Below, in pieces: positions 1 through 64,000 of a stretch of DNA of 64,000 bases. Origin of the DNA: Planctomycetota bacterium (GTDB lineage Bacteria; Planctomycetota; Planctomycetia; Pirellulales; Pirellulaceae); assembly GCA_016872725.1 (NCBI GenBank), contig VGZC01000004.1, positions 1 through 64,000 of the forward strand, in the 5' to 3' direction. Each line of letters begins with the position of its first letter. The stretch's first letter is position 1. The position numbers were made by a program, and so were the translations under genes. The notes below the pieces were generated by a model. That model did no database searches and was not told the DNA's origin. It was given only the letters and a program-made list of their open reading frames with translations.

Positions 1-106
1 CGGGAGCCGCGCCGCCGCCCGCCGGAGCCGCTTCGCCGCCGCCCGCCGGAGCCGCTTCGCCGCCGCCCGCCGGAGCCGCTTCGCCGCCGCCCGCCGGAGC
101 CGCGCC
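1..106. repeat. 24-bp tandem repeat inside lipoprotein gene
   Basis: A GC-rich 24-bp unit encoding EAAPAGGG on the minus strand recurs about four times and continues to the window edge. The unit length is a multiple of three, so copy changes keep the reading frame. Confidence 0.85.
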
Positions 107-289
107 CTTGTCGCCTTCCTTGTGATCGCCTTCCTTGTGATCGCCGGCCTTATGATCGCCGGCCTTGTCGCCGCTGGCGGCCGGGGTCGAACCGCCGGCC
201 GGCTTCTTGGTGTCGGTCTTCGCCTTCTTGTCGCAACCGACCGCGAACAGGGCAACCGCCAACATGGCAAACCAAGCGAACTTCTTCAT
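1..289 (-). CDS. Repeat-rich small lipoprotein (3' end outside window)
   Basis: Reading leftwards from an ATG at 289, the frame stays open to the window edge (96 codons seen). The N-terminus is a lipoprotein signal: MKK, a hydrophobic core, then the lipobox AVGC with Cys19. After it come Lys/Thr-rich sequence, four GDHK/GDK-type pentads, and several copies of an eight-residue EAAPAGGG unit, which is a 24-bp DNA repeat at about 1-106. A GGAGA ribosome-binding site lies 7 bases before the ATG. No catalytic domain is visible. It is probably a surface or periplasmic linker-like lipoprotein of unknown role; the His residues of the GDHK units could bind metal, but that is speculation. The repeat makes length variation between strains likely. 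Confidence 0.75.
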   Translation of the reverse strand, partial: MKKFAWFAMLAVALFAVGCDKKAKTDTKKPAGGSTPAASGDKAGDHKAGDHKEGDHKEGDKGAAPAGGGEAAPAGGGEAAPAGGGEAAPAGGGAAP

Positions 290-496
290 CGCAGACTCTC
301 CCTACAAAAACGACTGAAACAACAGTCCACCGATCGGCGAACAACGCCTGTCGCCGCATGGTTCCATCGAGGGGCATTTCGAAGGGGCGAACGACCCATG
401 CCTATTCGGACGCCGCGCCGAGCTCTTGCCCGCTCGTCCGGGCCTCCCCCGTTTGATACACGTGAATCCCGAGCCGCCACGCGCGGCGGCCGGACA

Positions 497-700
497 CTAC
501 TTGCCCTTGCCTTTGGAATCCGAGACGTCGGTCACGTCGTCGGATGCGGGAGCGGCGAGCTTCTCGTCGGCGGCCTTGCCTTTCGCGGCGCCTCCCTTGC
601 CTCCGGCGTCCGTCTTCGGCGCACAACCAGCCGACGCCAAGGTCATCGAAACGCCTACCACGATCCAACCCACACACCGATACCATCCGACAAGACGCAT
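497..700 (-). CDS. Small lipoprotein, 67 aa, unknown function
   Basis: A 67-residue protein with a charged start (MRLVGWYR), a hydrophobic stretch and the lipobox ASAGC at residues 22-26. The mature part is only about 40 residues, rich in Lys, Gly, Ala and Asp, ending in KGKGK. A GAGGAG ribosome-binding site lies about 9 bases before the ATG at 700. It lies upstream of, and runs the same way as, the repeat-rich lipoprotein at the window edge; both are small charged lipoproteins, so they may be related in role. No domain is recognised. Confidence 0.7.
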   Translation of the reverse strand: MRLVGWYRCVGWIVVGVSMTLASAGCAPKTDAGGKGGAAKGKAADEKLAAPASDDVTDVSDSKGKGK

Positions 701-880
701 TCGTTCGGCTCCTCAAAGACTCCAGTTGCCTTCGGACTCCGGCTGCCAAGCCGGGCGGATCGCAAACGGCGCCGCGACAACCTGGAAGATCCTCGAACGG
801 GCCCGTTTATTCCATGGGGCGCGCGATTATTTTTCTCGCCTCGATTCTTTTGGGAAATTCGGGAATAATCGAGGCGTTCG

Positions 881-1483
881 ATGGTTCCTGAATCTCGGGA
901 AGACGGCATGGCGGATCCGGAAGACGACGGCGCGATTCCCCCGACAGCCGGCTCGGCCGCCGATCGACGCGCGTGGATCGAACGGCTGATCCGCGAACAC
1001 CATGGCGAGCTGTATCGATACGCGTTTCGGCTCTCGGGTTCCCAGGCCGACGCGGAGGACATCACGCAACAGGTCTTCCTGAGCGTATGCGGGAAGCTGG
1101 ACCAATTGCGCGACGAGGGCAAGGTTCGGGGATGGATGTTCGCCATCGCCCGGACCTGTTTCCTGAAGTCGCGGCGGCGCATCCGACCGATGCCGGTCTC
1201 CGACATCGATCTGGAAATCGATTTGTTCGTCGATCCGCAAACGACGGTGGAGGACTGGGACATCGAGGGAATCGACGGCGAGAGCCTGACGGCCGCGCTC
1301 GGCCAACTGCATGACGAAACGCGCGTGATGTTGGCCATGTTTTACTTCGAGGAGGCGTCGTATCGCGAAATCGCGGAAGCGCTCGGCATTCCGGCGGGCA
1401 CGGTGATGAGCCGCCTGTCGCGCGCGAAGGAGAAATTGCGGCGGTTGCTGGTTGGTGGAAGAAGGACCTTCGCCCGGGAGTAA
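881..1483 (+). CDS. ECF-type RNA polymerase sigma factor
   Basis: A 200-residue sigma-70-family protein. Region 2 is visible at about residues 33-100 (LYRYAFRLSGSQADAEDITQ, then GWMFAIARTCFLKSRRR). Region 4.2 is at about 135-190 (YREIAEALGIPAGTVMSRLS, a helix-turn-helix, then RAKEKLRRLL). Regions 1 and 3 are absent, which is typical of the extracytoplasmic-function class. The ATG at 881 has GAGG 6 bases upstream; an in-frame ATG at 908 is an alternative. The next gene starts 7 bases after the stop and encodes a single-span membrane protein, the classic sigma/anti-sigma arrangement. The regulon cannot be told from this window. Confidence 0.92.
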   Translation: MVPESREDGMADPEDDGAIPPTAGSAADRRAWIERLIREHHGELYRYAFRLSGSQADAEDITQQVFLSVCGKLDQLRDEGKVRGWMFAIARTCFLKSRRRIRPMPVSDIDLEIDLFVDPQTTVEDWDIEGIDGESLTAALGQLHDETRVMLAMFYFEEASYREIAEALGIPAGTVMSRLSRAKEKLRRLLVGGRRTFARE

Positions 1484-1489
1484 CGACGG

Positions 1490-2317
1490 ATGAACGATCC
1501 CCTGCGATTGCAAGAACAGCTCGACGCGTGCCGTCCGAGCCACGACGACCTGGCGCTGCCGGAGTTTTCGGAGGCGCGGGAGGCGCTGCGCGGCGACGGC
1601 GAGGCATCGCGCCGTTTCGCGGCCCTTCGCCGCATGGACCGCCGGATCGCGGAGTCGTTTCGCGAGGTGCCGGTCCCGCCGGCGCTCGAATGCCGCATGC
1701 TCGGAGCCGTCGAGTCGTTTGTCGCCGGTCGGCTCGACGCCGACCCGCCCCAGCTCGAACGGCCGGCGGTCGACCCGGCCGTGTCCGGACCGGCTCGCAC
1801 ATCGGACGCTCGCACATCGGACGCTCGCACATCGGACGCTCGCCGCGCGCTGCCGCGGCGGCGATGGGTGCTCGCGGCGGCGACAGCCGCCGGCTTGCTG
1901 TTGGCAGGCTCGCTCTTTTGGCCTCGCCCGCGCCCCGTCACGCTCGCCGATCTGAGCGAATGGAGCCGCGACGCGGCCGAGCATTCGGTGTTGCTCGAAG
2001 CCGACGCGTGGAAGGCGTACGATCCGAGCCGGTTTCCGGAACTCCGATGGTCGCCCGCGCGGTGGCGGACGATGGAGACACCGTTCGGATCGACGTGCCA
2101 CGTCTTCGACTTCGCGCTGCGCGACGGAAACCATTTGTTCCTGATGCGGATGGCGATCGACAATGAGGTCGACCTTCCGTCCGTTCCCTATCAAGGGCTC
2201 GGCGGAACCGGGCCATGGAAGGTCGGCGCATGGCATGAGGACGGCATGCTCCACGTCGCCGTGACCAATCACCCGACGGCCCTCGACGCGTTCCGCATGC
2301 CGTACCGCGCGACGTGA
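1490..2317 (+). CDS. Putative membrane-anchored anti-sigma factor
   Basis: A 275-residue protein encoded immediately after the ECF sigma factor. The N-terminal cytoplasmic part (1-120) is helical and charged. One transmembrane segment lies at about 125-145 (WVLAAATAAGLLLAGSLFW). An outer domain of about 130 residues follows, containing the segment TCHVFDFALRDGNHLFLMRM. The usual zinc motif HxxxCxxC is not seen, so it would be a non-zinc anti-sigma factor if that is its role. A TSDAR pentapeptide is repeated three times just before the membrane segment. The assignment rests mainly on position and topology. Confidence 0.65.
   Translation: MNDPLRLQEQLDACRPSHDDLALPEFSEAREALRGDGEASRRFAALRRMDRRIAESFREVPVPPALECRMLGAVESFVAGRLDADPPQLERPAVDPAVSGPARTSDARTSDARTSDARRALPRRRWVLAAATAAGLLLAGSLFWPRPRPVTLADLSEWSRDAAEHSVLLEADAWKAYDPSRFPELRWSPARWRTMETPFGSTCHVFDFALRDGNHLFLMRMAIDNEVDLPSVPYQGLGGTGPWKVGAWHEDGMLHVAVTNHPTALDAFRMPYRAT
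1793..1837 (+). repeat. 15-bp x3 repeat within anti-sigma gene
   Basis: Three identical copies of gctcgcacatcggac, encoding ARTSD, lie in the linker before the membrane segment. The unit is in frame, so it can change number without breaking the gene. Confidence 0.95.
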
Positions 2318-2323
2318 TACGCC

Positions 2324-2442
2324 GCTCGATCGATCCGGGTCCTCGATCGATCCGGGTCCTCGATCGATCCGGGTCCTCGATCGATCCGGGTCCTCGATCG
2401 ATCCGGGTCCTCGATCGATCCGGGTCCTCGATCGATCCGGGC
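2324..2442. repeat. 17-bp x7 tandem array between convergent genes
   Basis: Seven head-to-tail copies of cctcgatcgatccgggt, with the first and last slightly diverged, fill the gap between the anti-sigma stop (2317) and the typA stop (2456). Each unit holds the palindrome TCGATCGA. No spacers are present, so it is not a CRISPR array. Confidence 0.95.
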
Positions 2443-2455
2443 CGTCGGGCGGCGT

Positions 2456-4279
2456 TCAGCCCACGCCGACCTTGGATCGCGCGAGCCGTTTGCGATCGGC
2501 TTCCTTCAGGACGGCCTTGCGCAGGCGGACCTTGGTCGGCGTGATCTCGACCAGTTCGTCGTCCTCGACATATTCGAGGGCCGCTTCGAGCGTAATGACG
2601 CGGGGCGGCTTGAGGATGACGTTTTCGTCGCTGCCCGACGCGCGGATGTTGGTGAGTTTTTTCTCGCGGGTCGGGTTCACGGGCAAGTCGTTGTCCCGGC
2701 TGTTCTCCCCGACGACCATCCCCTCGTAGACGTCGTCGCCCGGAGCGACAAACAGCTCGGCCCGCTCCTGCAAATTGTCAAGCCCGTACGCGACCGCGCG
2801 TCCGGTGGCCATCGAGACGAGCACTCCGTTGGGTCGACGAGGCAATTCCCCTTCCCATGGTCCGTAGCCGGCGAACCGGTGGTGAATGACGGCCGTGCCC
2901 TGCGTCGCGTTCAAGAGCCGCGTCCGCATGCCGATCAGACCGCGCGCGGGGATCATGAACGACGCGTGCGTGTAGTCTCCCCGCTTGCCGATCCCGTCGA
3001 GCCGTCCGCGGCGTTCACCGACGATTTCCATGACGGGCCCGAGTTTTTCGTCGGGGACCTCGATCACGAGCGACTCGAACGGCTCTTCGCGAACGCCGTT
3101 GAGATCCCGCGTGATGACGTGCGGTTTTCCGACCGACATTTCAAAACCCTCGCGGCGCATTTCCTCGATGAGCACGGCGAGGTGGAGGACACCGCGACCG
3201 GAAACCGCGTACGAGTCGCCGCCGGGGAGGGGCCGCACGCGCAGCGCGACGTTCTTTTCCAATTCGCGTTCGAGCCGCTCGCGCAGTTGCCGCGTCGTGA
3301 CGTATTTTCCGTCCCGCCCGGCGAACGGCGACGAGTTGATCAGGAAGACCATCTCCAGCGTCGGCTCGTCGACGCGGACGCGGGGCAGGGGTCTCGCGTC
3401 GGCCGGATCGCAGATCGTGTCGCCGATCTCGACCTGTTCGAGACCGACCACGGCCACCACGTCGCCGGCCTCGGCCGAGTCCACCGGGACGCGTCCGAGG
3501 TTTTCGAAGACGAAGACCTGCGCCGCTTTCGCGTCGACACGCCGGTTCGCGTCTTTCATCAGGGCGATCGTCTGACCGCGTTCGATCCGGCCCGATTGGA
3601 TCCGCCCGATCGCGATGCGCCCCACGAACTCGGACCAGTCGAGCGTGGTGACCAAGAGCTGCAGGGGTCGATCGCGGTCGACGTCGGGGCCCGGCACGAA
3701 TTCGAGGACCATATCGAGCAAGGGCCGCATCGAATCGGACGGAATGCTCAGGTCGGTCGTCGCCATTCCGTCCCGGCCGCTCGCGAAAACGTATTTGAAG
3801 TCGCTCAGATGCGATTCGCCGCCCAGTTCGAGCAGGAGTTCGAAGGCCTGGTCGAGGACTTCGAGCGGGCGGGCGTCCGGTCGGTCGATCTTGTTGATGA
3901 CCACGATGGGACGCAGGCCGATTTCGAGCGCTTTGGACAGCACGAATCGGGTCTGTGGGAGGGGCCCTTCGGCCGCGTCGATGAGAAGCAACGCGCCGTC
4001 CGCCATGCTCACCACCCGCTCGACCTCGCCTCCAAAATCGGCGTGACCGGGCGTATCGATGATGTTGACCTTCGTTCCCCGGTAGGGAAGGGCGATATTC
4101 TTCGCGAGGATCGTGATGCCCCGCTCGCGTTCGAGGGCGTTCGAATCGAGAATACACTCGCCTTGAAGCTGCGAATCGCGGAACTGCCCGCTTTGTCGCA
4201 GCAAACAGTCGACCAGCGTCGTCTTCCCGTGGTCGACGTGGGCGATGATCACGATGTTTCGGATGTCTTCGCGGCGCAT
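2456..4279 (-). CDS. typA: Ribosome-associated GTPase TypA/BipA
   Basis: A 607-residue translational GTPase of normal family length, involved in ribosome assembly and stress adaptation. The G1 loop is AHVDHGKTT (residues about 13-21). G2 is the conserved ERERGITI. G3 is DTPGHADFGGEVER. G4 is NKIDRP. Later sections include the elongation-factor-like domains (GRGVLHLAVLIEEMRREGFE, the domain V/III region) and the TypA-specific C-terminus (NLQERAELFVAPGDDVYEGM). It stands alone, convergent with the anti-sigma gene and divergent from pstS. The start at 4279 gives MRREDIRNIVIIAHVDHGK, which matches the family N-terminus. Confidence 0.97.
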   Translation of the reverse strand: MRREDIRNIVIIAHVDHGKTTLVDCLLRQSGQFRDSQLQGECILDSNALERERGITILAKNIALPYRGTKVNIIDTPGHADFGGEVERVVSMADGALLLIDAAEGPLPQTRFVLSKALEIGLRPIVVINKIDRPDARPLEVLDQAFELLLELGGESHLSDFKYVFASGRDGMATTDLSIPSDSMRPLLDMVLEFVPGPDVDRDRPLQLLVTTLDWSEFVGRIAIGRIQSGRIERGQTIALMKDANRRVDAKAAQVFVFENLGRVPVDSAEAGDVVAVVGLEQVEIGDTICDPADARPLPRVRVDEPTLEMVFLINSSPFAGRDGKYVTTRQLRERLERELEKNVALRVRPLPGGDSYAVSGRGVLHLAVLIEEMRREGFEMSVGKPHVITRDLNGVREEPFESLVIEVPDEKLGPVMEIVGERRGRLDGIGKRGDYTHASFMIPARGLIGMRTRLLNATQGTAVIHHRFAGYGPWEGELPRRPNGVLVSMATGRAVAYGLDNLQERAELFVAPGDDVYEGMVVGENSRDNDLPVNPTREKKLTNIRASGSDENVILKPPRVITLEAALEYVEDDELVEITPTKVRLRKAVLKEADRKRLARSKVGVG

Positions 4280-4421
4280 AAGACATTACGGCAAAATGGT
4301 TTACAATCGATGCCAGCGACTCCGGCGCCGAGCCTCCGATCCCCGACGCGGCGTCTCGATCCTAGCAGAAGGAGGCTCGATCCGACTAGGCCATCGATCG
4401 GCCGACCTCCAAGCACGGCCG

Positions 4422-4450
4422 TCTTCACTCGATCTTCACGCGATCTTCAC
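4422..4450 (+). promoter_or_regulatory. PHO-box-like direct repeats upstream of pstS
   Basis: Three perfect copies of TCTTCAC start at 4422, 4433 and 4444, exactly 11 bp apart (7-bp element, 4-bp spacer). PhoB/PhoP-type regulators bind 7-bp direct repeats in 11-bp register, and the actinobacterial core resembles GTTCAC. A -10-like CATGAT sits at 4461-4466, 10 bp after the last repeat, as expected for an activator box in place of a -35. The array lies 54 bp before the pstS start codon. Confidence 0.7.
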
Positions 4451-4503
4451 AATCGGCTGCCATGATGGCGGCGCGCATACGACAAACGAAAAGGAGAGTT
4501 CCG

Positions 4504-5718
4504 ATGGAATATGGCGACGCGCGGCGCGGAATCGGCAAGGGCCCGCTCGGCGGTCCCATCCTGACGAAGTATCCACGGGCCTCGTTGATCGAACGGTCGC
4601 TCCGCGCGCTGGGCGGCCGGCTCGGGCCCATCGTGGAAGCCTCGATGACACTCGTCGTGGCCGTGGCGATCGCGACATCGGCCGGATGCACGCGCATCGA
4701 GCCGACGGCGACCTCCGGCGATGGGCCGTCCACGAACGGTGGTCCCGATGCGGGCGGGGCATCGAGCGGCGCGTCCGAATTGCTCGGCAATGTCTCGGTC
4801 GACGGTTCGAGCACCGTTTTTCCGTTCAGCGAGGCGGCGGCGGGTGATTTCAAGAAGGCGTTTCCCAACGTCGCGGTGACCGTGGCCGTCTCGGGGACGG
4901 GCGGCGGATTCAAGCGGTTCGTCATCGGAGAGACCGACATCTCGAACGCGTCGCGTCCGATCACGGCCGAGGAGTTCTCGCAGTGCCGGAAGAACCGGGT
5001 CGCGTTCCTCGAATTGCCCTTCGCGTACGACGGCCTGACGCTCGTCGCCCACCCGTCGAACGATTGGGTGGACCAGTTGACCCTCGATCAACTCAAGCAG
5101 ATCTTCCTGGAAGGCGGCGCGAGTCGCTGGAGCGAAGTGAAGCCGGGGTGGCCCGACACGCCGATCAAGATCTTCTCGCCCGGAACCGACTCGGGCACGT
5201 ACGACTATTTCCGCGAGGTGGTGGTCGGCAAGAGCGGCGCGGCCCTGCGGTCGGATATTTCGGTCAGCGAGGACGACAACGTGCTGGTCACGGGCGTGGC
5301 GGGCGAGCCGGGCGCGATCGGCTTCTTCGGCGCTTCGTACTACTTCGAGAATTCGGATCGGGTCCGCGCGATTCCGATCGTGAATCCGGAGAGGGGGCAA
5401 CCGGTCGCGCCCTCGGCCGAGACGATCCGAAGCGGAGCCTACGCGCCGTTCGGAAGGCCCCTGTTCATCTATGTCAATGCGAAGTCGATCCGAAGGCCCG
5501 AGATGCGGAAGTTCGTCGAGTTCCAGATCGAGAACGCGGGACGGTTCGCGGCGAGGGTCGGCTACGTGGCGCTGCCCGACGCGATCTACGCATCGGCCCT
5601 CGATCATGCGGCGAATCGGCTGACCGGCACGCATTATATCGCGGCGGACGGAACGAAGCGGTCCGGCGCGATCGAGTCGGTCTACGTCGAATCGAATCGG
5701 GTCGACATCGAACCGTGA
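4504..5718 (+). CDS. pstS: Phosphate ABC transporter substrate-binding protein PstS
   Basis: A 404-residue phosphate-binding lipoprotein. The family signatures are VDGSSTVFPFSEAAA, the phosphate loop SGTGGGFKRF, TDISNASRPI, and GTDSGTYDYF. A hydrophobic stretch ends in the lipobox TSAGC (about residue 60). It follows a long charged leader, so an internal ATG at 4645 could give a shorter, more usual signal peptide. The start at 4504 is preferred because AAGGAGAG lies just upstream. The protein would be membrane-anchored and hand phosphate to PstCA. It is first in a pstS-pstC-pstA-pstB operon with PHO-box-like repeats ahead of it. No phoU or phoBR gene is nearby. Confidence 0.95.
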   Translation: MEYGDARRGIGKGPLGGPILTKYPRASLIERSLRALGGRLGPIVEASMTLVVAVAIATSAGCTRIEPTATSGDGPSTNGGPDAGGASSGASELLGNVSVDGSSTVFPFSEAAAGDFKKAFPNVAVTVAVSGTGGGFKRFVIGETDISNASRPITAEEFSQCRKNRVAFLELPFAYDGLTLVAHPSNDWVDQLTLDQLKQIFLEGGASRWSEVKPGWPDTPIKIFSPGTDSGTYDYFREVVVGKSGAALRSDISVSEDDNVLVTGVAGEPGAIGFFGASYYFENSDRVRAIPIVNPERGQPVAPSAETIRSGAYAPFGRPLFIYVNAKSIRRPEMRKFVEFQIENAGRFAARVGYVALPDAIYASALDHAANRLTGTHYIAADGTKRSGAIESVYVESNRVDIEP

Positions 5719-5750
5719 AGCGGGTGCCCTTTCGACGCGGGACGCACGGC

Positions 5751-6710
5751 ATGCCGGACAGGAACCGTTCTCAGGCGGGAGGGGCGCGAGCCGCTCCTTC
5801 GACCCGACCGCGATCGAGGCGTTGGATCCGGTTGAGGGACAACGCGATCGCCGCGTTGCTTTGGGGGTGCGGCGCGTTTTCGGCGGCGGTGACGCTGGCG
5901 ATCGTCGTCGTGTTGGCCGAGCAATCCTGGCGTTTCTTCCGGCACGAGGGCGTCACGCTCGCCGAGTTCCTCGGATCGACGCGTTGGGCTCCGCTCGCGG
6001 GCGGAACCAAACACTTCGGCATCTGGCCGCTCGTATCGGGCACGATGCTGGTCACGACGGTGGCGATGGTCGTGGCCCTGCCGCTCGGATTGATCACGGC
6101 GCTCTACATGAGCGAATACGCGCCGCGGCGCGTGCGGGCCTGGCTCAAACCGACCCTCGAACTGCTCGCGGGGATCCCGACGGTGGTCTATGGTTTCTTC
6201 GCGCTGACGGCGATCACGCCCCTTCTCAAGATGATGCACGCGGGATTCGGCGTCTACAACGCGTTCAGCGCGGGATTGGCGGTCGGCATCCTCTGCCTGC
6301 CGACGGTCAGCTCGCTTTCGGAGGACGCGTTGCAGGCGGTGCCCCGCAGTCTCCGTGAGGCGGCGTTCGGACTGGGCGGAACGCGTTTCGACGTCGCGGT
6401 GAAGGTCGTGGCGCCCGCGGCCCTGTCGGGGATCATTTCCGCGTTCCTGCTCGCCATCGCGCGGGCGATCGGCGAAACGATGGTCGTCGCGCTCGCGGCG
6501 GGAAGCATGCCGCGATTCACGTTCGACGTGCGGAACGAAACACAGACGATGACGGGCTTCATGGTCCAAATGGCGCTCGGCGATGTGAGCAATTTCGGCG
6601 TCGAGTACTATTCGATGTACGCGGTCGCCTTTGTTCTGTTCCTTGTGACGCTCGCCCTCACGCTGCTGGGCGGTTTCATCCGCCGCCGTTATCGGGAGGC
6701 GTACCAATGA
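5751..6710 (+). CDS. pstC: Phosphate ABC transporter permease PstC
   Basis: A 319-residue inner-membrane permease with about six spans. The ABC-permease EAA loop is at LRAVPRSLREAAFGLGGTRFD-like sequence around residues 208-230. Other signatures are GIPTVVYGFFAL and IARAIGETMVVALAAG. The ATG at 5751 gives the usual length; a GTG at 5715 overlapping the pstS stop would add 12 basic residues and would imply translational coupling. The gene ends overlapping pstA by ATGA. It forms the membrane channel with PstA. Confidence 0.95.
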   Translation: MPDRNRSQAGGARAAPSTRPRSRRWIRLRDNAIAALLWGCGAFSAAVTLAIVVVLAEQSWRFFRHEGVTLAEFLGSTRWAPLAGGTKHFGIWPLVSGTMLVTTVAMVVALPLGLITALYMSEYAPRRVRAWLKPTLELLAGIPTVVYGFFALTAITPLLKMMHAGFGVYNAFSAGLAVGILCLPTVSSLSEDALQAVPRSLREAAFGLGGTRFDVAVKVVAPAALSGIISAFLLAIARAIGETMVVALAAGSMPRFTFDVRNETQTMTGFMVQMALGDVSNFGVEYYSMYAVAFVLFLVTLALTLLGGFIRRRYREAYQ

Positions 6711-7903
6711 ACGACGAGCCCCATCCGCCTCGTATCCGGTACGCTCCCCGATCGCTCGCGCGGCGCCGCCGGATCGACAGGCTGTTCGTCGGCGTCTGCG
6801 TCGCGACGTCGGCGGCGTCGATCGCCGTCCTCGTCGCGCTGCTCGCCGCGATCGTCGCGCAGGGATACGCCCAACTGAATTGGCGGTTCATCCGTTCGGC
6901 GCCGAGTCCATCGATCGAGGAAGCGGGTGTCTGGCCGGCGCTGATGGGCACGATCTGGGTCGGCGCGATCTGCGCGGCGCTCGCGCTTCCCACGGGAGTG
7001 GGTACCGCCATCCTGCTCGAGGAATACCGGCCTCGGCGCCGCTGGCTGCGGCGCCTGCTCGGCTTCATCCAGCTCAACATCGGAAACCTGGCCGGCGTGC
7101 CTTCGGTCGTCTACGGCATCCTCGGCCTCACCGCGTTCGTGAACCTGTTCGGGCTTTTTGGTTCGCCGGCATCGCCGAGCTGGGAGATCGGCGCGCGGCA
7201 TTTCGATCAGTACCTGACCGAGGGTGACCGGGTCGTCCTCGTGCCGGTCGCCGCGCGCGACGCGCCCGACGCCGCGCTGGTCCCCGGCGCCGTCGCGTTC
7301 ACGCCCCAAGGACGGCGCGTCGATTTGAACGTGATCGGTCCGCGCGACCGATTGCCTCGCGACGAGGACCTTCTCGAGCGGACCGTGCGGAGCGATTCGG
7401 ATGGAGGTCGAATCAGCCGGGAGGCTTGGTACCATTTCCGCGTCCCGCTGGGCCGCGGCGTGCTCGCCGGCGCCCTCACCCTCGCGCTCGTGACGCTTCC
7501 GATCGTGATCATCGCGAGCCAGGAGGCGCTGCGGGCCGTTCCGAGTTCGCTGCGCGAAGGCGCGCTCGGGCTCGGCGCCACGCGGTGGCAAGTGGTCTGG
7601 AATGTGACGCTCCCGGCCGCGGTTCCCGGGATCATGACCGGCTCGATCCTCGCGATCAGCCGCGCGGTGGGCGAGGCGGCGCCGATTCTGATCATCGCGG
7701 GCATCGTCTATATCTCGACGGCGCCGAGGCATCTCGTCGACGATTTCTCGGTGCTCCCGCTGCAGATCTACAACTGGGCCCAGCGTCCGCAGCCGGGATT
7801 CCACGCGCTGGCGGCGAGCGGTATCGTGGTCTTGCTCGTGATCCTCCTGTCGTTCAACGCGGTCGCCATCTTCATCCGCGCGCGGGCGCAGAATTCCCGG
7901 TGA
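6707..7903 (+). CDS. pstA: Phosphate ABC transporter permease PstA with periplasmic-loop insertion
   Basis: A 398-residue permease, about 100 residues longer than typical PstA. The N-terminal spans, the GVPSVVYGILGL motif (130-141) and the EAA loop (EALRAVPSSLREGALGLGA) are all intact, as is ISRAVGEAAPIL. The extra length is a soluble insertion at about 153-246, containing RVVLVPVAARDAPDAALVPG, between a predicted outer loop and the span that precedes the EAA loop. It overlaps pstC by 4 bases and is followed by pstB after 54 bases. The insertion may contact PstS or the cell wall, which is inference. Confidence 0.93.
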   Translation: MNDEPHPPRIRYAPRSLARRRRIDRLFVGVCVATSAASIAVLVALLAAIVAQGYAQLNWRFIRSAPSPSIEEAGVWPALMGTIWVGAICAALALPTGVGTAILLEEYRPRRRWLRRLLGFIQLNIGNLAGVPSVVYGILGLTAFVNLFGLFGSPASPSWEIGARHFDQYLTEGDRVVLVPVAARDAPDAALVPGAVAFTPQGRRVDLNVIGPRDRLPRDEDLLERTVRSDSDGGRISREAWYHFRVPLGRGVLAGALTLALVTLPIVIIASQEALRAVPSSLREGALGLGATRWQVVWNVTLPAAVPGIMTGSILAISRAVGEAAPILIIAGIVYISTAPRHLVDDFSVLPLQIYNWAQRPQPGFHALAASGIVVLLVILLSFNAVAIFIRARAQNSR

Positions 7904-7957
7904 TCCCATCCGCGGCGGTACGGCGGGCCGCCATTTCACGGAATCCCGAAACCTACG

Positions 7958-8824
7958 ATGACACCAGCCGATTCGCCCTCGATCGACCGCGGTCCGCGGG
8001 ACTCGGGCTCGTCCACCGCCTCGGCGTCGCCCGCGGGGGATACGACGAGTCACTTGGCCGACGCGCCGGCCGACCCCGCGATCCGGATGCGCGCGTTCAG
8101 CGCGTTCTACGGCGATTTCCAGGCCGTCCGCGCGATCGACGCCGACATCCCCGAACGGCAGGTGACGGCGTTCATCGGCCCGAGCGGTTGCGGCAAGAGC
8201 ACGCTGCTGCGGTGGATCAACCGGATGAACGACCTCGTCGCCGAAGCGCGGGCCGAAGGCCAACTGCGTCTGCACGGCCGCGATGTGCTCGGCAAGGACG
8301 TCGACGCCGTCGAATTGAGGCGGCACGTCGGCATGGTCTTCCAGAAACCGAACCCGTTCCCGAAGTCGATCCACGACAACGTCGCGTTCGGCCCGCGTCT
8401 CCATCTCACCATGTCGCGGTCCGATCTCGACGCGCTCGTCGAATGGTCGCTCCGCAAGGCCGCCTTGTGGGACGAGGTGAAGGACCGGTTGCGGAAACCC
8501 GCGCTCGGGCTCAGCGGCGGCCAGCAACAACGGCTCTGCATCGCCCGGGCCATCGCGATCGAGCCGCGCGTCCTGCTCATGGACGAACCGTGCTCGGCGC
8601 TCGATCCCCGATCCACGGTCGCGATCGAGGATTTGATCGCCGAGCTGCGCCGCGACTACACGATCATCATCGTGACGCACAACATGCAGCAGGCCGCGCG
8701 CGCGTCCGATTTCACCGCATTCCTCTACGAGGGTACGCTCGTCGAATTCGGCCCGACGCGGGCCATCTTCACACGGCCGAAGGAAAAGCAGACCGAGAAC
8801 TACATCACGGGCCGGTTCGGTTGA
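7958..8824 (+). CDS. pstB: Phosphate ABC transporter ATP-binding protein PstB
   Basis: A 288-residue ATPase. Walker A is GPSGCGKST, the PstB-typical Q-loop is [14 protein letters not shown], the ABC signature is LSGGQQQRL, Walker B is [13 protein letters not shown], and the switch His is in [13 protein letters not shown]. The C-terminus ([10 protein letters not shown]) is the normal family end. The first 40 residues are a Ser/Asp-rich extension not needed for the fold. It is the last gene of the operon and overlaps the oppositely oriented esterase by 20 bp at their 3' ends. Confidence 0.97.
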
Positions 8825-9743
8825 GCCGCGCGTCGAGGAAACGGAACATGGCGTCCATCGAACGCTTCTGTTCGTCGCCCGCCCAACCGTGCCCCGCGCC
8901 GATCAACAGCTCGACGCGCCCCTCGACACCCGCCTCCGTCAGTCGCTCGGCCATCCGGAACGCCTGGGTGTACGGAACGAGCGGATCGCGGGTGCCTTGG
9001 AACAACAGCATGGGAGCGTCTCCGGCGCTCGCGTACGTCACGGGCGACGATTGCCGGTAGGCGTCGGCCTTCTCGGCCTTGGAGCCTCCAAGGAAATCGG
9101 AGACGAGCGGAACGCTGACTTCGGGAAGATCGTCGGCGCCCAGATCGGTCGGACCGGCGAACGACACGACCGCCTGAACGCGGCTCGGCTGGTCGGCCCA
9201 CCCTCCGCTTCCCTCGAACCCGTCTTCGGCGGCCATCACGCCGAGCATCATGGCCAGATGCGCGCCCGCCGAGAATCCGACCGCGCCGACGCGTTTCGGG
9301 TCGATCGCGTGTTGATCGGCGTGCGCGCGAAGGAACCGCACGGCGCACTTGACGTCCTCGACTTGTGCCGGGAACGGATTCTGCGGGCAAAGTCGGTACT
9401 GGACGGTCGCCGAGACGTAGCCCCGCTTCGCGAAGTCCAGGATCAGATCGACGTGCGACCGCTTGTTTCCACCTCGCCACGCCCCGCCGTGGATCACCAG
9501 CACGCACGGCCTCGGCGCGGCGGCGGCCGCCGTCGGTTTCGCGATGTCGATACGCAACTCGACCTCGCCGCCCCGGCCGTAGACGACATCCTCGAACAAC
9601 TCGACCCCTTCCGGCACCCTGACCGCTCCCGTCGCCGGTTGCCCGCGGCAAACGGCGGGACAGATCCAGAGTCCTCCCCCCAACAACGACAACCCGATCC
9701 AAACGACTCGCCCCGTTCGAACCCAATCCCGCATGCCGTTCAT
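8805..9743 (-). CDS. Secreted alpha/beta-hydrolase (carboxylesterase/BD-FAE type)
   Basis: A 312-residue hydrolase with an N-terminal signal peptide (residues 1-34, ending near CRGQ). The oxyanion motif HGGAW, the nucleophile elbow GFSAG, the catalytic Asp in GTRDPLVPY and the His in GAGHGW are in family order. Such enzymes cleave short acyl or acetyl esters, often on plant polysaccharides; the substrate here is unknown. The start at 9743 is chosen because AAGGAG lies just upstream and a signal peptide follows directly. It is convergent with pstB and divergent from the lactonase gene. Confidence 0.88.
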
Positions 9744-10130
9744 GATAGAGGACTCCTTCTTTCCGCCTGACGTACCCGTCTTTGGCGCGCCATCCCGCTC
9801 GACAACCTGCGCGACCACGCGGAAGCGCGCCGGATTCATGGGTCCGCAGTATGGGTCCGCAGTATGGAAACGCAGTATGGAAACGCAGTATGGAAACGCA
9901 GTATGGGAACATCCATCGTCGATTTCCACCGGGTGGTGTATCCGCGGACGTTCGGCGGAACGGTCGCCCACCGCGCGGATCGGGAAAACGCGCCTCGGAG
10001 AGGCTCGCGCGACGGTGCGCGTCGCGCGGCGAGCGCTCCCTTCCTTTTCCCGCGCGGCATGCTACGATGCCCGCGTGATTCGGGGAGTTCCCGAGCATTT
10101 GTCCGATCGACGCGTACAAAGGCCTTTCCA
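9744..10130. other. Divergent intergenic region with 13-bp repeats
   Basis: The 387 bases between the divergent esterase and lactonase genes must hold both promoters. Apart from the 13-bp tandem array at 9843-9909, I see no convincing hexamer pair or RNA gene here. Confidence 0.6.
9843..9909. repeat. 13-bp x5 tandem array
   Basis: The core cgcagtatgg recurs at 9845, 9858, 9871, 9884 and 9897, a strict 13-bp period. The full unit is cgcagtatggaaa, with the first copy diverged. The array lies in a promoter-bearing divergent gap. Confidence 0.95.
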
Positions 10131-11321
10131 ATGTTCCGCATGTCGCGAGCCTCGCGTTTCGCGTGCGCAGTCGTTTGTGGGATCGCGGCGATGAAGGACG
10201 GCGGCGCGCGGATGGCCGCGGGAGGCGATGACCCCGGACGGCTCGTCCTGATCGGAACCTACGCCGAACCCTCGGCCGACGGCATCCACGTCTTGCGGCT
10301 CGACGAGACCACCGGCGCCTTGACGCGCGTCTCGGCGATGGGCGGCGTCAAGAACCCGTCGTTCCTCGCGATCCACCCGAGCGGACGATTCGTCTACGCC
10401 GTCAGTGAAATGGGGGGCGACGACGGAAAACGAACGGGAGCCGTCGCCGCGTTCGCATTCAACGCCCAAACCGGAACGCTCGAACGGCTCAATACCCGGC
10501 CGTCCGGCGGCAACGGCCCGTGCCATGTCGGCCTGGACCGGACCGGAACGTGCCTGGTCGTCGCGAACTACGGCAGCGGAAGCGTCTCGGCGATTCCGAT
10601 CGTCGCGGATGGCCGGCTTGGAACACCCGGGTCGCCCGTTCAGCACGAGGGGTCGAGCGTCACCGATCGGCAGAAAGGGCCCCACGCGCACTCGATCCAC
10701 GTCGCGCCCGACGGCCGGTACGTCATCGCCGCCGATTTGGGGCTCGATAAGCTCCTCGTCTACCGGATCGACCCGCGAACCGCGACCCTCGCGCCCAACG
10801 ATCCACCGTTCACGTCGACGGCGCCCGGCGCGGGCCCCCGGCATTTCGCCTTCCATCCGAAAGGCGATAAGGCCTATGTGATCAACGAACTGGATTCGAC
10901 GATCACGGTCCTGGACTACGATGCGACCGGCGGCCGATTGCACGCGAAGCAAACGGTGTCGACGCTTCCCGAGGGTCTTTCCTTGTCGGGATCGAACTCG
11001 ACCGCGGAAGTCCAAGTGCATCCGACAGGCCGTTTCGTCTACGGCTCGAACCGAGGCCACGACAGCGTCGCCGTGTTTTCCGTCAACGAGGCGAGCGGCG
11101 AGTTGACCCTGGTGGGCCATCAGTCGACGGGCGGAAAGACGCCTCGCAATTTCGGGATCGACCCATCGGGTCGGTTCCTGTTGGCGGCGAACCAGGCGTC
11201 GAACAACGTGGTCGTGTTCCGTTTGGATCCGTCGACGGGCATGCCCGTTCCGGCCGGGCACGAGGCGACGATCGAACGGCCGGTTTGTGTGAAGTTCGTG
11301 AACATCGAGGGAGGGCGGTGA
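10131..11321 (+). CDS. Lactonase family protein (6-phosphogluconolactonase-type propeller), exported
   Basis: A 396-residue protein of the YbhE/Pgl seven-bladed beta-propeller family. Characteristic repeats are NPSFLAIHPSGRFVYAVSE, GPCHVGLDRTGTCLVVANYG, KGPHAHSIHVAPDGRYVIAA, GPRHFAFHPKGDKAYVINE and TPRNFGIDPSGRFLLAANQ. The first 30 residues look like an export signal, which suggests a periplasmic enzyme or sugar-lactone sensor rather than the cytoplasmic pentose-phosphate enzyme. The start at 10131 gives this signal; upstream in-frame codons run into the 13-bp repeat array and are unlikely to be translated. argG starts 7 bases downstream. Confidence 0.88.
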   Translation: MFRMSRASRFACAVVCGIAAMKDGGARMAAGGDDPGRLVLIGTYAEPSADGIHVLRLDETTGALTRVSAMGGVKNPSFLAIHPSGRFVYAVSEMGGDDGKRTGAVAAFAFNAQTGTLERLNTRPSGGNGPCHVGLDRTGTCLVVANYGSGSVSAIPIVADGRLGTPGSPVQHEGSSVTDRQKGPHAHSIHVAPDGRYVIAADLGLDKLLVYRIDPRTATLAPNDPPFTSTAPGAGPRHFAFHPKGDKAYVINELDSTITVLDYDATGGRLHAKQTVSTLPEGLSLSGSNSTAEVQVHPTGRFVYGSNRGHDSVAVFSVNEASGELTLVGHQSTGGKTPRNFGIDPSGRFLLAANQASNNVVVFRLDPSTGMPVPAGHEATIERPVCVKFVNIEGGR

Positions 11322-11327
11322 TTCGCC

Positions 11328-12542
11328 ATGGGCAAGTGCGTTCTCGCGTATTCGGGCGGACTCGACACTTCGGTCATCCTTGGATGGCTGCGGGACGAGG
11401 GATACGAAGTCCACGCGGTCTACGTCGATCTGGGGCAGCCGTGCGAGGATCGCGAGGCCATTTTGGAGAAGGCGAAATCGATCGGCGCCGCGAGCGCTCG
11501 GATCGTCGACGCGCGCGAGGAACTCTGCCGGGATTTCGCGTTCCCCGTCCTCATGTGGCAGGCGCGTTACGAGGGCGTTTACCTGCTGGGCACTTCGATC
11601 GCTAGGCCGCTCATCTCCAAGGTCTGCCTCCAGGTCGCTCGGGAAGTGGGAGCCGATTGCTACGCGCACGGCGCGACGGGCAAAGGCAACGATCAATGCC
11701 GGTTCCAATTGGCGGCCGAGGCGCTCGAACCGTCCGTCCGCATCGTGGCCCCGTGGCGCATGGAACGGTTCCGCGCCGCGTTTCCCGGCCGAACCGAGAT
11801 GATCGCCTACTGCGATCGCAGGAAAATCCCGGTCAAGGCATCGGTCTCCAAACCGTATAGCTCCGACGAGAATTGCCTGCATATCAGCTACGAGGCCGGG
11901 CGGCTCGAGGACCTCGCGGTCAACGGCGTCGAGCTCGTCGATTTCGGAATGACCGTCTCGCCGCGCCAAGCGCCCGATCGCGCGGAACGCGTCGCCGTCG
12001 CGTTCGAATCGGGAGTCCCCGTCAAGGTGAACGGCCAGGCGATGTCGGCCCGCGACATCGTGCAAACGCTCAACACCATCGGAGGCCGCAACGGAATCGG
12101 ACGGATCGACATGGTCGAGAACCGATTCGTCGGAATGAAGAGTCGAGGCGTCTATGAGGCGCCCGGCATGACCCTCTTGTATGAGGGCCTGCGGCTCGTC
12201 GAGCAACTCACACTCGACCGCGACCTGCTCCACCTTCGGGATCGACTCGCGCCCGACGTGGCCGAGCTCGTGTACTACGGATTCTGGTATTCCGCCAAAC
12301 TCGATGCCCTGACCGCGTTCATCCGCCAATCGCATCGTCCCGTGACGGGCGAAGTCGAACTCGATCTGTACAAGGGCAATACCAGTGTGAACCGGCGCTC
12401 GAGCCCCAACAGCCTGTACGACGAGGGAATCGCCACCATGGAGGGCGGCGGGTCGTACAATCAAACGGACGCCGAAGGCTTCCTTCGCATCCAGGGCTTG
12501 CCGTGCCGCGTCCAAGGCCGCGTCACGCCCCGCGCCTATTAG
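11328..12542 (+). CDS. argG: Argininosuccinate synthase
   Basis: A 404-residue enzyme of normal length that joins citrulline and aspartate using ATP in arginine biosynthesis. The ATP pyrophosphatase P-loop is AYSGGLDTS (residues 6-14). Other signatures are YAHGATGKGNDQCRF (ATP/aspartate binding), KPYSSDENCLHISYE, and SPNSLYDEGIATMEGG near the C-terminus. GGGAGG lies upstream of the ATG. The gene follows the lactonase gene closely and may be co-transcribed with it, though the functions are unrelated. Confidence 0.98.
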   Translation: MGKCVLAYSGGLDTSVILGWLRDEGYEVHAVYVDLGQPCEDREAILEKAKSIGAASARIVDAREELCRDFAFPVLMWQARYEGVYLLGTSIARPLISKVCLQVAREVGADCYAHGATGKGNDQCRFQLAAEALEPSVRIVAPWRMERFRAAFPGRTEMIAYCDRRKIPVKASVSKPYSSDENCLHISYEAGRLEDLAVNGVELVDFGMTVSPRQAPDRAERVAVAFESGVPVKVNGQAMSARDIVQTLNTIGGRNGIGRIDMVENRFVGMKSRGVYEAPGMTLLYEGLRLVEQLTLDRDLLHLRDRLAPDVAELVYYGFWYSAKLDALTAFIRQSHRPVTGEVELDLYKGNTSVNRRSSPNSLYDEGIATMEGGGSYNQTDAEGFLRIQGLPCRVQGRVTPRAY

Positions 12543-12606
12543 CGGAACGCGGAGCGGCCGAGCCAACCGATAGGACGCCTCGCGCGACCGGCCCTCCGCG
12601 GCTCGA

Positions 12607-13077
12607 TCAGCGCGATGCCATGCGCTGCATCGGCCCGGTGAACGAGTGGAACATGTCATCGAACATCGTCGTGTCATCCTTGCGGATGATGACGTAATCG
12701 CCGGGCATCAGCGCGTAGTCATACTCGGCCTTGATCCGCCGCGAGCTGACATCGAACTCGCAGTCCATCTTGTGACGTCGGCCCTCGGGCGTGGCGCGGA
12801 CGACCGATGCGTGGACGCGACGGAATTTGCGCAAGGCGCCGGAATGGACCACGGCATCCTGGACATGGGTGGATTCGCCGAGCGGCATTTCCAGGATCTT
12901 GGGGTTCTTTCCGCCGCCATGGAGTTCGACAACAACCGTGCCGCGCGGGGGCGCGGGTGTTCCACCGGCAGCCGACAGGGACGCTTTGCTGAGCGGAATC
13001 GGCGCGCATCCGGTTTCCAACGCGGCGATGACCCCCAGCACGATCCAACCGCATGTCGAACGGCGAACGGCATCCAT
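12607..13077 (-). CDS. SLBB-like exported protein (polysaccharide-export type), small
   Basis: A 156-residue protein with a signal-like N-terminus ending in Gly-Cys at residues 23-24, a weak lipobox. The mature part reads like a single soluble-ligand-binding beta-grasp domain as found at the ends of Wza-type export proteins: a GTVVVELHGGG start, VQDAVVHSGALRKFRRVHASVVRA in the middle, and the terminal LMPGDYVIIRKDD. The start at 13077 has AGGAGA 7 bases upstream; the longer GTG frame lacks one. It is alone here, with no wza/wzc-like partner. The function is inferred only from this resemblance. Confidence 0.55.
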   Translation of the reverse strand: MDAVRRSTCGWIVLGVIAALETGCAPIPLSKASLSAAGGTPAPPRGTVVVELHGGGKNPKILEMPLGESTHVQDAVVHSGALRKFRRVHASVVRATPEGRRHKMDCEFDVSSRRIKAEYDYALMPGDYVIIRKDDTTMFDDMFHSFTGPMQRMASR

Positions 13078-13268
13078 GTCAGCCTCTCCTGATCCGATCG
13101 GCACGCGACCGAGTCCGCGCGGCGCGGACGGGCCATGCCGGGTTCATTGACGTCCGCCCCGATTATCGGCATCCGTTCGGCCGAACATGAGAATCTTTTC
13201 CGATTGGGCGAACTGTAGGGCCCATGTCGGCGAGCTGCGGAAGATGGGAAGAGCGGAACGACTACGTG

Positions 13269-13290
13269 GGACGACTGTCCCCAGTCGTCC
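13269..13290. repeat. Palindromic hairpin (REP-like unit 1)
   Basis: A perfect 9-bp stem, GGACGACTG paired with CAGTCGTCC, and a TCCC loop. It lies in the 275-bp gap between the SLBB-like and GGDEF genes. It forms a pair with the unit at 13331-13352. It lacks a U-run, so it is not a standard terminator. Confidence 0.7.
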
Positions 13291-13330
13291 GGCACCGTAT
13301 CCGGTCATGGGTTGTGAATGCCCCTTCATC

Positions 13331-13352
13331 GAGCGATCGGGGACGATCGCTC
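13331..13352. repeat. Palindromic hairpin (REP-like unit 2, inverted)
   Basis: A perfect 9-bp stem, GAGCGATCG paired with CGATCGCTC, and a GGGA loop. On the other strand the loop reads TCCC, the same as unit 1, so the two units are in opposite orientation. The hairpin touches the stop of the GGDEF gene and could also act in 3'-end processing. Confidence 0.65.
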
Positions 13353-14215
13353 TACGTTGGGACAGGCGGCGCGGTGACGGTCTGGTTGCGCCCGGACGCC
13401 TTGGCGGCGCGGAGCGCGGCATCGGCGCGGACGACCGTTTGGTGGGCCTGTTCGTCGGGCGGGGTCGCGACTGCCACGCCGGCGCTCAGCGAGACGGGTC
13501 CGCCCGCCGCGCGCGAAGCGGCCTCGCCGCAAAGCTGCCTCACGCGTTCGACGATGGCGGGCGCGTGTTCGGGTTCCGCGTCGCGAACCATCAGCGCGAA
13601 TTCGTCGCCGCCGAGCTGGGCAGCGAGATCCTGGGCTCGGAGCGCGTGCGACAGGGCCTGCCCGACGGCGGCCAAAACGCGGTCGCCCGCGGGCATGCCG
13701 AGCTCGGAGTTCAGCCGTTTGAACGCATCGACATCCAGGAGGGCGATGGCGACGGGTGAGCGGCCGGGACGGCTCGCGCCTCGCGACAGTTCGCGGTCCC
13801 AGTACCGGCGGTTGGGGAGTTCGGTGAGCGGGTCCTGGTGGGCGAGCTGATGGAGTCGGCGCCATGCGCCGCGGCCTCGCCGACGATCGCGCCGCAATCG
13901 CACGATTTCCGCGAGCAATTGGCAAGCGAGGACCACTTCGCGCGTGGAGCAATCGGAGGGCAGGACGACATCCGCGCCGCATGCGGGGCCGATGAGCACG
14001 AGTCCGACGAGTCCGCGGGCCTGCGCGGCGCCGAGCGGCCTGGGCAACCCGATGCCCTCGGACTGATCGGCGACGACCACCTCGCATGCGTGGGGCTCGG
14101 ACGCATGGCCCATCCCCGCGCGCACATCGAATCCGTGGTCCGCAAGCGCGGCGCGCAGCGCGGCGGCCAAATGCGCGTCACGGCATTGGAGCAGGATGCG
14201 GGGCTCGGATCGCAT
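13352..14215 (-). CDS. Diguanylate cyclase (GGDEF domain protein)
   Basis: A 287-residue protein. The C-terminal GGDEF domain starts at DPLTELPNRRYWDREL and carries an intact active site, GGDEF, which makes cyclic di-GMP from GTP. The sequence RAQD lies five residues before GGDEF, matching the RxxD inhibitory site for product feedback. The N-terminal ~120 residues read like a degenerate receiver domain (RILLQCRDAHLAAALRAALA, then VVVADQS) without a clear phospho-acceptor set. The true start could be ATG 14215 or ATG 14284, the latter only 6 bases after the upstream stop but without a ribosome-binding site. It is probably co-transcribed with the NYN gene upstream. Confidence 0.9.
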   Translation of the reverse strand: MRSEPRILLQCRDAHLAAALRAALADHGFDVRAGMGHASEPHACEVVVADQSEGIGLPRPLGAAQARGLVGLVLIGPACGADVVLPSDCSTREVVLACQLLAEIVRLRRDRRRGRGAWRRLHQLAHQDPLTELPNRRYWDRELSRGASRPGRSPVAIALLDVDAFKRLNSELGMPAGDRVLAAVGQALSHALRAQDLAAQLGGDEFALMVRDAEPEHAPAIVERVRQLCGEAASRAAGGPVSLSAGVAVATPPDEQAHQTVVRADAALRAAKASGRNQTVTAPPVPT

Positions 14216-14290
14216 GGCCGATTCGATCCTCGATCGACAAGACGCGGGCGACGGGATGACCGCCATTGTACTCTCGATTCCCATGGATGG

Positions 14291-14890
14291 TCAGATCGGG
14301 TCGGCGTAGCCGGGCGGAAACGGGTCGGGCAGATGCGAGGGATCGGCGTCGGGCGGCGTGGGCGCGCGATCCGGCTCGCGATCCGGCGCGGAGGGCGGCA
14401 ATTCGAAGTAGGCCCGCCACTCGCCCATCCCCGTATCGCCGACCGCGTCCGGTTTTTCCGATCGAGGCTCGCTCGGCTCGGCCGCACCGCGTTTCCGCAT
14501 GCGGATCGACTCGAGCCATGTTTCGGAATCGACCGACGCGGCGCGGCGGCGCCGCGCCGCCGCGCGGATCCGCCGATCGCTCGATACGACCGTCAGGCTC
14601 CGGGGCCCATGGCATCCGGCGATCAACTCCTCGATCAACGCGTCGGCGTCCTCATGGTCGCGGGCGAAGAGGACAGTGATCCCTCGGAACTCGCATGCCT
14701 CGCGTCCGCCGGGAGGCGCGTCGCGGGCATCGAATACGACCGTTGCCTCGCGACGCTCGTCGTCCGTCAACCGCGAGGCGATTTCCCGAAGCAGCGATTG
14801 GCGGGCCCGGACGAGAAAACCGGGCCCTCGACCTCGGCCGAGAATGTCCGATTGGAAAAGCACGTTGTATCCGTCGATCAGAAGCCGCAT
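14291..14890 (-). CDS. NYN-domain protein, YacP-like (RNA-binding/nuclease family)
   Basis: A 199-residue protein with an N-terminal NYN/PIN-like nuclease fold: DGYNVLF at residues 6-12, VVFDARDAPPGG, the acidic DADALIEELI and TVVSSDRRI. These are the conserved acidic positions of the YacP (DUF901) family, which is linked to RNA or rRNA processing. The C-terminal 60 residues are Pro/Asp-rich and not conserved. It lies between purD and the GGDEF gene on the same strand with short gaps. Confidence 0.85.
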   Translation of the reverse strand: MRLLIDGYNVLFQSDILGRGRGPGFLVRARQSLLREIASRLTDDERREATVVFDARDAPPGGREACEFRGITVLFARDHEDADALIEELIAGCHGPRSLTVVSSDRRIRAAARRRRAASVDSETWLESIRMRKRGAAEPSEPRSEKPDAVGDTGMGEWRAYFELPPSAPDREPDRAPTPPDADPSHLPDPFPPGYADPI

Positions 14891-14920
14891 GGTCGGAATC
14901 CGATCCGGAATCGATGCGCG

Positions 14921-16231
14921 TCACGAAACGCCGGACTTCGACGGTTCGAGCGCCTTGTCCGAAATGTCCTTGCGGCACCAGGCGCCGCGCCATCGAATGC
15001 ACTTGACCGCCGTATAGGCTTGGAGCTTCGCCGCCGAAATGGAATTGCCGAGCGCGGTCACGCCGAGCACTCGGCCGCCGTTGGTCACCACCTGCTGATC
15101 GACGGTCGCCGTTCCCGCATGGAACACCTTGACGTCCGGGACCTGGGCCGCATCGTCGAGCCCCCGGATCGGCAGACCTCGTTCCGACGAACGGGGATAC
15201 CCTTCGCTCGCCATGACGACGCAGACGGCGGGACGCGGATCCCAATCGAGAGGTCCGATTTCGTCGAGCCGTTCGTCGACGGTCGCTTCGAGGATGTCGA
15301 TCAGGCTCGATCGAAGCCGCAATAGCAGCGGCTGGCACTCGGGATCGCCGAACCGCACATTGTATTCGAGCACCTTGGGGCCCTGGTGGGTGACCATGAG
15401 TCCGGCGTAGAGCACGCCGCGGAAGGGACGCCGCGAACGCTTCATCGCGTGCACGGTCGGAACGAGGATATGTTCATCGAGCCATCGGAGCATGTCGTCG
15501 CGCACGAGCGGGGCGGGGCAATACGCCCCCATGCCGCCCGTGTTCGGGCCTCGGTCGCCGTCAAACGCCGGCTTGTGATCCTGGCAGGGAGGCAACGTCA
15601 CGATCGTCCGCCCGTCGGTGATCGCGAGCAGACTCGCTTCCTCGCCGTGCAATCGCTCCTCGATGATGAGCTGACTGCCCGCTTCGCCAAACGTTCTTTG
15701 GCGGGCGATCTGATCGATGGCATCGAGCGCGTCGCGGCGCCGGGAACAGACGACGACACCTTTCCCGGCGGCGAGTCCATCGGCCTTCACGACGAGCGGC
15801 ACGTTTTCGTCGTCGCTCGGAAAACGATCCACGACAAATCGCTCGGCGCTCTTCGCATCGCGAAAAACATGGTATTCCGCGGACGGCACGTCGGCCGATC
15901 GAAGCAGCTCCTTGCAAAACACCTTGCTGCCTTCCAACTGGGCCGCGGCCTTCGATGGCCCGAAAACCCTGAGCTTTTCGCGCCGCAGCGCGTCCACCAG
16001 GCCCCGCACCAGAGGAACCTCGGGGCCGACGACCGTCAAATCGATGGTCTGGTTCTTGGCGAATTTGACAAGCTGTCCAATATTGTCCTGCGGGATATCG
16101 ACGTTCTCGGCGTCGAGCGCGGTGCCGGCGTTTCCCGGCGCCACGAAGACGCGCCGAACCCGCGACGATTGGGCGATCTTCCATGCCAGCGCATGCTCGC
16201 GTCCGCCGTTGCCGACAACCAATACCTGCAT
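14921..16231 (-). CDS. purD: Phosphoribosylamine-glycine ligase
   Basis: A 436-residue ATP-grasp enzyme for the second step of purine synthesis (GAR synthetase), normal length. The N-terminus MQVLVVGNGGREHALAWKIA is the classic nucleotide-binding start. Further signatures are GPEVPLVRGLVDALR, FGPSKAAAQLEGSK, VVKADGLAAGKGVVV, the CQDHKPAFDGDRGPNTGGMG region, and YNVRFGDPECQPLL. It is the first gene of a leftward group with the NYN and GGDEF genes, divergent from the respiratory operon. Confidence 0.98.
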   Translation of the reverse strand: MQVLVVGNGGREHALAWKIAQSSRVRRVFVAPGNAGTALDAENVDIPQDNIGQLVKFAKNQTIDLTVVGPEVPLVRGLVDALRREKLRVFGPSKAAAQLEGSKVFCKELLRSADVPSAEYHVFRDAKSAERFVVDRFPSDDENVPLVVKADGLAAGKGVVVCSRRRDALDAIDQIARQRTFGEAGSQLIIEERLHGEEASLLAITDGRTIVTLPPCQDHKPAFDGDRGPNTGGMGAYCPAPLVRDDMLRWLDEHILVPTVHAMKRSRRPFRGVLYAGLMVTHQGPKVLEYNVRFGDPECQPLLLRLRSSLIDILEATVDERLDEIGPLDWDPRPAVCVVMASEGYPRSSERGLPIRGLDDAAQVPDVKVFHAGTATVDQQVVTNGGRVLGVTALGNSISAAKLQAYTAVKCIRWRGAWCRKDISDKALEPSKSGVS

Positions 16232-16399
16232 CGGACGACCCTCATCCGTTCCGCCTGTGCCCGCGCGACCCGCCTCAGGATACCGGACCGCACGGAGGCG
16301 TGTCAGGTGGCAACTCGCGGGAAGCGGCCGCCGACCGTTCTCGAGCTGGGCGCGCGCTCGGGCTGCTCACGCCGCGTCCGGTGCGACAATCCGCCGCAC

Positions 16400-16418
16400 G
16401 CCAACGCGGGGCGTTGGC
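16400..16418. repeat. Inverted repeat, 8-bp stem
   Basis: GCCAACGC and GCGTTGGC flank a GGG loop. The repeat lies 70 bp upstream of the promoter-like hexamers for the respiratory operon. It could be an operator or an incidental hairpin. Confidence 0.4.
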
Positions 16419-16487
16419 CATGCCAGGAAAACCGATGGATGTCGAGTGGGTCGGATGGGGCGTGGCGGGGCGCCGATCCCATACCCG

Positions 16488-16515
16488 TTGACAGCCCTGG
16501 ACGTTTGGATACAAA
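16488..16515 (+). promoter_or_regulatory. Candidate sigma-70 promoter of the respiratory operon
   Basis: A perfect -35 TTGACA at 16488-16493, a 16-bp spacer, and the -10 TACAAA (4 of 6) at 16510-16515. It is oriented towards the Rieske gene, leaving a leader of about 225 bases. Confidence 0.5.
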
Positions 16516-16745
16516 GGTCGTTTTGATTGAAGCGGGGGGAGCGCGGCGCGACTGGCTGCTCTTATGCGGCCAGCGTGCGCCGCGACGGTCCTTCGTCCCA
16601 TGCTCCACTTCCTTTTCGGGGCGTGTTGAGCGTTTGCCGGCGAACGACGGCCCGCATCCTTCGGGCGATCGACGGTCGTCATTCGACCCGCGGGCCTCGA
16701 TTGGGCGGCGCAAGGCGAAACGGTCTCTGACTGGGTTTTGATCGT

Positions 16746-17894
16746 ATGTCCGACAAGAACAAGATGTCCGTCGCCGAGATCCTCGCCGCGGCGCGCGCCG
16801 AAAAGGCCGGGGCGGCCAAGCCGACCTCCGACGCGAACTCGGCCGATGGGCCATCGCCCGTTCCGGCGGCATCCGACGCGCATGGATCGCCGGGCGCGGA
16901 ATCGGCATCCGAAACCGCACCGCCTGAAACCGCACCGCCTGAAAGCGGACCGGCGAAACCGATCGGCCCCGCTCCGGCCGCGATGCCGCGCGCTTCGATG
17001 AGCGTGGCGGAGATGCTTGCGGCCGCGCGGGCGGGAAAAAAGGCGGAGGCCGGGCCGAGCGGGTCGGCGGCCGCGAAACGGGCCGAGCCGAAAGGGGCGC
17101 CGAACGCGGCGGCCAAGGCTCAGGCCGAAACGGGGACCCCCGCGAAGAAACCGCCCGCGAAGTCACCCTCGCCCGGGACGGCGACGCCCGGGACGGCGAC
17201 GCCCGACACGACGAGTATCCTCGCCGCCGCGCGGCAAGCCGCCAAGCCGGGCCCGATCTCCAAGGCGCAGGCCGCCGCGCTCGGCCGGCCGGTCGCGCCG
17301 GCCAAGCCCGCGGGTCCACCGCCGATGCCCGAACGGCCGGCCCATCTTCGGCCCCGCGAACGGGCGCCCGAGCCGTCGCGACGCTCGTTCTTCGCGTCCT
17401 TCGCGGGCGTCCTATTCGGTTCATCGCTGGCCGTCGGCTTTTCGTCGTTGTTCGTCACGCATTTGTTATGGGCCCTCGGATTCGCCCGGTTCATGTTCCC
17501 GAACATCCTCACCGAGCCGCCGACGATCTTTAAGGTCGGCTTCCCGTCCGATTACGGGCCCGGCCAGGTGGAAACGAAATACGTGGCGCAGTTCGGTGTC
17601 TGGGTCGTTCGATCGGAGTACAACGGCCAGACGAGCATCTATGCGTTGCGAACGGTCTGCACGCATCTGGGCTGCACGCCGAACTGGCTGGAGGGCGAGC
17701 AGAAATTCAAATGCCCGTGCCACGGAAGCGGATTCTATAAGGACGGCATCAACTTCGAAGGCCCGGCGCCTCGGCCGCTCGAACGCTACGCGGTCCGTGT
17801 CGCCGACGATGGGCAGATTGAAGTCGACAAGAGCCGGAAGTTCAACGAGGAAATGGGTCAATGGAAGGACCCCGCGTGCTACATCCCGGTTTAG
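16746..17894 (+). CDS. Rieske iron-sulfur protein with long repeat-bearing N-terminal extension
   Basis: A 382-residue Rieske subunit of a bc/b6f-type quinol oxidase complex, about twice the usual length. The 2Fe-2S ligands are in CTHLGC (305-310) and CPCHGS (323-328). One membrane span lies at about 212-250. The first ~200 residues are a Pro/Ala/Lys-rich, probably cytoplasmic, tail with three copies of a short motif: MSVAEILAAARAEK (about 7-20), MSVAEMLAAARAGK (85-98) and SILAAARQAAK (about 157-167). The gene opens the operon, followed by cytochrome b6-like and subunit-IV-like genes. The tail may dock to another complex subunit or a cytoplasmic partner (inference). Confidence 0.93.
   Translation: MSDKNKMSVAEILAAARAEKAGAAKPTSDANSADGPSPVPAASDAHGSPGAESASETAPPETAPPESGPAKPIGPAPAAMPRASMSVAEMLAAARAGKKAEAGPSGSAAAKRAEPKGAPNAAAKAQAETGTPAKKPPAKSPSPGTATPGTATPDTTSILAAARQAAKPGPISKAQAAALGRPVAPAKPAGPPPMPERPAHLRPRERAPEPSRRSFFASFAGVLFGSSLAVGFSSLFVTHLLWALGFARFMFPNILTEPPTIFKVGFPSDYGPGQVETKYVAQFGVWVVRSEYNGQTSIYALRTVCTHLGCTPNWLEGEQKFKCPCHGSGFYKDGINFEGPAPRPLERYAVRVADDGQIEVDKSRKFNEEMGQWKDPACYIPV
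16911..16950 (+). repeat. 15-bp in-frame repeat in the Rieske tail
   Basis: The unit gaaaccgcaccgcct is repeated about 2.5 times and encodes ETAPP. A second 15-bp unit, gggacggcgacgccc, occurs twice near 17176-17205 and encodes GTATP. Confidence 0.85.
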
Positions 17895-17895
17895 A

Positions 17896-17984
17896 CAGGA
17901 TTCGCGCATAGACAGGTCCGGGCACAGACAGGATCCCGGATAAAGCAGGATCCCGGTTAAAGCAGGATCCCGGTTAAAGACAAG
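17896..17984. repeat. 17-bp tandem array seeded at the Rieske stop codon
   Basis: CAGG cores at 17896, 17913, 17929, 17946 and 17963 give a 16-17 bp period; the clean unit is caggatcccggttaaag. The last codons and stop of the Rieske gene (atcccggtttag) match the same unit, so the array runs out of the coding sequence and fills the gap to the cytochrome b gene. Confidence 0.85.
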
Positions 17985-17997
17985 GAACCGGCAATTC

Positions 17998-18774
17998 ATG
18001 GCTTCGCTTTCGGAAATCATCCGCGGCTCGCAGATCTGGAAGAGCGTCTTCCGGCACCCGTTGCCCGTCGATCGGCGCAACCGGATCGCGGTCATTCTCA
18101 CGAATTTCTTCCTCCACCTGCATCCGGTCTCGATCCGCAAGCAGGGCATCGCGCTCAGTTACACGTGGTGCATGGGCGGCGTCACGTTCTTCCTGTTCCT
18201 GGTCGAAACGGTGACGGGCGTGCTGTTGATGTTCTATTACCGGCCGACGCTCGAATGGGCCTACCAGGACATCCTGGCGCTGCGGGACGTGACATCGATG
18301 GGTGTGATGCGCGAGTTGCATCGCTGGGGCGCGCACGGCATGGTGATCACGGTTTGGCTGCACATGTACCGGGTTTTCCTGACGGGAAGCTATAAGCCGC
18401 CGCGGGAATTCAACTGGGTGGTCGGCGTGATCCTCTTGCTGCTGACGCTCCTGTTGTCGTTTACCGGTTACCTGTTGCCCTGGGATCAGCTCGCCATCTG
18501 GGCGATCACGGTCGGATCGAACATGGCGCGCGCCACTCCGATCCTGGGGCACGAGGGGCCTGGCGCCCAGTTGTTGACGGTCGACGGCATCAGCATGATC
18601 ACGAATGCGTCGGACGCCCGGTTCGGGCTCCTCGGCGCTCGGTTCGTCGGCGAGGAAACGCTCAATCGGTTCTACGTGCTGCATTGCGTCGCGATTCCGC
18701 TCGCGGCGTCGGTGCTGATGGCGATCCATTTCTGGCGCATTCGGAAAGACGGCGGAATCAGCGGCCCGCTCTGA
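17998..18774 (+). CDS. Cytochrome b6-type subunit (N-terminal cytochrome b)
   Basis: A 258-residue haem b subunit with four spans. The b-haem ligands are His108/His122 (14 apart) and His229/His244 (15 apart). The 15-residue step and the ending GISGPL are b6-like. Other landmarks are [17 protein letters not shown] and RFYVLHC. Cys58 in the sequence WCMGGVT lines up with the cytochrome b6 YCLGGIT segment whose Cys binds the extra haem c_i covalently. Together with the next gene it builds the quinol-oxidising membrane core. The start at 17998 follows a weak AAGGAA. Confidence 0.94.
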
Positions 18775-18842
18775 TCGGCCCGCTCGGATCGGCCCGCTCG
18801 GATCGGCCCGCTCGGATCGGCCCGCTCGGATCGGCCCGGGGG
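18759..18842. repeat. 14-bp tandem array spanning the cytochrome b stop codon
   Basis: The unit gatcggcccgctcg is present in about 4.7 copies from 18773. The coding 3' end (gcggcccgctctgatc) is itself a diverged copy, and the TGA stop lies inside the unit. The array separates two subunit genes of the same operon. Confidence 0.92.
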
Positions 18843-18927
18843 CCGGGCATCCGTCCGCGGGGCGTTTGGCGTGTCGGACGGCGGGGGCGGGGTTGAGATC
18901 GACTACGCAGGACCAAAGACGACTGTC

Positions 18928-20301
18928 ATGCATGGACATAACGAAGCGGAGTTCCTGAAGGAAGTCGCCGGATTCCTCGGCGTCTATTACCTCGCGCTCG
19001 CCGCGATGAACATGACCGCGGCCCTTTATGTTTGGAAATCGGGCAAGGCGCTCCGCATCGTGAAGCTTGGCGGGACGGCGGCCACCACGGCCCACCTGTG
19101 GCTCCTGCTCGGGCTGGTCTTTCTTCTCATGGCTCCGCTGGGTTTCAGCGGCGACGCCGCCACGATGCGGCTTGTCTCGGTTCCCGAATCGTTCCGCGAG
19201 ATCATCAATGTGGCGATGGGTCCGATGGTCTACACGGTTGGATCGGTGGTGGGACTGGTGGTCCTGTTCGTGTTGCGGCGTTTCTTCGTGAAGCCGACGG
19301 TCGCCTGGATCGGGCTCAACGCGTCGCTGCTGCTCATGGGGCTCTCGATGACCGATCCCGATTTCGCTGACATCGTGCGCAAGGCGGACAACGTGCCGAT
19401 CGTCGGGCTGATCTTCATGCTCGGCTTCTTCACGTGGCTCGGCGCCTATCGCGCGATCGAGAACGACGATCGGGCGAAGCGGGGCTTGCCGCCGGTCGAG
19501 GCGGAGCAGCGCGAGAAGGTCCTGGTTTGGCCCGATCTGGTCTACATCGAGCTGATCTGCATGGTGTTCCTCACCGCGTTCCTGCTCGTCTGGGCGATCG
19601 TGCTCAAGGCGCCGCTCGAGGAGCCGGCGAGCGCGGTGAAGACGCCCAACCCGTCGAAGGCGCCGTGGTACTTCCTGGGTCTCCAGGAAATGCTCGTCTA
19701 TTACGATCCGTGGATGGCGGGCGTGGTCCTTCCGAGCCTGATCATCGTGGGGCTGGCCGCGATCCCCTATCTCGACTTCAACAAGAAGGGCAACGGCTAC
19801 TACACGATCGACGAGCGTAAGTTCGCGTACGTGATGTTTCAGTTCGGGTTCCTGCTGTTGTGGGTGACGTTGATCGTGATGGGCACGTTCCTGCGCGGAC
19901 CGAACTGGAATTTTTTTGGTCCGTATGAAACGTGGGACCCGCACAAGGTCGAAGCGCTGAACAACGTGGACTTATCGGAGTTTTTCTGGATCCGATGGCT
20001 TCACATGCCGCGTCCCAAGGCGCCGGACGGAGCGGGCATCCTGCGGACGCTCGCGATGATCGTCTACCGGGAGTCGCCCGGCATCGTGCTGCTCGTCGGA
20101 TATCTCGCGATCGTGCCCCACGCCCTGGTGCTCGGGAGCCGGTTCTTCCGGGACCTGTTCGCTCGCATGGGATTCCTGCGTTACATGGTGCTCGCGAACC
20201 TGCTCCTGATGATGATGCTGCTGCCGATCAAGATGATTTGCCGTTGGGGATTCAACCTCAAGTACTTCGTGGCGATCCCCGAGTACATGCTGAATTTCTA
20301 G
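18928..20301 (+). CDS. Extended cytochrome b6f subunit IV / C-terminal cytochrome b
   Basis: A 457-residue membrane protein, far longer than the ~160-residue subunit IV of b6f. The recognisable subunit IV part starts near WPDLVYIELICMVFL and contains NPSKAPWYFLGLQEML, where the quinol-site PEWY motif is APWY. Before it lie about 200 residues with four or five extra spans. After it lies a C-terminal section containing FLRGPNWNFFGPYETWDP, LNNVDLSEFFWIRWLH and two or three more spans. A GTG at 18871 would add 19 residues; ATG 18928 (MHGHNEAEF) is preferred but neither start has a strong ribosome-binding site. It works with the preceding b6-like protein. Confidence 0.88.
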   Translation: MHGHNEAEFLKEVAGFLGVYYLALAAMNMTAALYVWKSGKALRIVKLGGTAATTAHLWLLLGLVFLLMAPLGFSGDAATMRLVSVPESFREIINVAMGPMVYTVGSVVGLVVLFVLRRFFVKPTVAWIGLNASLLLMGLSMTDPDFADIVRKADNVPIVGLIFMLGFFTWLGAYRAIENDDRAKRGLPPVEAEQREKVLVWPDLVYIELICMVFLTAFLLVWAIVLKAPLEEPASAVKTPNPSKAPWYFLGLQEMLVYYDPWMAGVVLPSLIIVGLAAIPYLDFNKKGNGYYTIDERKFAYVMFQFGFLLLWVTLIVMGTFLRGPNWNFFGPYETWDPHKVEALNNVDLSEFFWIRWLHMPRPKAPDGAGILRTLAMIVYRESPGIVLLVGYLAIVPHALVLGSRFFRDLFARMGFLRYMVLANLLLMMMLLPIKMICRWGFNLKYFVAIPEYMLNF

Positions 20302-20374
20302 CGATGCGAGGCCGCCGCGCGGCGGCCATCGGAGTCCGCGGGAAGGCCGCGAAACGCCTGGGAGAATGTCGTTC

Positions 20375-23300
20375 ATGCCGGCTTCGGAAACAACGGGATA
20401 CGACCAGAATCGACTGCATTTCCTTTTCGGGATCGCGGGCGTCTGCCTCCTGCTTTCGACGCTCTGGATGTTCGGCGCCGACCACAATCGCGAATGGAAG
20501 CACTTTCAGAAGACGGCCCGCGACGTCGAAGTGCGCATGACCGAATGGCGCGAGCTCCAGTACGCGAACGACGCGCACGAGCGGGAGCGGGTCCGGCTCG
20601 CCGACGCGCTGTCGAGCGCGCGGAGCCGGGCGTTGCCGGAGGGACGCGTCGACGCGTTCCTCGACGAAATCCGGCGCGACGCCGAGCGGCGCGGCGCGTC
20701 GGTCCCCGACGGCGCTTCGATGCGCGCGCTCGAATCGAAGATCAACGAGGCGTCCGCGGCGGCCGAATCGCCGCGGAAGGAATCGGTATCGGCCGAGGTC
20801 GCGGTCGACCAGCGGCGCACACAGCTCGAAGAAGCCTCGGCCGCGCATCAGAAGGCGATCGGCGCGGACGGCGAACCGGCCGAGTCCGAACGGCTCGCGG
20901 CCGACGTCGCCGAACGCAAGTCGCAACTCGCCGAAGCCCGGCGCGTCGCCGCCGACTCCGCCAAGGCGCGTCGGGAGGCCGAGGAGGCCGTCGCCGCGCC
21001 GAGGTCCGCGATGATCGACCGATTGACGCGGTTCGTGACCGACGCCAAGTTCCGCGAGGATTCGCTGCTCGTCCAACGCAAATTCAAGAACGCCGAGTAC
21101 GACAAGGAGCGTGCGAACCTGGACCTGGGAGTCCGCGATCGGGTGTCGGAAGGGGTCCTGCGGGAGCGGCAGGCGGCCGTCGACGCGCTCACCGCGCGCG
21201 TCGGTGAACTCACGCTCCAATACCAGGCCGCCGCCGACCATCGCAAGAAATTGCAGTCGATCGTCGACGAACTGACGTCGGCCGAGGCCGAGGCGGCCAA
21301 GAAGCTGGCCGATCATTCGGCCGATTTCGAACGGCTCGCCAAAACGGCCCGCGAACGGGATTCCCGCTACCGAGTCGGGCTCGCCCCCGGCAAACGGTGG
21401 CTCGAGCTGCCGATCCTCGACGCCTTCAATTCACCGCTCAAGATCGACAATCTTTGGAGCGATGGGCTCGAACAGAACTACAATTTCCGGACGGTCCGTC
21501 GATTCGATCGGTGCACGACGTGCCATAAGGGAATCGACAAGACCTTGCCGGGATCGGGAGTCGAAGGCGCCTACGAGCACGAGCAGACGATCGTGTTCAC
21601 GATCGAGACGGGAGCGGAAGACGAGTCATCGGAAGGAGGCGAGGGAGGCGGAAGTTCATCCGCACCGTCGTCCTCGGAACCCGCGCCGATCGCCGCCAAG
21701 GAGCTCGCCGCGCGGCTCGAAGCCGCATTCGGCCTGCGTCTCGCCGATGAGGGGCTCATCGCGGCGCACGATGTCACGGTCAGTTTCGTCGTGCCGCGGT
21801 CGCTCGGCGCCCGCGCCCGCCCCGCCGCGCGCGATGACGTTCCCCGGCTCGAACCCAACGATGTCCGCGAAATTCCGATCCGTCCCGTCGCGATCGAGGG
21901 CACGCATCTCGTCCCGGGCTTGCTCGCCGGCGATGTGATCGCCGAGGTCAACGGCGATCGGGTGACGAGCGCCGAGCGAGCCGCTTTCGCGCTGCTTGCC
22001 GCCGCCGATCGACGCGAGTCGATCCGATTGCTTGTGCGCCGAGGCCTTCCCCATCCGTACGCCAGTCACCCGCGGCTCGATCTGTACGTCGGATCGACGA
22101 GCCCGCACAAGGTGGCCGATTTCGCGTGCACGATCTGTCACGAAGGGCAGGGGAGCGCCACCGACTTCAAGTGGGCGTCGCATACCCCGAATTCCCCCGA
22201 ACAACGGAAGGAATGGGCCGAAGAGCACGGTTGGTTCGACAACCATCACTGGATCTACCCCATGAACGCGCGCCGGTTCCTGGAGAGCGCGTGCTTGAAA
22301 TGCCACCACGGCGTAACCGAATTGGAGCCGAGTGAACGGTTCCCCGACGCGCCGGCTCCCGCGCTCACGCACGGACACCAACTCATACTGAAGTACGGGT
22401 GTTTCGGTTGCCACGAAATCAATGGGTACGACGGCGACCGCCGCATCGGACCCGATCTGCGGACGGAACCCAACTTCTTCGCCGCCGCGCAGCAACTGAA
22501 GGCCGACGCGCGGACCGCCGGCGCGCTGACCTCGGATGAGGCGTCGTGGGTCGAAACGATCATCGAGCACCCGGAACGGGATGGGGCGCGGCGCAATCTG
22601 TATCGCGCGCTGGTCGAGGACGACAAGGCTCCCGAGCCGCGGTTCTCCGAATCGGCGCGGCGCGTGATCGCGCCCGTGCTCAAGGATGTCGAATCGCCCG
22701 GCCGGCTCAGAAAGCCCGGGCCCAGCCTCCGGTTCGTCCGTCACAAAGTCGATGACGGGTTCCTTTACGATTGGATCCGGGAGCCCAAGAATTTCCGCCC
22801 GTCGACCCGGATGCCCCGGTTCTTCGGCCATCGAAGCCACCTCGATGGGAAGGGGCGGGAAACGGCCGAGCGGTACGAACCGGTCGAGATCCTGAGCATG
22901 GCGCATTACCTGCGGGAACGAAGCCAGCCGTTCGAGTATCTGGCGCGGCCGGACGGCGTTTCCGAAGCCGCCGTCGATGAGAAGATCGCGCGCGGCAAGA
23001 TCGCGTTCGAACAGCGCGGGTGCCTCGCCTGCCACGGCCACGCCGATTTCCCCGACGTCGACCGTTACCGGCCCGCGAACAAGATCCAGCAAGGCCCCGA
23101 TCTCAGCGGGCTCGGCGACAAATTCGCCGCCGATCGCAATCCCAACGGCCGGGCCTGGCTCTATTCCTGGCTCAAGAAACCCAACCGATACCATGTGCGA
23201 ACGGCCATGCCGGATACGTTCCTCGATCCGATCGCGACGCGCGACGAATCGGCCAACGTCGTGTCGGTCACGGATCCGGCCGAGGACATCACGGAGTACC

Positions 23301-25429
23301 TTCTCGCGAGCCGTTCCGGTTGGGCGCCGCCACCTGGCACGCTGACCGCGATTACGGACGACGTGCGCGGCGCGGTCGACGGACTCGCCCTCGAATACCT
23401 GCGCGAGGCGTTCTTTGTGTCGGCCGCCGAGAAGTACGTCGCGAAGGGCATTCCGGCCGACATGGCCGCGGAACTGAACGGGGCCGAGAGGGAATTGGTC
23501 GTTCCGGTCGAGCAGTTCGAACAGGACGCGTCCCGCGTGAGCGATTCGCAGAAGCTCGCCTATCTCGGTCGCAAGTCGATCGGCAAATACGGGTGCTACG
23601 CGTGCCACGACATTCCGGGTTTCGAGGACGCGAAGCCGATCGGAACGGCGCTCGCCGACTGGGGCCGCAAGGCGCCGGCCCAACTTGCCTTTGAGCACAT
23701 CGCCGAGTACCTCGAACACGGGCACGCGGCGCATCCCGGCGCGCACGCGCCCCCCGGCGCCGAACCACCCGCTCCCCACTCCGAAAACACCAACGACGCG
23801 GGTCCGGACGCGGATGGGGCTCGGGACGCGGATCCCGAATCGGACGCGGCGGCCGACCAAGGAGCCGCCGACGCCTCGATGGAGGCGGCGGCGCCGAACG
23901 GCTCGCCGCCGAACCGTTCGGAGGAGGACGACGAGCTGCCCGAATTCTACCGCGAGCAGTTGCATGCCGGAAATCGGATCGGCTTCTTGTATCAGAAACT
24001 GCGCGAGCCGCGCGGCTACGACTACCATAAGACGACGAATAAGAAATACAACGAATGGCTTCGCATGCCCCTCTTCCCGCTCAACGCCAACGAGCGGGAG
24101 GCCATCGTGACGTTTGTGCTCGGCCTCGTCGCCGAACCGCCGGCCGCGAAGTACGTGTGCCGGCCCGATGCGCGGACCCAAGCGCTGCTCGACGGGGCCG
24201 TGGTTCTGGAAAAATACAATTGCGGCGGGTGCCACGTGATCGAGGGCGAGCGATGGAAACTGGCGTATAGGGCGGGCACGTTCGGCGAACCGACGGTCGC
24301 CGACACGTTCGACCTGACCTTGCACCACGCGGGACTTGATCAACGCACCGCGTCGGCGCGGCCCGATCATCGCGACTTGTTGCACGCGACCGTGGAGGGA
24401 TTGCCCGTCATCGACAACGACGGACTTCCCCAGGTGTTCGACATCGAGGGCGAACCCCTTTTCGAGGATGAGAAGTACTCGCCGCTGAACGTCCTGTTCG
24501 GCTTCATGTTGATGAAGCCCGCGATGCTCGACGGTTTCGCCTATCAGGTTCAGCAGGGCGGCATCCAAATCCGCGGCGCCGATGTGGACCGGCGATATCC
24601 GTCGAACGGCGGAGATCTGACGAAATACCTGTTGCCGCGGATCGTGACGCACGAACAGCAGGCCATCCCGACGCTGAAGGGAAGCGAGGCGTGGGGTTGG
24701 TTGCCTCCGCCGTTGATCGGACAGGGAACCAAGGTCCATGCCGAGTGGCTCCATGGATTCCTGCTCGATCCCCATCCGATCCGTCCGGGCGCCGTGCTCC
24801 GCATGCCCCGGTTCAACATGTCGCCCGACGAGGCCGCGAAATTGGTGAACTACTTCGCGGCCCGGGACGACGCGTCGTTCCCGTATAATTTCAACCGCGA
24901 GAAACGGTCCGACCACCTCGCCGCGAAGGAAGCCGAATACCAAACGGTCCTCGCGAAGGACGCGCCCGAGGTGAAAGCGACGCGGTTCGACCACGCGATG
25001 CGGATCGTGACAAACAAGCAATACTGCATCCAATGCCACATCGTCGGCGACTTTGTTCCGGCCAAAGAGGAGCGGGGTAAGGGTCCCGACCTTTCCCAGA
25101 TCTACGACCGACTGCGGCCCGACTACTTGAGACGCTGGATCGCTCGGCCGACCTCGGTCCTTCCGTACACGGGCATGCCCGTGAACATCCCATACAAGGC
25201 GGGCGAACCGTTCGACGGCACGACCGTTCCGCAAGACCTCTATCACGGAACGGCCCTTCAACAAGTGGACGCGCTCGTCGATCTGCTGTCGAATTACGAT
25301 CGGTTCGCCGCGACGAGGAGCAAGGTGCAGACGCTGGTCGAAGCCCAAGCGGCCGAAACGCCGGCGGCGCCCGCGGAAGGCGGCGCGACGTCGGGGGCTT
25401 CAGGCACCGAATCCTCGGATAACCAATAG
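20375..25429 (+). CDS. Giant membrane-anchored octahaem cytochrome c with coiled-coil and PDZ regions
   Basis: A 1,684-residue protein. A membrane anchor at about 15-38 (FGIAGVCLLLSTLWMFGAD) is followed by a long charged coiled coil to about 330. Eight CxxCH haem sites start at residues 380, 585, 640, 676, 883, 1074, 1283 and 1551. Between the first and second sites is a PDZ-like module (LLAGDVIAEVNGDRVTSAER, about 505-560). A Pro/Ala/Asp-rich linker lies near 1125-1185. The repeated segments YLRERSQPFEYL, TRMPRFF and RMPLFPLNANEREAIVTFVLG resemble mono-haem cytochrome c folds. ATG 20375 has GGGAGA 9 bases upstream; ATG 20366 is too close to it. Its position after the b6-like subunits suggests that it replaces cytochrome c1/f and carries electrons to the oxidase encoded downstream. 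Confidence 0.9.
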   Translation: MPASETTGYDQNRLHFLFGIAGVCLLLSTLWMFGADHNREWKHFQKTARDVEVRMTEWRELQYANDAHERERVRLADALSSARSRALPEGRVDAFLDEIRRDAERRGASVPDGASMRALESKINEASAAAESPRKESVSAEVAVDQRRTQLEEASAAHQKAIGADGEPAESERLAADVAERKSQLAEARRVAADSAKARREAEEAVAAPRSAMIDRLTRFVTDAKFREDSLLVQRKFKNAEYDKERANLDLGVRDRVSEGVLRERQAAVDALTARVGELTLQYQAAADHRKKLQSIVDELTSAEAEAAKKLADHSADFERLAKTARERDSRYRVGLAPGKRWLELPILDAFNSPLKIDNLWSDGLEQNYNFRTVRRFDRCTTCHKGIDKTLPGSGVEGAYEHEQTIVFTIETGAEDESSEGGEGGGSSSAPSSSEPAPIAAKELAARLEAAFGLRLADEGLIAAHDVTVSFVVPRSLGARARPAARDDVPRLEPNDVREIPIRPVAIEGTHLVPGLLAGDVIAEVNGDRVTSAERAAFALLAAADRRESIRLLVRRGLPHPYASHPRLDLYVGSTSPHKVADFACTICHEGQGSATDFKWASHTPNSPEQRKEWAEEHGWFDNHHWIYPMNARRFLESACLKCHHGVTELEPSERFPDAPAPALTHGHQLILKYGCFGCHEINGYDGDRRIGPDLRTEPNFFAAAQQLKADARTAGALTSDEASWVETIIEHPERDGARRNLYRALVEDDKAPEPRFSESARRVIAPVLKDVESPGRLRKPGPSLRFVRHKVDDGFLYDWIREPKNFRPSTRMPRFFGHRSHLDGKGRETAERYEPVEILSMAHYLRERSQPFEYLARPDGVSEAAVDEKIARGKIAFEQRGCLACHGHADFPDVDRYRPANKIQQGPDLSGLGDKFAADRNPNGRAWLYSWLKKPNRYHVRTAMPDTFLDPIATRDESANVVSVTDPAEDITEYLLASRSGWAPPPGTLTAITDDVRGAVDGLALEYLREAFFVSAAEKYVAKGIPADMAAELNGAERELVVPVEQFEQDASRVSDSQKLAYLGRKSIGKYGCYACHDIPGFEDAKPIGTALADWGRKAPAQLAFEHIAEYLEHGHAAHPGAHAPPGAEPPAPHSENTNDAGPDADGARDADPESDAAADQGAADASMEAAAPNGSPPNRSEEDDELPEFYREQLHAGNRIGFLYQKLREPRGYDYHKTTNKKYNEWLRMPLFPLNANEREAIVTFVLGLVAEPPAAKYVCRPDARTQALLDGAVVLEKYNCGGCHVIEGERWKLAYRAGTFGEPTVADTFDLTLHHAGLDQRTASARPDHRDLLHATVEGLPVIDNDGLPQVFDIEGEPLFEDEKYSPLNVLFGFMLMKPAMLDGFAYQVQQGGIQIRGADVDRRYPSNGGDLTKYLLPRIVTHEQQAIPTLKGSEAWGWLPPPLIGQGTKVHAEWLHGFLLDPHPIRPGAVLRMPRFNMSPDEAAKLVNYFAARDDASFPYNFNREKRSDHLAAKEAEYQTVLAKDAPEVKATRFDHAMRIVTNKQYCIQCHIVGDFVPAKEERGKGPDLSQIYDRLRPDYLRRWIARPTSVLPYTGMPVNIPYKAGEPFDGTTVPQDLYHGTALQQVDALVDLLSNYDRFAATRSKVQTLVEAQAAETPAAPAEGGATSGASGTESSDNQ

Positions 25430-25538
25430 AACGACATGTGCATGGTCTCGTCCGCCACCCGAGCGTGGCGGCCTTGTTTTTCGAGTCGAACGCCCTGGGA
25501 CGGGGACGTGGCTCATCAATCCGATAAGGAATGCCCGA

Positions 25539-26357
25539 ATGAACGCGAATCGAATGCGAACGTTGGTCGCCGCGGCCGCCGCGACGCTCGCCACCTTGGG
25601 GGTGGCACATGGCACGGCCCGCGCCGAAGGGTGGGGCGCGCTCAAGGTCCAATTCGTAATTGACGGAAAAGCCGCCGATGCGGCGCCCTTGTCAATCACC
25701 AAGGACCCGGAATACTGCGGCAAGTTCGGACTCAAGGACGAATCGGTCGTTGTGAACCCCGAGAACGGCGGAATCGCCAACGTCGCCGCGTTCCTGTATG
25801 TCGGCCGGACCGACAAGGTGAAGCCGACGATCCATCCTGATCTCGCGAAGATGGCCGATTCGGTGGCGAAGGTCGACAACAATGAATGCCGTTTCGCGCC
25901 GCGGATCGGCGTGATCTGGACGAAGCAGAAGGTCGAATTCGGGAATTCGGATACCGTGGTGCACAACATGAATGTCGCCACGGTCAACGCCGCGAACCCC
26001 CAGATGAACCAACTCATCCCCGCCGGCAAGAACATCACCCACTCGTTCAAGGCCGAGGAGGCTTTGCCGATTCCCGTCTCGTGCAATATTCATCCGTGGA
26101 TGAAGGGATACCTGGTCATCCGCGATACGCCGTACGCGGCGGTCAGTGATAAGGACGGGAATCTGACGATCGATAAGCTCCCGGCGGGCAAGTGGAAGTT
26201 CCGGGTCTGGCAGGAATCGGCGGGATATATTCAGGAGCCGACGGTCGGGGGCAAGAAGCAGTCGTGGAAGCGCGGCGAGGTCGAGGTCGAAATCAAGGAT
26301 GGACAGACCACCGATCTGGGCGTGGCCAAGATCGCGGCGGCCGCGTTCAAGAAATAG
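25539..26357 (+). CDS. Exported cupredoxin with amicyanin-like copper motif
   Basis: A 272-residue periplasmic protein with a signal peptide (1-29, cut near ARAEG). A type 1 copper site is visible: His142 (VVHNMNV), then CNIHPWM giving Cys182, His185 and Met188. C-x2-H-x2-M is the loop of amicyanin; plastocyanin has a longer one. After the copper loop comes a carboxypeptidase-regulatory-like beta domain (DGNLTIDKLPAGKWKFRVW). AAGGA lies 8 bases before the ATG. It follows the octahaem cytochrome and precedes a paralogue, so it is a candidate electron carrier or complex subunit. Confidence 0.85.
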   Translation: MNANRMRTLVAAAAATLATLGVAHGTARAEGWGALKVQFVIDGKAADAAPLSITKDPEYCGKFGLKDESVVVNPENGGIANVAAFLYVGRTDKVKPTIHPDLAKMADSVAKVDNNECRFAPRIGVIWTKQKVEFGNSDTVVHNMNVATVNAANPQMNQLIPAGKNITHSFKAEEALPIPVSCNIHPWMKGYLVIRDTPYAAVSDKDGNLTIDKLPAGKWKFRVWQESAGYIQEPTVGGKKQSWKRGEVEVEIKDGQTTDLGVAKIAAAAFKK

Positions 26358-26548
26358 CGAACGCCGGGTATCCGGCGATTCGATACTCGAAATCCGATGA
26401 TCTCCGCACGTCGGCAGGACGGCGGATGGGGGAGGCTCGCGCCGCGGGTTTCCGCCAACCGCCGTCCGATCGGCGTTCTTGCGGGAATGGATTTGGACGC
26501 GTTTCGTGAGGTCCTGGTTTGTTTGTTGTCGCGGTTGGGGGGCAACGC

Positions 26549-27490
26549 ATGCGAAGCAGGCTCGGGATGTCGGACCTTCCGCGACGCGTCACCGCCACGA
26601 TCGTATCGACGTTGCTTGCGGTCGTCGGCTGTGCCCGCGCGCTGCCCGATGATGCGAGGGCCGATCCGGACGCCGTGCGGGCGATTCGCGCGTCGCTCGA
26701 CGCCAAGCCCGCGGCCTCCGAACCCGAAAGCGGTTCGGTCGCCGCCACACCCACGGGATTCGCCGATTTCACGGGTATGTTTCGCGTCGACGGAGATCCG
26801 CCCGCCATGCCGCCGGTCCGCGTGGAAGGCGGCGACGCGGCCTATTGCGCTCCCGGCGGCAAGGCGCCTCCCGCCGAAACGGTCGTCGTCGGCCCGGGCG
26901 GCGGGCTTGCCCATGTGCTTGTCGCCCTCGACTCCAAGATTCCCGCCGAATGGGAACACGAACGCTACGCGGCGGCCCGGGACGCCTTGCTGACCGGCGA
27001 TCAGGCGTTCGATCAGAAAGGATGCCGGTTCCTCACCCATGTCTTCGCGATGCGGGCGACGCAATCGGTCGAGGTGCGCAACAGCGACTCGGTGTCGCAT
27101 AACACGAACATCGCCGCCAAAGGCAAGGCCCGGATCACGAACGACGTCATCCCGGGGGGAAGCAAGTCGATCTACGCGCCCGGCGGACCTTCCGGCATTC
27201 CGTTCGACGTGGGCTGCAACATCCATCCGTGGATGCGGGCCTACATGTTTGTCGCCGAATCTCCGTATTTCAGCGTCACCAATCTCGAAGGCCAGTTCGA
27301 ACTCCGGGGACTGCCCGCCGGCGTCGAGCTGACGTTCCGGGTCTGGCACGAGACGCTTGGCGGGAAATGGGATTCGGCGACCGTGAACGGAGCGGCGGCG
27401 GGCTGGTCACGAGGGAAGTTCGCCATCACGTTACAGCCGGGTCAATCCGAGAACTGGGAAATCGTCGTGGACGCGGCGGCCTTCCGGTAA
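26549..27490 (+). CDS. Cupredoxin lipoprotein, paralogue of the preceding gene
   Basis: A 313-residue lipoprotein (signal ends AVVGC, Cys28) with a low-complexity linker to about residue 68. The second half matches the preceding protein: His184 (SVSHNTNI), then Cys223, His226 and Met229 in CNIHPWM, followed by the same regulatory-like beta domain (LEGQFELRGLPAGVELTFRVW). Two additional Cys residues (100, 159) could form a disulfide. The lipid anchor would tether it to a membrane, unlike its soluble sister. The start at 26549 follows a GGGGGG stretch; upstream TTG codons lack a signal peptide context. Confidence 0.82.
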   Translation: MRSRLGMSDLPRRVTATIVSTLLAVVGCARALPDDARADPDAVRAIRASLDAKPAASEPESGSVAATPTGFADFTGMFRVDGDPPAMPPVRVEGGDAAYCAPGGKAPPAETVVVGPGGGLAHVLVALDSKIPAEWEHERYAAARDALLTGDQAFDQKGCRFLTHVFAMRATQSVEVRNSDSVSHNTNIAAKGKARITNDVIPGGSKSIYAPGGPSGIPFDVGCNIHPWMRAYMFVAESPYFSVTNLEGQFELRGLPAGVELTFRVWHETLGGKWDSATVNGAAAGWSRGKFAITLQPGQSENWEIVVDAAAFR

Positions 27491-27538
27491 CGCGGCCTTG
27501 GGCGATCCGGCGGGGACCTTGCATCGACTGAGACGAAC

Positions 27539-28795
27539 ATGAAACAGGACAAGGCCGGGCGTCCGTTCCGAATCGGACCGACGTGGATCGCGGCGATCGC
27601 GTGCCTGGCCGCGCCGGGCTGCGGCTTGGTCGCTCCCGAACCGCGGTTCCGGACCAACGAGGCGTACCTCATCAATCAGGAAATCAAGCAGGGCGACCTC
27701 GAACAGTCCGATCGGACCGTACTGCGCCGGAACTTGAAGAACCTGATGGTCGCGGCGTTCGGGACTCCCAACGAGCCGCATGTGCCCGAACTCGAAGGCA
27801 TCGACGCGAAGCAGCTCTTCGATCCCGCGAAGCTCGCCATCGCCGCGGGGCCGGTCGCGAGCGATCGGTTCGGAGCGCCGAAGGGCCTCTATCGCGAACA
27901 CTGTGCCCATTGCCACGGAATCACGGGTGACGGAAACGGTTCGACCGCGGCGTTCCTGAATCCCTATCCTCGGGACTATCGGCGCGGCCTGTTCAAGTTC
28001 AAGTCGACTCCGGGCGCGGAGCCTCCGACGCACGACGACTTGCTTCGCGTCATGACGAACGGGGTCCCCGGCACGGCGATGCCTTCCTTCCGCCTGCTGA
28101 ACGGTGACGAGATCGACGCGCTCATCCATTACGTGCGTTACCTGGCGATCCGCGGTCAGGTCGAACGGGCGCTGATCGAGTATTCGTTCCAGGGTGAGCT
28201 GGATCTTGTCGAAGCGACGCGGGAGACGTTGAGCGAGCCGGAAAGCGCTGCGTTCGTGAAATCGGAGATCGTCGCGGTCGCGACGCGATGGCGGCAGACC
28301 GAGACGCTGGCGACGACCGTGCCGTCGCCCCCCGCCGACTTCGAATCGGCCGCATCGATCGAACGGGGCCGGTCGTTGTTTTTCGGCCCGATCGCGAGCT
28401 GCGTCAAATGCCACGGCGAAACGGCGCTCGGCGACGGCACGACGACGGACTACGACGAATGGGCCAAGGAGCTGATGCCCAATGAACCCGACAAGCTCGC
28501 GAGGTTCCTCGATCGCGGAGCCGCGCTCGAACCGCGAACCATCCGTCCGCGCAACCTGAGACTCAACGTGTTCCGAGGCGGGCGTCGGCCCGTCGATCTG
28601 TACTGGCGGCTCCACAACGGAATCCTCGCGTCCGGAATGCCGGCCGCGTCGATGCGGAGCGACGGCGCGGGTGACGACGATCCGAGACTCGCGCCCGACG
28701 ACCTTTGGCATCTCGTGGCCTACGTGCGCAGCCTGCCGTATGACGCGTTGAGCTCGCCGAGGGACGCGGTCAGCTACCAGCGGGAGCGGCCATGA
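27539..28795 (+). CDS. Dihaem cytochrome c lipoprotein
   Basis: A 418-residue protein with a lipoprotein-like N-terminus (AAPGC, Cys28) and two CxxCH sites: CAHCH (122-126) and CVKCH (288-292). Each is followed by a cytochrome c tail with a likely axial Met (GVPGTAMPSF for the first; NGILASGMPAAS for the second) and a WHLVAYVRSLPY helix at the end. This is a two-domain class I cytochrome, membrane-tethered in the periplasm. It lies between the copper proteins and the oxidase genes, so it probably passes electrons to the Cu_A site of CoxB. Confidence 0.9.
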   Translation: MKQDKAGRPFRIGPTWIAAIACLAAPGCGLVAPEPRFRTNEAYLINQEIKQGDLEQSDRTVLRRNLKNLMVAAFGTPNEPHVPELEGIDAKQLFDPAKLAIAAGPVASDRFGAPKGLYREHCAHCHGITGDGNGSTAAFLNPYPRDYRRGLFKFKSTPGAEPPTHDDLLRVMTNGVPGTAMPSFRLLNGDEIDALIHYVRYLAIRGQVERALIEYSFQGELDLVEATRETLSEPESAAFVKSEIVAVATRWRQTETLATTVPSPPADFESAASIERGRSLFFGPIASCVKCHGETALGDGTTTDYDEWAKELMPNEPDKLARFLDRGAALEPRTIRPRNLRLNVFRGGRRPVDLYWRLHNGILASGMPAASMRSDGAGDDDPRLAPDDLWHLVAYVRSLPYDALSSPRDAVSYQRERP

Positions 28796-28922
28796 CGGGC
28801 CGGCCGGTTCGACGATCGGCGGCCCGTTCCGCCGGATCGCGCGGCGCGTGCGGAAGGCCGTCGCCGCGAAAAGGACGATATCCGCGACGCATGGGACTAC
28901 GACGACGCATGGGAGTGGGAAC

Positions 28923-29747
28923 GTGAACCGAACCGTCGATCGCCTGTGGAGCTTGTTCTTCCTGATGGTTCCCGTCCTCGGAGTCGGCGTCTTCGTTTGG
29001 GCGATGGCGGACATCTATCCGATGCAAGGCCATTGGCTGCCGGAGAACGTCGACGAGCAAGGGGGCATCATCGACGGGCTCTTCCTGTTCATCCTCGCGC
29101 TGACCGGGATCATCTTCGTCGGGACGGGAGTCGCGCTCTTCGTGTTCCTCTGGCGCTACGCGGCTTCGGTACGTTCCGAATCGGTCGCATACACGCACGG
29201 CAGCCACACGCTCGAAGTCGTCTGGTCGATCATTCCGGCCGCGACGCTCCTCTTCATCGCGATCTACCAGATGAACGCGTGGGCCGACGCGAAGTTGCGC
29301 CGCCCGTCGGTCGTGATCGACGGCAAGCGCGAGCCAAGACCTCCGATCGCGGAAGTCACCGGCCGGCAGTTCGAGTGGCGCATCCGATACGCGGGAGCGG
29401 ACGGAGCGGTGGGGACGAAAGACGATCTGTTCACGGTGAACGAATTGCGTCTTCCCGCGAACGAGGAGATCGTGCTGTCGATCAAGACCGAGGACGTCCT
29501 TCACAGTTTCTTCCTTCCCAATCTGCGGATCAAACAGGACGTTGTTCCGGGTATGAAACAACTCGTCTGGTTCCGCCCCACCCGGACGGGATCGTACGAC
29601 ATCGTTTGCGCCGAACTGTGCGGCTGGGGCCACTATAAGATGCGGGGACGGCTGGAACTCATGACGCGCGAGGCGTTCGATGCGTGGTATCGGGTCGAGT
29701 TCGCGCAGCAGGAGACGTCCTCCTTCGAACCGCCCGCGGCGGAATAG
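28923..29747 (+). CDS. coxB: Cytochrome c oxidase subunit II
   Basis: A 274-residue subunit with two N-terminal spans (about 8-28 and 50-78) and a periplasmic Cu_A domain. The Cu_A ligands are His194 (VLHSFFLPN), Cys229, Cys233, His237 and Met240 in CAELCGWGHYKM. The QFEWRIRYAG segment is the conserved aromatic electron-entry region. There is no fused cytochrome c domain. A GTG at 28923 preceded by GGGA gives a compact N-terminus before the first span; an upstream in-frame GTG at 28848 would add 25 residues. It heads the coxB-coxA-ctaA-ctaB-coxC group. Confidence 0.95.
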   Translation: MNRTVDRLWSLFFLMVPVLGVGVFVWAMADIYPMQGHWLPENVDEQGGIIDGLFLFILALTGIIFVGTGVALFVFLWRYAASVRSESVAYTHGSHTLEVVWSIIPAATLLFIAIYQMNAWADAKLRRPSVVIDGKREPRPPIAEVTGRQFEWRIRYAGADGAVGTKDDLFTVNELRLPANEEIVLSIKTEDVLHSFFLPNLRIKQDVVPGMKQLVWFRPTRTGSYDIVCAELCGWGHYKMRGRLELMTREAFDAWYRVEFAQQETSSFEPPAAE

Positions 29748-29840
29748 GATCGCGCCGGGCCGCCGATCGTCGAGTTCGGCGGACGCGGGCTTCCGCGATC
29801 GGGGATGGGAAACCGGGGAATCGGATGGCGAGGAACGGGA

Positions 29841-31646
<1,806 letters not shown>

Positions 31647-31657
31647 GCTTGGGGTTC

Positions 31658-32749
31658 ATGATCGAAACGCGTCCGCGATCGCGAGCCGATGCCATCCCGC
31701 CGCAAGGCGACGGGTCCTGGCCGCGCTCGCGCTCCGCGTGGCCCGCTCGGCTCTCGGCGTGCGTCGTGGCCGCGACATTCCCGTTGATCTGGGTTGGGGG
31801 GCTGGTGACGACGTACGACGCCGGCATGGCGGTCGAGGACTGGCCGGGCACGTACGGTTACAACTTGTTTCTTTATCCGTGGACGACGTGGTGGGCCGGA
31901 CCATTCGACCTGTTCATCGAACACGGCCACCGACTGCTCGGCGCGCTTGTCGGCGTGCTGACGATCGGATTGGCGGCCGTGACGTTCGCGTGCGACCCGC
32001 GCGCCTCGGCGCGCGGCGCCGCGGTCGGCGCTCTGGTCCTCGTCTGCCTCCAAGGCGGGCTGGGCGGACTCCGCGTACTCCTCGATGCGCGCGCGCTCGC
32101 GATGGCGCACGGATGCGTGGGGCCCGCGTTCCTCGCGTACGCCGTCGCGATGTCCGTCCATCTGGTTCCCTCGCGAGCTCGGACGGGATCGTGCGAGTCC
32201 GGGCGGTCCGGCGCCGGCCGAGTGCCGCTCACCGGCCCCGCGCCCGAACGGGCGCCGCTCAAGACGGCCGCGCTGGCGACGGCGTTCGTCTATCTCCAGT
32301 TGATCCTCGGCGCCTATATCCGCCACATCCCGGTCGACGCTTCCGTGAATGCGTTTCGGTTCGCCGTGCTCTTTCATTTGGCATTGGCGGTCGTGGTGTT
32401 CGCGTACGCGCTCGCCTTGGCGTGGAGTCTGCGGCGAGCGCGGTCGGGCCTTCGGTTGCTCGCCGCCTCGCTCGGCGCGGCGACCGTCGCCCAACCGGGT
32501 CTGGGAGCGGCCGTTTGGGTGGTCAAGTACGGATGGCCGTTCGGGCTCAGCGAGACCTATGCGATCGCGGGATCGACGATCGTCGCGAACAGTTTCTGGC
32601 AGGCGATGACCGTTACCGCGCATGTCGCGATCGGATCGGCGATACTCGGAATCAGTACGGCGATCACGGCCGTCTTGGCTCGCAGGTCGGGATGGGGCGC
32701 GGCGGCGGTCGTCGAACCGTGGACAGTCGTGGGAGGCGCGGCGCGATGA
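31658..32749 (+). CDS. ctaA: Haem A synthase
   Basis: A 363-residue, eight-span protein of the COX15/CtaA family that converts haem O to haem A. Family marks are GGLVTTYDAGMAVEDWP near the start, EHGHRLLGALVG and LARTR-like loops, and paired His positions in both halves (EHGHR, AHGCVG; HIPVDASVNAFRF, HLALAVVV, TAHVAIG). The start at 31658 lies 11 bases after the coxA stop, with GGGG just upstream. It overlaps ctaB by ATGA, so the haem A pathway genes are translationally coupled. Confidence 0.92.
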   Translation: MIETRPRSRADAIPPQGDGSWPRSRSAWPARLSACVVAATFPLIWVGGLVTTYDAGMAVEDWPGTYGYNLFLYPWTTWWAGPFDLFIEHGHRLLGALVGVLTIGLAAVTFACDPRASARGAAVGALVLVCLQGGLGGLRVLLDARALAMAHGCVGPAFLAYAVAMSVHLVPSRARTGSCESGRSGAGRVPLTGPAPERAPLKTAALATAFVYLQLILGAYIRHIPVDASVNAFRFAVLFHLALAVVVFAYALALAWSLRRARSGLRLLAASLGAATVAQPGLGAAVWVVKYGWPFGLSETYAIAGSTIVANSFWQAMTVTAHVAIGSAILGISTAITAVLARRSGWGAAAVVEPWTVVGGAAR

Positions 32750-33678
32750 GCAGCTTGACGGCATCGGGACCGATGATCGCCGAATCGTCCGTTGCGCGGG
32801 TTCCCGCGGTCGTCGGCGACCTGCTGCGTCTCACGCGACCCCGGATCGCCGTGATGATCCTGGTCGCCGTGGGCGCGTCGTGTTTTGTCGCCGCGTGGGG
32901 AGCGCCGGATGCGGGACTTCTCTGGAGCGCCGTCCTGGGGACCGGATTGGTCGCGGCGAGTTCGAGCGCGGCGAATCAATGGCTCGAACGCGACACCGAC
33001 GCGCTCATGCGGCGCACGGCGCGGCGCCCGATCCCCGCTCGGCGGTTGGCCGCGCGGCACGTCTTTCCCTTCGTCGCGCTGACCGGCGCGGGCGGCCTCG
33101 CGTGGCTGGCGGGCGCCGCCGGGTGGAGCCCCGCGGGATGGGCCGCCCTGTCGTGGCTCTTGTATGTCGGCGCTTACACGCCCCTCAAACGGTATTCACC
33201 GTGGAGCACGGGGATCGGAGCCGTCGCCGGAGCCCTTCCCGTCGTGGTGGCGTGGACGGCCGTCGGAGCCCCGCTCGGCTGGCGCTGCGGCGCGCTGTTC
33301 ACCTGGATGTTCCTTTGGCAGTTCCCCCACTTCATGGCGGTCGCCTGGATTCATCGCGACGACTATGCCCGCGCGGGTCTCAGGATGATGACCGTCGTCG
33401 ACCGGTCGGGCGTTCAAGCGGGCGTGCACGCCGTGCTCGGTTCGGTCGCCATGATCCCCGTCACGCTGGCGCCCGCGATCATGGTCCGCACGCAAGGCGG
33501 CGCGTGGATCGCCGCGGCGGCGATCGTGCTGGGCGGCCTGATGCTCGGCGCCTCGTTCCATTTCCTGTTTCAGCGGACGCTGCGATCGGCGCGGCTATTG
33601 CTGCGGGTCTCGCTGGTCTATCTGCCGCTGATGTTCGCGTTGTTGGCCCTGACGACAGTTCTCGGCAGCTGGAGGTAG
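32746..33678 (+). CDS. ctaB: Protohaem IX farnesyltransferase (haem O synthase)
   Basis: A 310-residue UbiA-family membrane prenyltransferase. The first Asp-rich motif is NQWLERDTDALMRRT, the second is HRDDYARAGLRMM, and LTRPRIAVMILVAVGA, YTPLKRYSPWSTGIGAVAGALP-type loops and FMFLWQFPHFMA-like sequence are typical. It adds a farnesyl tail to haem B, supplying CtaA. The ATG at 32746 overlaps the ctaA stop; coxC begins 12 bases downstream. Confidence 0.96.
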   Translation: MSSLTASGPMIAESSVARVPAVVGDLLRLTRPRIAVMILVAVGASCFVAAWGAPDAGLLWSAVLGTGLVAASSSAANQWLERDTDALMRRTARRPIPARRLAARHVFPFVALTGAGGLAWLAGAAGWSPAGWAALSWLLYVGAYTPLKRYSPWSTGIGAVAGALPVVVAWTAVGAPLGWRCGALFTWMFLWQFPHFMAVAWIHRDDYARAGLRMMTVVDRSGVQAGVHAVLGSVAMIPVTLAPAIMVRTQGGAWIAAAAIVLGGLMLGASFHFLFQRTLRSARLLLRVSLVYLPLMFALLALTTVLGSWR

Positions 33679-33690
33679 CGACGTCGAGCC

Positions 33691-34875
33691 ATGGACGAAT
33701 CCGTTCACCATGAAACCGGTCACGCGGCGGCGAAGCTGCGGTATCAACCGGCCCTCCCGATCCCCAACGGCAAGCTGTGCCTCTGGCTGTTCCTCTCGAC
33801 CGAGATCATGTTCTTCGCGGGACTGATCGGCACCTACATCGTGCTCCGGTTCGGAGCGCCGCGGGGCACATGGCCGTCGCCGCACGATGTGCACGTGGTC
33901 GAACTGATCGGAGCGGCGAACACGTTCGTCCTGATCTTCTCGAGCTTCACCGTGGTGCTCGCGCTCGAGTTCGCGAAGGCCAACAAGGCCGCGCTTGCCA
34001 AGTCGGCGCTCGCCGCGACGTTTGTGCTCGGCGGCGTCTTTCTCGTCGTGAAGGGTTATGAATACTCGGCGAAGTTCCGACACGGCGTCTATCCGTCGGC
34101 GCCCCACAGCCTGCTCTACGATCGAGCCGACGTGAACTACTCGGCGGCCGTCAAGGCCCATCTGACGGCGATGCGGGCGAAGCTGGAATCCCGAAAGACG
34201 GAACTCGCCTCGCGCGACGCCTCGCTTCCGGAATCCGACCAGCGGCGACTTGACCTGATCGGCGTGCTGCAGCGCGATCTCGTTCAGTGGACCGATCTCC
34301 GAGCAACCCACGCATCGGATCCGTTCGTCGGCGACGACGCGCTCCTCGTGATGGCCCAGATGATCTATCCGCTCCACGCGCATGAAGCGGCGGCTCGAAG
34401 CGCGCGGGAGCGGGAAATCGCCGAATTGACCGCGACATTGGCGAGCCTTCCGAGGGTGAAAGGGATCGGCGAACACGTTCCGCCGATGGCGCATCGGGAA
34501 ACCGATGCCGCGACAGGGCAGGGGACTCCCGCCGAAATCACCGGACAAGCCGTCCTCGACGACCCGCAACGGATCGGCGCACGGATCGAACTCCTTCGCC
34601 GCGCCGACTCCGGGGAGTGGCCCCACGGACTCAATGAAGGGGAATCGTGGCTGCGTTTGCCGATGCACATCCCGAGCGGCCATTTGTGGGCGAGCACCTA
34701 TTTCCTGCTCACGGGTTTCCACGCATTCCATGTGCTCGTGGGACTCCTTGTGTTCGCGCTCGCCTTACCCCTCCGGCTCGACGCGCGGCGCGCGGGATTG
34801 CTCGAAAACGCCGGCCTCTATTGGCATTTTGTCGATCTCGTTTGGATCTTCCTGTTCCCCATGCTGTATTCGTGA
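33691..34875 (+). CDS. coxC: Cytochrome c oxidase subunit III with large coiled-coil insertion
   Basis: A 394-residue protein; five-span CoxC proteins are usually near 200. The family parts are intact: [21 protein letters not shown] at the start, the EYSAKF segment (124-129), and the second half [18 protein letters not shown] with the closing [17 protein letters not shown]. About 195 residues (134-328) are inserted between the third and fourth spans, with charged heptad-like stretches ([31 protein letters not shown]). The insertion would lie on the outer face. It may contact the multihaem cytochrome or the lipoprotein carriers (inference). Confidence 0.92.
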
Positions 34876-34882
34876 GGATGCC

Positions 34883-35338
34883 ATGTCGGTCCCCAACGCG
34901 CCGCACGCGGCGACTCCTTCGAGCGACGCGCACGCGGAGCGCTCGCATTCCGGCGCCGGTCTTCGGACGTTCCTTTTCGTATTCGGCGGCCTGCTGTTGC
35001 TCACGGCATGTTCCTATCTGACGTTCCGCCTCGCGGCGGACGCGCCCGCGATCCGGTGGCCGTTGATGATGGCCATTTCATGCGTGAAAGCACTGCTTGT
35101 GATCTCGTTCTTCATGCACCTGATCTGGGAAACCCGTTGGAAATACGTCTTGACGATCCCCGCGTCGATCATGAGCCTCCTGCTGATCGCGCTGCTCATC
35201 CCCGACATCGGGTTGCGGTCACGGAAATATTCGGAAGAGCGGCTGCGCAACGCGGCCCGGCCCCGAGTCGGGAATGCGGGCGATGAACACGGGCCCGCGC
35301 CCCATCGGCCGCGACCCGCCGTCGACCCACCGCGCTAA
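34883..35338 (+). CDS. Cytochrome c oxidase subunit IV-like membrane protein
   Basis: A 151-residue protein with three spans: FLFVFGGLLLLTACSYLTFRL, then WPLMMAISCVKALLVISFFMHL, then YVLTIPASIMSLLLIALLIP. The KALLVISFFMHL segment is the hallmark of prokaryotic COX4/CyoD-like small subunits. A Ser/His-rich tail of about 30 residues precedes the first span and a Pro/Arg-rich tail follows the last. It starts 8 bases after coxC with GAGGA just upstream and completes the oxidase gene set. Confidence 0.88.
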   Translation: MSVPNAPHAATPSSDAHAERSHSGAGLRTFLFVFGGLLLLTACSYLTFRLAADAPAIRWPLMMAISCVKALLVISFFMHLIWETRWKYVLTIPASIMSLLLIALLIPDIGLRSRKYSEERLRNAARPRVGNAGDEHGPAPHRPRPAVDPPR

Positions 35339-35371
35339 ACGCCTGAAACCGTGCGACAAGTCGCCATGGAG

Positions 35372-35400
35372 TTGTTTCCGACACGAGGGTGGCCAATAAT
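35372..35400 (+). promoter_or_regulatory. Candidate promoter of the sco operon
   Basis: TTGTTT, a 17-bp spacer and AATAAT (5 of 6 to TATAAT) lie in the 139-bp gap before the Sco gene. It suggests the accessory genes can be transcribed separately from coxBAC. Confidence 0.4.
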
Positions 35401-35477
35401 CCAATCAGGCGGTCGTCGAAACGGTCCGCCGCGCCTCCCAAAAAACGAACCGTGTCACGCGATTGGAGTTCCGGGTA

Positions 35478-36194
35478 ATGAGTCGAGGTGTGATTGTCTG
35501 GCTGGCGACGCTGCTGATCCTCGCGGGGGCCGGGACCGTTTGGACGGCCGTCCGTTTGGCGCAGCGGAACCGCGATTTGCCGGTCGAGACCTTGGCCGTC
35601 GCCGACGCGCCTCCGGGAAGCGATCAACCGCTGCTCAAGGAGTTCACGCTGACCGAACGGACCGACCGGGCGATGGGAAGCCGCGATCTACTCGGCCATG
35701 TCTGGATCGGCAGTTTCTTCTTCGCCAGTTGTCCGGGAAGCTGTCGGACGCAGAATCTCGAGTTGATGGCTCTGCAAAACGAATTCGCCAAGAAGGGGGT
35801 GAAGATCGTCAGCATCACGTGCGATCCCACAACGGACACCACCGCCAAGCTCCGCGAATACGCCGAATCGTTCAGCGCCGTTCCGGACGCATGGTATTTC
35901 CTCACCGGAGATCTCGCGTATATCCGCCGAGTCGGAACGGAGTTCTTTCGCGTGTGGGTGGACGAGCGGGGACACATGGACCGGTTCCTTGCGGTCGACA
36001 AGTGGGGCAACGTGCGAGGCCATTTCGATTGGCACGACAAGGCCCGGCTGAAGGATCTCGGCGCGATGCTCGATCTCCTGCTCGCCGAAACCGAACCACC
36101 CGCCGATGTGACGCCCGTGATGAAGACGGCCCAGCACTCGGGCGAGTCGATCGGATCGGAAGACGCGTCGCGGGACGCTCAAGAGACTCGATGA
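35478..36194 (+). CDS. Sco1/SenC-family copper chaperone
   Basis: A 238-residue membrane-anchored thioredoxin-fold protein. One N-terminal span (5-26) is followed by the copper motif CPGSC (Cys85, Cys89) and the distal ligand His166 in GHMDRFLAVDKWG. Family landmarks are WIGSFFFASCPGSC, ITCDPTTDTTAKLREYA and FLTGDLAYIRRV. It is expected to load copper into the Cu_A site of CoxB. The start at 35478 follows GGAG 9 bases upstream. It overlaps the DUF420 gene by ATGA. Confidence 0.93.
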   Translation: MSRGVIVWLATLLILAGAGTVWTAVRLAQRNRDLPVETLAVADAPPGSDQPLLKEFTLTERTDRAMGSRDLLGHVWIGSFFFASCPGSCRTQNLELMALQNEFAKKGVKIVSITCDPTTDTTAKLREYAESFSAVPDAWYFLTGDLAYIRRVGTEFFRVWVDERGHMDRFLAVDKWGNVRGHFDWHDKARLKDLGAMLDLLLAETEPPADVTPVMKTAQHSGESIGSEDASRDAQETR

Positions 36195-36625
36195 TTGCCG
36201 TTCTCCCCCATATCAACGCGGGATTGAACGCGATCGCGGCGATGCTGCTCGTCGCGGGATCGGTTTTCATTCGGGCGGGCCGTGAGCGGGCGCATCGGAC
36301 CGCGATGCTCGGAGCGCTCGGCGTCTCGCTGCTTTTCCTCGTCGGGTACGCCATCCACCATATGGCGATCGGGGGAAGCCGCCGGTTTCCTCCGGACGCG
36401 CCGTCCGCGGCGCGTGCCGTGTATCTGTTCGTTCTGGCGACGCACGCCGTCCTCGCCGCGGCCACGCCGTTCCTCGCCGTCGCGACCGCGGTCCTCGGCA
36501 TCCTCGATCGGCGTTCCGCCCATCGGCGGCTTGCCCGATGGACGCTCCCCGTTTGGTGGTATGTTTCCGTGACGGGGATCGTCGTTTACGCGATGCTGTA
36601 CCACCTGTATGATACGAACGGTTGA
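36191..36625 (+). CDS. DUF420 (YozB-like) membrane protein
   Basis: A 144-residue protein with four spans. The typical DUF420 features are the starting LPHINAGLNAIAAMLLVAGSVFI, RERAHRTAMLGALGVSLLFLVGYAIHH, and the closing HRRLARWTLPVWWYVSVTGIVVYAMLYHLY. This family is usually encoded beside oxidase or Sco genes and is thought to help assemble haem-copper oxidases; its exact reaction is unknown. The start codon overlaps the Sco stop. Confidence 0.9.
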   Translation: MIAVLPHINAGLNAIAAMLLVAGSVFIRAGRERAHRTAMLGALGVSLLFLVGYAIHHMAIGGSRRFPPDAPSAARAVYLFVLATHAVLAAATPFLAVATAVLGILDRRSAHRRLARWTLPVWWYVSVTGIVVYAMLYHLYDTNG

Positions 36626-36644
36626 GTCGATCGGGAGTCGGGTC

Positions 36645-36956
36645 ATGCGGAGACGAACGGTGCGGGGAATCGGGAGTCGGTTTGCACGGAGGTTGGCGGA
36701 GTTCGTGGTTTTCGCCGCGTGCTCGGCTGTCGCCGTTCCGGTCCTCGCATGTCCGAATTGCCGCGACATGCTCGGCGCGGGAGACAACGGTCTGAACCTG
36801 ATGCGCGGGTATTTCTGGAGCATCCTGTTCATGATGTCGGCTCCGTTCGCGATCCTTGGCGGCCTGAGTGCCTATTTCTATTGGGAGGTATGCCGCGCGC
36901 GGCGGACGGCGGCCCTATCGGCCTCCGCGGACGCCGTCGCGGAACTTCGCGCGTGA
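36645..36956 (+). CDS. Small membrane protein with CPNC motif, unknown function
   Basis: A 103-residue protein with an apparent signal peptide (MRRRTVRG to ACSAVAVPVLA), then CPNCRDMLGAGDNG directly at the mature N-terminus, then one span (GYFWSILFMMSAPFAILGGLSAYFYW) and a basic tail. The CPNC pair is placed where it could bind copper or act in a redox step, fitting its position among oxidase-assembly genes, but this is only inference. GGGAG lies 7 bases before the ATG at 36645. I do not recognise a named family. Confidence 0.75.
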   Translation: MRRRTVRGIGSRFARRLAEFVVFAACSAVAVPVLACPNCRDMLGAGDNGLNLMRGYFWSILFMMSAPFAILGGLSAYFYWEVCRARRTAALSASADAVAELRA

Positions 36957-37026
36957 CTCCGAAGCGCGGCGCGGGCCGTGTCGCCGTTCGCGTGGGGCCG
37001 AGCCCGGCCCCACGGCCCTTGGACAC

Positions 37027-37110
37027 GGGGTTTCGCGTACGGGGTTTCGCGTACGGGGTTTCGCGTACGGGGTTTCGCGTACGGGGTTTCGCGTACGGGG
37101 TTTCGCGCGG
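37027..37110. repeat. 14-bp x6 tandem array
   Basis: Six copies of ggggtttcgcgtac (the last diverged) end 30 bp before the ATG at 37141 and directly before an alternative ATG at 37111. The unit is not a multiple of three and lies in the leader of the small membrane protein gene. Confidence 0.95.
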
Positions 37111-37140
37111 ATGCGGTCACGGGAGGGAATCGAGGCGGCC

Positions 37141-37320
37141 ATGCGTTCGCTTGGAAAACTGATGCAGGTCGTCGCGTTGGTCTTGCTTCCCCTTTCGATG
37201 GTCATGCAATTGACCGACGCGCTGGGAAAGAAGATCGCATTGGGAGAGATGCTCCTGATGCTCATTTTTGGATCGGCCCTGTTTGCGGTGGGGAGGATCG
37301 TCGAGGGATATGGTCGGTAG
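37141..37320 (+). CDS. Small two-span membrane protein, 59 aa
   Basis: A 59-residue protein: MRSLGKLMQV, a first span (VVALVLLPLSMVMQL), a short loop TDALGKKIALGEM, a second span (LLMLIFGSALFAVGRI) and the ending VEGYGR. I believe similar short proteins occur in other planctomycete genomes, from memory and without a search. An ATG at 37111 would add 10 residues. The stop overlaps the start of the PQQ-like gene, so both may be co-translated. Function unknown. Confidence 0.7.
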   Translation: MRSLGKLMQVVALVLLPLSMVMQLTDALGKKIALGEMLLMLIFGSALFAVGRIVEGYGR

Positions 37321-39700
37321 ACGCGGGCCTTGGCGGACCAGGGCGTGCATCGCGGTGGTCCTGGTTCGCGCGGCGTTAGCGGCGGGGGCGTCTTCCGCGG
37401 GCGCGGCGCAGCCGCCGCGGGAAACGCAGCCCGCGCCCCCTTCCGGACCGGTGGTCTCGGTCGACGAAGTCGGCCCTCAATCGCTCGCCCATCTGCGGCA
37501 AGCGCGCCGATTCGTCGATGCGGGTCGGTGGGCCGAGGCGGTCGACAGCCTGCGGCGCGTGATGGATTCCGATGGTGAGCGGTGGATCGCCGTTCCCGAC
37601 GCGGCCGACGCGCCGCTGACGCGCTACATGACCGTCGTTCAGTACGGCCATTCGCTGTTGGCGCGTTGGAATGCGGCCGGCCCCGACGCGCTGCGCGCGT
37701 ACCGCGGCGCCGTGGACGACGCGGCCGACCGGCTTTGGCGCGAAGCCGAATCGACGCGCGACATCGAACGGCTCGAAACGCTCGCCGAAAAATACTTCCT
37801 GGCGTCGCGAGGCGACGACGCGGCGGCCCGTCTGGGCGAGATCCTCTTCGAACAGGGGAAATTCGCGGAGGCCCGGCGTTGGTGGGAACGCCTGCATCCG
37901 GCGCTGCGCGTATCGCCGAGGCTCGCCGCGGCGACCGGAATTCCCGCCGGACGGCCGATCGGGCCGACGATCCCCGATCCCGACGCGGCCGACGCCTGGA
38001 CCGCGTGGCTCGACGCCGATCGGCGAGCCGAACCGAGCGCCGCGTGGCTCGCCTATCCTGACAGCAATCTGTCACTCGCCGAATGCCGCGCCCGCTTGGC
38101 CCTGGTTTCGATCGCCGAACGGGATTGGGCGGGGGCCGAGCGCGAACGGACCGTGTTGGACCGAGCGCATCCGGGCGAAAGGGGGGCGATCGCGGGACGC
38201 GACGGCCCGTGGAGCGAACTTGTCGCCGATATCCTGGAATCGGAACGGTCCGCCGCGTCCGGTCTTCCGAATCCATCGGAGGATTGGCCGACGTTCGCGG
38301 GCGAGCCCGCGCGATCGCATCGCGTCCCGCACGGGCTCGACATCGGAGGCCCACCGCTTTGGAAACTCGCCCTGCCCCGCGTCGATGACGGGGGAGACGG
38401 CGTGGCGGGGAACAGACCGCGTATCGCCGAGTCCTCCGATGGGATCCTCCCGTACTTCCCGGTCATCGTCGGACGACGTGTCTTCGTCGCCCAGCCCGAA
38501 TCACTCCGCGCGGTCGATCTTTGGACGGGACGCCCGTTGTTCGCGGACATGCGGTCAAGCGACGTGCCGATCGAGCCGACGGCGGCGGGCGTGTTCCACG
38601 AGCATACCGACGTGACGCCGAGCATCGCGGTCGGCGACGGGCGGCGGATCGGAACGGTGCGTTACACGGTCACCGTCGGTTCGGATGCCATTCTGGCCCG
38701 GATGGGTTCGCCCGTCTCGCGTCGGCACGACGGGGCCGCGGCCGAACCACGTCCGCCCGGCGTGATCGTCGGAGCGGATCTCGCCGCCGAGGGACGTTTG
38801 CGGGCGGGGTTTCCGATCGAGCCCGACGGCGCGGATTGGGCGTTCGAAGGCACGCCCGTCTGCGCGGAAGGACGTCTTTACGTCGGCATGCGACGGCACG
38901 GCGAGGTTCGAACGGAATTGCTCGTGGCGGCGTTTGACCTTGCGAACGGACGCCGTGTCTGGCGCCGAGCGATCGGGGCCGCGGAACCGACGGCAGGACC
39001 GCCTTGGAACGAAGTTTTTCATCCGCTGCTCGCACTCGAGCGCGGAACCGTCTATGTGAACTCGAACCTGGGCATGCTCGCCGCGCTGAGTGCCCGGGAC
39101 GGGACGTTGCGATGGATCGCGACGTATCCGCGCCGAGCGCTCGCGGGCACGGCGGGCGAGCCGCCCGCGTTGCATTTCCAGCGGTCCTTGACGCCTCCCG
39201 TTGTGGCGAACAACCGAATGTTCGCCGCTCCGATGGATAGCGACCGCCTATTCGCGCTCGACGCCGTTTCGGGCCAATTGTTATGGGCGAGTTCGGCGGA
39301 AACGGCGACCGACATCGTCCACATCCTGGGCGTTACCGACGACGACGTGATCGCGAGCGGCGACTGCCTGTATTGGTTCGATCTGCGAACGGGCGCGTTG
39401 CGATGCCGATTCCCGCCGACCTCGGGAACGACGCCCGGGCGCAGCGGCTTCGCGCGACCTTCGCCGCGCGGCTACGGGCGGGGGCTCCTCGCGGCCGACG
39501 GCATCTACTGGCCGACGCGCGACGCACTCTACCGATTCGCTTGGCAGCCTCGCCGGATCGGCGATCAGTGGCAGGCATGGCCCGCCGCGATGCCGCGAGT
39601 CTGGTCGGTCTACGGCATTCAGCCTGGGAACCTCGTCGCCGCGCACCACGTCCTGCTCGTCGCCGGCGCAACCGAACTCGCCGCCATCCGCGCCTGGTAG
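37310..39700 (+). CDS. Exported PQQ-binding-like beta-propeller protein
   Basis: A 796-residue protein. A signal peptide (1-32) is followed by a helical, TPR-like section (about 45-190: LRQARRFVDAGRWAEAVDSLR; LGEILFEQGKFAEARRWW) and then a propeller of PQQ-like repeats. Blade marks are RRVFVAQPESLRAVDLWTGR, RLYVGMRRHGEV, VAAFDLANGRRVWRRAIG, NLGMLAALSARDGTLRW and LFALDAVSGQLLWAS. No quinoprotein-dehydrogenase catalytic site was seen, so a scaffold or binding role is likelier than catalysis. The start ATG at 37310 overlaps the stop of the small membrane protein. Confidence 0.85.
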   Translation: MVGRRGPWRTRACIAVVLVRAALAAGASSAGAAQPPRETQPAPPSGPVVSVDEVGPQSLAHLRQARRFVDAGRWAEAVDSLRRVMDSDGERWIAVPDAADAPLTRYMTVVQYGHSLLARWNAAGPDALRAYRGAVDDAADRLWREAESTRDIERLETLAEKYFLASRGDDAAARLGEILFEQGKFAEARRWWERLHPALRVSPRLAAATGIPAGRPIGPTIPDPDAADAWTAWLDADRRAEPSAAWLAYPDSNLSLAECRARLALVSIAERDWAGAERERTVLDRAHPGERGAIAGRDGPWSELVADILESERSAASGLPNPSEDWPTFAGEPARSHRVPHGLDIGGPPLWKLALPRVDDGGDGVAGNRPRIAESSDGILPYFPVIVGRRVFVAQPESLRAVDLWTGRPLFADMRSSDVPIEPTAAGVFHEHTDVTPSIAVGDGRRIGTVRYTVTVGSDAILARMGSPVSRRHDGAAAEPRPPGVIVGADLAAEGRLRAGFPIEPDGADWAFEGTPVCAEGRLYVGMRRHGEVRTELLVAAFDLANGRRVWRRAIGAAEPTAGPPWNEVFHPLLALERGTVYVNSNLGMLAALSARDGTLRWIATYPRRALAGTAGEPPALHFQRSLTPPVVANNRMFAAPMDSDRLFALDAVSGQLLWASSAETATDIVHILGVTDDDVIASGDCLYWFDLRTGALRCRFPPTSGTTPGRSGFARPSPRGYGRGLLAADGIYWPTRDALYRFAWQPRRIGDQWQAWPAAMPRVWSVYGIQPGNLVAAHHVLLVAGATELAAIRAW

Positions 39701-40337
39701 CATTGATCCACAAGGGAACCGAGTTTCGAGGTAAGTGTGCTTTGATCGGGTTCTTGCCGATGTACTGAATTTCATTCCAAAGATGTTCCTCATTGCGGAT
39801 GATTCGGTCGAAACTCTCGCGCGGCCAAAGTGGTCCTGACCGTCCCAATTCCAGATTGATGTCCTTTGCCGAGCGACCTTTCCACAATCGGCACACTTCC
39901 TCCAAGTCCTTCTCCGACGGCACCAACGGTCGTACCACGACATGCACATGATTGGGCATTACGACATGACATCCAAGTTCATACGACGTGTCGTGATCGG
40001 CGTGCATCGCGTTGACCAAGAGCTGTGCCAGATCCCTGCGGCGTAGGGCACAGCTGCCATGGCCGGCATCGAGCCATCATTCGACACGAGCGCCGAGGTT
40101 GCGAGCAAGTTGCTCGTACATACGTCTCGTTCGCGGAGGTGGGTGTTTACGTTCCCATTCGGCCTTCAGACCGCGAAGCTCGCGCAGTTTGGCGTGAGGC
40201 AACGAATCTCCAAGCCGGAACGTAACAAAGTACGTCGCGTCGTGCCGTCGCCAATGGGGCAGTATTTCCTCATAGACGCGCAGCGGGATGTCTTCTCTCA
40301 AACCTTGAAAGCCGGGAGGAGGGTCTAGATTCCACAT
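39701..40337 (-). pseudogene. REP-associated tyrosine transposase (RAYT), interrupted
   Basis: A Y1 transposase-like frame read leftwards. The N-terminal part begins [10 protein letters not shown] with ILPHWRRHDATYFVTFRLGD. In the same frame, after an in-frame TGA at 40077-40079, it continues as WLDAGHGSCALRRRDL, then the catalytic HUH-type motif CHVVMPNHVHVVVRP, then NEIQYIGKNPIKAHL. The stop falls between LGARVE and WLDAGHG, and the 3' end runs antisense into the propeller gene without its own stop. No frameshift is needed, so a single nonsense change plus 3' loss would explain it. The region is visibly less GC-rich than its neighbours. Confidence 0.8.
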
Positions 40338-40548
40338 GATGATCGCCGAATCACCTCCCACGGAAGTTTGGGCGTGGGCAAAACCCCCGGACATGCCGTA
40401 TCGTGGGCCAAAGCCCGCGCGGGTGTCGCACTCGTCACGCCACTCGCGTTACTTTCGTCGCCGTCTGGCGACGGTGGCTGGGGGCGGTGTAGCATGGAAC
40501 GTCGCCGATCGCGACGATCGGACGCTCCACTTGCATACGCGGTATTCC

Positions 40549-41604
40549 ATGCTTCCCGATGACGACGCCCAAGCCGTCGAGCGACTCAGCGCCGCCTACC
40601 AGCGGATCGTAGGCGAGCTTTCGAAGATGGTCGTCGGCCAACGGCGGACGATCGAGCAACTGCTCATCGCCATGTTCGCGCGGGGCCATTGCCTGCTCGT
40701 CGGCGTCCCTGGACTCGCCAAGACGCTCCTCATACGCACCCTGGCCGACTCCCTCACGCTCGACTTCAACCGAATCCAATTCACGCCCGACCTGATGCCC
40801 GCCGACATCACGGGGACCGAGGTGATCCGCGAGAATCGGGCGACGGGTGACCGGGATTATCGGTTCGTCCCGGGGCCCGTATTCGCGAATGTGATCCTCG
40901 CCGACGAGATCAACCGCACGCCTCCGAAAACGCAGGCGGCCTTGCTCGAGGCGATGCAGGAATACCAGGTTACGGCGGGCGGAAAAAGGCACGCGCTCCC
41001 CGATCCCTTCTTCGTCCTCGCGACCCAGAACCCGCTCGAACTCGAAGGCACCTATCCCTTGCCCGAGGCGCAGCTCGATCGATTCATGTTCCACGTGCTC
41101 GTCGACTATCCGAGCGAGGCCGAGGAGCTGGAGATCGTGAAACGGACGACGGCCGACCTGCATCCTCGGCCCGACCGAACGCTCGACGGGCCCGGCATCG
41201 CGGAGTTGACGCGGATCGTGCGGCGGATCCCGATCGCCGACCACGTCGCGCGGTTCGCGCTCCGCCTCGCTCGGCGCACGCGCCACAACCAGCCCGACGC
41301 CGCGCCGTTCATCCAACAATACGTGATGTGGGGCGCGGGCCCGCGGGCGAGCCAATACCTGGTCCTTGGGGGCAAGGCGCGGGCCGCCCTGCAGGGCCGG
41401 CACTATGTCAGTCTCGACGACATCCGCGCCGTGGCTCCGCCCGTGCTGCGCCACCGGATCAGGACGAATTTCACGGCGGACTCGGAGGGAGTCACCGTCG
41501 AGGCGTTGATCGAACAACTCTTGGAAACGACTCCCGCGGACGGGAACGACGAGGCGGAACGTGCAGGACTCGAAAACGTATTTCGATCCGCGGACACTCG
41601 CTAG
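40549..41604 (+). CDS. MoxR-family AAA+ ATPase
   Basis: A 351-residue ATPase. Walker A is GVPGLAKT (52-59), Walker [16 protein letters not shown] (115-129), and the sensor region [22 protein letters not shown] is diagnostic of MoxR. These proteins act as chaperones, often loading metal or remodelling VWA-domain partners, which are encoded just downstream here. The chosen ATG at 40549 starts at the usual family N-terminus; an in-frame ATG at 40336 lies across the old transposase start and has no domain content. It overlaps the DUF58 gene by 44 bases. Confidence 0.95.
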
Positions 41605-42463
41605 GCTCAAGGGGCTCCGACTCCGCGCGAGGCAAATCGTCGAGGGGTTCGTGGCCGGCCTGCATCGAAGTCCCCAGCGCGGGTTCTCGATCGAGTTCGC
41701 CGAGCACCGCGAGTACGCGCCGGGCGACGACCTGCGCTATGTCGATTGGAAGGTATTGGGCCGCACCGACAAGCTCTATTCGAAGCAGTTCGAGGACGAA
41801 ACGAATCTGGTCTGTCATCTCGTCCTCGACGCGAGCGCGGGCATGGCGTATCAAGGTCCCGACTCCCCGCTCTCGAAGCTCGACTACGCCAAGTGCGCCG
41901 CGGCCGCGCTCGCCTGGCTCGTGCTCGAACAACAGGATGCGGTCGGCATCGTCACGTTTGACGCGAAGATACGGAAAGTCCTCGCGCCCGCCCGCGGTTC
42001 GGCCCATCTTCGCAACGTCGTCCGATTGCTCGAGGCGACCGAGCCGGCCGGGGAAACGGCGGCGGGCCCCGTTTTCCACGAATTGGCCGAGCGATTCCGA
42101 ACGCGGGGCGTCGTCGTGTTGCTGAGCGATCTGTTCGACGCGCCCGAGTCGGTGCTCGCGGGGCTCAAACATTTCCATTATCGCCGTCACGACGTCATCG
42201 CGTTCCATTTGCTCGATCGCGCGGAGGCCGAGTTTCCGTTCGACGACCCGACCCGTTTTCGCGGGCTCGAACAACCGATCCGGATTCCCGTCGACGCGCG
42301 CGCCATTCGCCGCGCGTACCTCGACGAGTTCGATCGGTACGTGAGGGAATTGGAGGCCGGATGCCGGCAATGGTCGATTGACTACGAGCGTGTGGAAACG
42401 GATCGGCCGCTGGACGAGGTGCTGGCTCGATACCTGACGGGTCGCCGGCATCGGTTGCGCTGA
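41561..42463 (+). CDS. DUF58 protein (VWA-like)
   Basis: A 300-residue protein of the DUF58 family that accompanies MoxR. The conserved block is [20 protein letters not shown]-like sequence followed by [22 protein letters not shown] and the VWA-type LVLDASAGM. The MIDAS Ser pair is reduced (DASAG), so metal binding may be weak. A GTG start at 41561 within the MoxR reading end suggests tight coupling. It is probably a cytoplasmic or membrane-associated partner of the ATPase. Confidence 0.9.
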
Positions 42464-42498
42464 CCGATCGAGGCGCCGCGGCACGAGGCATCATTCGG

Positions 42499-44700
42499 AT
42501 GGAACAGGTCGAGGGATTGTGGGGATGGTGGGAATTGGCGAGCGGCCCGATGCTGGGCTGGAGCGCGGCGGCTCTCGTCCCGCTCGCCGTCCATCTGCTC
42601 CGGCGCCGGACGTATCGCGAGACCCCGTGGGCGGCGATGCGGTTCCTCGAGGCCGCGATGCGCAGGCGTGCGGGCCGCATGCGAATCGAACAGTGGCTCT
42701 TGCTGATCCTGCGGATGGCCCTGCTGGCCCTTCTCGCCGTCGCGCTCGCCGACCCGCGATCGCGCGGCTCGGGCTCGACGGACCACCGCGCGACCGGCCC
42801 GAAAACGCACTGGGTCTTCGTGATCGACGTTTCGTACTCGATGGCGTATCACGCGTCCGAACGGAGTCTCTTGGAGGAGTCCAAGTCGCTCGCCCGCGAT
42901 CGCATTCAGGCGGCCGCGGACGGAGACGGCTTCACGCTCGTCGCGATGGGAGCTCCGGCCCAAACGCGGATCGCCGAGCCGGCGTTCGACCGCGCGGACG
43001 TTCTGCGCGAACTCGAGCGCCTTGAACCGCTCCACGGCGGAGCGTCGCTCGACGATGCGCTCGACGCCGCGCGGCGGATCGCGACGCGCGCGAAAAGACG
43101 CTACCCCCGGTTGACGCGAACGAGGATATGCGTGTTCAGCGACCTGCAGCGGACCACCTGGAGCGACCTTGATTCGCCGGGCGTGCGGAGGCGGATCGAC
43201 GCATGGGCCCGGGAAATTCCGATCGAATTGGTCGAAGTGGGCGAGCCCGCATGGCGCAACGCGGCGGTGACCCGACTGGAACTCGCCCATTCCCTCGTGA
43301 CGCCCGACCAGGATGCTCGGTTCCTGGCCGAAATCCGCCGGTTGTCGACCGATCACCCTCGACGCGCCCGCGCGATCGCGCTGGTCGACGGCCAAGTCGT
43401 TCACGAAGCCGACGTCGACCTCACATCCGGAACCGAGACATTGGCGTTCTCGCACCGTTTCTTGAAACCGGGCGACTACGCGGTCGAACTGCGCATCGCG
43501 GGCGCGGACCCGCTCGACATCGACAACCACCGATGGACGAGCGTTCGTGTGCGGGATTCGCTCCGCGTCCTCTGCGTCGAAGGCGCGCCGGGAGCCGCGC
43601 GGTATGTGGCGATCGCGATCGAACCGAGCGGCGTCGAGCCCGCGCGGCTGCGTTGCGAGACCGCGGGGCCGTCCGGCCTGGTCGATCGCGATCTGGGGCC
43701 GTACGCGTGCATCTTCCTGTGCAATGTCCCGACGTTTCAGAGCGAGGAAGTCGAGTCGCTGCGGCGCTACGCGGACAGCGGCGGAGGCCTCGTCTTCTTC
43801 CTCGGCGATCAGGTTCAAACCGATCGATACAATGAGCTCCTTCACGACGGCGAGCGTGGCCGAGCCCTGCTTCCCGCTCGACTCGGATCGGTCGAGGCCG
43901 ATAGAGTCCATTCACTCGATCCGCTCGAATACCGCCATCCGCTCGTGAAACCGTTCCGATCGCACGAGCGCGCCGGCCTGCTGACGGTCCCCATCCAGCG
44001 CCATTTCCGCCTTGATCCCACGGGCACGACCGGGTCGCGCGTGGCGCTGGGTCTGGATAACGGAGAGCCGATTCTCGTTGAGAAGGACTACGGTCGAGGT
44101 CGGGTGTTCCTGTTCGGCAGTAGTGTGTCACCCGCGCCCGCGGGCACAGCGACCGCCGATCTGTGGACCGAGTTTCCGACATGGCCGAGCTTCCCGCCCA
44201 TTGTCCACGAACTGCTCGCCCTCGTACTGCGATCCGCCGATGCGCATCGCGAGGTCCAGGTCGGCGGCGTGTTTGAGTCCGAGTCGATCGGCGAGCCCGG
44301 CGCGCCGCGGCTCCGGATCATCGATCCCAAGGGAGACGCCGCTTGGCTCGATGTCGACGGAGGGCGTTCGAATGCGTCCCGAGGACCGGCATGGCGGCAT
44401 GGTCCCGTGACGTGGAGCGGCGTTTATCGCGTGGCGCCCGACGGGAAGCCGGACGCGGGGATTCCGTACTGCGCGAATGTCGATACGGCCGAGGGCGTAC
44501 TCGATCGCGTCGATCCCGCGGCAATGCCTTCGATTTTCGCGAGGGAATCGACCGATGAGGGTCATGGCGAGGTATCGGGCGGGGGAGGGGGAGGGGGAGG
44601 GGAGCCGCGATCGGCCGCGCGCGGTCTGCTCGCCGCCGTCCTCGCCATCGTGCTCGTCGAATGCCTGCTGGCGAGTCTGTTTGGAGCGGGGCGATCATGA
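42499..44700 (+). CDS. BatA-like membrane VWA protein
   Basis: A 733-residue protein. The N-terminus is the BatA-type double-span segment (PLAVHLLRRRTYRETPWAAMRFLEAA, then LLLILRMALLALLAVALADP). A VWA domain follows with the MIDAS motif DVSYS in HWVFVIDVSYSMAYH. Later it has a glutamine-amidotransferase-like alpha/beta section (LRVLCVEGAPGAARYVAIAI; GGLVFFLGDQV) and a final span near the C-terminus (LAAVLAIVLVECLLASLF). Its stop overlaps the start of the next VWA gene. Aerotolerance-type operons contain such genes, but their function in planctomycetes is unknown. Confidence 0.85.
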   Translation: MEQVEGLWGWWELASGPMLGWSAAALVPLAVHLLRRRTYRETPWAAMRFLEAAMRRRAGRMRIEQWLLLILRMALLALLAVALADPRSRGSGSTDHRATGPKTHWVFVIDVSYSMAYHASERSLLEESKSLARDRIQAAADGDGFTLVAMGAPAQTRIAEPAFDRADVLRELERLEPLHGGASLDDALDAARRIATRAKRRYPRLTRTRICVFSDLQRTTWSDLDSPGVRRRIDAWAREIPIELVEVGEPAWRNAAVTRLELAHSLVTPDQDARFLAEIRRLSTDHPRRARAIALVDGQVVHEADVDLTSGTETLAFSHRFLKPGDYAVELRIAGADPLDIDNHRWTSVRVRDSLRVLCVEGAPGAARYVAIAIEPSGVEPARLRCETAGPSGLVDRDLGPYACIFLCNVPTFQSEEVESLRRYADSGGGLVFFLGDQVQTDRYNELLHDGERGRALLPARLGSVEADRVHSLDPLEYRHPLVKPFRSHERAGLLTVPIQRHFRLDPTGTTGSRVALGLDNGEPILVEKDYGRGRVFLFGSSVSPAPAGTATADLWTEFPTWPSFPPIVHELLALVLRSADAHREVQVGGVFESESIGEPGAPRLRIIDPKGDAAWLDVDGGRSNASRGPAWRHGPVTWSGVYRVAPDGKPDAGIPYCANVDTAEGVLDRVDPAAMPSIFARESTDEGHGEVSGGGGGGGGEPRSAARGLLAAVLAIVLVECLLASLFGAGRS

Positions 44701-47153
44701 CGGCGCTGTGGGAACTCGTCCATGACCGCTTTGCGGGTTCGCCGCCCGGAGTCGCGCATCGGCTCGTCCACACGTGCCCATGGCCCGTGTGGGGCACGCT
44801 GCTCGCCGCCGGCTTCGCCACCGTGTGGATCCTCGCGGCCTACGCGCGCGAGAAGGCGTCGCGTCGAGCTCGGATCGCGGGAGCATTCTTGCGATGTGTG
44901 TCGGCATGGCTGCTCGTCTTCGTCCTCGCGTACGGATGGCAGGTCGCGACCGACCTTACCGATATGCCCGATCTCGTGCTCATCATCGATGATTCGTCGA
45001 GCATGTTGGTCTCGGATGTCGAGCGCGCACCGCGCGCGAGGGGTCCCCAACCGACAGCGATCCCGCGATTCGAATGGGTGAAACACGTCTTGTCGCGATC
45101 CGGGGACAACTGGCTCGATCAACTCGCGGCCCGATACCGAATCAGGCTCTATCGCGTGGCCGCCGACCTGCGCGACGCGTCGTTTGGGGCGCGACCGGGT
45201 GGGGAAGACTCGAACGATGAAGAACTCTCGGGGGCCGGGGAGCCGGCATCGAGCGTGCGCGATGGCGACCCGATCGCGGCGAGCGGCGCGGACGTCGCGT
45301 CATGGACGATCGAGGCGGGAAGTCGGCGCCATGGCGCGAGCCGATTGGGGGAAGGCCTGAGGGCGGCGATCGACGGCCAACGCGGTCGACCCACCGCCGC
45401 CGTCGTATTGCTGAGCGATGGGATCACGACCGACGGGCAGTCGCTGAGCGAGGCGGCCAACGAGGCTCGCCGCAGGGAAATCCCGCTCCACATCGTCGGA
45501 GTGGGAAGCGAGCGGACGGCGATCGACGCGAGGATCAGCGATGTGATCGCCGACGATTCGGTGTTTATCGGCGACGTGGCGCAGTTCGATGTCCGGGTCG
45601 CCGCCGGCGGCTGCGGGAACCGATCCTTGACGGTGCGGATCCGCGACAAGACGGCTCCAAAGCCGCTCGCCGAAAAGTCGCTCGCCGTGACCGAGGATGC
45701 GGCATCCATGCGCGTCCCGCTCGCCTTCCGCCCCGAGCGAATCGGCGATCTCGACCTGGTGATCGAAGTGGACGTCGGCACGGAGGACATCAATCCGGGG
45801 AACAACCGTGTCGAGCGGCATTTGCGGGTGCGCGACGAGGTGATCCGAGTGCTCTACGCGCAGGGTTATCCGAGTTTCGATTACCGGCAATTGAAGAGCA
45901 CGCTCGAACGGGGTTTCGCCGCGCGGAGATCGGAGGCGCGCAGGGCGGTCGAGCTTGCCGTTGTGCTGCAGGAATCCGACGCCGAGTATCCGGCGATCGA
46001 CGCGGCGGCCGTGTCGACCTTTCCCGTCGACCGCGACGCGCTGTTCCGGTATGACGTCATTGTGATGGGGGACGCGGACGAAGCGTATTTCACGCGCCCG
46101 CTGCTCGAACAGCTTTCCGCGTTCGTCAAGGAGCGGGGAGGCGGGCTCGTCCTGGTTTGCGGTCCCCGATCGATGCCGTGGGCCTACCGCGGCACACCGA
46201 TCGACGAGCTGATTCCGATCGACATGGAATCCGCGTCGGCGCCGTCGCCGTCCGAAGTCTTGGCGGGAGGGTGGCGGATCGCGCCGAGCCCGCTCGCTCG
46301 CGAGCATCCGATCGTGCAACTCGGGACGCGTCCCGACGAGACGCCGTCGTGGGACGGATTCCCCGATTTGCGTTGGTTGGTCGATGCGCGGGCGCTGCGG
46401 CCCGCGGCGCGCGTGCTCGTCGAAGCACACGGACCCGGCGGCGCGGTCCGACCGGCGGTCGTGACGCGGTTTGTCGGAGCCGGCAAGGTCGTCATGGTGC
46501 TCAGCGACGAATTCCATCGGCTCGCGCGGCATCCCGACGGTTCGGACGAGTACGATCGGTTTTGGCTCCAAACGCTCCGCTATCTCAGCCGCGGCAAATC
46601 GGCCGGGGAGGGAGGCGGGATCGAGCTTCGGACCGACCGGCCGACCTATCCGGTCGGCGAACCGATCGAGATGTCGGCGCGGTTCATGGACGAGCGGCGC
46701 GCGCCTGCGGAGGAGGGGGGAGTGACGGTTCGCATCGAGCAAGTGGACGGTCCGCGCAGCGCCGTGACCCTGGCGCGGGACGCGCGGCGGCGCGGCCTGT
46801 TCCACGCGTCGATTTCGGGGCTTGGAGTCGGCGACTATCGAGCATGGCTCGCGACTCCCGCGTCCGCCGACACGCCGCCGTCGGTCCGTTTCACGATCGA
46901 GGGAGGGCAGGGGGAGTCGGCCCGCGCGCAAATGGACCTCGACGAACTGCGTGAAGCGGCGAGCCGCTCGCGCGGCGCCTATTATTCGACGGCGGCCGCG
47001 CGGCGCTTGCTCGATGCGCTTCCCGAGGGGCGCCATGTGAGGGTACAGTCGCTCCCGCCCCGCCCGATCTGGAACGCGCCCGTTTGGCCGGCTCTCCTTG
47101 TCGCGCTGTTCGCCGCGGAGTGGCTGCTTCGCAAAAAGGCGGGAATGCTATAA
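44697..47153 (+). CDS. Large membrane VWA / glutamine-amidotransferase-like protein
   Basis: An 818-residue protein with two N-terminal spans (about 27-45 and 58-82), a VWA domain with the MIDAS motif DDSSS (MPDLVLIIDDSSSMLVSD), a middle region with immunoglobulin-like or beta segments, and a GATase-like domain (IRVLYAQGYPSFDYRQL; VIVMGDADEAYFTRPLLEQL; GGGLVLVCGPRSMPW). A final span before KKAGML closes it. It resembles the previous protein in plan and probably arose from it or shares a complex with it. The ATG at 44697 overlaps the preceding stop. Confidence 0.85.
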   Translation: MTALWELVHDRFAGSPPGVAHRLVHTCPWPVWGTLLAAGFATVWILAAYAREKASRRARIAGAFLRCVSAWLLVFVLAYGWQVATDLTDMPDLVLIIDDSSSMLVSDVERAPRARGPQPTAIPRFEWVKHVLSRSGDNWLDQLAARYRIRLYRVAADLRDASFGARPGGEDSNDEELSGAGEPASSVRDGDPIAASGADVASWTIEAGSRRHGASRLGEGLRAAIDGQRGRPTAAVVLLSDGITTDGQSLSEAANEARRREIPLHIVGVGSERTAIDARISDVIADDSVFIGDVAQFDVRVAAGGCGNRSLTVRIRDKTAPKPLAEKSLAVTEDAASMRVPLAFRPERIGDLDLVIEVDVGTEDINPGNNRVERHLRVRDEVIRVLYAQGYPSFDYRQLKSTLERGFAARRSEARRAVELAVVLQESDAEYPAIDAAAVSTFPVDRDALFRYDVIVMGDADEAYFTRPLLEQLSAFVKERGGGLVLVCGPRSMPWAYRGTPIDELIPIDMESASAPSPSEVLAGGWRIAPSPLAREHPIVQLGTRPDETPSWDGFPDLRWLVDARALRPAARVLVEAHGPGGAVRPAVVTRFVGAGKVVMVLSDEFHRLARHPDGSDEYDRFWLQTLRYLSRGKSAGEGGGIELRTDRPTYPVGEPIEMSARFMDERRAPAEEGGVTVRIEQVDGPRSAVTLARDARRRGLFHASISGLGVGDYRAWLATPASADTPPSVRFTIEGGQGESARAQMDLDELREAASRSRGAYYSTAAARRLLDALPEGRHVRVQSLPPRPIWNAPVWPALLVALFAAEWLLRKKAGML

Positions 47154-47225
47154 TGGCATGCGCCGGTTCGCGCCGCGTGCCGACTCGCGGACGGGCTTAC
47201 GCCGTTCCCACGATGGAAACGATCG

Positions 47226-50200
47226 ATGTCGCATCCGCTGCTGATCCTCGTTCGGCGCGTCCGCGGAAAGGCGCGGATCGTTCAATGGGTGCGGGCATGG
47301 TCGTTGTTCCTCGCGATGACGCTCGGCGTGCTCGCCGCCGCCGCATTGTTCGACTTCGCGGCGCGCGGAGAACGCCTGGGGGGCCGGTGCGCCTTGTCGG
47401 CGGGCGTGCTTGCCGTCGTCTGCTTCGTGTGGGTCCGCAAGGTCTTGCCCGTGTTCCGCGCTCGGCCCGATGATCTCGCGATCGCGCGGCGCATGGAAGG
47501 GGTGATTCCCGAGTGGGGCGACCGTCTCTCGAGCGCCGTCGCGTTCCTGAACGTGCCGTCGACCGATATCGCGTGCGGCTCCCCGCGACTTCGGCAGTCC
47601 CACATCGAATCGGTGCTCCGCGAGGCCGGCTCGCTTGGTGATCGGCGGATCCTCCGTTGGTCGCGCGCGTCGCGTCCGCTCGCGATCCTGGCCGTGACGA
47701 CCCTCCTCATGGCCGGACTCGGCGCGCACCGGCCCGACGCGGCGTGGCTCGCCGCGCAGCGGCTCGCGCTGCCATGGCGCGAACTCGACTGGCCCCGGCG
47801 GCAGCAACTCGCGTTCGTCGATCCCCCATCCCGAATCGCGTTCGGCCAGGATTTCCGAGCGGTGGTGATCGATGCCAACCATCGCCTTCCTTCGTCGGTC
47901 GTGCTCTCGATCTGGCACGACGGCGACAAGGAGTCCGCGGTGGTCCGAGATCCGATGCGACGCGTGGATGACCGGATGGAATGCGTCGTCATGAACATCG
48001 CGCGGTCATTTCGTTACCGGGCCGAGGGCGGGGACGACCGAGCGATGCCATGGCGCCGCGTCGACGTCGTGCCTCCGCCGGAACTCGCGTCGATCGAGGT
48101 ACGGGTGGTCCCTCCCGCGTACTCCGGTTTGCCGCCGGTCCTTTCGAACGGACCCATCCGCGCGCTCGAAGGTTCGGCCGTCACGGTCCGCGGATCGCTG
48201 TCGCGGGGTGTCGATACGATCCGATGGCGATCCGATCCGGTCGATGTCGCCGTGCGGGAGGATCGAACGCCGATCGCTCGCGGCGTGCCCGGGTCGACCG
48301 CCGTTTGGCAATGGCCGGGCGAGGGCTCGGGCGCCGCGATCGTGGCGCGGGCCGGACGCTACTGGTGGGAACTGGCATCGGACGATGGCGTCACCGCGTC
48401 GACATCCCCGTGGAACGTCGTCGTCTTCCCCGATCGTCCGCCCGACGTGACGACGACGTCGCGGGGAGCACGGACCGGAACCGTTACGCAGCGCGCCGTA
48501 CTCACGATCGACGCGCGCGCCGCCGACGACTTGGCGCTGCGCGACGCGGTGCTCGTCGTCCGCGGCCTCTCGGGGGATTTCGCCGAGCGTGAGATCGTGC
48601 TCTTCCGAGCCGATGCGCCGCGCGTCGCCGTCGATCCCGACGGCACAACCCGCGCCGATGAACGCGCGCTCGCCTGCGAACTGCCGATCGAGTCACTGGG
48701 CGTCGAGCCCGGCCAGATTGTCGAATGGATCATCCGGGTCTCCGACTTCAAGTCGCAAACGAACGAGACCGAACCGGCGCGTGTGGCGGTTGTCGCGCCG
48801 GACGATCTTGAAGACGGCATCGAACGGCGTCTCGCCGAGTTCCTCCCGGAACTCGAGCGGGCCATCGCCGCGCAGCGGGAATCGCGCGACGCCGTCGGCG
48901 CCGTCGATCGCGCGTCGCGCGCCGAGGCGACGGCGACCGCGAAGGGTCGGGATCAACTTCGATCGGCCGAATGGAATCAGCGCGACGTCGCCCGGCGGAT
49001 CGCATCGGACTCGGACGGCCTGCTCGGACGGACCGCCGCGCTGCGCCGCGAATTGGATCGGAATCAACTCGATGGCTCCAGCCTCTACCGCCGAATCGCG
49101 GGGATCGAGTCCGCGATGGAGAACCTCGCGCGATCGACACTCCCCGTCATCGAGCGACGATTGGCTTCGGCCCTTGAGGCATATCCGGATCCCGACCGGA
49201 ATGCGCCGCCGAACGAGGACCTCGCGGCGTCGCTCGCCGCGACGAGCGAGGCGCAGGACGTGGCCATCGCCGAGTTTGATCGGCTCGCCTCCCAGTGGTC
49301 CGAATGGGAAGGGTACCGGCGGTTCGCCGAACGGGCTGAAGCGCTGCGCCGGGACCAGGAGACGCTGCTTGCGGAAACGGCCCGACTGCGGCGACAATCG
49401 ATCGCGCGCGGCGTCGATGATCTGACGGATTCCGAACGCGAGGAACTCCGGCGACTCTCCGGGCGACAATGGGAACTCGGCAACCGGTTCGATGCCGTGC
49501 GCGCCGACATGCGGGCCGGGCGCGACCGCATGGCGACGTCCGATCCGACGGCCGCCGGCACGTTGGACGAGGCCCTGCGAATCGCGGACTCGGCAAGTCC
49601 GGTGATGGCCATGCGCGACGGCGCGGAAAACCTCGAATCCAATCGCCTCGGCCGCGCTCTCGAGAACCAGCGCCGCGCGGCGGATGCACTCGCCTCGATC
49701 GCCCATGCGCTGGCTCGCTCCGCCGCCGGACCGGAAGGGGCTCCCGCCGGAGACTTCCGATCCGCGGGCGATGCGTCGCTCGCCGAGCTCGACGCGCGGC
49801 TTGATCCGTGCGTCGTCGAGGAACGCGCGTTGATCGACGCGACCGGCGCTCTCGATGCGTCACGCCGTTCCGACGAATCGTGGACCCAAGAACAATCGGA
49901 CTCGCTCCGCGCGCTCGCCGCGCGCCAAAGCACGCTCGCCGATCGGATTGCGGCGCTCGCCGAGCCGTTCGGCGATTCGCCCGTGCTGGAGTTTGCCTTG
50001 CGGTCTTCCGTCGATGCCATGCGGGCCGCCGGTTCCGGGCTGGAACGCCTCGATGCCGGGCCCGCAACACAGCTCGCCGAACGGCGCGCCCTCGCGCGGC
50101 TGGAACAATGGACCCGCGCGCGGGACTTGGAATGGAAGGCGTCGAGCGGCGCGGCCCCAAGACCCGACAATCCGATGGGCGACGTCGAGCCGATTCCGCC

Positions 50201-50438
50201 GCCGGCGGCGCGGGGTCCGTCGAAACGGGAGTTGCTCTTGATCCAGGTCCTTCAGGTCGACCTCGCCGAACGCACCGAGGAACTCGACGGCCGCTGGTCG
50301 CACGCGCGGCGTTTGGGCGATCCGCGGGCCGAGGCCGCATTGCAAAGTGAATTCGAGTTGCTCGCGAACGAGCAATCCGCGCTCGCCGATCTGCTGGCTC
50401 GCCTGACGGCGGCCCCGTCCAAGAACGCACCGGAGTAG
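47226..50438 (+). CDS. Giant membrane-anchored coiled-coil protein (DUF4175-like)
   Basis: A 1,070-residue protein. Two N-terminal spans (about 24-46 and 58-73) are followed by RRMEGVIPEWGDRLSSAVAFL, a third hydrophobic segment near 140, and beta-rich domains to about 530. The rest is a long Arg/Glu/Ala coiled coil (for example ESRDAVGAVDRASRAEATAT; LDRNQLDGSSLYRRIAGIES). Similar large proteins follow MoxR/DUF58/VWA genes in planctomycetes; I compare it with DUF4175 only by plan and have not confirmed it. It may be a structural or force-transmitting component. Confidence 0.75.
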   Translation: MSHPLLILVRRVRGKARIVQWVRAWSLFLAMTLGVLAAAALFDFAARGERLGGRCALSAGVLAVVCFVWVRKVLPVFRARPDDLAIARRMEGVIPEWGDRLSSAVAFLNVPSTDIACGSPRLRQSHIESVLREAGSLGDRRILRWSRASRPLAILAVTTLLMAGLGAHRPDAAWLAAQRLALPWRELDWPRRQQLAFVDPPSRIAFGQDFRAVVIDANHRLPSSVVLSIWHDGDKESAVVRDPMRRVDDRMECVVMNIARSFRYRAEGGDDRAMPWRRVDVVPPPELASIEVRVVPPAYSGLPPVLSNGPIRALEGSAVTVRGSLSRGVDTIRWRSDPVDVAVREDRTPIARGVPGSTAVWQWPGEGSGAAIVARAGRYWWELASDDGVTASTSPWNVVVFPDRPPDVTTTSRGARTGTVTQRAVLTIDARAADDLALRDAVLVVRGLSGDFAEREIVLFRADAPRVAVDPDGTTRADERALACELPIESLGVEPGQIVEWIIRVSDFKSQTNETEPARVAVVAPDDLEDGIERRLAEFLPELERAIAAQRESRDAVGAVDRASRAEATATAKGRDQLRSAEWNQRDVARRIASDSDGLLGRTAALRRELDRNQLDGSSLYRRIAGIESAMENLARSTLPVIERRLASALEAYPDPDRNAPPNEDLAASLAATSEAQDVAIAEFDRLASQWSEWEGYRRFAERAEALRRDQETLLAETARLRRQSIARGVDDLTDSEREELRRLSGRQWELGNRFDAVRADMRAGRDRMATSDPTAAGTLDEALRIADSASPVMAMRDGAENLESNRLGRALENQRRAADALASIAHALARSAAGPEGAPAGDFRSAGDASLAELDARLDPCVVEERALIDATGALDASRRSDESWTQEQSDSLRALAARQSTLADRIAALAEPFGDSPVLEFALRSSVDAMRAAGSGLERLDAGPATQLAERRALARLEQWTRARDLEWKASSGAAPRPDNPMGDVEPIPPPAARGPSKRELLLIQVLQVDLAERTEELDGRWSHARRLGDPRAEAALQSEFELLANEQSALADLLARLTAAPSKNAPE

Positions 50439-50443
50439 GCCCC

Positions 50444-51220
50444 GTGGGAATTCGACATCGAGCGTCGTGGATCCGCCGCGATGCGAAACGCATTTCGCGG
50501 CGATTCGAATGCGGGCGATGCGTCCTGTTCGCGGCCTGGATCGCGGCGGGGCAGGGGATCGCGGCGGGGCAGGGGATCGCGCCGCGCGCTCCGGCGACAA
50601 GCCAACCGAAACCGCCGGTGGACGCGAAGCTCCTGGAAGGCCTTGATGGCGATCGCGAACCGCGCGCGCGGGAATCCACGGACGGGCCGCGAGGCGGGCC
50701 AGGGCCGTCGATCGATCCGAAGACGGGTCGATCATCAGGGCCGTCGGCCGATGCGCCGAGCGGAATCACGAACCCGCTCGACGCGCTCGGCGCGCGCATG
50801 CGGAAGGCGGGAGACCGATTGGCGGCGCGCGACGCGTCCGATTCGACGCGGCGCTTGCAGCGCGGGATCGCCGATGAACTGGCGCGGTGGATCGAACAGA
50901 TGTCCGCGAACGGCCCCGCGCCGCCCGTATCCGGCGCCCCGTCGACGTCGGATGCGGCGCGGAACGGCGATTCGGCGCGGACGGAGGCGCGGAACGGGCC
51001 GTCGCCCCAACCCGACGGCGCGAACCCGTCGGAGACGCCGGGAGTTCCCGAAGGGCCTGGCGATGCGAAGGCCGGCCGGCGCGTTTGGGGACACCTGCCC
51101 CCGCGCGTCCGCGAACAAATCCGCTCGTCCGCGATCGAGGAGTTCCTGCCCAAGTACGAAGGTCTGATCGAAGCCTACTACCGGCGTCTGGCCGAGGACG
51201 CCGCGGGCGGAGCCCGATGA
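50444..51220 (+). CDS. Exported protein at the end of the MoxR cluster
   Basis: A 258-residue protein with a hydrophobic N-terminal segment (CVLFAAWIAAGQGI), an 18-bp in-frame duplication giving AAGQGI twice, a Pro/Gly/Ser-rich middle and a compact C-terminus VWGHLPPRVREQIRSSAIEE followed by FLPKYEGLIEAYYRRLAE. I associate that ending with proteins that close MoxR/VWA clusters in planctomycetes, from memory. The GTG start lies 5 bases after the preceding stop. The function is unknown; the ending suggests a small helical binding module. Confidence 0.7.
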   Translation: MGIRHRASWIRRDAKRISRRFECGRCVLFAAWIAAGQGIAAGQGIAPRAPATSQPKPPVDAKLLEGLDGDREPRARESTDGPRGGPGPSIDPKTGRSSGPSADAPSGITNPLDALGARMRKAGDRLAARDASDSTRRLQRGIADELARWIEQMSANGPAPPVSGAPSTSDAARNGDSARTEARNGPSPQPDGANPSETPGVPEGPGDAKAGRRVWGHLPPRVREQIRSSAIEEFLPKYEGLIEAYYRRLAEDAAGGAR

Positions 51221-51285
51221 AGTGACACGATCATGTCATGTGACCGCGATCGCCTCGCCGCGGGGGAACGCGGACCGCTTTCGGT

Positions 51286-52011
51286 TCAGCGCAGGAACTC
51301 GCGGCCCTGTTCGAGGACGTCCCGCAGAGCGCGGCCCGCCGTGTGCTCGATGCGGTGTTCGTATTCGCCGAAGTACCTTGTGAAGTAACGCGTGTCGCCG
51401 AACGCGAGGAAGACGAGCACGACGAGCTTGGCGTAGGTCGAGAAATTCGCCCAGGAATTGTCTCCCCAGAGCTTCATGGCCGTGCCGAGCGACTTCTTGA
51501 CCCGCAGTTTGCCTCGGCGCACCTGCACGCTGTGAAGTTCGTCAAGCCAAAGATGCGAAACGAAGCCGACGAACAAGGCACCGGCCTTGTAGAACCGGAT
51601 CAGCGGATCGTGGCAACCGCATAGAAGGTACCCGATGACCGCCACGATCAGCGCGGCCGGAAGGCTGTGCCACATGCCGCGATGCACGGTGTATCGCTTG
51701 AAGATTTCGGCGAGCCCGAACCGGATGGCCAGGTACGACCCGCCGAAGGCGAGCACCATTTCCTCGCGGGACAGGCCGAGGTGTTCGAACCGTTCCATCA
51801 TCAGGACCGGCGCGAGGGCCGCCGTGAAGGAAGCCGTTTCGCGGACGGGAATGCCCGAGTCGCTGTCGAGGTCGGGGAGCATGCCGGCCAATCCGCAAAG
51901 TCCTCCGGCGATGAGCGAGCTGGTGAGCGGGATTCCGAGGGCGTGCCCTGCCCCCGCGTAGACGAGCCCCAAAGCCGAGCTGGTCGCGATATGCGTCTTG
52001 AAATCGGCCAT
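51286..52011 (-). CDS. YdjM-like metal-dependent membrane hydrolase
   Basis: A 241-residue membrane protein of the YdjM/LexA-binding-like family of putative metal-dependent hydrolases. Motifs are FKTHIATSSALG at the start, GMLPDLDSDSG, HRGMWHSLPAAL and FVSHLWLDELHS, which supply His/Asp metal ligands. About four spans are expected. The start ATG at 52011 matches the family N-terminus; upstream in-frame codons add a basic, non-conserved tail. It is divergent from the CvpA-like gene. The substrate is unknown. Confidence 0.85.
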   Translation of the reverse strand: MADFKTHIATSSALGLVYAGAGHALGIPLTSSLIAGGLCGLAGMLPDLDSDSGIPVRETASFTAALAPVLMMERFEHLGLSREEMVLAFGGSYLAIRFGLAEIFKRYTVHRGMWHSLPAALIVAVIGYLLCGCHDPLIRFYKAGALFVGFVSHLWLDELHSVQVRRGKLRVKKSLGTAMKLWGDNSWANFSTYAKLVVLVFLAFGDTRYFTRYFGEYEHRIEHTAGRALRDVLEQGREFLR

Positions 52012-52198
52012 CGATGGCGTCCTGTGCCGGCGCGACGCGGCCCGCGCCCCGCTCCGCGTTCCGCGGCGCCTTCGAGGGCCGAGCCGTTCGCGCGGGACGA
52101 TACCCGAAACGGCCGATCGGAGCCATGCCAATTGGCCTTCGCCGGCGGAGTTCCACCGGCTATACTCCCGCCCGACGCCCTCGAACGGAAACCCACCG

Positions 52199-52903
52199 AT
52201 GCAAAACTACGATGTGTTCATGTTGTGCGTGCTCGGCGCGGCCACGGCGTGGGGCGCCTACAAGGGCCTCGCGTGGCAGATCGCCTCGCTGAGTTCGGTC
52301 TTTGTGAGCTACGCGGCGGCGCTCCGCTATCGGGCGACGCTCGCACCGCTGATGCCGGCCGAGGCGCCCTGGAATCTCGTCCTCGCCATGCTCGTCATCT
52401 TCGTCGCCTGCAATCTGGCGATCTGGATCGCCTTCCGATTCATCAGCGAGATCCTCGACCGCGTCAAGCTCAAGGAATTCGACCGGCAACTTGGCGGGAT
52501 GGTCGGCTTCGCCAAGGGCGTCGTCCTGTGCGTGATCATCACGATGTTCGCCGTCTCGCTCTCAAGCGAAGCCCGGCGGCGGGAGATCGTGCAATCCCGA
52601 TCGGGCCACTACATCTCGATCCTGCTGGCGAAGAGCCATTCGTGGATTCCGGCCGAAGCGCGCCAGGTCGTCCTCCCGCACGTCAACCGGCTCGAAGTGG
52701 AACTCCGGCGCGAATCGTCGACCGGCCGCCCGCCGACCGCCGACATTCCAGCACCCGCCGACACGTGGACCACCGAGGACGCGCCGGAGCGCGAGCGACC
52801 GTTCGGCGCTCGGCCGGACGATTCACAACCGAACGATGCGCGGCCGACCGAATCGAACGATTCGACCGGCGGCCGATTCCGCATGCGTTTTGATCCGAAC
52901 TGA
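52199..52903 (+). CDS. CvpA-family membrane protein
   Basis: A 234-residue protein with four N-terminal spans and the CvpA pattern: MQNYDVFMLCVLGAATAWGA, then YKGLAWQIASLSSVFVSYAA, a central LVIFVACNLAIWIAFRFI, and LGGMVGFAKGVVLCVIITMF. CvpA was first linked to colicin V production, and in other bacteria to envelope homeostasis. The last ~70 residues are a soluble Pro/Asp/Arg-rich tail. A -10-like TATACT at 52161-52166 lies upstream, but I could not find a matching -35. Confidence 0.85.
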   Translation: MQNYDVFMLCVLGAATAWGAYKGLAWQIASLSSVFVSYAAALRYRATLAPLMPAEAPWNLVLAMLVIFVACNLAIWIAFRFISEILDRVKLKEFDRQLGGMVGFAKGVVLCVIITMFAVSLSSEARRREIVQSRSGHYISILLAKSHSWIPAEARQVVLPHVNRLEVELRRESSTGRPPTADIPAPADTWTTEDAPERERPFGARPDDSQPNDARPTESNDSTGGRFRMRFDPN

Positions 52904-52920
52904 CGCGAACTGACGCGAAT
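52897..52920. repeat. 10-bp repeat spanning a stop codon
   Basis: gaactgacgc occurs twice in tandem with a partial third copy. The first copy contains the TGA stop of the CvpA-like gene. It is the same pattern as at the Rieske and cytochrome b stops. Confidence 0.75.
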
Positions 52921-53133
52921 CGGTCCGAACCGGATCGTCGGCGTCCGCGCTCGGACTCGGGAACGCTCGCTCGCCGGGAAACCCCGAAACGGAAACCCCG
53001 GAAACCCAGAAAACGCGGAAAAAACGGGGGCTCCAACCGAACATAAGAAACATTATCGGACGTTGGTGTTCGACCCGAACGGCGGTCGGAACGGGCCTTG
53101 CGAGAAATCGCGAGCGGCCATGCGGGAGGCGCG

Positions 53134-54093
53134 TCAGGCGTCGAGGAACACGCCCATTCGGCGGAATTTCGCGTATCGCGTGTCGACGAGCGATTCGGCG
53201 GGGCGTCCCGCGAGTTCGCGCAGCGACTTGAGGAAATACACCTTGAGCCGGGCCGCCATTTGGTGATGGTCGCGGTGGGCGCCGCCGAGCGGTTCCTCGA
53301 TCACGTCGTCGACGACGCCGAGCCGCTTCAGATCGGTCGAGGTGAACCGGAGGGCCTTCGCGGCCTGCTCGGCGTATTCGCCGCTCTTCCACAGGATGCC
53401 GGCACAACCCTCGGGACTGATCACCGAGTAGTAGGCGAACTGGAGCACGCCGACCCGATCGCCGACGCCGATTCCGAGCGCGCCGCCGCTGCCGCCCTCG
53501 CCGATCACGACACAAACGATCGGAGTGGGGAGGCGGGACATTTCGTACATGTTCTCCGCGATGACCCACGCCTGCCCGCGCTCCTCGGCGCCGATCCCCG
53601 GGTACGCGCCGGGCGTATCAATGAAGCAGAGGATTGGAATGCCGTACTTCGCGGCCATCCGCATCTTGGACATCGCCTTGCGGTAGCCTTCGGGATGGGC
53701 GCACCCGAAGTAGCACGCGCTGCGTTCCTTGTACGTGCGGCCCTTGCGGTGGCCGACCACCATGACCTTGAACTGATCGAGCTTCGCGAGTCCGGTCACG
53801 ATCGCCGGGTCGTCCCCGAAATGGCGATCCCCGTGCAATTCGACGAACTCATCGAACAACATACCGATATAGTCCGACGTTTGGGGCCGGTCCTTGTGCC
53901 GAGCGATCTGGACGGTCTGCCAGGGAGTGAGCGCCGCGTAGATCCGTTTGGTCGTCGCGGCGAGTTCGAGCCGGAGCGCGCGGATCTCGTCCTCGGATAC
54001 CGAACCGGCGGGCGCGTGCGTCAGCCGGTGAAGGCGCGACTGAAGGTCGATGATCGGCTGTTCGAAGGCTAGCCCGGGCGGGGGCGCGTCCAT
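53134..54093 (-). CDS. accA: Acetyl-CoA carboxylase carboxyltransferase subunit alpha
   Basis: A 319-residue enzyme of normal length, the alpha half of the carboxyltransferase for malonyl-CoA synthesis. Signatures are FEQPIIDLQSRLHRL at the N-terminus, ELHGDRHFGDDPAIVTGLA, MVVGHRKGRTYKER, FGCAHPEGYRKAMSKMRMA, FIDTPGAYPGIGAEERGQA (CoA and oxyanion region) and GEGGSGGALGIGVGDRVGVL. accD is not in the window. It lies downstream of the kinase gene on the same strand with a gap of about 86 bases. Confidence 0.97.
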   Translation of the reverse strand: MDAPPPGLAFEQPIIDLQSRLHRLTHAPAGSVSEDEIRALRLELAATTKRIYAALTPWQTVQIARHKDRPQTSDYIGMLFDEFVELHGDRHFGDDPAIVTGLAKLDQFKVMVVGHRKGRTYKERSACYFGCAHPEGYRKAMSKMRMAAKYGIPILCFIDTPGAYPGIGAEERGQAWVIAENMYEMSRLPTPIVCVVIGEGGSGGALGIGVGDRVGVLQFAYYSVISPEGCAGILWKSGEYAEQAAKALRFTSTDLKRLGVVDDVIEEPLGGAHRDHHQMAARLKVYFLKSLRELAGRPAESLVDTRYAKFRRMGVFLDA

Positions 54094-54179
54094 GATGCGA
54101 CTCCTGAAATCTCAAACGAGGTCCGCCGGGCACGCTCGGCTCGAACCGGGGCCGCGACCTCCGAGCCACCAACGGCGCG

Positions 54180-55064
54180 TCAATCGCCGTCCGTCGCCGC
54201 ACTCGACGAACCAGGACGCCGGGGCGGCTTCTTGAACAGGCGGACCGTGCGAAACTCCTTCACGAACTCCCACATCGTATCGGGACGCTGATCGGCTTTC
54301 TTCGCCATCATTCGCCGAATCAGTTCGGCCCCCTCGTTGGTCACGTTGTTGTTGGCGGCTTGGACCGTGGGAACGGCGGCGTGCAGGTGTTTTTCGAGCA
54401 ACTCGTCGGGGTTCACGCCCGTGTACGGCGGCCGTCCGCTGAGCATCTCGAATACGACGCAGCCGAAACTGTAGATGTCGGAACGCGCGTCGAGCCGCGT
54501 ACCTCGGATCTGTTCGGGCGACATGTAGCTGCGCGTCCCGCGGATCACCTTCTTGCCGAACCCCAGGATACCTCCCAGCGCCCGGCCGACGCGTTCGGCG
54601 ATCGTGAAATCGATCAGTTTGACGTCGCCCGACGGACTCACCAGAAGATTGTCCGGCTTGACGTCGCAATGGACCCATCCCTGCTGGTGAACGTGGTAAA
54701 GGGCCTCGGCGGATTGCTCGACGATCTTCGGCACATGGAAAGCCCACTGGTCGACTCCCTGCCGGAGCGACAACTTCATGTTTTGCTCGGAGTAGAGTTC
54801 AAGGACCAGGTAGGCGATATTCCCTTCGCTGTTGAAATCGTGGATTCGAATGATGTTGGGATGGCGCAGCTTGTGCGCCACGTCGTACTCGTGCTTCAGG
54901 AAACTGATCTCCTTCCTGTCGTCGCGAAGGTCCTGCCGGAGGACCTTGAGCGCGAACCGTTCTCCTTCCGGTTCCTTGACGGCTTCCCACACGGCGCACG
55001 AATTGCCGACGCGGATGAGTCGCGCCAAGCGGTAGGGACCGATGAAATCTCGGGTCTTGGTCAC
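54180..55064 (-). CDS. Hanks-type Ser/Thr protein kinase, atypical motifs
   Basis: A 294-residue soluble kinase with no membrane span. Catalytic residues present are Lys40 (ALKVL), Glu59 (KHEYDVA), Asp134 in HCDVKPDN and Asp152 in DFTIAERVG. The nucleotide loop is GNSCAV where GxGxxG is expected, HRD is HCD, DFG is DFT and APE is SPE. The key Lys and Asp pair are kept, so it may still be active. The C-terminal ~20 residues are a short basic tail. It could be a planctomycete-specific kinase variant. There is no sensor domain. Confidence 0.88.
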   Translation of the reverse strand: MTKTRDFIGPYRLARLIRVGNSCAVWEAVKEPEGERFALKVLRQDLRDDRKEISFLKHEYDVAHKLRHPNIIRIHDFNSEGNIAYLVLELYSEQNMKLSLRQGVDQWAFHVPKIVEQSAEALYHVHQQGWVHCDVKPDNLLVSPSGDVKLIDFTIAERVGRALGGILGFGKKVIRGTRSYMSPEQIRGTRLDARSDIYSFGCVVFEMLSGRPPYTGVNPDELLEKHLHAAVPTVQAANNNVTNEGAELIRRMMAKKADQRPDTMWEFVKEFRTVRLFKKPPRRPGSSSAATDGD

Positions 55065-55189
55065 GGACGATCCCGGCGAAGGTCGTTTGAATCGGGCCGG
55101 GCGCGCGGCCGATGCCCATCGTTGGAACGCATCGGCGGCCGAGCACCTCGATCGGTTGCCCGCGAACCGCCGCCATCCACTTTGCCAGT

Positions 55190-56362
55190 TTAGCCCAAGC
55201 CCCCCGCACGGGAAAGGAGCCGCGCATAGACATCGCGCAGACTCCCCGTCATGGCACGGTGGTCGAACCGTTCCGCGAATCGGTTCCTCCCTTCGGACCC
55301 GAATCGCGCGCGGAGGCTCGGGTCGGCGACGAGCCGCGCGAGGGCCGACTCCAAGCCGGCGATGGATCGGGGAGGCACCAGGAATCCGGTGATTCCGTCG
55401 AGCACGACCTCGCGGGCTCCGTCGATGTCATAGCTGACGACAGGTTTCCCGGCGAGCAGCGTTTGGGGGAGGGCCCGAGCCAATCCCTCGCGCAGGCTCG
55501 CGTGGACAAGGACATCCATCGCGCCGATCAGGTCGGGGATGCGCGACGGCGGAACGAGGCCCGTGAATACGAAGTACGATTCGAGCCCGGCGCCGCGGAT
55601 CCGTTGCTCGCATGCTTCGCGCAGGACTCCGTCGCCGACGAACAGAAAGCGGACCCGAGGGAACGCCCTCACCAGGCCGCGCGCCGCGTCGACGACATCG
55701 CTGTGTCCCTTGAGCCGAAAAAGGCGAGCGATCTTTCCGACGACGATCTGATCGTCGGCGAAACCGAGCGACCGTCGCGTCGCGTCCCGGTTCCGATTCG
55801 CGTCGAGGAATGGCCGCGTGTCCATACCGCTGTGGATGGTCACGCACTTGGCGCGCGGAGCGACGCGATGGGCGACGAGCAGATCGGTCATGGCGTCCGC
55901 GACGCAGACGATCTGATGGCATCGGCGCGCCGCGCGCCGTTCGCATACTCGGAACAGGCCGCGCGCGATCCACGGTTGATACGCGTGGAACGGAGCGCCG
56001 TGAACCGTGTGCACGATCGCCGGCACACGCACCTTCCACGCTGCCTCGCGTCCGAGCACGCCGGCCTTCGCGCTGTGCGTGTGGACCACATCGGGCCGGA
56101 ACTCGCGAAGGACCCGGATCAGGTCGCCATAAGCGCGCAGGTCGCGAAACGGGTGGATTTCGCGCCGCAGGTTGGGGATGAGCCGGCATGGGACTCCCCC
56201 ACTCCCCTGCCCCGCCAGCAAGTCGCCCTCGGGTCCGATCGCGGGCCCCGTGATCAGCAGGACATCGTCGCCGTACGTCTCGATGAGATCGCGGCAGGTC
56301 AGGAGCGTGTTCTCCTGCGCGCCTCCGACGATCATGCGGGTAATGATGTGCGCGACGCGCAT
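55190..56362 (-). CDS. Glycosyltransferase, family 4 type
   Basis: A 390-residue GT-B enzyme. Family marks are RVAHIITRMIVGGAQENTLL at the start, GQGSGGVPCRLIPNL, RPDVVHTHSAKAGVLGREAA, KIARLFRLKGHSDVVDAARG, FVFTGLVPPSRIPDLIGAMD and the E-x7-E type region VHASLREGLARALPQTLLAG. It most likely transfers a sugar from a nucleotide sugar to a lipid-linked or polysaccharide acceptor. Neighbours give no pathway clue. The start at 56362 is normal for the family. Confidence 0.92.
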   Translation of the reverse strand: MRVAHIITRMIVGGAQENTLLTCRDLIETYGDDVLLITGPAIGPEGDLLAGQGSGGVPCRLIPNLRREIHPFRDLRAYGDLIRVLREFRPDVVHTHSAKAGVLGREAAWKVRVPAIVHTVHGAPFHAYQPWIARGLFRVCERRAARRCHQIVCVADAMTDLLVAHRVAPRAKCVTIHSGMDTRPFLDANRNRDATRRSLGFADDQIVVGKIARLFRLKGHSDVVDAARGLVRAFPRVRFLFVGDGVLREACEQRIRGAGLESYFVFTGLVPPSRIPDLIGAMDVLVHASLREGLARALPQTLLAGKPVVSYDIDGAREVVLDGITGFLVPPRSIAGLESALARLVADPSLRARFGSEGRNRFAERFDHRAMTGSLRDVYARLLSRAGGLG

Positions 56363-56383
56363 GGAGCCGTCCGATTGCGGGGG

Positions 56384-57130
56384 CTAATAGTCGACACCCA
56401 TGAGGCAAAGGCCGTGGGGCGGCGCGGTCGTGCCCGCCGCACGCCGGTCCCGCGCCTTCAGCGACTCCTCGATCCAGGATGGCCGCCGCCGCCCTCGACC
56501 GACTTCGACGAGCGAACCGACGATGTTCCTCACCATATTGTAAAGGAACCCGTCGGCTTCGATGTCGAACCGGATCCGTTCGCCCTCGAGAAAGGGACCG
56601 CTTTCGAGTTCCAGCCGAGTCACGTGCCGCTCGGCCGTCTTGCGCGGCGAACCGGCCGTCTCGAAACTCGAAAAGTCATGGCGTCCGACAAGGCACTCGG
56701 CGGCCGCGCGCATGGCGGCGACGTCGAGCGGATACCAGACATGCCATACGAACGCGCGGCGCGGCACGTCGCGCAGCGGGCCGGTCTGGATTTCGTACCG
56801 ATAGCGTTTGCGGATCGCGTCGCGAATCGCGTGGAATCGATCGGGAGCGGTCTGGACGTCGAGCACGCAGATCGCCTCGGGCAGGCAGGCGTTCACCGCG
56901 CGGCGCAGCGTGTCGTTGGTCAATCGCGTGCTCGTCGCGAGACTGACCACCTGGCCCTCGGCATGAACACCCGCGTCGGTGCGCCCGCTCGCCACCGTCT
57001 TGACCGGTTCGCCGGTCACGCGGCGAAGGGCCGTTTCAAGCTCGCTTTGGATCGTGACCCGGTTCGCCTGCCGCTGCCATCCTCCGTATGCGGTCCCGTC
57101 GTAGGCCACGGTCAGCTTCAGCGAACGCAT
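56384..57130 (-). CDS. truA: tRNA pseudouridine synthase A
   Basis: A 248-residue enzyme that modifies U38-40 in tRNA anticodon stems. The catalytic Asp lies in SGRTDAGVHAEGQVVS. Other signatures are KLTVAYDGTAYGGWQRQ, RYEIQTGPLRD-type loop, FVWHVWYPLD, HDFSSFETAGSP and DGFLYNMVRNIVGSLVEVG. The start at 57130 (MRSLKLTVAYDG) matches the family; the longer upstream frame is basic and overlaps asd. It overlaps the asd 3' end by 13 bases. Confidence 0.96.
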   Translation of the reverse strand: MRSLKLTVAYDGTAYGGWQRQANRVTIQSELETALRRVTGEPVKTVASGRTDAGVHAEGQVVSLATSTRLTNDTLRRAVNACLPEAICVLDVQTAPDRFHAIRDAIRKRYRYEIQTGPLRDVPRRAFVWHVWYPLDVAAMRAAAECLVGRHDFSSFETAGSPRKTAERHVTRLELESGPFLEGERIRFDIEADGFLYNMVRNIVGSLVEVGRGRRRPSWIEESLKARDRRAAGTTAPPHGLCLMGVDY

Positions 57131-58137
57131 CGGACCTGGCTCGCCACCAAGAGTTCGGCGATCTGCACGGCGTTCGTCGCGGCGCCCTTCCGCAGATTGT
57201 CGCTCACGCACCAGAACGCGATCCCGTGCTCGCACGAAAGGTCGCGGCGGATCCGCCCGATGAAGACGTCGTCCCGGCCGCCGCAGTCGCGGGGCATCGG
57301 GTACCGCTTGTTCGAAAGGTCGTCGACGACCGTGATGCCCGGCGCGTCCTCGAAGAGCCGACGCGCCTCGTCGACCGTCAGCGGACGCTCGGTCTCGACC
57401 AGGATGCTCTCGCTATGGCAATTCGTCACGGGTACCCGGACGCACGTCGGACAGACCCGGATCGTATCGTCGCCGAGGATTTTGCGCGTTTCGTGCACCA
57501 TCTTCATTTCCTCGGACGTATAGCCTTCGTGCTTGGGCGATCCGATTTGGGGGATCAAATTGAAGGCGATCGGATGCGCGAACGTCTCGCATGCGTAATC
57601 GGTCCCCTCGATTGCCGCGCGCGTGCCGCGATCGAGGTCGCGTTCCCCGGCAAGCCCCGCTCCGCTCGTCGCCTGATACGTGCTGACGACGACGCGCCGG
57701 ACGCGCGCCGCGTCATGCAGCGGTTTGAGCGCGACGACCATCTGGGTCGTCGAGCAGTTGGGGCTGGCGATGATCCCCCGATGGTCGTGGACCGCCTCGG
57801 GATTTACTTCGGGGATGACGAGCGGCACGTCGGCCATCATGCGCCAATAGCCGCTCTCATCCACGACAACGGCACCGCGCGCCACGGCCCACGGCGCGAA
57901 CTCGGCCGCCACGTCATCGGGCGTGCTGGCGATCACCAGGTCGATTTCCTCGAACGCCTCGGGGCGCAGAGCCTCGATGCGATGCGTTTCGCCGCCAAAC
58001 GCCAGTTCCTTACCCGCCGACCGTTCCGACGCGAGGAACTTGATCCGCCGATAGGGAAATCGGCGTTTGCCGAGCATTTCGCGAACCAGGGTCCCCACCG
58101 CGCCCGTCGCGCCCACGACGGCCAGATTTTCGTACAC
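57118..58137 (-). CDS. asd: Aspartate-semialdehyde dehydrogenase
   Basis: A 339-residue enzyme in the lysine/threonine/methionine branch. Visible features are the NADP-binding start ENLAVVGATGAVGTLV, the catalytic Cys in SPNCSTTQMVVAL, the loop HEGYTSEEMKM, CVRVPVTNCHSES, and the closing GAATNAVQIAELL. A GTG at 58137 with GGGGAGG upstream is the best start; a longer open frame to 58278 has no domain content. It is followed by truA on the same strand. Confidence 0.96.
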   Translation of the reverse strand: MYENLAVVGATGAVGTLVREMLGKRRFPYRRIKFLASERSAGKELAFGGETHRIEALRPEAFEEIDLVIASTPDDVAAEFAPWAVARGAVVVDESGYWRMMADVPLVIPEVNPEAVHDHRGIIASPNCSTTQMVVALKPLHDAARVRRVVVSTYQATSGAGLAGERDLDRGTRAAIEGTDYACETFAHPIAFNLIPQIGSPKHEGYTSEEMKMVHETRKILGDDTIRVCPTCVRVPVTNCHSESILVETERPLTVDEARRLFEDAPGITVVDDLSNKRYPMPRDCGGRDDVFIGRIRRDLSCEHGIAFWCVSDNLRKGAATNAVQIAELLVASQVRCVR

Positions 58138-58331
58138 TCCGCCAACCTCCCCAATGATCGAAACGGATCGTCCCACCGCGGCCTCCGGGCACCATGACCG
58201 GCGACTCGGACACGCGCCGCGCCCCGTTCCGGAACCCGACGGTCCGAGGGCTCCGGGAACTTGGGGCAACCGAGCCAAGTATACGGAACAGGGCCGAACT
58301 CCTTCAATCGGTCCCCTGCCCCGCGATTCGA

Positions 58332-59816
58332 TCAGGGCGCGGCGATCACGCGCTGGGCGACGCGCCCGTCGACCAGGACTCCGAGCGACACGTCGCCCGA
58401 TCGACCGTCCACGGCGGCGAAGAAGTCGGCGGGACGGTCGACGCGCGTTCGGCCCACGGTCGCGATGAAATCACCGGGCCGGATGCCGGCGCGCCATGCG
58501 GGCGAATCCTGCTGGACCTCGATGACCCCGACGCACGGATTCGCGGCCAGGACGTGACTGCGCGTCGGGAACTCGGCCATCGCCGTGACATAGTCGACCC
58601 GGATGCCCCGCCATTCGGGATCCGGGACGGTCGCGATCGGTCGCCGCGCGGCGACGACCGCCTTTTTCGACAGGCGCACGCGCTGGGTCAACAATTCCCG
58701 GCCTCGCTGCACAGTCAACTCGATCTGAGCCTCCGGCGGATTCGCGCTCACGTAACGGATCAAGTCGTGATCGTCGTAGACATCGTGGTTGTCAACTGAC
58801 AGGATGATGTCACCCGACCGCAACAGGGCCCGCGACGCGGGCGTTCCCGGAACGACGTCGCGGATCCGGGCGCCGCGCATCCCGTTCCGCCGCTCGTCCC
58901 GCGTCAGCGTCCACGGAAGGACTCCCAAGAACCCGAAGTCGGCCCGTTTGCCCGACTTGAGCGTTTCGACGGTCCGCTTGAAATGCGCGTCGACGGGGAT
59001 CGCGAACCCGGCGGCATGGTCGTACACGGGCCCCGCCGAAAGGGCGACGAGCAGGCCGACCATTTCGCCGTTCAGGTTGAGCAACGGGCCGCCGCTGGTG
59101 CCAAGGCCGACTTTCGCGTCGGTTTGGATCAGCGTTCCGTAGTGGTGCAGCGTTTCCCGCCCCTGCTCCGATACGCCTTCGCCCGGCGAGACCGCCTTCC
59201 GCGCGAGATTCGAGACGATCCCCCAGCTCGCGCTCGGCAGGCCGTCCCGCGCGATGGCCGATGGATTGCCGAGCGCGACGACGAACTGGCCCTTCTTGAC
59301 CGCGTCGGCGTCGCCGAATCGGATCGGCGCGAGATCGGTCGCCTCGATGTGCAGAACGGCGAGGTCCATCCACGGATCGGCGGCGCGCACCGATTGGACC
59401 TTGACCGCCTTGAACGGAACGCGGTTGAGCCACACGTAGTAGTCGTTCTCCTCGGGGTTGCCGAGGACATGGTACGCGGTCAGGATCAGTCCGGCCGGAT
59501 CGATCACGACCCCCGTCCCGAACTCGTTGGGCACGAACCCCGGATCGCTCGGATTGGGAACCGAACCCGGGAACGACTCGTCTTGCCGCGCCGGATCGGC
59601 GTTCCGCCGCACGCGGGCGATCGCCGCGACCGAACCCTCGGCCGATGCGATCGTCTCGATCACGCGAGCTTGGAGCCGTTCGAACGGATCGCCGTCGGCG
59701 GATGCGGCCGACGCGGGCGGTTCGTTTTGCGCAACGGCCAGGTTGGCCGCGGGACCGAACCCCATCCCGACCCAGGCCAGGGCGCCGAGCGCGACGAGCG
59801 GCCCGGACGCGGTCAT
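58332..59816 (-). CDS. Exported trypsin-like/DegP-type serine protease with PDZ domains
   Basis: A 494-residue protein with a signal peptide (1-30). The protease triad is His116 (ILTAYHVLG), Asp151 (DPWMDLAVLHI) and Ser241 in GLGTSGGPLLN. The usual GNSGGP reads GTSGGP, with the catalytic Ser kept. Two PDZ-type regions follow: RDVVPGTPASRALLRSGDII and a second, IEVQQDSPAWRAGIRPGDFIATVG. It is expected to act in the periplasm on misfolded proteins. The start at 59816 gives the signal peptide; the upstream frame is Arg-rich and unlikely. Confidence 0.9.
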   Translation of the reverse strand: MTASGPLVALGALAWVGMGFGPAANLAVAQNEPPASAASADGDPFERLQARVIETIASAEGSVAAIARVRRNADPARQDESFPGSVPNPSDPGFVPNEFGTGVVIDPAGLILTAYHVLGNPEENDYYVWLNRVPFKAVKVQSVRAADPWMDLAVLHIEATDLAPIRFGDADAVKKGQFVVALGNPSAIARDGLPSASWGIVSNLARKAVSPGEGVSEQGRETLHHYGTLIQTDAKVGLGTSGGPLLNLNGEMVGLLVALSAGPVYDHAAGFAIPVDAHFKRTVETLKSGKRADFGFLGVLPWTLTRDERRNGMRGARIRDVVPGTPASRALLRSGDIILSVDNHDVYDDHDLIRYVSANPPEAQIELTVQRGRELLTQRVRLSKKAVVAARRPIATVPDPEWRGIRVDYVTAMAEFPTRSHVLAANPCVGVIEVQQDSPAWRAGIRPGDFIATVGRTRVDRPADFFAAVDGRSGDVSLGVLVDGRVAQRVIAAP

Positions 59817-59871
59817 CGGACGGAGCGGGCGGCGGTCCACGGGACACCTCGCGCCAAGGCCAAAGTCACGA

Positions 59872-61035
59872 TCAGGAATCGACCGTCGCGTTCGCGTCGG
59901 CCTCCGCCGACTCTCCCTCACCCGATCCGGCCAGTCCATGGGGCGGGTTTTGGCCGCGGGCGGCGAGCACTTCCTGGCGGATCTTCCCGCACGTTTCCGG
60001 ATGATCGATCAGGTACTGCCTCGCCTTCTCTTTTCCTTGCCCGAGATAAAGCTCGCCGTATTTGAACCAGGCGCCGCTGCGCGAAACGACTTTCTGCGCG
60101 GTGCCCAGATCGAGCAGGTCGCCCTCGTAGCTGATGCCGTTGGTGTGCATCATGTCGAACTCGGCGACGCGGAACGGGGGAGCCACCTTGTTCTTGACGA
60201 TCTTGACGCGCACCCGCTGACCGACGACCTCCTCGCCTTCCTTCAGTTGGCCGATTCGGCGGACGTCGATGCGGCACGACGCGTAGAACTTGAGCGCCCG
60301 GCCGCCCGGCGTCGTTTCGGGACTGCCGAACATGACGCCGATCTTCTCGCGGATCTGGTTGATGAACACGACGGCCGTTCGGGTCCGCGCGATGGCGCCG
60401 GTGAGCTTGCGCATCGCCTGGCTCATCAGACGGGCCTGCAAGCCGACGTGCGAATCGCCGATTTCGCCCTCCAGTTCCTGTTTGGGCACGAGGGCCGCGA
60501 CCGAATCGATGATCACGACGTCCACGGCGTTCGACTTGACGAGCATCTCCGTGATCTGCATCGCCTCTTCCCCGCTGCTCGGCTGGCTCACCAGCAGGGT
60601 GTCGAGTTGCACGCCGAGCTTCCTGGCCCAGGTCGGATCGAACGCGTGTTCGGCGTCGATGATCGCGGCGATGCCGCCGTGCTTTTGCGCCTGCGCGGCG
60701 ACATGCAGGGCCAGCGTCGTCTTGCCGCTCGATTCAGGGCCGTAGATCTCGATGATGCGCCCCCGCGGAATGCCCTGCCCTCCCAGCGCGAGGTCGAGCG
60801 ACAGGCTGCCCGTGGCGATGCCTTCGACGGGCACGATCTTGTCCGCTCCGAGCGGCATGATCGAGCCCTCGCCGAACTGCTTTTCGATTTGCTGCAGAGC
60901 GGACAGGAGCGCGGGATTGTCGGCGAGCGCCGAAGCGACGCCCTTGTTCGCGGCCGGCTTCCCGTCGCGGGCCGCGGTTCCCGATCGTGGACTTCGTTTT
61001 CCCATCCGTTCATTCACCTTTTGCGCGGCCACCAT
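59872..61035 (-). CDS. recA: Recombinase RecA
   Basis: A 387-residue recombinase for homologous repair and SOS induction. Walker A is GPESSGKTT, Walker B the [10 protein letters not shown] segment, and landmarks include [86 protein letters not shown] and [16 protein letters not shown] perfect AAGGAGGT lies at 61043-61050, 7 bases before the ATG at 61035, so the long upstream frame is not translated as recA. The C-terminal tail is acidic and Ala-rich. No LexA-type box was recognised upstream. Confidence 0.98.
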
Positions 61036-61042
61036 CCGAAAC

Positions 61043-61050
61043 ACCTCCTT
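61043..61050 (-). promoter_or_regulatory. Strong Shine-Dalgarno site of recA
   Basis: AAGGAGGT on the minus strand, 7 bases from the recA ATG, decides the start at 61035 over the longer frame to 61248. Confidence 0.9.
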
Positions 61051-61217
61051 TATGCGAATTCCATCGGCCAACCGCAACCCGGCCAACCGTCCGCGATGGG
61101 CGGACGACATTTCTCCCGTGGACACCCACGCCGCAGCCGTCCCAACCGAATCGACAAGCGATGTACGCGTGTATACCTTACCATTCCCGTCCGCCTTTCG
61201 CAAGGCCGCGTTCGCCG

Positions 61218-61556
61218 TCACTGCCAAGTATCGCCGGCCGGCCGACACGTTTGGTCACGCGGAACGGCCGACGCGAAAAAAAGTAGCTTCTCAATAAACG
61301 AGCTGTTCGCGCGTTTCGTGACGAGCGAGTCGAAATCGCGCGTCAACTTCCTGCGTACCCTGTCCTCGGCGTGAAGCTGGCCGATCAGGGCCTCCTTCTC
61401 CACGGTGAGCTTGATGCGCGTCCCCGGCCTCGTGCCGCGAAACGGATCCTCGCCGAGCGTCTCGCGACAAACGCGCACCAAGCCGTCGATCCCGTTTCGG
61501 AAATCCACGGGATCGACGCACACCAGCAGACGCATGTGGGGCGTGACTTGAAGCAT
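61218..61556 (-). pseudogene. IS66 OrfB (TnpB), truncated and fused to foreign tail
   Basis: The first ~43 residues (MLQVTPHMRLLVCVDPVDFR, then NGIDGLVRVCRETLGEDPFR) are the IS66 OrfB start. After FRGT the family sequence stops and a different stretch follows (KLTVEKEALIGQLHAEDRVR), which could come from the transposase gene of the same element after an internal deletion. The 112-residue frame is likely non-functional. Confidence 0.7.
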
Positions 61557-61972
61557 CAGCGGGACTCCCAGAACTCACGCCCGAGCGCCGTCAGGTCTGG
61601 CAACTGCGAACCACGAACTTGAACTCGCAACTTCGTGCCGCACGGCTTTTCGACTTCAATCGAGCATTCGCACGCGGCGCCAAATGGCGCCGCCGACAGC
61701 TCGACAAACGTGGGCGACTTCCCCTGCTGGACGGCCGACGAATGGGCCAACTTTCGACCTCGCGACTCGACCCGCTCCTGAAGCGAGTAATACCCGACGC
61801 GCAGCGCTTGCGACGTGCGACTCACGCCGTGCCGAGCGGCGAGTTCCACCGCCAATTCCCAGAGCGCCGCGGGAATTCGTGCCCCCACCTCGCGGCCCCG
61901 CCGCCAGTCGGCAAACCGCGCCGCCCCTCGAACCAAATCTGCCCCCCACGCCACGCTCGCTCGACCCGCCAT
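61556..61972 (-). CDS. IS66 OrfA-like (TnpA accessory) protein
   Basis: A 138-residue protein. The helical N-terminus GARIPAALWELAVELAARHGV with SRTSQALRVGYYSLQERV is the helix-turn-helix of IS66 OrfA. The C-terminus FVELSAAPFGAACECSIEVE and LRVQVRGSQLPDLTALGREFW matches the family tail. Its stop overlaps the next start by one base (TGATG), typical of coupled IS66 genes. It probably cannot mobilise alone since the rest of the element is damaged. Confidence 0.8.
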   Translation of the reverse strand: MAGRASVAWGADLVRGAARFADWRRGREVGARIPAALWELAVELAARHGVSRTSQALRVGYYSLQERVESRGRKLAHSSAVQQGKSPTFVELSAAPFGAACECSIEVEKPCGTKLRVQVRGSQLPDLTALGREFWESR

Positions 61973-62064
61973 CGCCCAGCCCTCCCAGGTTCCCGAAAAT
62001 CCAGGAGTTCACGCTAGCACGCCGCCCCCGCCGATGTCACACAGGCTTGCCGAAAGGACACGGA

Positions 62065-62613
62065 TCATCGCGGCCACATCGGCAAGCTGTCGCCGACGAG
62101 GTCGACACGTTCTCGTAATTGAGCGGGTTGCCAATATTGGCTGCGGATCAGTGCGGTTTGCGTTCCAATCGTGCGACCGAATTCGGCGTCGCTCAATTCG
62201 TCGCCGACGGTCCAGCTGGTCGCGATGTCGATCGGTGCGCCGAGCAATCGCTCGATCTCGTCTCGGATGGCTGTGGCCGGCTTTCGGCACTTGAAGCCGT
62301 CAGCTGGCGAATGGGGGCGGAAGGCTACGCCGTCGATGGATGCGCCCTGGCGGGCGAGTTGCTGTTGCACGTGTTCGTGCAATGCCCAAAAATCGCTCTC
62401 GGCAAATATCCCGCGACCGATACCCGGCTGGTTGGTCACGACGGCAATCGCATAGCCCGCCTCGCGGAGCCCACGAATGGCTTCGATCGCACCAGGCCCA
62501 AGTCCCCAATCGTCGATGCGAAAGACGTAACCTCGATCAACGTTGATTGTGCCATCGCGGTCAAGAAAGATGACCTGTCGGGGAGATGTGCTTCGATGGT
62601 CATTTGGGCTCAT
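62065..62613 (-). CDS. gmhB: HAD-family heptose-bisphosphate phosphatase (GmhB-like)
   Basis: A 182-residue phosphatase of the GmhB type, which removes the 7-phosphate from D-glycero-D-manno-heptose 1,7-bisphosphate. Motif I is FLDRDGTIN, then VTNQPGIGRGIF, a C-R-K-P motif IV-like site and VGDELSDAEFG. The zinc-binding Cys cluster of true GmhB is reduced (HSPADGFKCRKP), so the substrate may differ. The chosen ATG at 62613 follows GAGGAATCGG; an upstream ATG (62625) is possible. The start codon lies inside the tail of the Rhs fragment upstream, suggesting a recombination joint. Confidence 0.82.
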   Translation of the reverse strand: MSPNDHRSTSPRQVIFLDRDGTINVDRGYVFRIDDWGLGPGAIEAIRGLREAGYAIAVVTNQPGIGRGIFAESDFWALHEHVQQQLARQGASIDGVAFRPHSPADGFKCRKPATAIRDEIERLLGAPIDIATSWTVGDELSDAEFGRTIGTQTALIRSQYWQPAQLRERVDLVGDSLPMWPR

Positions 62614-62989
62614 CCGATTCCTCATGACCGACCAGCGTTGTGGGCCGGATCGTGTACCAGTAGCCGTCCTTGATCCGGCCGAAGCGATCGAAGCCCCGGT
62701 AGATGTCGCCCGTATCCGGATCGTTGCCGCCCGCCGTGCCGACCAGCGTGTATTTGACGTCCGGCTCGGTGTAGTCGACTTCCACGAACGTGCCGAGTCC
62801 CAGGTACGAGTAATCGGCCAGGTGCGTCGACGAACCGTCGTCGTCGATGAGCGACTCGACGCGGCTCGCCGCGTCATTATTGCCGCCGGCCGTCCCGTAG
62901 CCGTACGTGAGCACGCGGCCGTCCGGATAGGTTATGGTCGTGGGCCGGATCGTGTTCGCGCTGCTCGCGTATATCCGCATGTGAACGAT
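62600..62989 (-). pseudogene. Rhs/YD-repeat protein fragment
   Basis: About 130 codons of YD-repeat sequence: TITYPDGRVLTYGYGTAGG, ASRVESLIDDDGSS, ADYSYLGLGTFVEVDYTEPD and IYRGFDRFGRIKDGYWY. It has neither a start nor the rest of the Rhs shell. The 5' end overlaps the 3' end of the DUF3841 gene in another frame. A 16-bp direct repeat (gtgggccggatcgtgt) lies near both ends, at 62640 and 62940. It looks like a displaced piece of an older Rhs gene. Confidence 0.75.
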
Positions 62990-63564
62990 CCCTTGAACAG
63001 AGTAGCATGTTGCACGTCGTCATAGCGTAGTCGTTCGAAAACTGCTTCCATACCGTCGCGACGCGACCAGGGCGAGTCGCGGTCCCAGTCCACCAAGGGC
63101 AATTCCGGGGAAAACAGGTTCCGCCAACTGGCTTCCAATTGCAACCGCATCGGTTGCGGTAACGGCCAAGTGTCCTCGCATTGAACGATCCTCCGCACTT
63201 CTCGTCTCCAGTTCTCGTACTCCTTTCGCGTGGGCGCCAAGTAGTCTTCGCAAAAAACCCGTTGCCACGCCCAACAGGGAAACTGGACAACAAATTCGTC
63301 GCTGATTTCCAGCTCCAACCTAACTTCCATTTCGCCTTTCGGTCGGAGATGTCGATGGTGGCGCAGATCGGGTTTCCGACAATATGCCCACCAAGGCAGG
63401 TGACCTCGATACGCAGCCAGCTTGCTCGCAATCTGTGATTGGAGCCACCGGTACGCGGAAGGAATATAGCCGGCATACTTGTCGGCATCCTCGTCGACGT
63501 ACAACACACGCCTGCGGCATAACGCATTCCACACTTGTTCTGACTGAATGGTCCAGATTCGCAT
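62932..63564 (-). CDS. DUF3841 protein, candidate immunity gene for Rhs tip
   Basis: A 210-residue protein matching DUF3841 in style: MRIWTIQSEQVWNALCRRRV at the start, YRWLQSQIASKL, PWWAYCRKPDLRHHRHL, VRLELEISDEFVVQFPCWAWQ and CEDYLAPTRKEYENWRREV. The last ~15 residues (GYTRAARTRSGPRP) are out of frame over the neighbouring Rhs fragment, so the natural C-terminus was probably lost. The gene starts 36 bases after the Rhs tip and reads the same way, the place of an immunity gene in polymorphic toxin loci. Composition is less GC-rich than the core genome. The immunity role is inference. Confidence 0.65.
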   Translation of the reverse strand: MRIWTIQSEQVWNALCRRRVLYVDEDADKYAGYIPSAYRWLQSQIASKLAAYRGHLPWWAYCRKPDLRHHRHLRPKGEMEVRLELEISDEFVVQFPCWAWQRVFCEDYLAPTRKEYENWRREVRRIVQCEDTWPLPQPMRLQLEASWRNLFSPELPLVDWDRDSPWSRRDGMEAVFERLRYDDVQHATLFKGSFTCGYTRAARTRSGPRP

Positions 63565-63600
63565 GAGGCAATTGGTTCCAGACTCGCCCTCAAATGTGAC

Positions 63601-64000
63601 TCATTTGTAAATGGCCTTGCAGGCCTCGTTGAGCATCTTGTTTGTGAGTTGCTCGTTGCCCGTTAGGCAAACGGTGTCATACAAGGTCAGACACACTTTA
63701 CACCCATTTGCCCCGAAATCGCGGTGGCGGCCAATGTGCATACAGAAGGAGAAAAGCTGATTGCAAATCTTGCCCTTCAGTGCTTTGACTATGGCCAGGC
63801 GGATTGTCTGGATAGGGCCGAGGCCACTGGGATCGACGCTAACGGATGGGTTATCACCGACGTACTCGTGCAGGTTTGTCCCACTCATATACAGTACCGG
63901 ATCCCGCTGCGCCCACCCCAGCCCCACGATGTACACGCGGTGCCGGACGGCGTACCACGCGACATCGGCATCCCACGGGTAGCCCGCGATCAGCCGCTCC
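63601..64000 (-). CDS. Rhs repeat-associated core C-terminus with variable tip (5' part outside window)
   Basis: The frame is open to the right edge. The core reads VAWYAVRHRVYIVGLGWAQR, DPVLY and NLHEYVGDNPSVSVDPSGL, which corresponds to the end of the Rhs-associated core domain. Right after PSGL it switches to a 75-residue tip of lower GC content with six Cys residues and a His pair (FCMHIGRHRD; CKVCLTLYDTVC), ending ACKAIYK. In polymorphic toxin systems this position holds the toxin module. No known toxin motif is recognised. The DUF3841 gene follows after 36 bases. Confidence 0.75.
   Translation of the reverse strand, partial: ERLIAGYPWDADVAWYAVRHRVYIVGLGWAQRDPVLYMSGTNLHEYVGDNPSVSVDPSGLGPIQTIRLAIVKALKGKICNQLFSFCMHIGRHRDFGANGCKVCLTLYDTVCLTGNEQLTNKMLNEACKAIYK

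Follow-up and report, generated by a model that had tools for sequence, protein, structure and literature searches.

The window, i.e., the whole stretch of 64,000 nucleotides that was analysed, carries on a single strand a row of genes for a Rieske protein, a split cytochrome b and a very large multihaem cytochrome c, followed by putative copper proteins, a smaller cytochrome c and an oxidase:

16746..17894, plus strand: Rieske [2Fe-2S] subunit, 382 aa (Pfam PF00355; PDB match 9rk3)
17998..18774, plus strand: cytochrome b6-type subunit, 258 aa (Pfam PF00033 and PF13631; alignment to b6)
18871..20301, plus strand: subunit-IV-like membrane protein, 476 aa (Pfam PF00032; KAPWYF replaces PEWY)
20375..25429, plus strand: octahaem cytochrome c subunit, 1,684 aa (ORF translation, CxxCH scan)
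25539..26357, plus strand: cupredoxin-like protein (H...CNIHPWM copper-site pattern)
26519..27490, plus strand: second cupredoxin-like protein (same H...CNIHPWM pattern; start codon uncertain)
27539..28795, plus strand: dihaem cytochrome c (Pfam PF00034 in two stretches)
28848..29747, plus strand: cytochrome c oxidase subunit II, CoxB (Pfam)
29805..31646, plus strand: cytochrome c oxidase subunit I, CoxA (Pfam)

The frame at 20375-25429 (plus strand) is translated into 1,684 residues with no internal stop. An alternative in-frame ATG 9 bases upstream would give 1,687 aa, and the start at 20375 is matched by 70 of 77 relatives, in which the N-terminus reads MPA followed by T, S or N. Within this protein, the following parts can be distinguished, all of them on the plus strand:

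20405..20485, plus strand: membrane anchor, residues 11-37 (hydropathy, AlphaFold2 model)
20492..21355, plus strand: long helical arm, residues 40-327 (AlphaFold2)
21512..21526, plus strand: haem 1, CTTCH, residues 380-384 (motif scan; Cys and His invariant in the alignment)
21578..22054, plus strand: PDZ domain, residues 402-560 (Pfam, profile search, AlphaFold2, structure alignment)
22127..22141, plus strand: haem 2, CTICH, residues 585-589 (motif scan; the upstream PH fits magnetochrome PH-X6-CX2CH)
22292..22306, plus strand: haem 3, CLKCH, residues 640-644 (motif scan)
22400..22414, plus strand: haem 4, CFGCH, residues 676-680 (motif scan; candidate ligand Met813 from the alignment)
22928..23317, plus strand: haem 5 domain, residues 852-981, CLACH at 883 (SoxX-like class I cytochrome c; candidate ligand Met945)
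23594..23608, plus strand: haem 6, CYACH, residues 1074-1078 (motif scan; candidate ligand Met1231)
24167..24874, plus strand: haem 7 domain, residues about 1265-1500, CGGCH at 1283 (c551-like; candidate ligand Met1477)
24890..25312, plus strand: haem 8 domain, residues about 1506-1646, CIQCH at 1551 (weak cytochrome c1 fold match; candidate ligand Met1601)

The eight CxxCH sites (residues 380, 585, 640, 676, 883, 1074, 1283 and 1551) that the initial annotation had counted in one protein were all found, and they are far above chance, since in 2,000 composition shuffles the mean number of sites was 0.007 and the maximum 2. Relatives were collected by scanning public genomes with two conserved peptides as patterns, which left 80 loci out of 178 related stretches; because of this way of picking them, they represent the closest relatives and not a fair sample. 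All eight sites occur in 77 of these 80 loci, the other three being cut by contig ends, and 48 of 50 octahaem proteins of a wider set have eight as well (L125, whose gene is cut short by the end of its contig, shows seven; in L138 there are six, and the frame stops early). A phylum-wide search gave a match in 170 of 294 genomes, a figure that does not serve to count the complex, as many of the matches span only one cytochrome domain. The haem spacing, described beforehand as irregular, is indeed so, yet it is conserved across loci: 55 residues separate haems 2 and 3, and 36 separate haems 3 and 4, in 80/80 loci, with a haem 3-4 spacing of 35 in one case (L008/L015) among another set of 13 relatives.

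A full-length alignment of 15 proteins (four of the Pirellulales type and 11 from other lineages) keeps invariant in every row the eight CxxCH sites together with H565, H578, H603, M813, M945, M1231, M1477 and M1601. Judging from this conservation, the three His are candidate ligands of haems 1-3 and the five Met of haems 4-8, which suggests an arrangement of three N-terminal His-ligated haems followed by five His/Met class-I-type units. To that extent the conserved residues support in part the earlier remark that the protein is not a simple wire. Of these units, the haem 5 domain matches Pfam PF00034 and superimposes on SoxX with Z 10.4 and an rmsd of 2.4 over 98 residues; the fold matches of the haem 7 domain to c551 (Z about 6) and of the haem 8 domain to cytochrome c1 (Z about 5) are weak, and the NCBIfam SoxX model gives the latter domain 57.4 bits, below its cut-off of 61.

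The N-terminal part agrees with the initial annotation in having a membrane anchor, a single transmembrane stretch at about residues 11-37, and in what had been called a coiled coil of about 290 residues. The latter is correct in the sense of long helices, five of which (40-83, 91-106, 114-163, 168-254 and 259-327) are predicted in the AlphaFold2 model of residues 1-761, with ten-residue mean pLDDT values of 74-97 that drop to 68 where the arm ends. Near haems 2-3 the same model is poor (block means about 37-57), and the start of a second model is similar. With neither octahaem model did Foldseek return a PDB match at E 0.001 or better; a VIA-align re-scan of both retrieved PDZ domains, helical-bundle proteins and single cytochrome domains, and in both kinds of list a missing family proves nothing.

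The three genes upstream resemble those of a cytochrome b6f complex, with which they share the split b6 and subunit IV, the Rieske protein and the cysteine position for haem c-i. In the b6-type protein, Cys58 aligns with the cysteine of the b6 FYCLGG motif, the residue that binds haem c-i, and this position holds Cys in 64 of 68 loci (three gaps, one Gly). A hydropathy scan detected only three of the four b6 helices, and the family and PDB matches correspond to a four-helix b6; in the Rieske subunit, whose Rieske domain spans residues 262-348, a simple hydropathy scan gave 214-232 as the sole transmembrane segment. PEWY is the motif at the quinol site of b6f and bc1 complexes. Unlike in b6f, the subunit-IV-like protein has APWY in its place and is much longer, with four transmembrane segments after the APWYF motif according to hydropathy; APWYF is found in 75 of 77 loci (two gaps) and APWY in 11/11 others. 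In NCBIfam, the b6 and subunit IV genes score best against ExtP and ExtQ, a cytochrome b and a membrane protein of the selenite/tellurite (Ext) operon, with 262.6 and 59.2 bits, both below the curated cut-offs (290 and 150).

A further difference from b6f is that the Pfam-scanned neighbours include neither cytochrome c1 nor cytochrome f, the octahaem protein being present instead. The order Rieske, b6, subunit IV, octahaem protein, on one strand, is kept in all 64 loci having the four genes. Together with the published role of Kustd1485, from the R/b-2 complex (Kustd1480-1485) of the anammox bacterium Kuenenia stuttgartiensis, as a multihaem subunit replacing cytochrome f in a b6f-like complex, this supports the initial proposal that the protein takes the place of cytochrome c1/f. 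Could it be instead a free-standing multihaem conduit, for example for extracellular electron transfer, that merely lies beside complex III genes? Its very large size, its many haems and its membrane anchorage would suit such a conduit; nonetheless, the gene stays beside the complex III genes, in unchanged order, both in Pirellulales-type loci and in more distant ones, the anchor is a single N-terminal helix and the Pfam-scanned neighbours contain no porin, which makes this reading highly improbable. Downstream, CoxA is present in 53 of 55 Pirellulales-type loci with at least 6.5 kb of sequence on that side, so that most of these complexes have adjoining aa3 oxidase genes; the link is not universal, since L049 and L082 lack coxA despite 10 kb downstream. 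The same genome also carries two further Rieske/b loci, as well as genes resembling the ones for alternative complex III, so the octahaem complex need not be its main one.

The relationship with the anammox complex was assessed on a fragment, L102, that encodes a Rieske protein, b6, a 566-aa NAD(P)/FeS oxidoreductase, subunit IV and a 948-aa protein with eight CxxCH. Its Rieske protein matches PDB 9rk3, the crystal structure of Kustd1480, from end to end (117/117 residues) with 273.6 bits, and the 948-aa protein is taken to be Kustd1485; 9rk3 is also the best PDB match of the window's Rieske subunit (E 1.7e-41). In the best local BLASTP alignment, the L102 octahaem protein matches residues 1419-1640 of the window protein with 31.5% identity (E 6.9e-28). 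Both clusters have kindred Rieske, b6-like and subunit-IV-like genes in the same order, a multihaem cytochrome c in place of cytochrome f, and in it eight CxxCH with the same three His and five Met. At the level of sequence the window protein is related to the published Kustd1485, so this type of protein was already known from anammox bacteria, and what is gained is that an anammox oddity (an octahaem protein for cytochrome f) is tied to a complex found in many planctomycetes, against which the anammox form can now be read. Four of the close relatives (L044, L058, L071 and L080) themselves bear the title Kuenenia stuttgartiensis; L058 and L071 were left out of the tree, and as L044 and L080 group inside Pirellulales, these titles are treated as wrong.

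The two forms also differ. The L102 octahaem protein has only 948 aa, a haem 1-2 spacing of 39 and no PDZ domain, and an NAD(P) oxidoreductase gene lies between its b6 and subunit IV genes; in the window cluster that gene is absent, an oxidase lies next door and a PDZ domain is inserted, and the 19.5 kb of L102 gave no match to oxidase or cupredoxin genes of the window's kind. The b6-subunit IV gap of the window is 96 bases, where L102 has the 566-aa Pyr_redox/Fer4 gene. That gap is no longer than 390 bases in any of the 68 Pirellulales-type loci, and in 36 of 40 others it stays within 252; it exceeds 1.9 kb only in the four loci of the anammox-like family f51, the only family with the NAD(P) gene there among the loci compared. 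These data bear on whether the window complex works as proposed for Kustd1480-1485, i.e., by bifurcating quinol electrons to NAD(P). The subunit order and the related subunits would agree with it, as would the conserved equivalents of His62, Arg266 and Lys267, residues named for an extra haem b in the published anammox complex. However, as the cluster contains no gene for an NAD(P) oxidoreductase, NAD(P) reduction was rejected and this mode of action is regarded as very unlikely. The published proposal becomes testable, because complexes without such a gene at that place conserve the suggested ligands of the extra haem b.

The PDZ-like module noted between haems 1 and 2 turned out to have a genuine PDZ fold: model residues 402-560, approximately, superimpose on solved PDZ domains with Z about 11 and an rmsd of about 2 A over about 85 residues, the loops at about 411-440 and 487-509 being poorly predicted. 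Pfam PDZ_6 matches the haem 1-2 stretch at E 0.01 or better in 73 of 78 members, the window's own protein scoring 25.2 bits, below the 27-bit cut-off. The carboxylate-binding loop of PDZ domains has the form hydrophobic-G-hydrophobic. The window protein fits it through F452-G453-L454, and G453 is invariant in 78/78 members, so the fold that the initial annotation had asked to see predicted is accompanied by its loop glycine. A profile of the 78 haem 1-2 stretches matches the PDZ domains of DegP, DegQ and site-2 protease (best E 5.7e-12). Unlike in HtrA/DegP, this PDZ sits inside a cytochrome, and no trypsin-type protease domain was matched by Pfam in the octahaem protein at E 0.1.

A PDZ domain followed by a PH-X6-CX2CH haem is also found in MamP and MamE, which raises the alternative of a MamP-like periplasmic iron oxidase in which PDZ and magnetochrome-type haems would handle iron. 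Haem 2, directly after the PDZ, fits the minimal magnetochrome pattern of the literature, [P/T/H]H-X5-9-CX2CH, and Pfam PF18509 (magnetochrome) is matched in 52 of 78 members, with a best E of 6.9e-5. Nevertheless, haem 3 does not fit the pattern, so that there is a single such haem and no tandem after the PDZ, and the remaining haem domains are of other types, five of them class I, in a b6f-type gene context that does not suit this function. Furthermore, haem 2 with its aligned His is present in anammox relatives without PDZ; the haem is older than the PDZ and the combination arose separately, for which reason kinship with MamP was rejected and the iron-oxidase reading is scarcely credible.

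The whole is best explained, with a probability of roughly 0.8 that covers the electron path and PDZ docking, by a cytochrome c subunit, anchored in the membrane and kin to Kustd1485, that belongs to a b6f-like Rieske/cytochrome b complex. Quinol would be oxidised at the core formed by Rieske protein, b6 and subunit IV, and the Rieske domain would hand electrons to the octahaem protein at one of its eight haems. Passed on by the five haem domains of His/Met type, they may then reach the products of the next genes, the cupredoxins and the dihaem cytochrome, and through these the aa3 oxidase. By analogy with the Kustd1485 model, for which long helices wrapping the complex were reported, the helical arm that follows the anchor probably does the same. 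The PDZ would be a later insertion, made in the Pirellulales line between haems 1 and 2, most likely docking a C-terminal tail on the periplasmic side, either within the complex (subunit IV or Rieske) or of a partner.

Alternatively, the PDZ may be a passive spacer, or be self-plugged, parting haem 1 from haems 2-3 or shaping the fold with no peptide bound. Its place within the polypeptide between two haems, its widely varying loop lengths and the dimer contacts that PDZ domains make in MamP lend this idea some plausibility, and it is a possible, though not the favoured, role. The invariant G453 speaks against it, as do the other PDZ sites of the family, which a spacer role does not predict. 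In other planctomycete lineages, the same protein has a PDZ between haems 5 and 6, between haems 6 and 7 or after the last haem, and its presence at these three other places suggests repeated gain within the octahaem family, the PDZ seeming to be an insertion into a conserved haem scaffold. For one and the same cytochrome to receive such insertions repeatedly is evolutionarily unusual, and it makes the docking idea testable.

Of the wider set of 50 octahaem proteins, 20 were searched with Pfam, picked for long gaps or as examples, and among them no PDZ was detected at E 0.01 in L108, L104, L102 and L112, nor at E 0.001 in L116, L119, L129, L139, L142, L135, L133, L107, L145 and L130. Pfam detected the PDZ of L109, which a custom PDZ model missed; as 78 Pirellulales stretches went into that model, its use on Pirellulales is in part circular.

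Regarding the tail that might be docked, the Rieske protein ends in Val in 53 of 64 Pirellulales-type loci, in four of nine f10 loci and in 13 of 30 others (among the latter, L110 has a PDZ, and L106 and L149 are the same gene); this ending does not discriminate between loci with and without PDZ and was set aside as evidence for the Rieske C-terminus as ligand. Subunit IV ends in Phe or Leu in 77/77 Pirellulales-type loci and in the PDZ-bearing L109 and L110, and in Ile or Val in the other eight of nine f10 loci and in 31 of 32 others. The f10 loci L111, L114, L115 and L117 have the Ile/Val ending despite a PDZ between haems 5 and 6, and this pattern, drawn post hoc after viewing the ends of nine proteins, covers about three lineages, so the subunit IV tail may be taken as a lead only. 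Lineages that lack a PDZ likewise have hydrophobic residues at these candidate ligand tails. A broader and rather doubtful scenario would have PDZ domains acquired independently at four places, each clasping either the short C-terminal tail of subunit IV or of the Rieske protein or an outside partner to control assembly or electron delivery, thereby defining a PDZ-docked or PDZ-gated quinol-oxidising branch in planctomycetes, with blue-copper proteins rather than cytochromes c as carriers to the oxidase.

Some further members deserve mention. L118, close to L119, gives a weak PDZ match; L110 forms a very long branch in the tree and its placement is unsure, as is that of L099, which carries a PDZ between haems 1 and 2, encodes a divergent b6 and sits next to the anammox rows on a long branch.

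The open frame at 20375-25429 (+) runs without an internal stop and encodes a protein of 1,684 residues, in which the initial annotation had claimed eight CxxCH sites. This count is borne out, with the sites at residues 380, 585, 640, 676, 883, 1074, 1283 and 1551; 2,000 composition shuffles of the protein gave a mean of 0.007 such motifs and a maximum of 2. The membrane anchor that had also been proposed corresponds to one hydrophobic segment close to the N-terminus (helix 11-37), which is followed by long helices up to residue 327. Pfam recognises class I cytochrome c, c7/c3-like haem motifs and, weakly, a PDZ domain. Haems 2-3 are poorly predicted in both models, and the haem 4-8 part is modelled better (pTM 0.79, mean pLDDT 78.3); structural alignments match the haem 5 domain of this part to SoxX (Z 10.4) and, weakly, its last domain to cytochrome c1 (Z about 5).

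A PDZ-like module had been placed between haems 1 and 2, and the predicted structure agrees. The AlphaFold2 model of residues 1-761, built on 39 aligned sequences and with a mean pLDDT of 75.6, contains a PDZ at about 441-560, confident apart from a loop at ~481-510 and with an extra strand at 404-410 beside it, and residues 402-560 match many solved PDZ domains with a Z of about 11 and an rmsd of about 2 A over ~85 residues. Among related loci, 73 of 78 haem 1-2 stretches have a Pfam PDZ_6 match with an E no higher than 0.01, their profile matches DegP (E 5.7e-12), and G453, the glycine of the PDZ binding loop, is invariant in 78/78.

A search with the protein in 19 other genomes of the family and order returned a full-length relative with eight CxxCH in 13, partial matches only in three and no match in the remaining three. 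Two conserved peptides, used to scan public genomes, yielded 178 related stretches, and among the best 80 of them eight CxxCH are present in 77; the other three (L088, L096 and L101) have seven, their genes being cut by contig ends. The haem 2-3 spacing of 55 and the haem 3-4 spacing of 36 are kept in 80/80.

A phylum-wide search also gave shorter matches in an anammox-like family, f51. In one of its loci, L102, on a single contig of 4.41 Mb, Rieske (168 aa) is followed by b6 (275 aa), then by a 566-aa protein in which pyridine-nucleotide and 4Fe-4S domains are recognised, the subunit-IV-like protein SUIV (277 aa) and a 948-aa protein that carries eight CxxCH. The L102 Rieske matches PDB 9rk3, which is Kustd1480 of Kuenenia stuttgartiensis, in 117/117 residues (273.6 bits), and the 948-aa protein is therefore taken to be Kustd1485, the multihaem subunit of the anammox complex (PMC12954380). 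Its best local alignment to the window protein spans window residues 1419-1640 (31.5% identity, E 6.9e-28). When 15 octahaem proteins are aligned, 4 of them Pirellulales-type and 11 from elsewhere, every row retains the two cysteines and the histidine of each of the eight CxxCH motifs, and H565, H578, H603, M813, M945, M1231, M1477 and M1601 are likewise invariant; read most simply, these sequences would have three bis-His haems and, after them, five of the His/Met type. Four records titled Kuenenia stuttgartiensis (L044, L080, L058 and L071) have titles that look wrong, and the L044 and L080 complexes group with Pirellulales in the tree.

In the anammox-like relatives, the haem 1-2 spacing is 39 residues and the flanks of the haem 1-2 stretch join directly, so that a PDZ would not fit. 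The spacing is 50-67 in f10, which the tree gives as the sister group. In the wider set of 50 octahaem frames (49 distinct genes), a custom model detected a PDZ in six and Pfam, run on 20 of the 50, so that these counts may miss others, added L109 and, weakly, L118. Several of these PDZ domains are at other places in the protein: between haems 5 and 6 in L111 (PDZ_2, 37.4 bits, cut-off 27), in L114, L115 and L117 by the custom model, which also matches L111, and in L117 and L118 by Pfam matches below cut-off; between haems 6 and 7 in L109 (33.4 bits); and, in L125, behind the last haem (42.9 bits). The divergent L110, which belongs to the same order, has one between haems 1 and 2 (35.1 bits). 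The tree was built from concatenated b6 and SUIV sequences and has 58 rows, with roughly one in four of the Pirellulales-type loci included. In it, 19 Pirellulales rows whose PDZ lies between haems 1 and 2 group together with support (100/97) and adjoin the f10 group (99/96), and L099 and L110, which also have it, are placed elsewhere on long branches. Because the PDZ positions differ, as they do within f10, we favour separate gains of the PDZ in this family.

Upstream of the octahaem gene lie genes for a Rieske protein, a cytochrome b6-type protein with a cysteine aligned to the haem c-i cysteine of b6, and SUIV; downstream follow two small proteins, a dihaem cytochrome c, CoxB and CoxA and, further on, matches to CtaA, UbiA, COX3, SCO1 and DUF420. 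The order Rieske, b6, SUIV, octahaem on one strand holds in 64/64 loci where all four were found, and coxA is present in 53 of the 55 reaching at least 6.5 kb downstream, the two in which it was not found being L049 and L082. L049, whose record bears the title Candidatus Anammoximicrobium, still has the octahaem gene and its PDZ (PDZ_6 26.1 bits, just below the cut-off), and no cox genes were found in the 10 kb downstream of it. Elsewhere in the window, a small ORF without a Pfam match (12607-13104, -) adjoins the argininosuccinate synthase gene (11328-12542). The two small proteins lie between the octahaem gene and the oxidase:

25539-26357, first small cupredoxin-like protein, with the H...CNIHPWM pattern
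26519-27490, second small cupredoxin-like protein, with the same pattern

In the H...C-x2-H-P-W-M pattern common to both, each of the four positions is conserved in 79 to 81 of the 81 rows aligned; some loci give one frame to both sets, and two distinct frames are found in 61/72 Pirellulales-type loci. The one match of their joint profile in the PDB is to the cupredoxin domain of a copper nitrite reductase (E 0.0013). The loop resembles that of amicyanin. These proteins may replace cytochrome c as carriers. In the mechanism proposed, the Rieske/b6/SUIV core would oxidise quinol, electrons would pass from the Rieske cluster to the octahaem arm, and from there they would reach the oxidase by way of the cupredoxins and the dihaem cytochrome.

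An NAD(P) branch as proposed for anammox is unlikely here, because the b6 and SUIV genes are only 96 bases apart in the window. This gap never exceeds 390 bases in the 68 Pirellulales-type loci and stays within 252 in 36 of the 40 others, reaching 1.9 to 4.0 kb only in the f51 loci L102, L103, L113 and L152. An extra haem b serving NAD(P) reduction has been proposed for Kustd1481, with His62 as a ligand and with Arg266 and Lys267 also named among its ligands and partners. The His62 equivalent (His40 of the window b6, 17998-18774) is conserved in 65/68 rows with 3 gaps, those of Arg266 and Lys267 in 67/68 with 1 gap, and all three in 11/11 of a distant set including three f51 loci. Being kept also where b6 and SUIV have no NAD(P) gene between them, these residues are not markers of NAD(P) reduction; either the extra haem b exists widely or its prediction needs another reading.

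In the SUIV gene (18871-20301), the PEWY quinol-site motif reads APWY in 75/77 loci (2 gaps) and in 11/11 distant ones, so that the usual glutamate is absent throughout. Four TM segments follow this motif in 69/75 Pirellulales-type loci and, given the side of the membrane on which we assume the motif to lie, the SUIV C-terminus probably faces the periplasm, as does the PDZ. The C-terminus is thus a possible PDZ ligand, a role for which its changed last residue is a lead only.

The open-access literature, in which subscription papers are largely missing, gave, among the matches listed, no paper on the PDZ in this octahaem cytochrome nor on this complex in non-anammox planctomycetes, which is weak evidence. 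The own genome (L159, L160 and L161) holds two further Rieske/cytochrome b loci, in one of which a single frame joins b and two CxxCH, and a set comprising a 216-aa protein with five CxxCH, a 1,003-aa FeS/molybdopterin-like protein and an NrfD-type protein. The genes of this set match Qrc and Dsr families below cut-offs, and we take them to be like those of alternative complex III. The octahaem complex is thus one of several, apparently four, that oxidise quinol in this cell.
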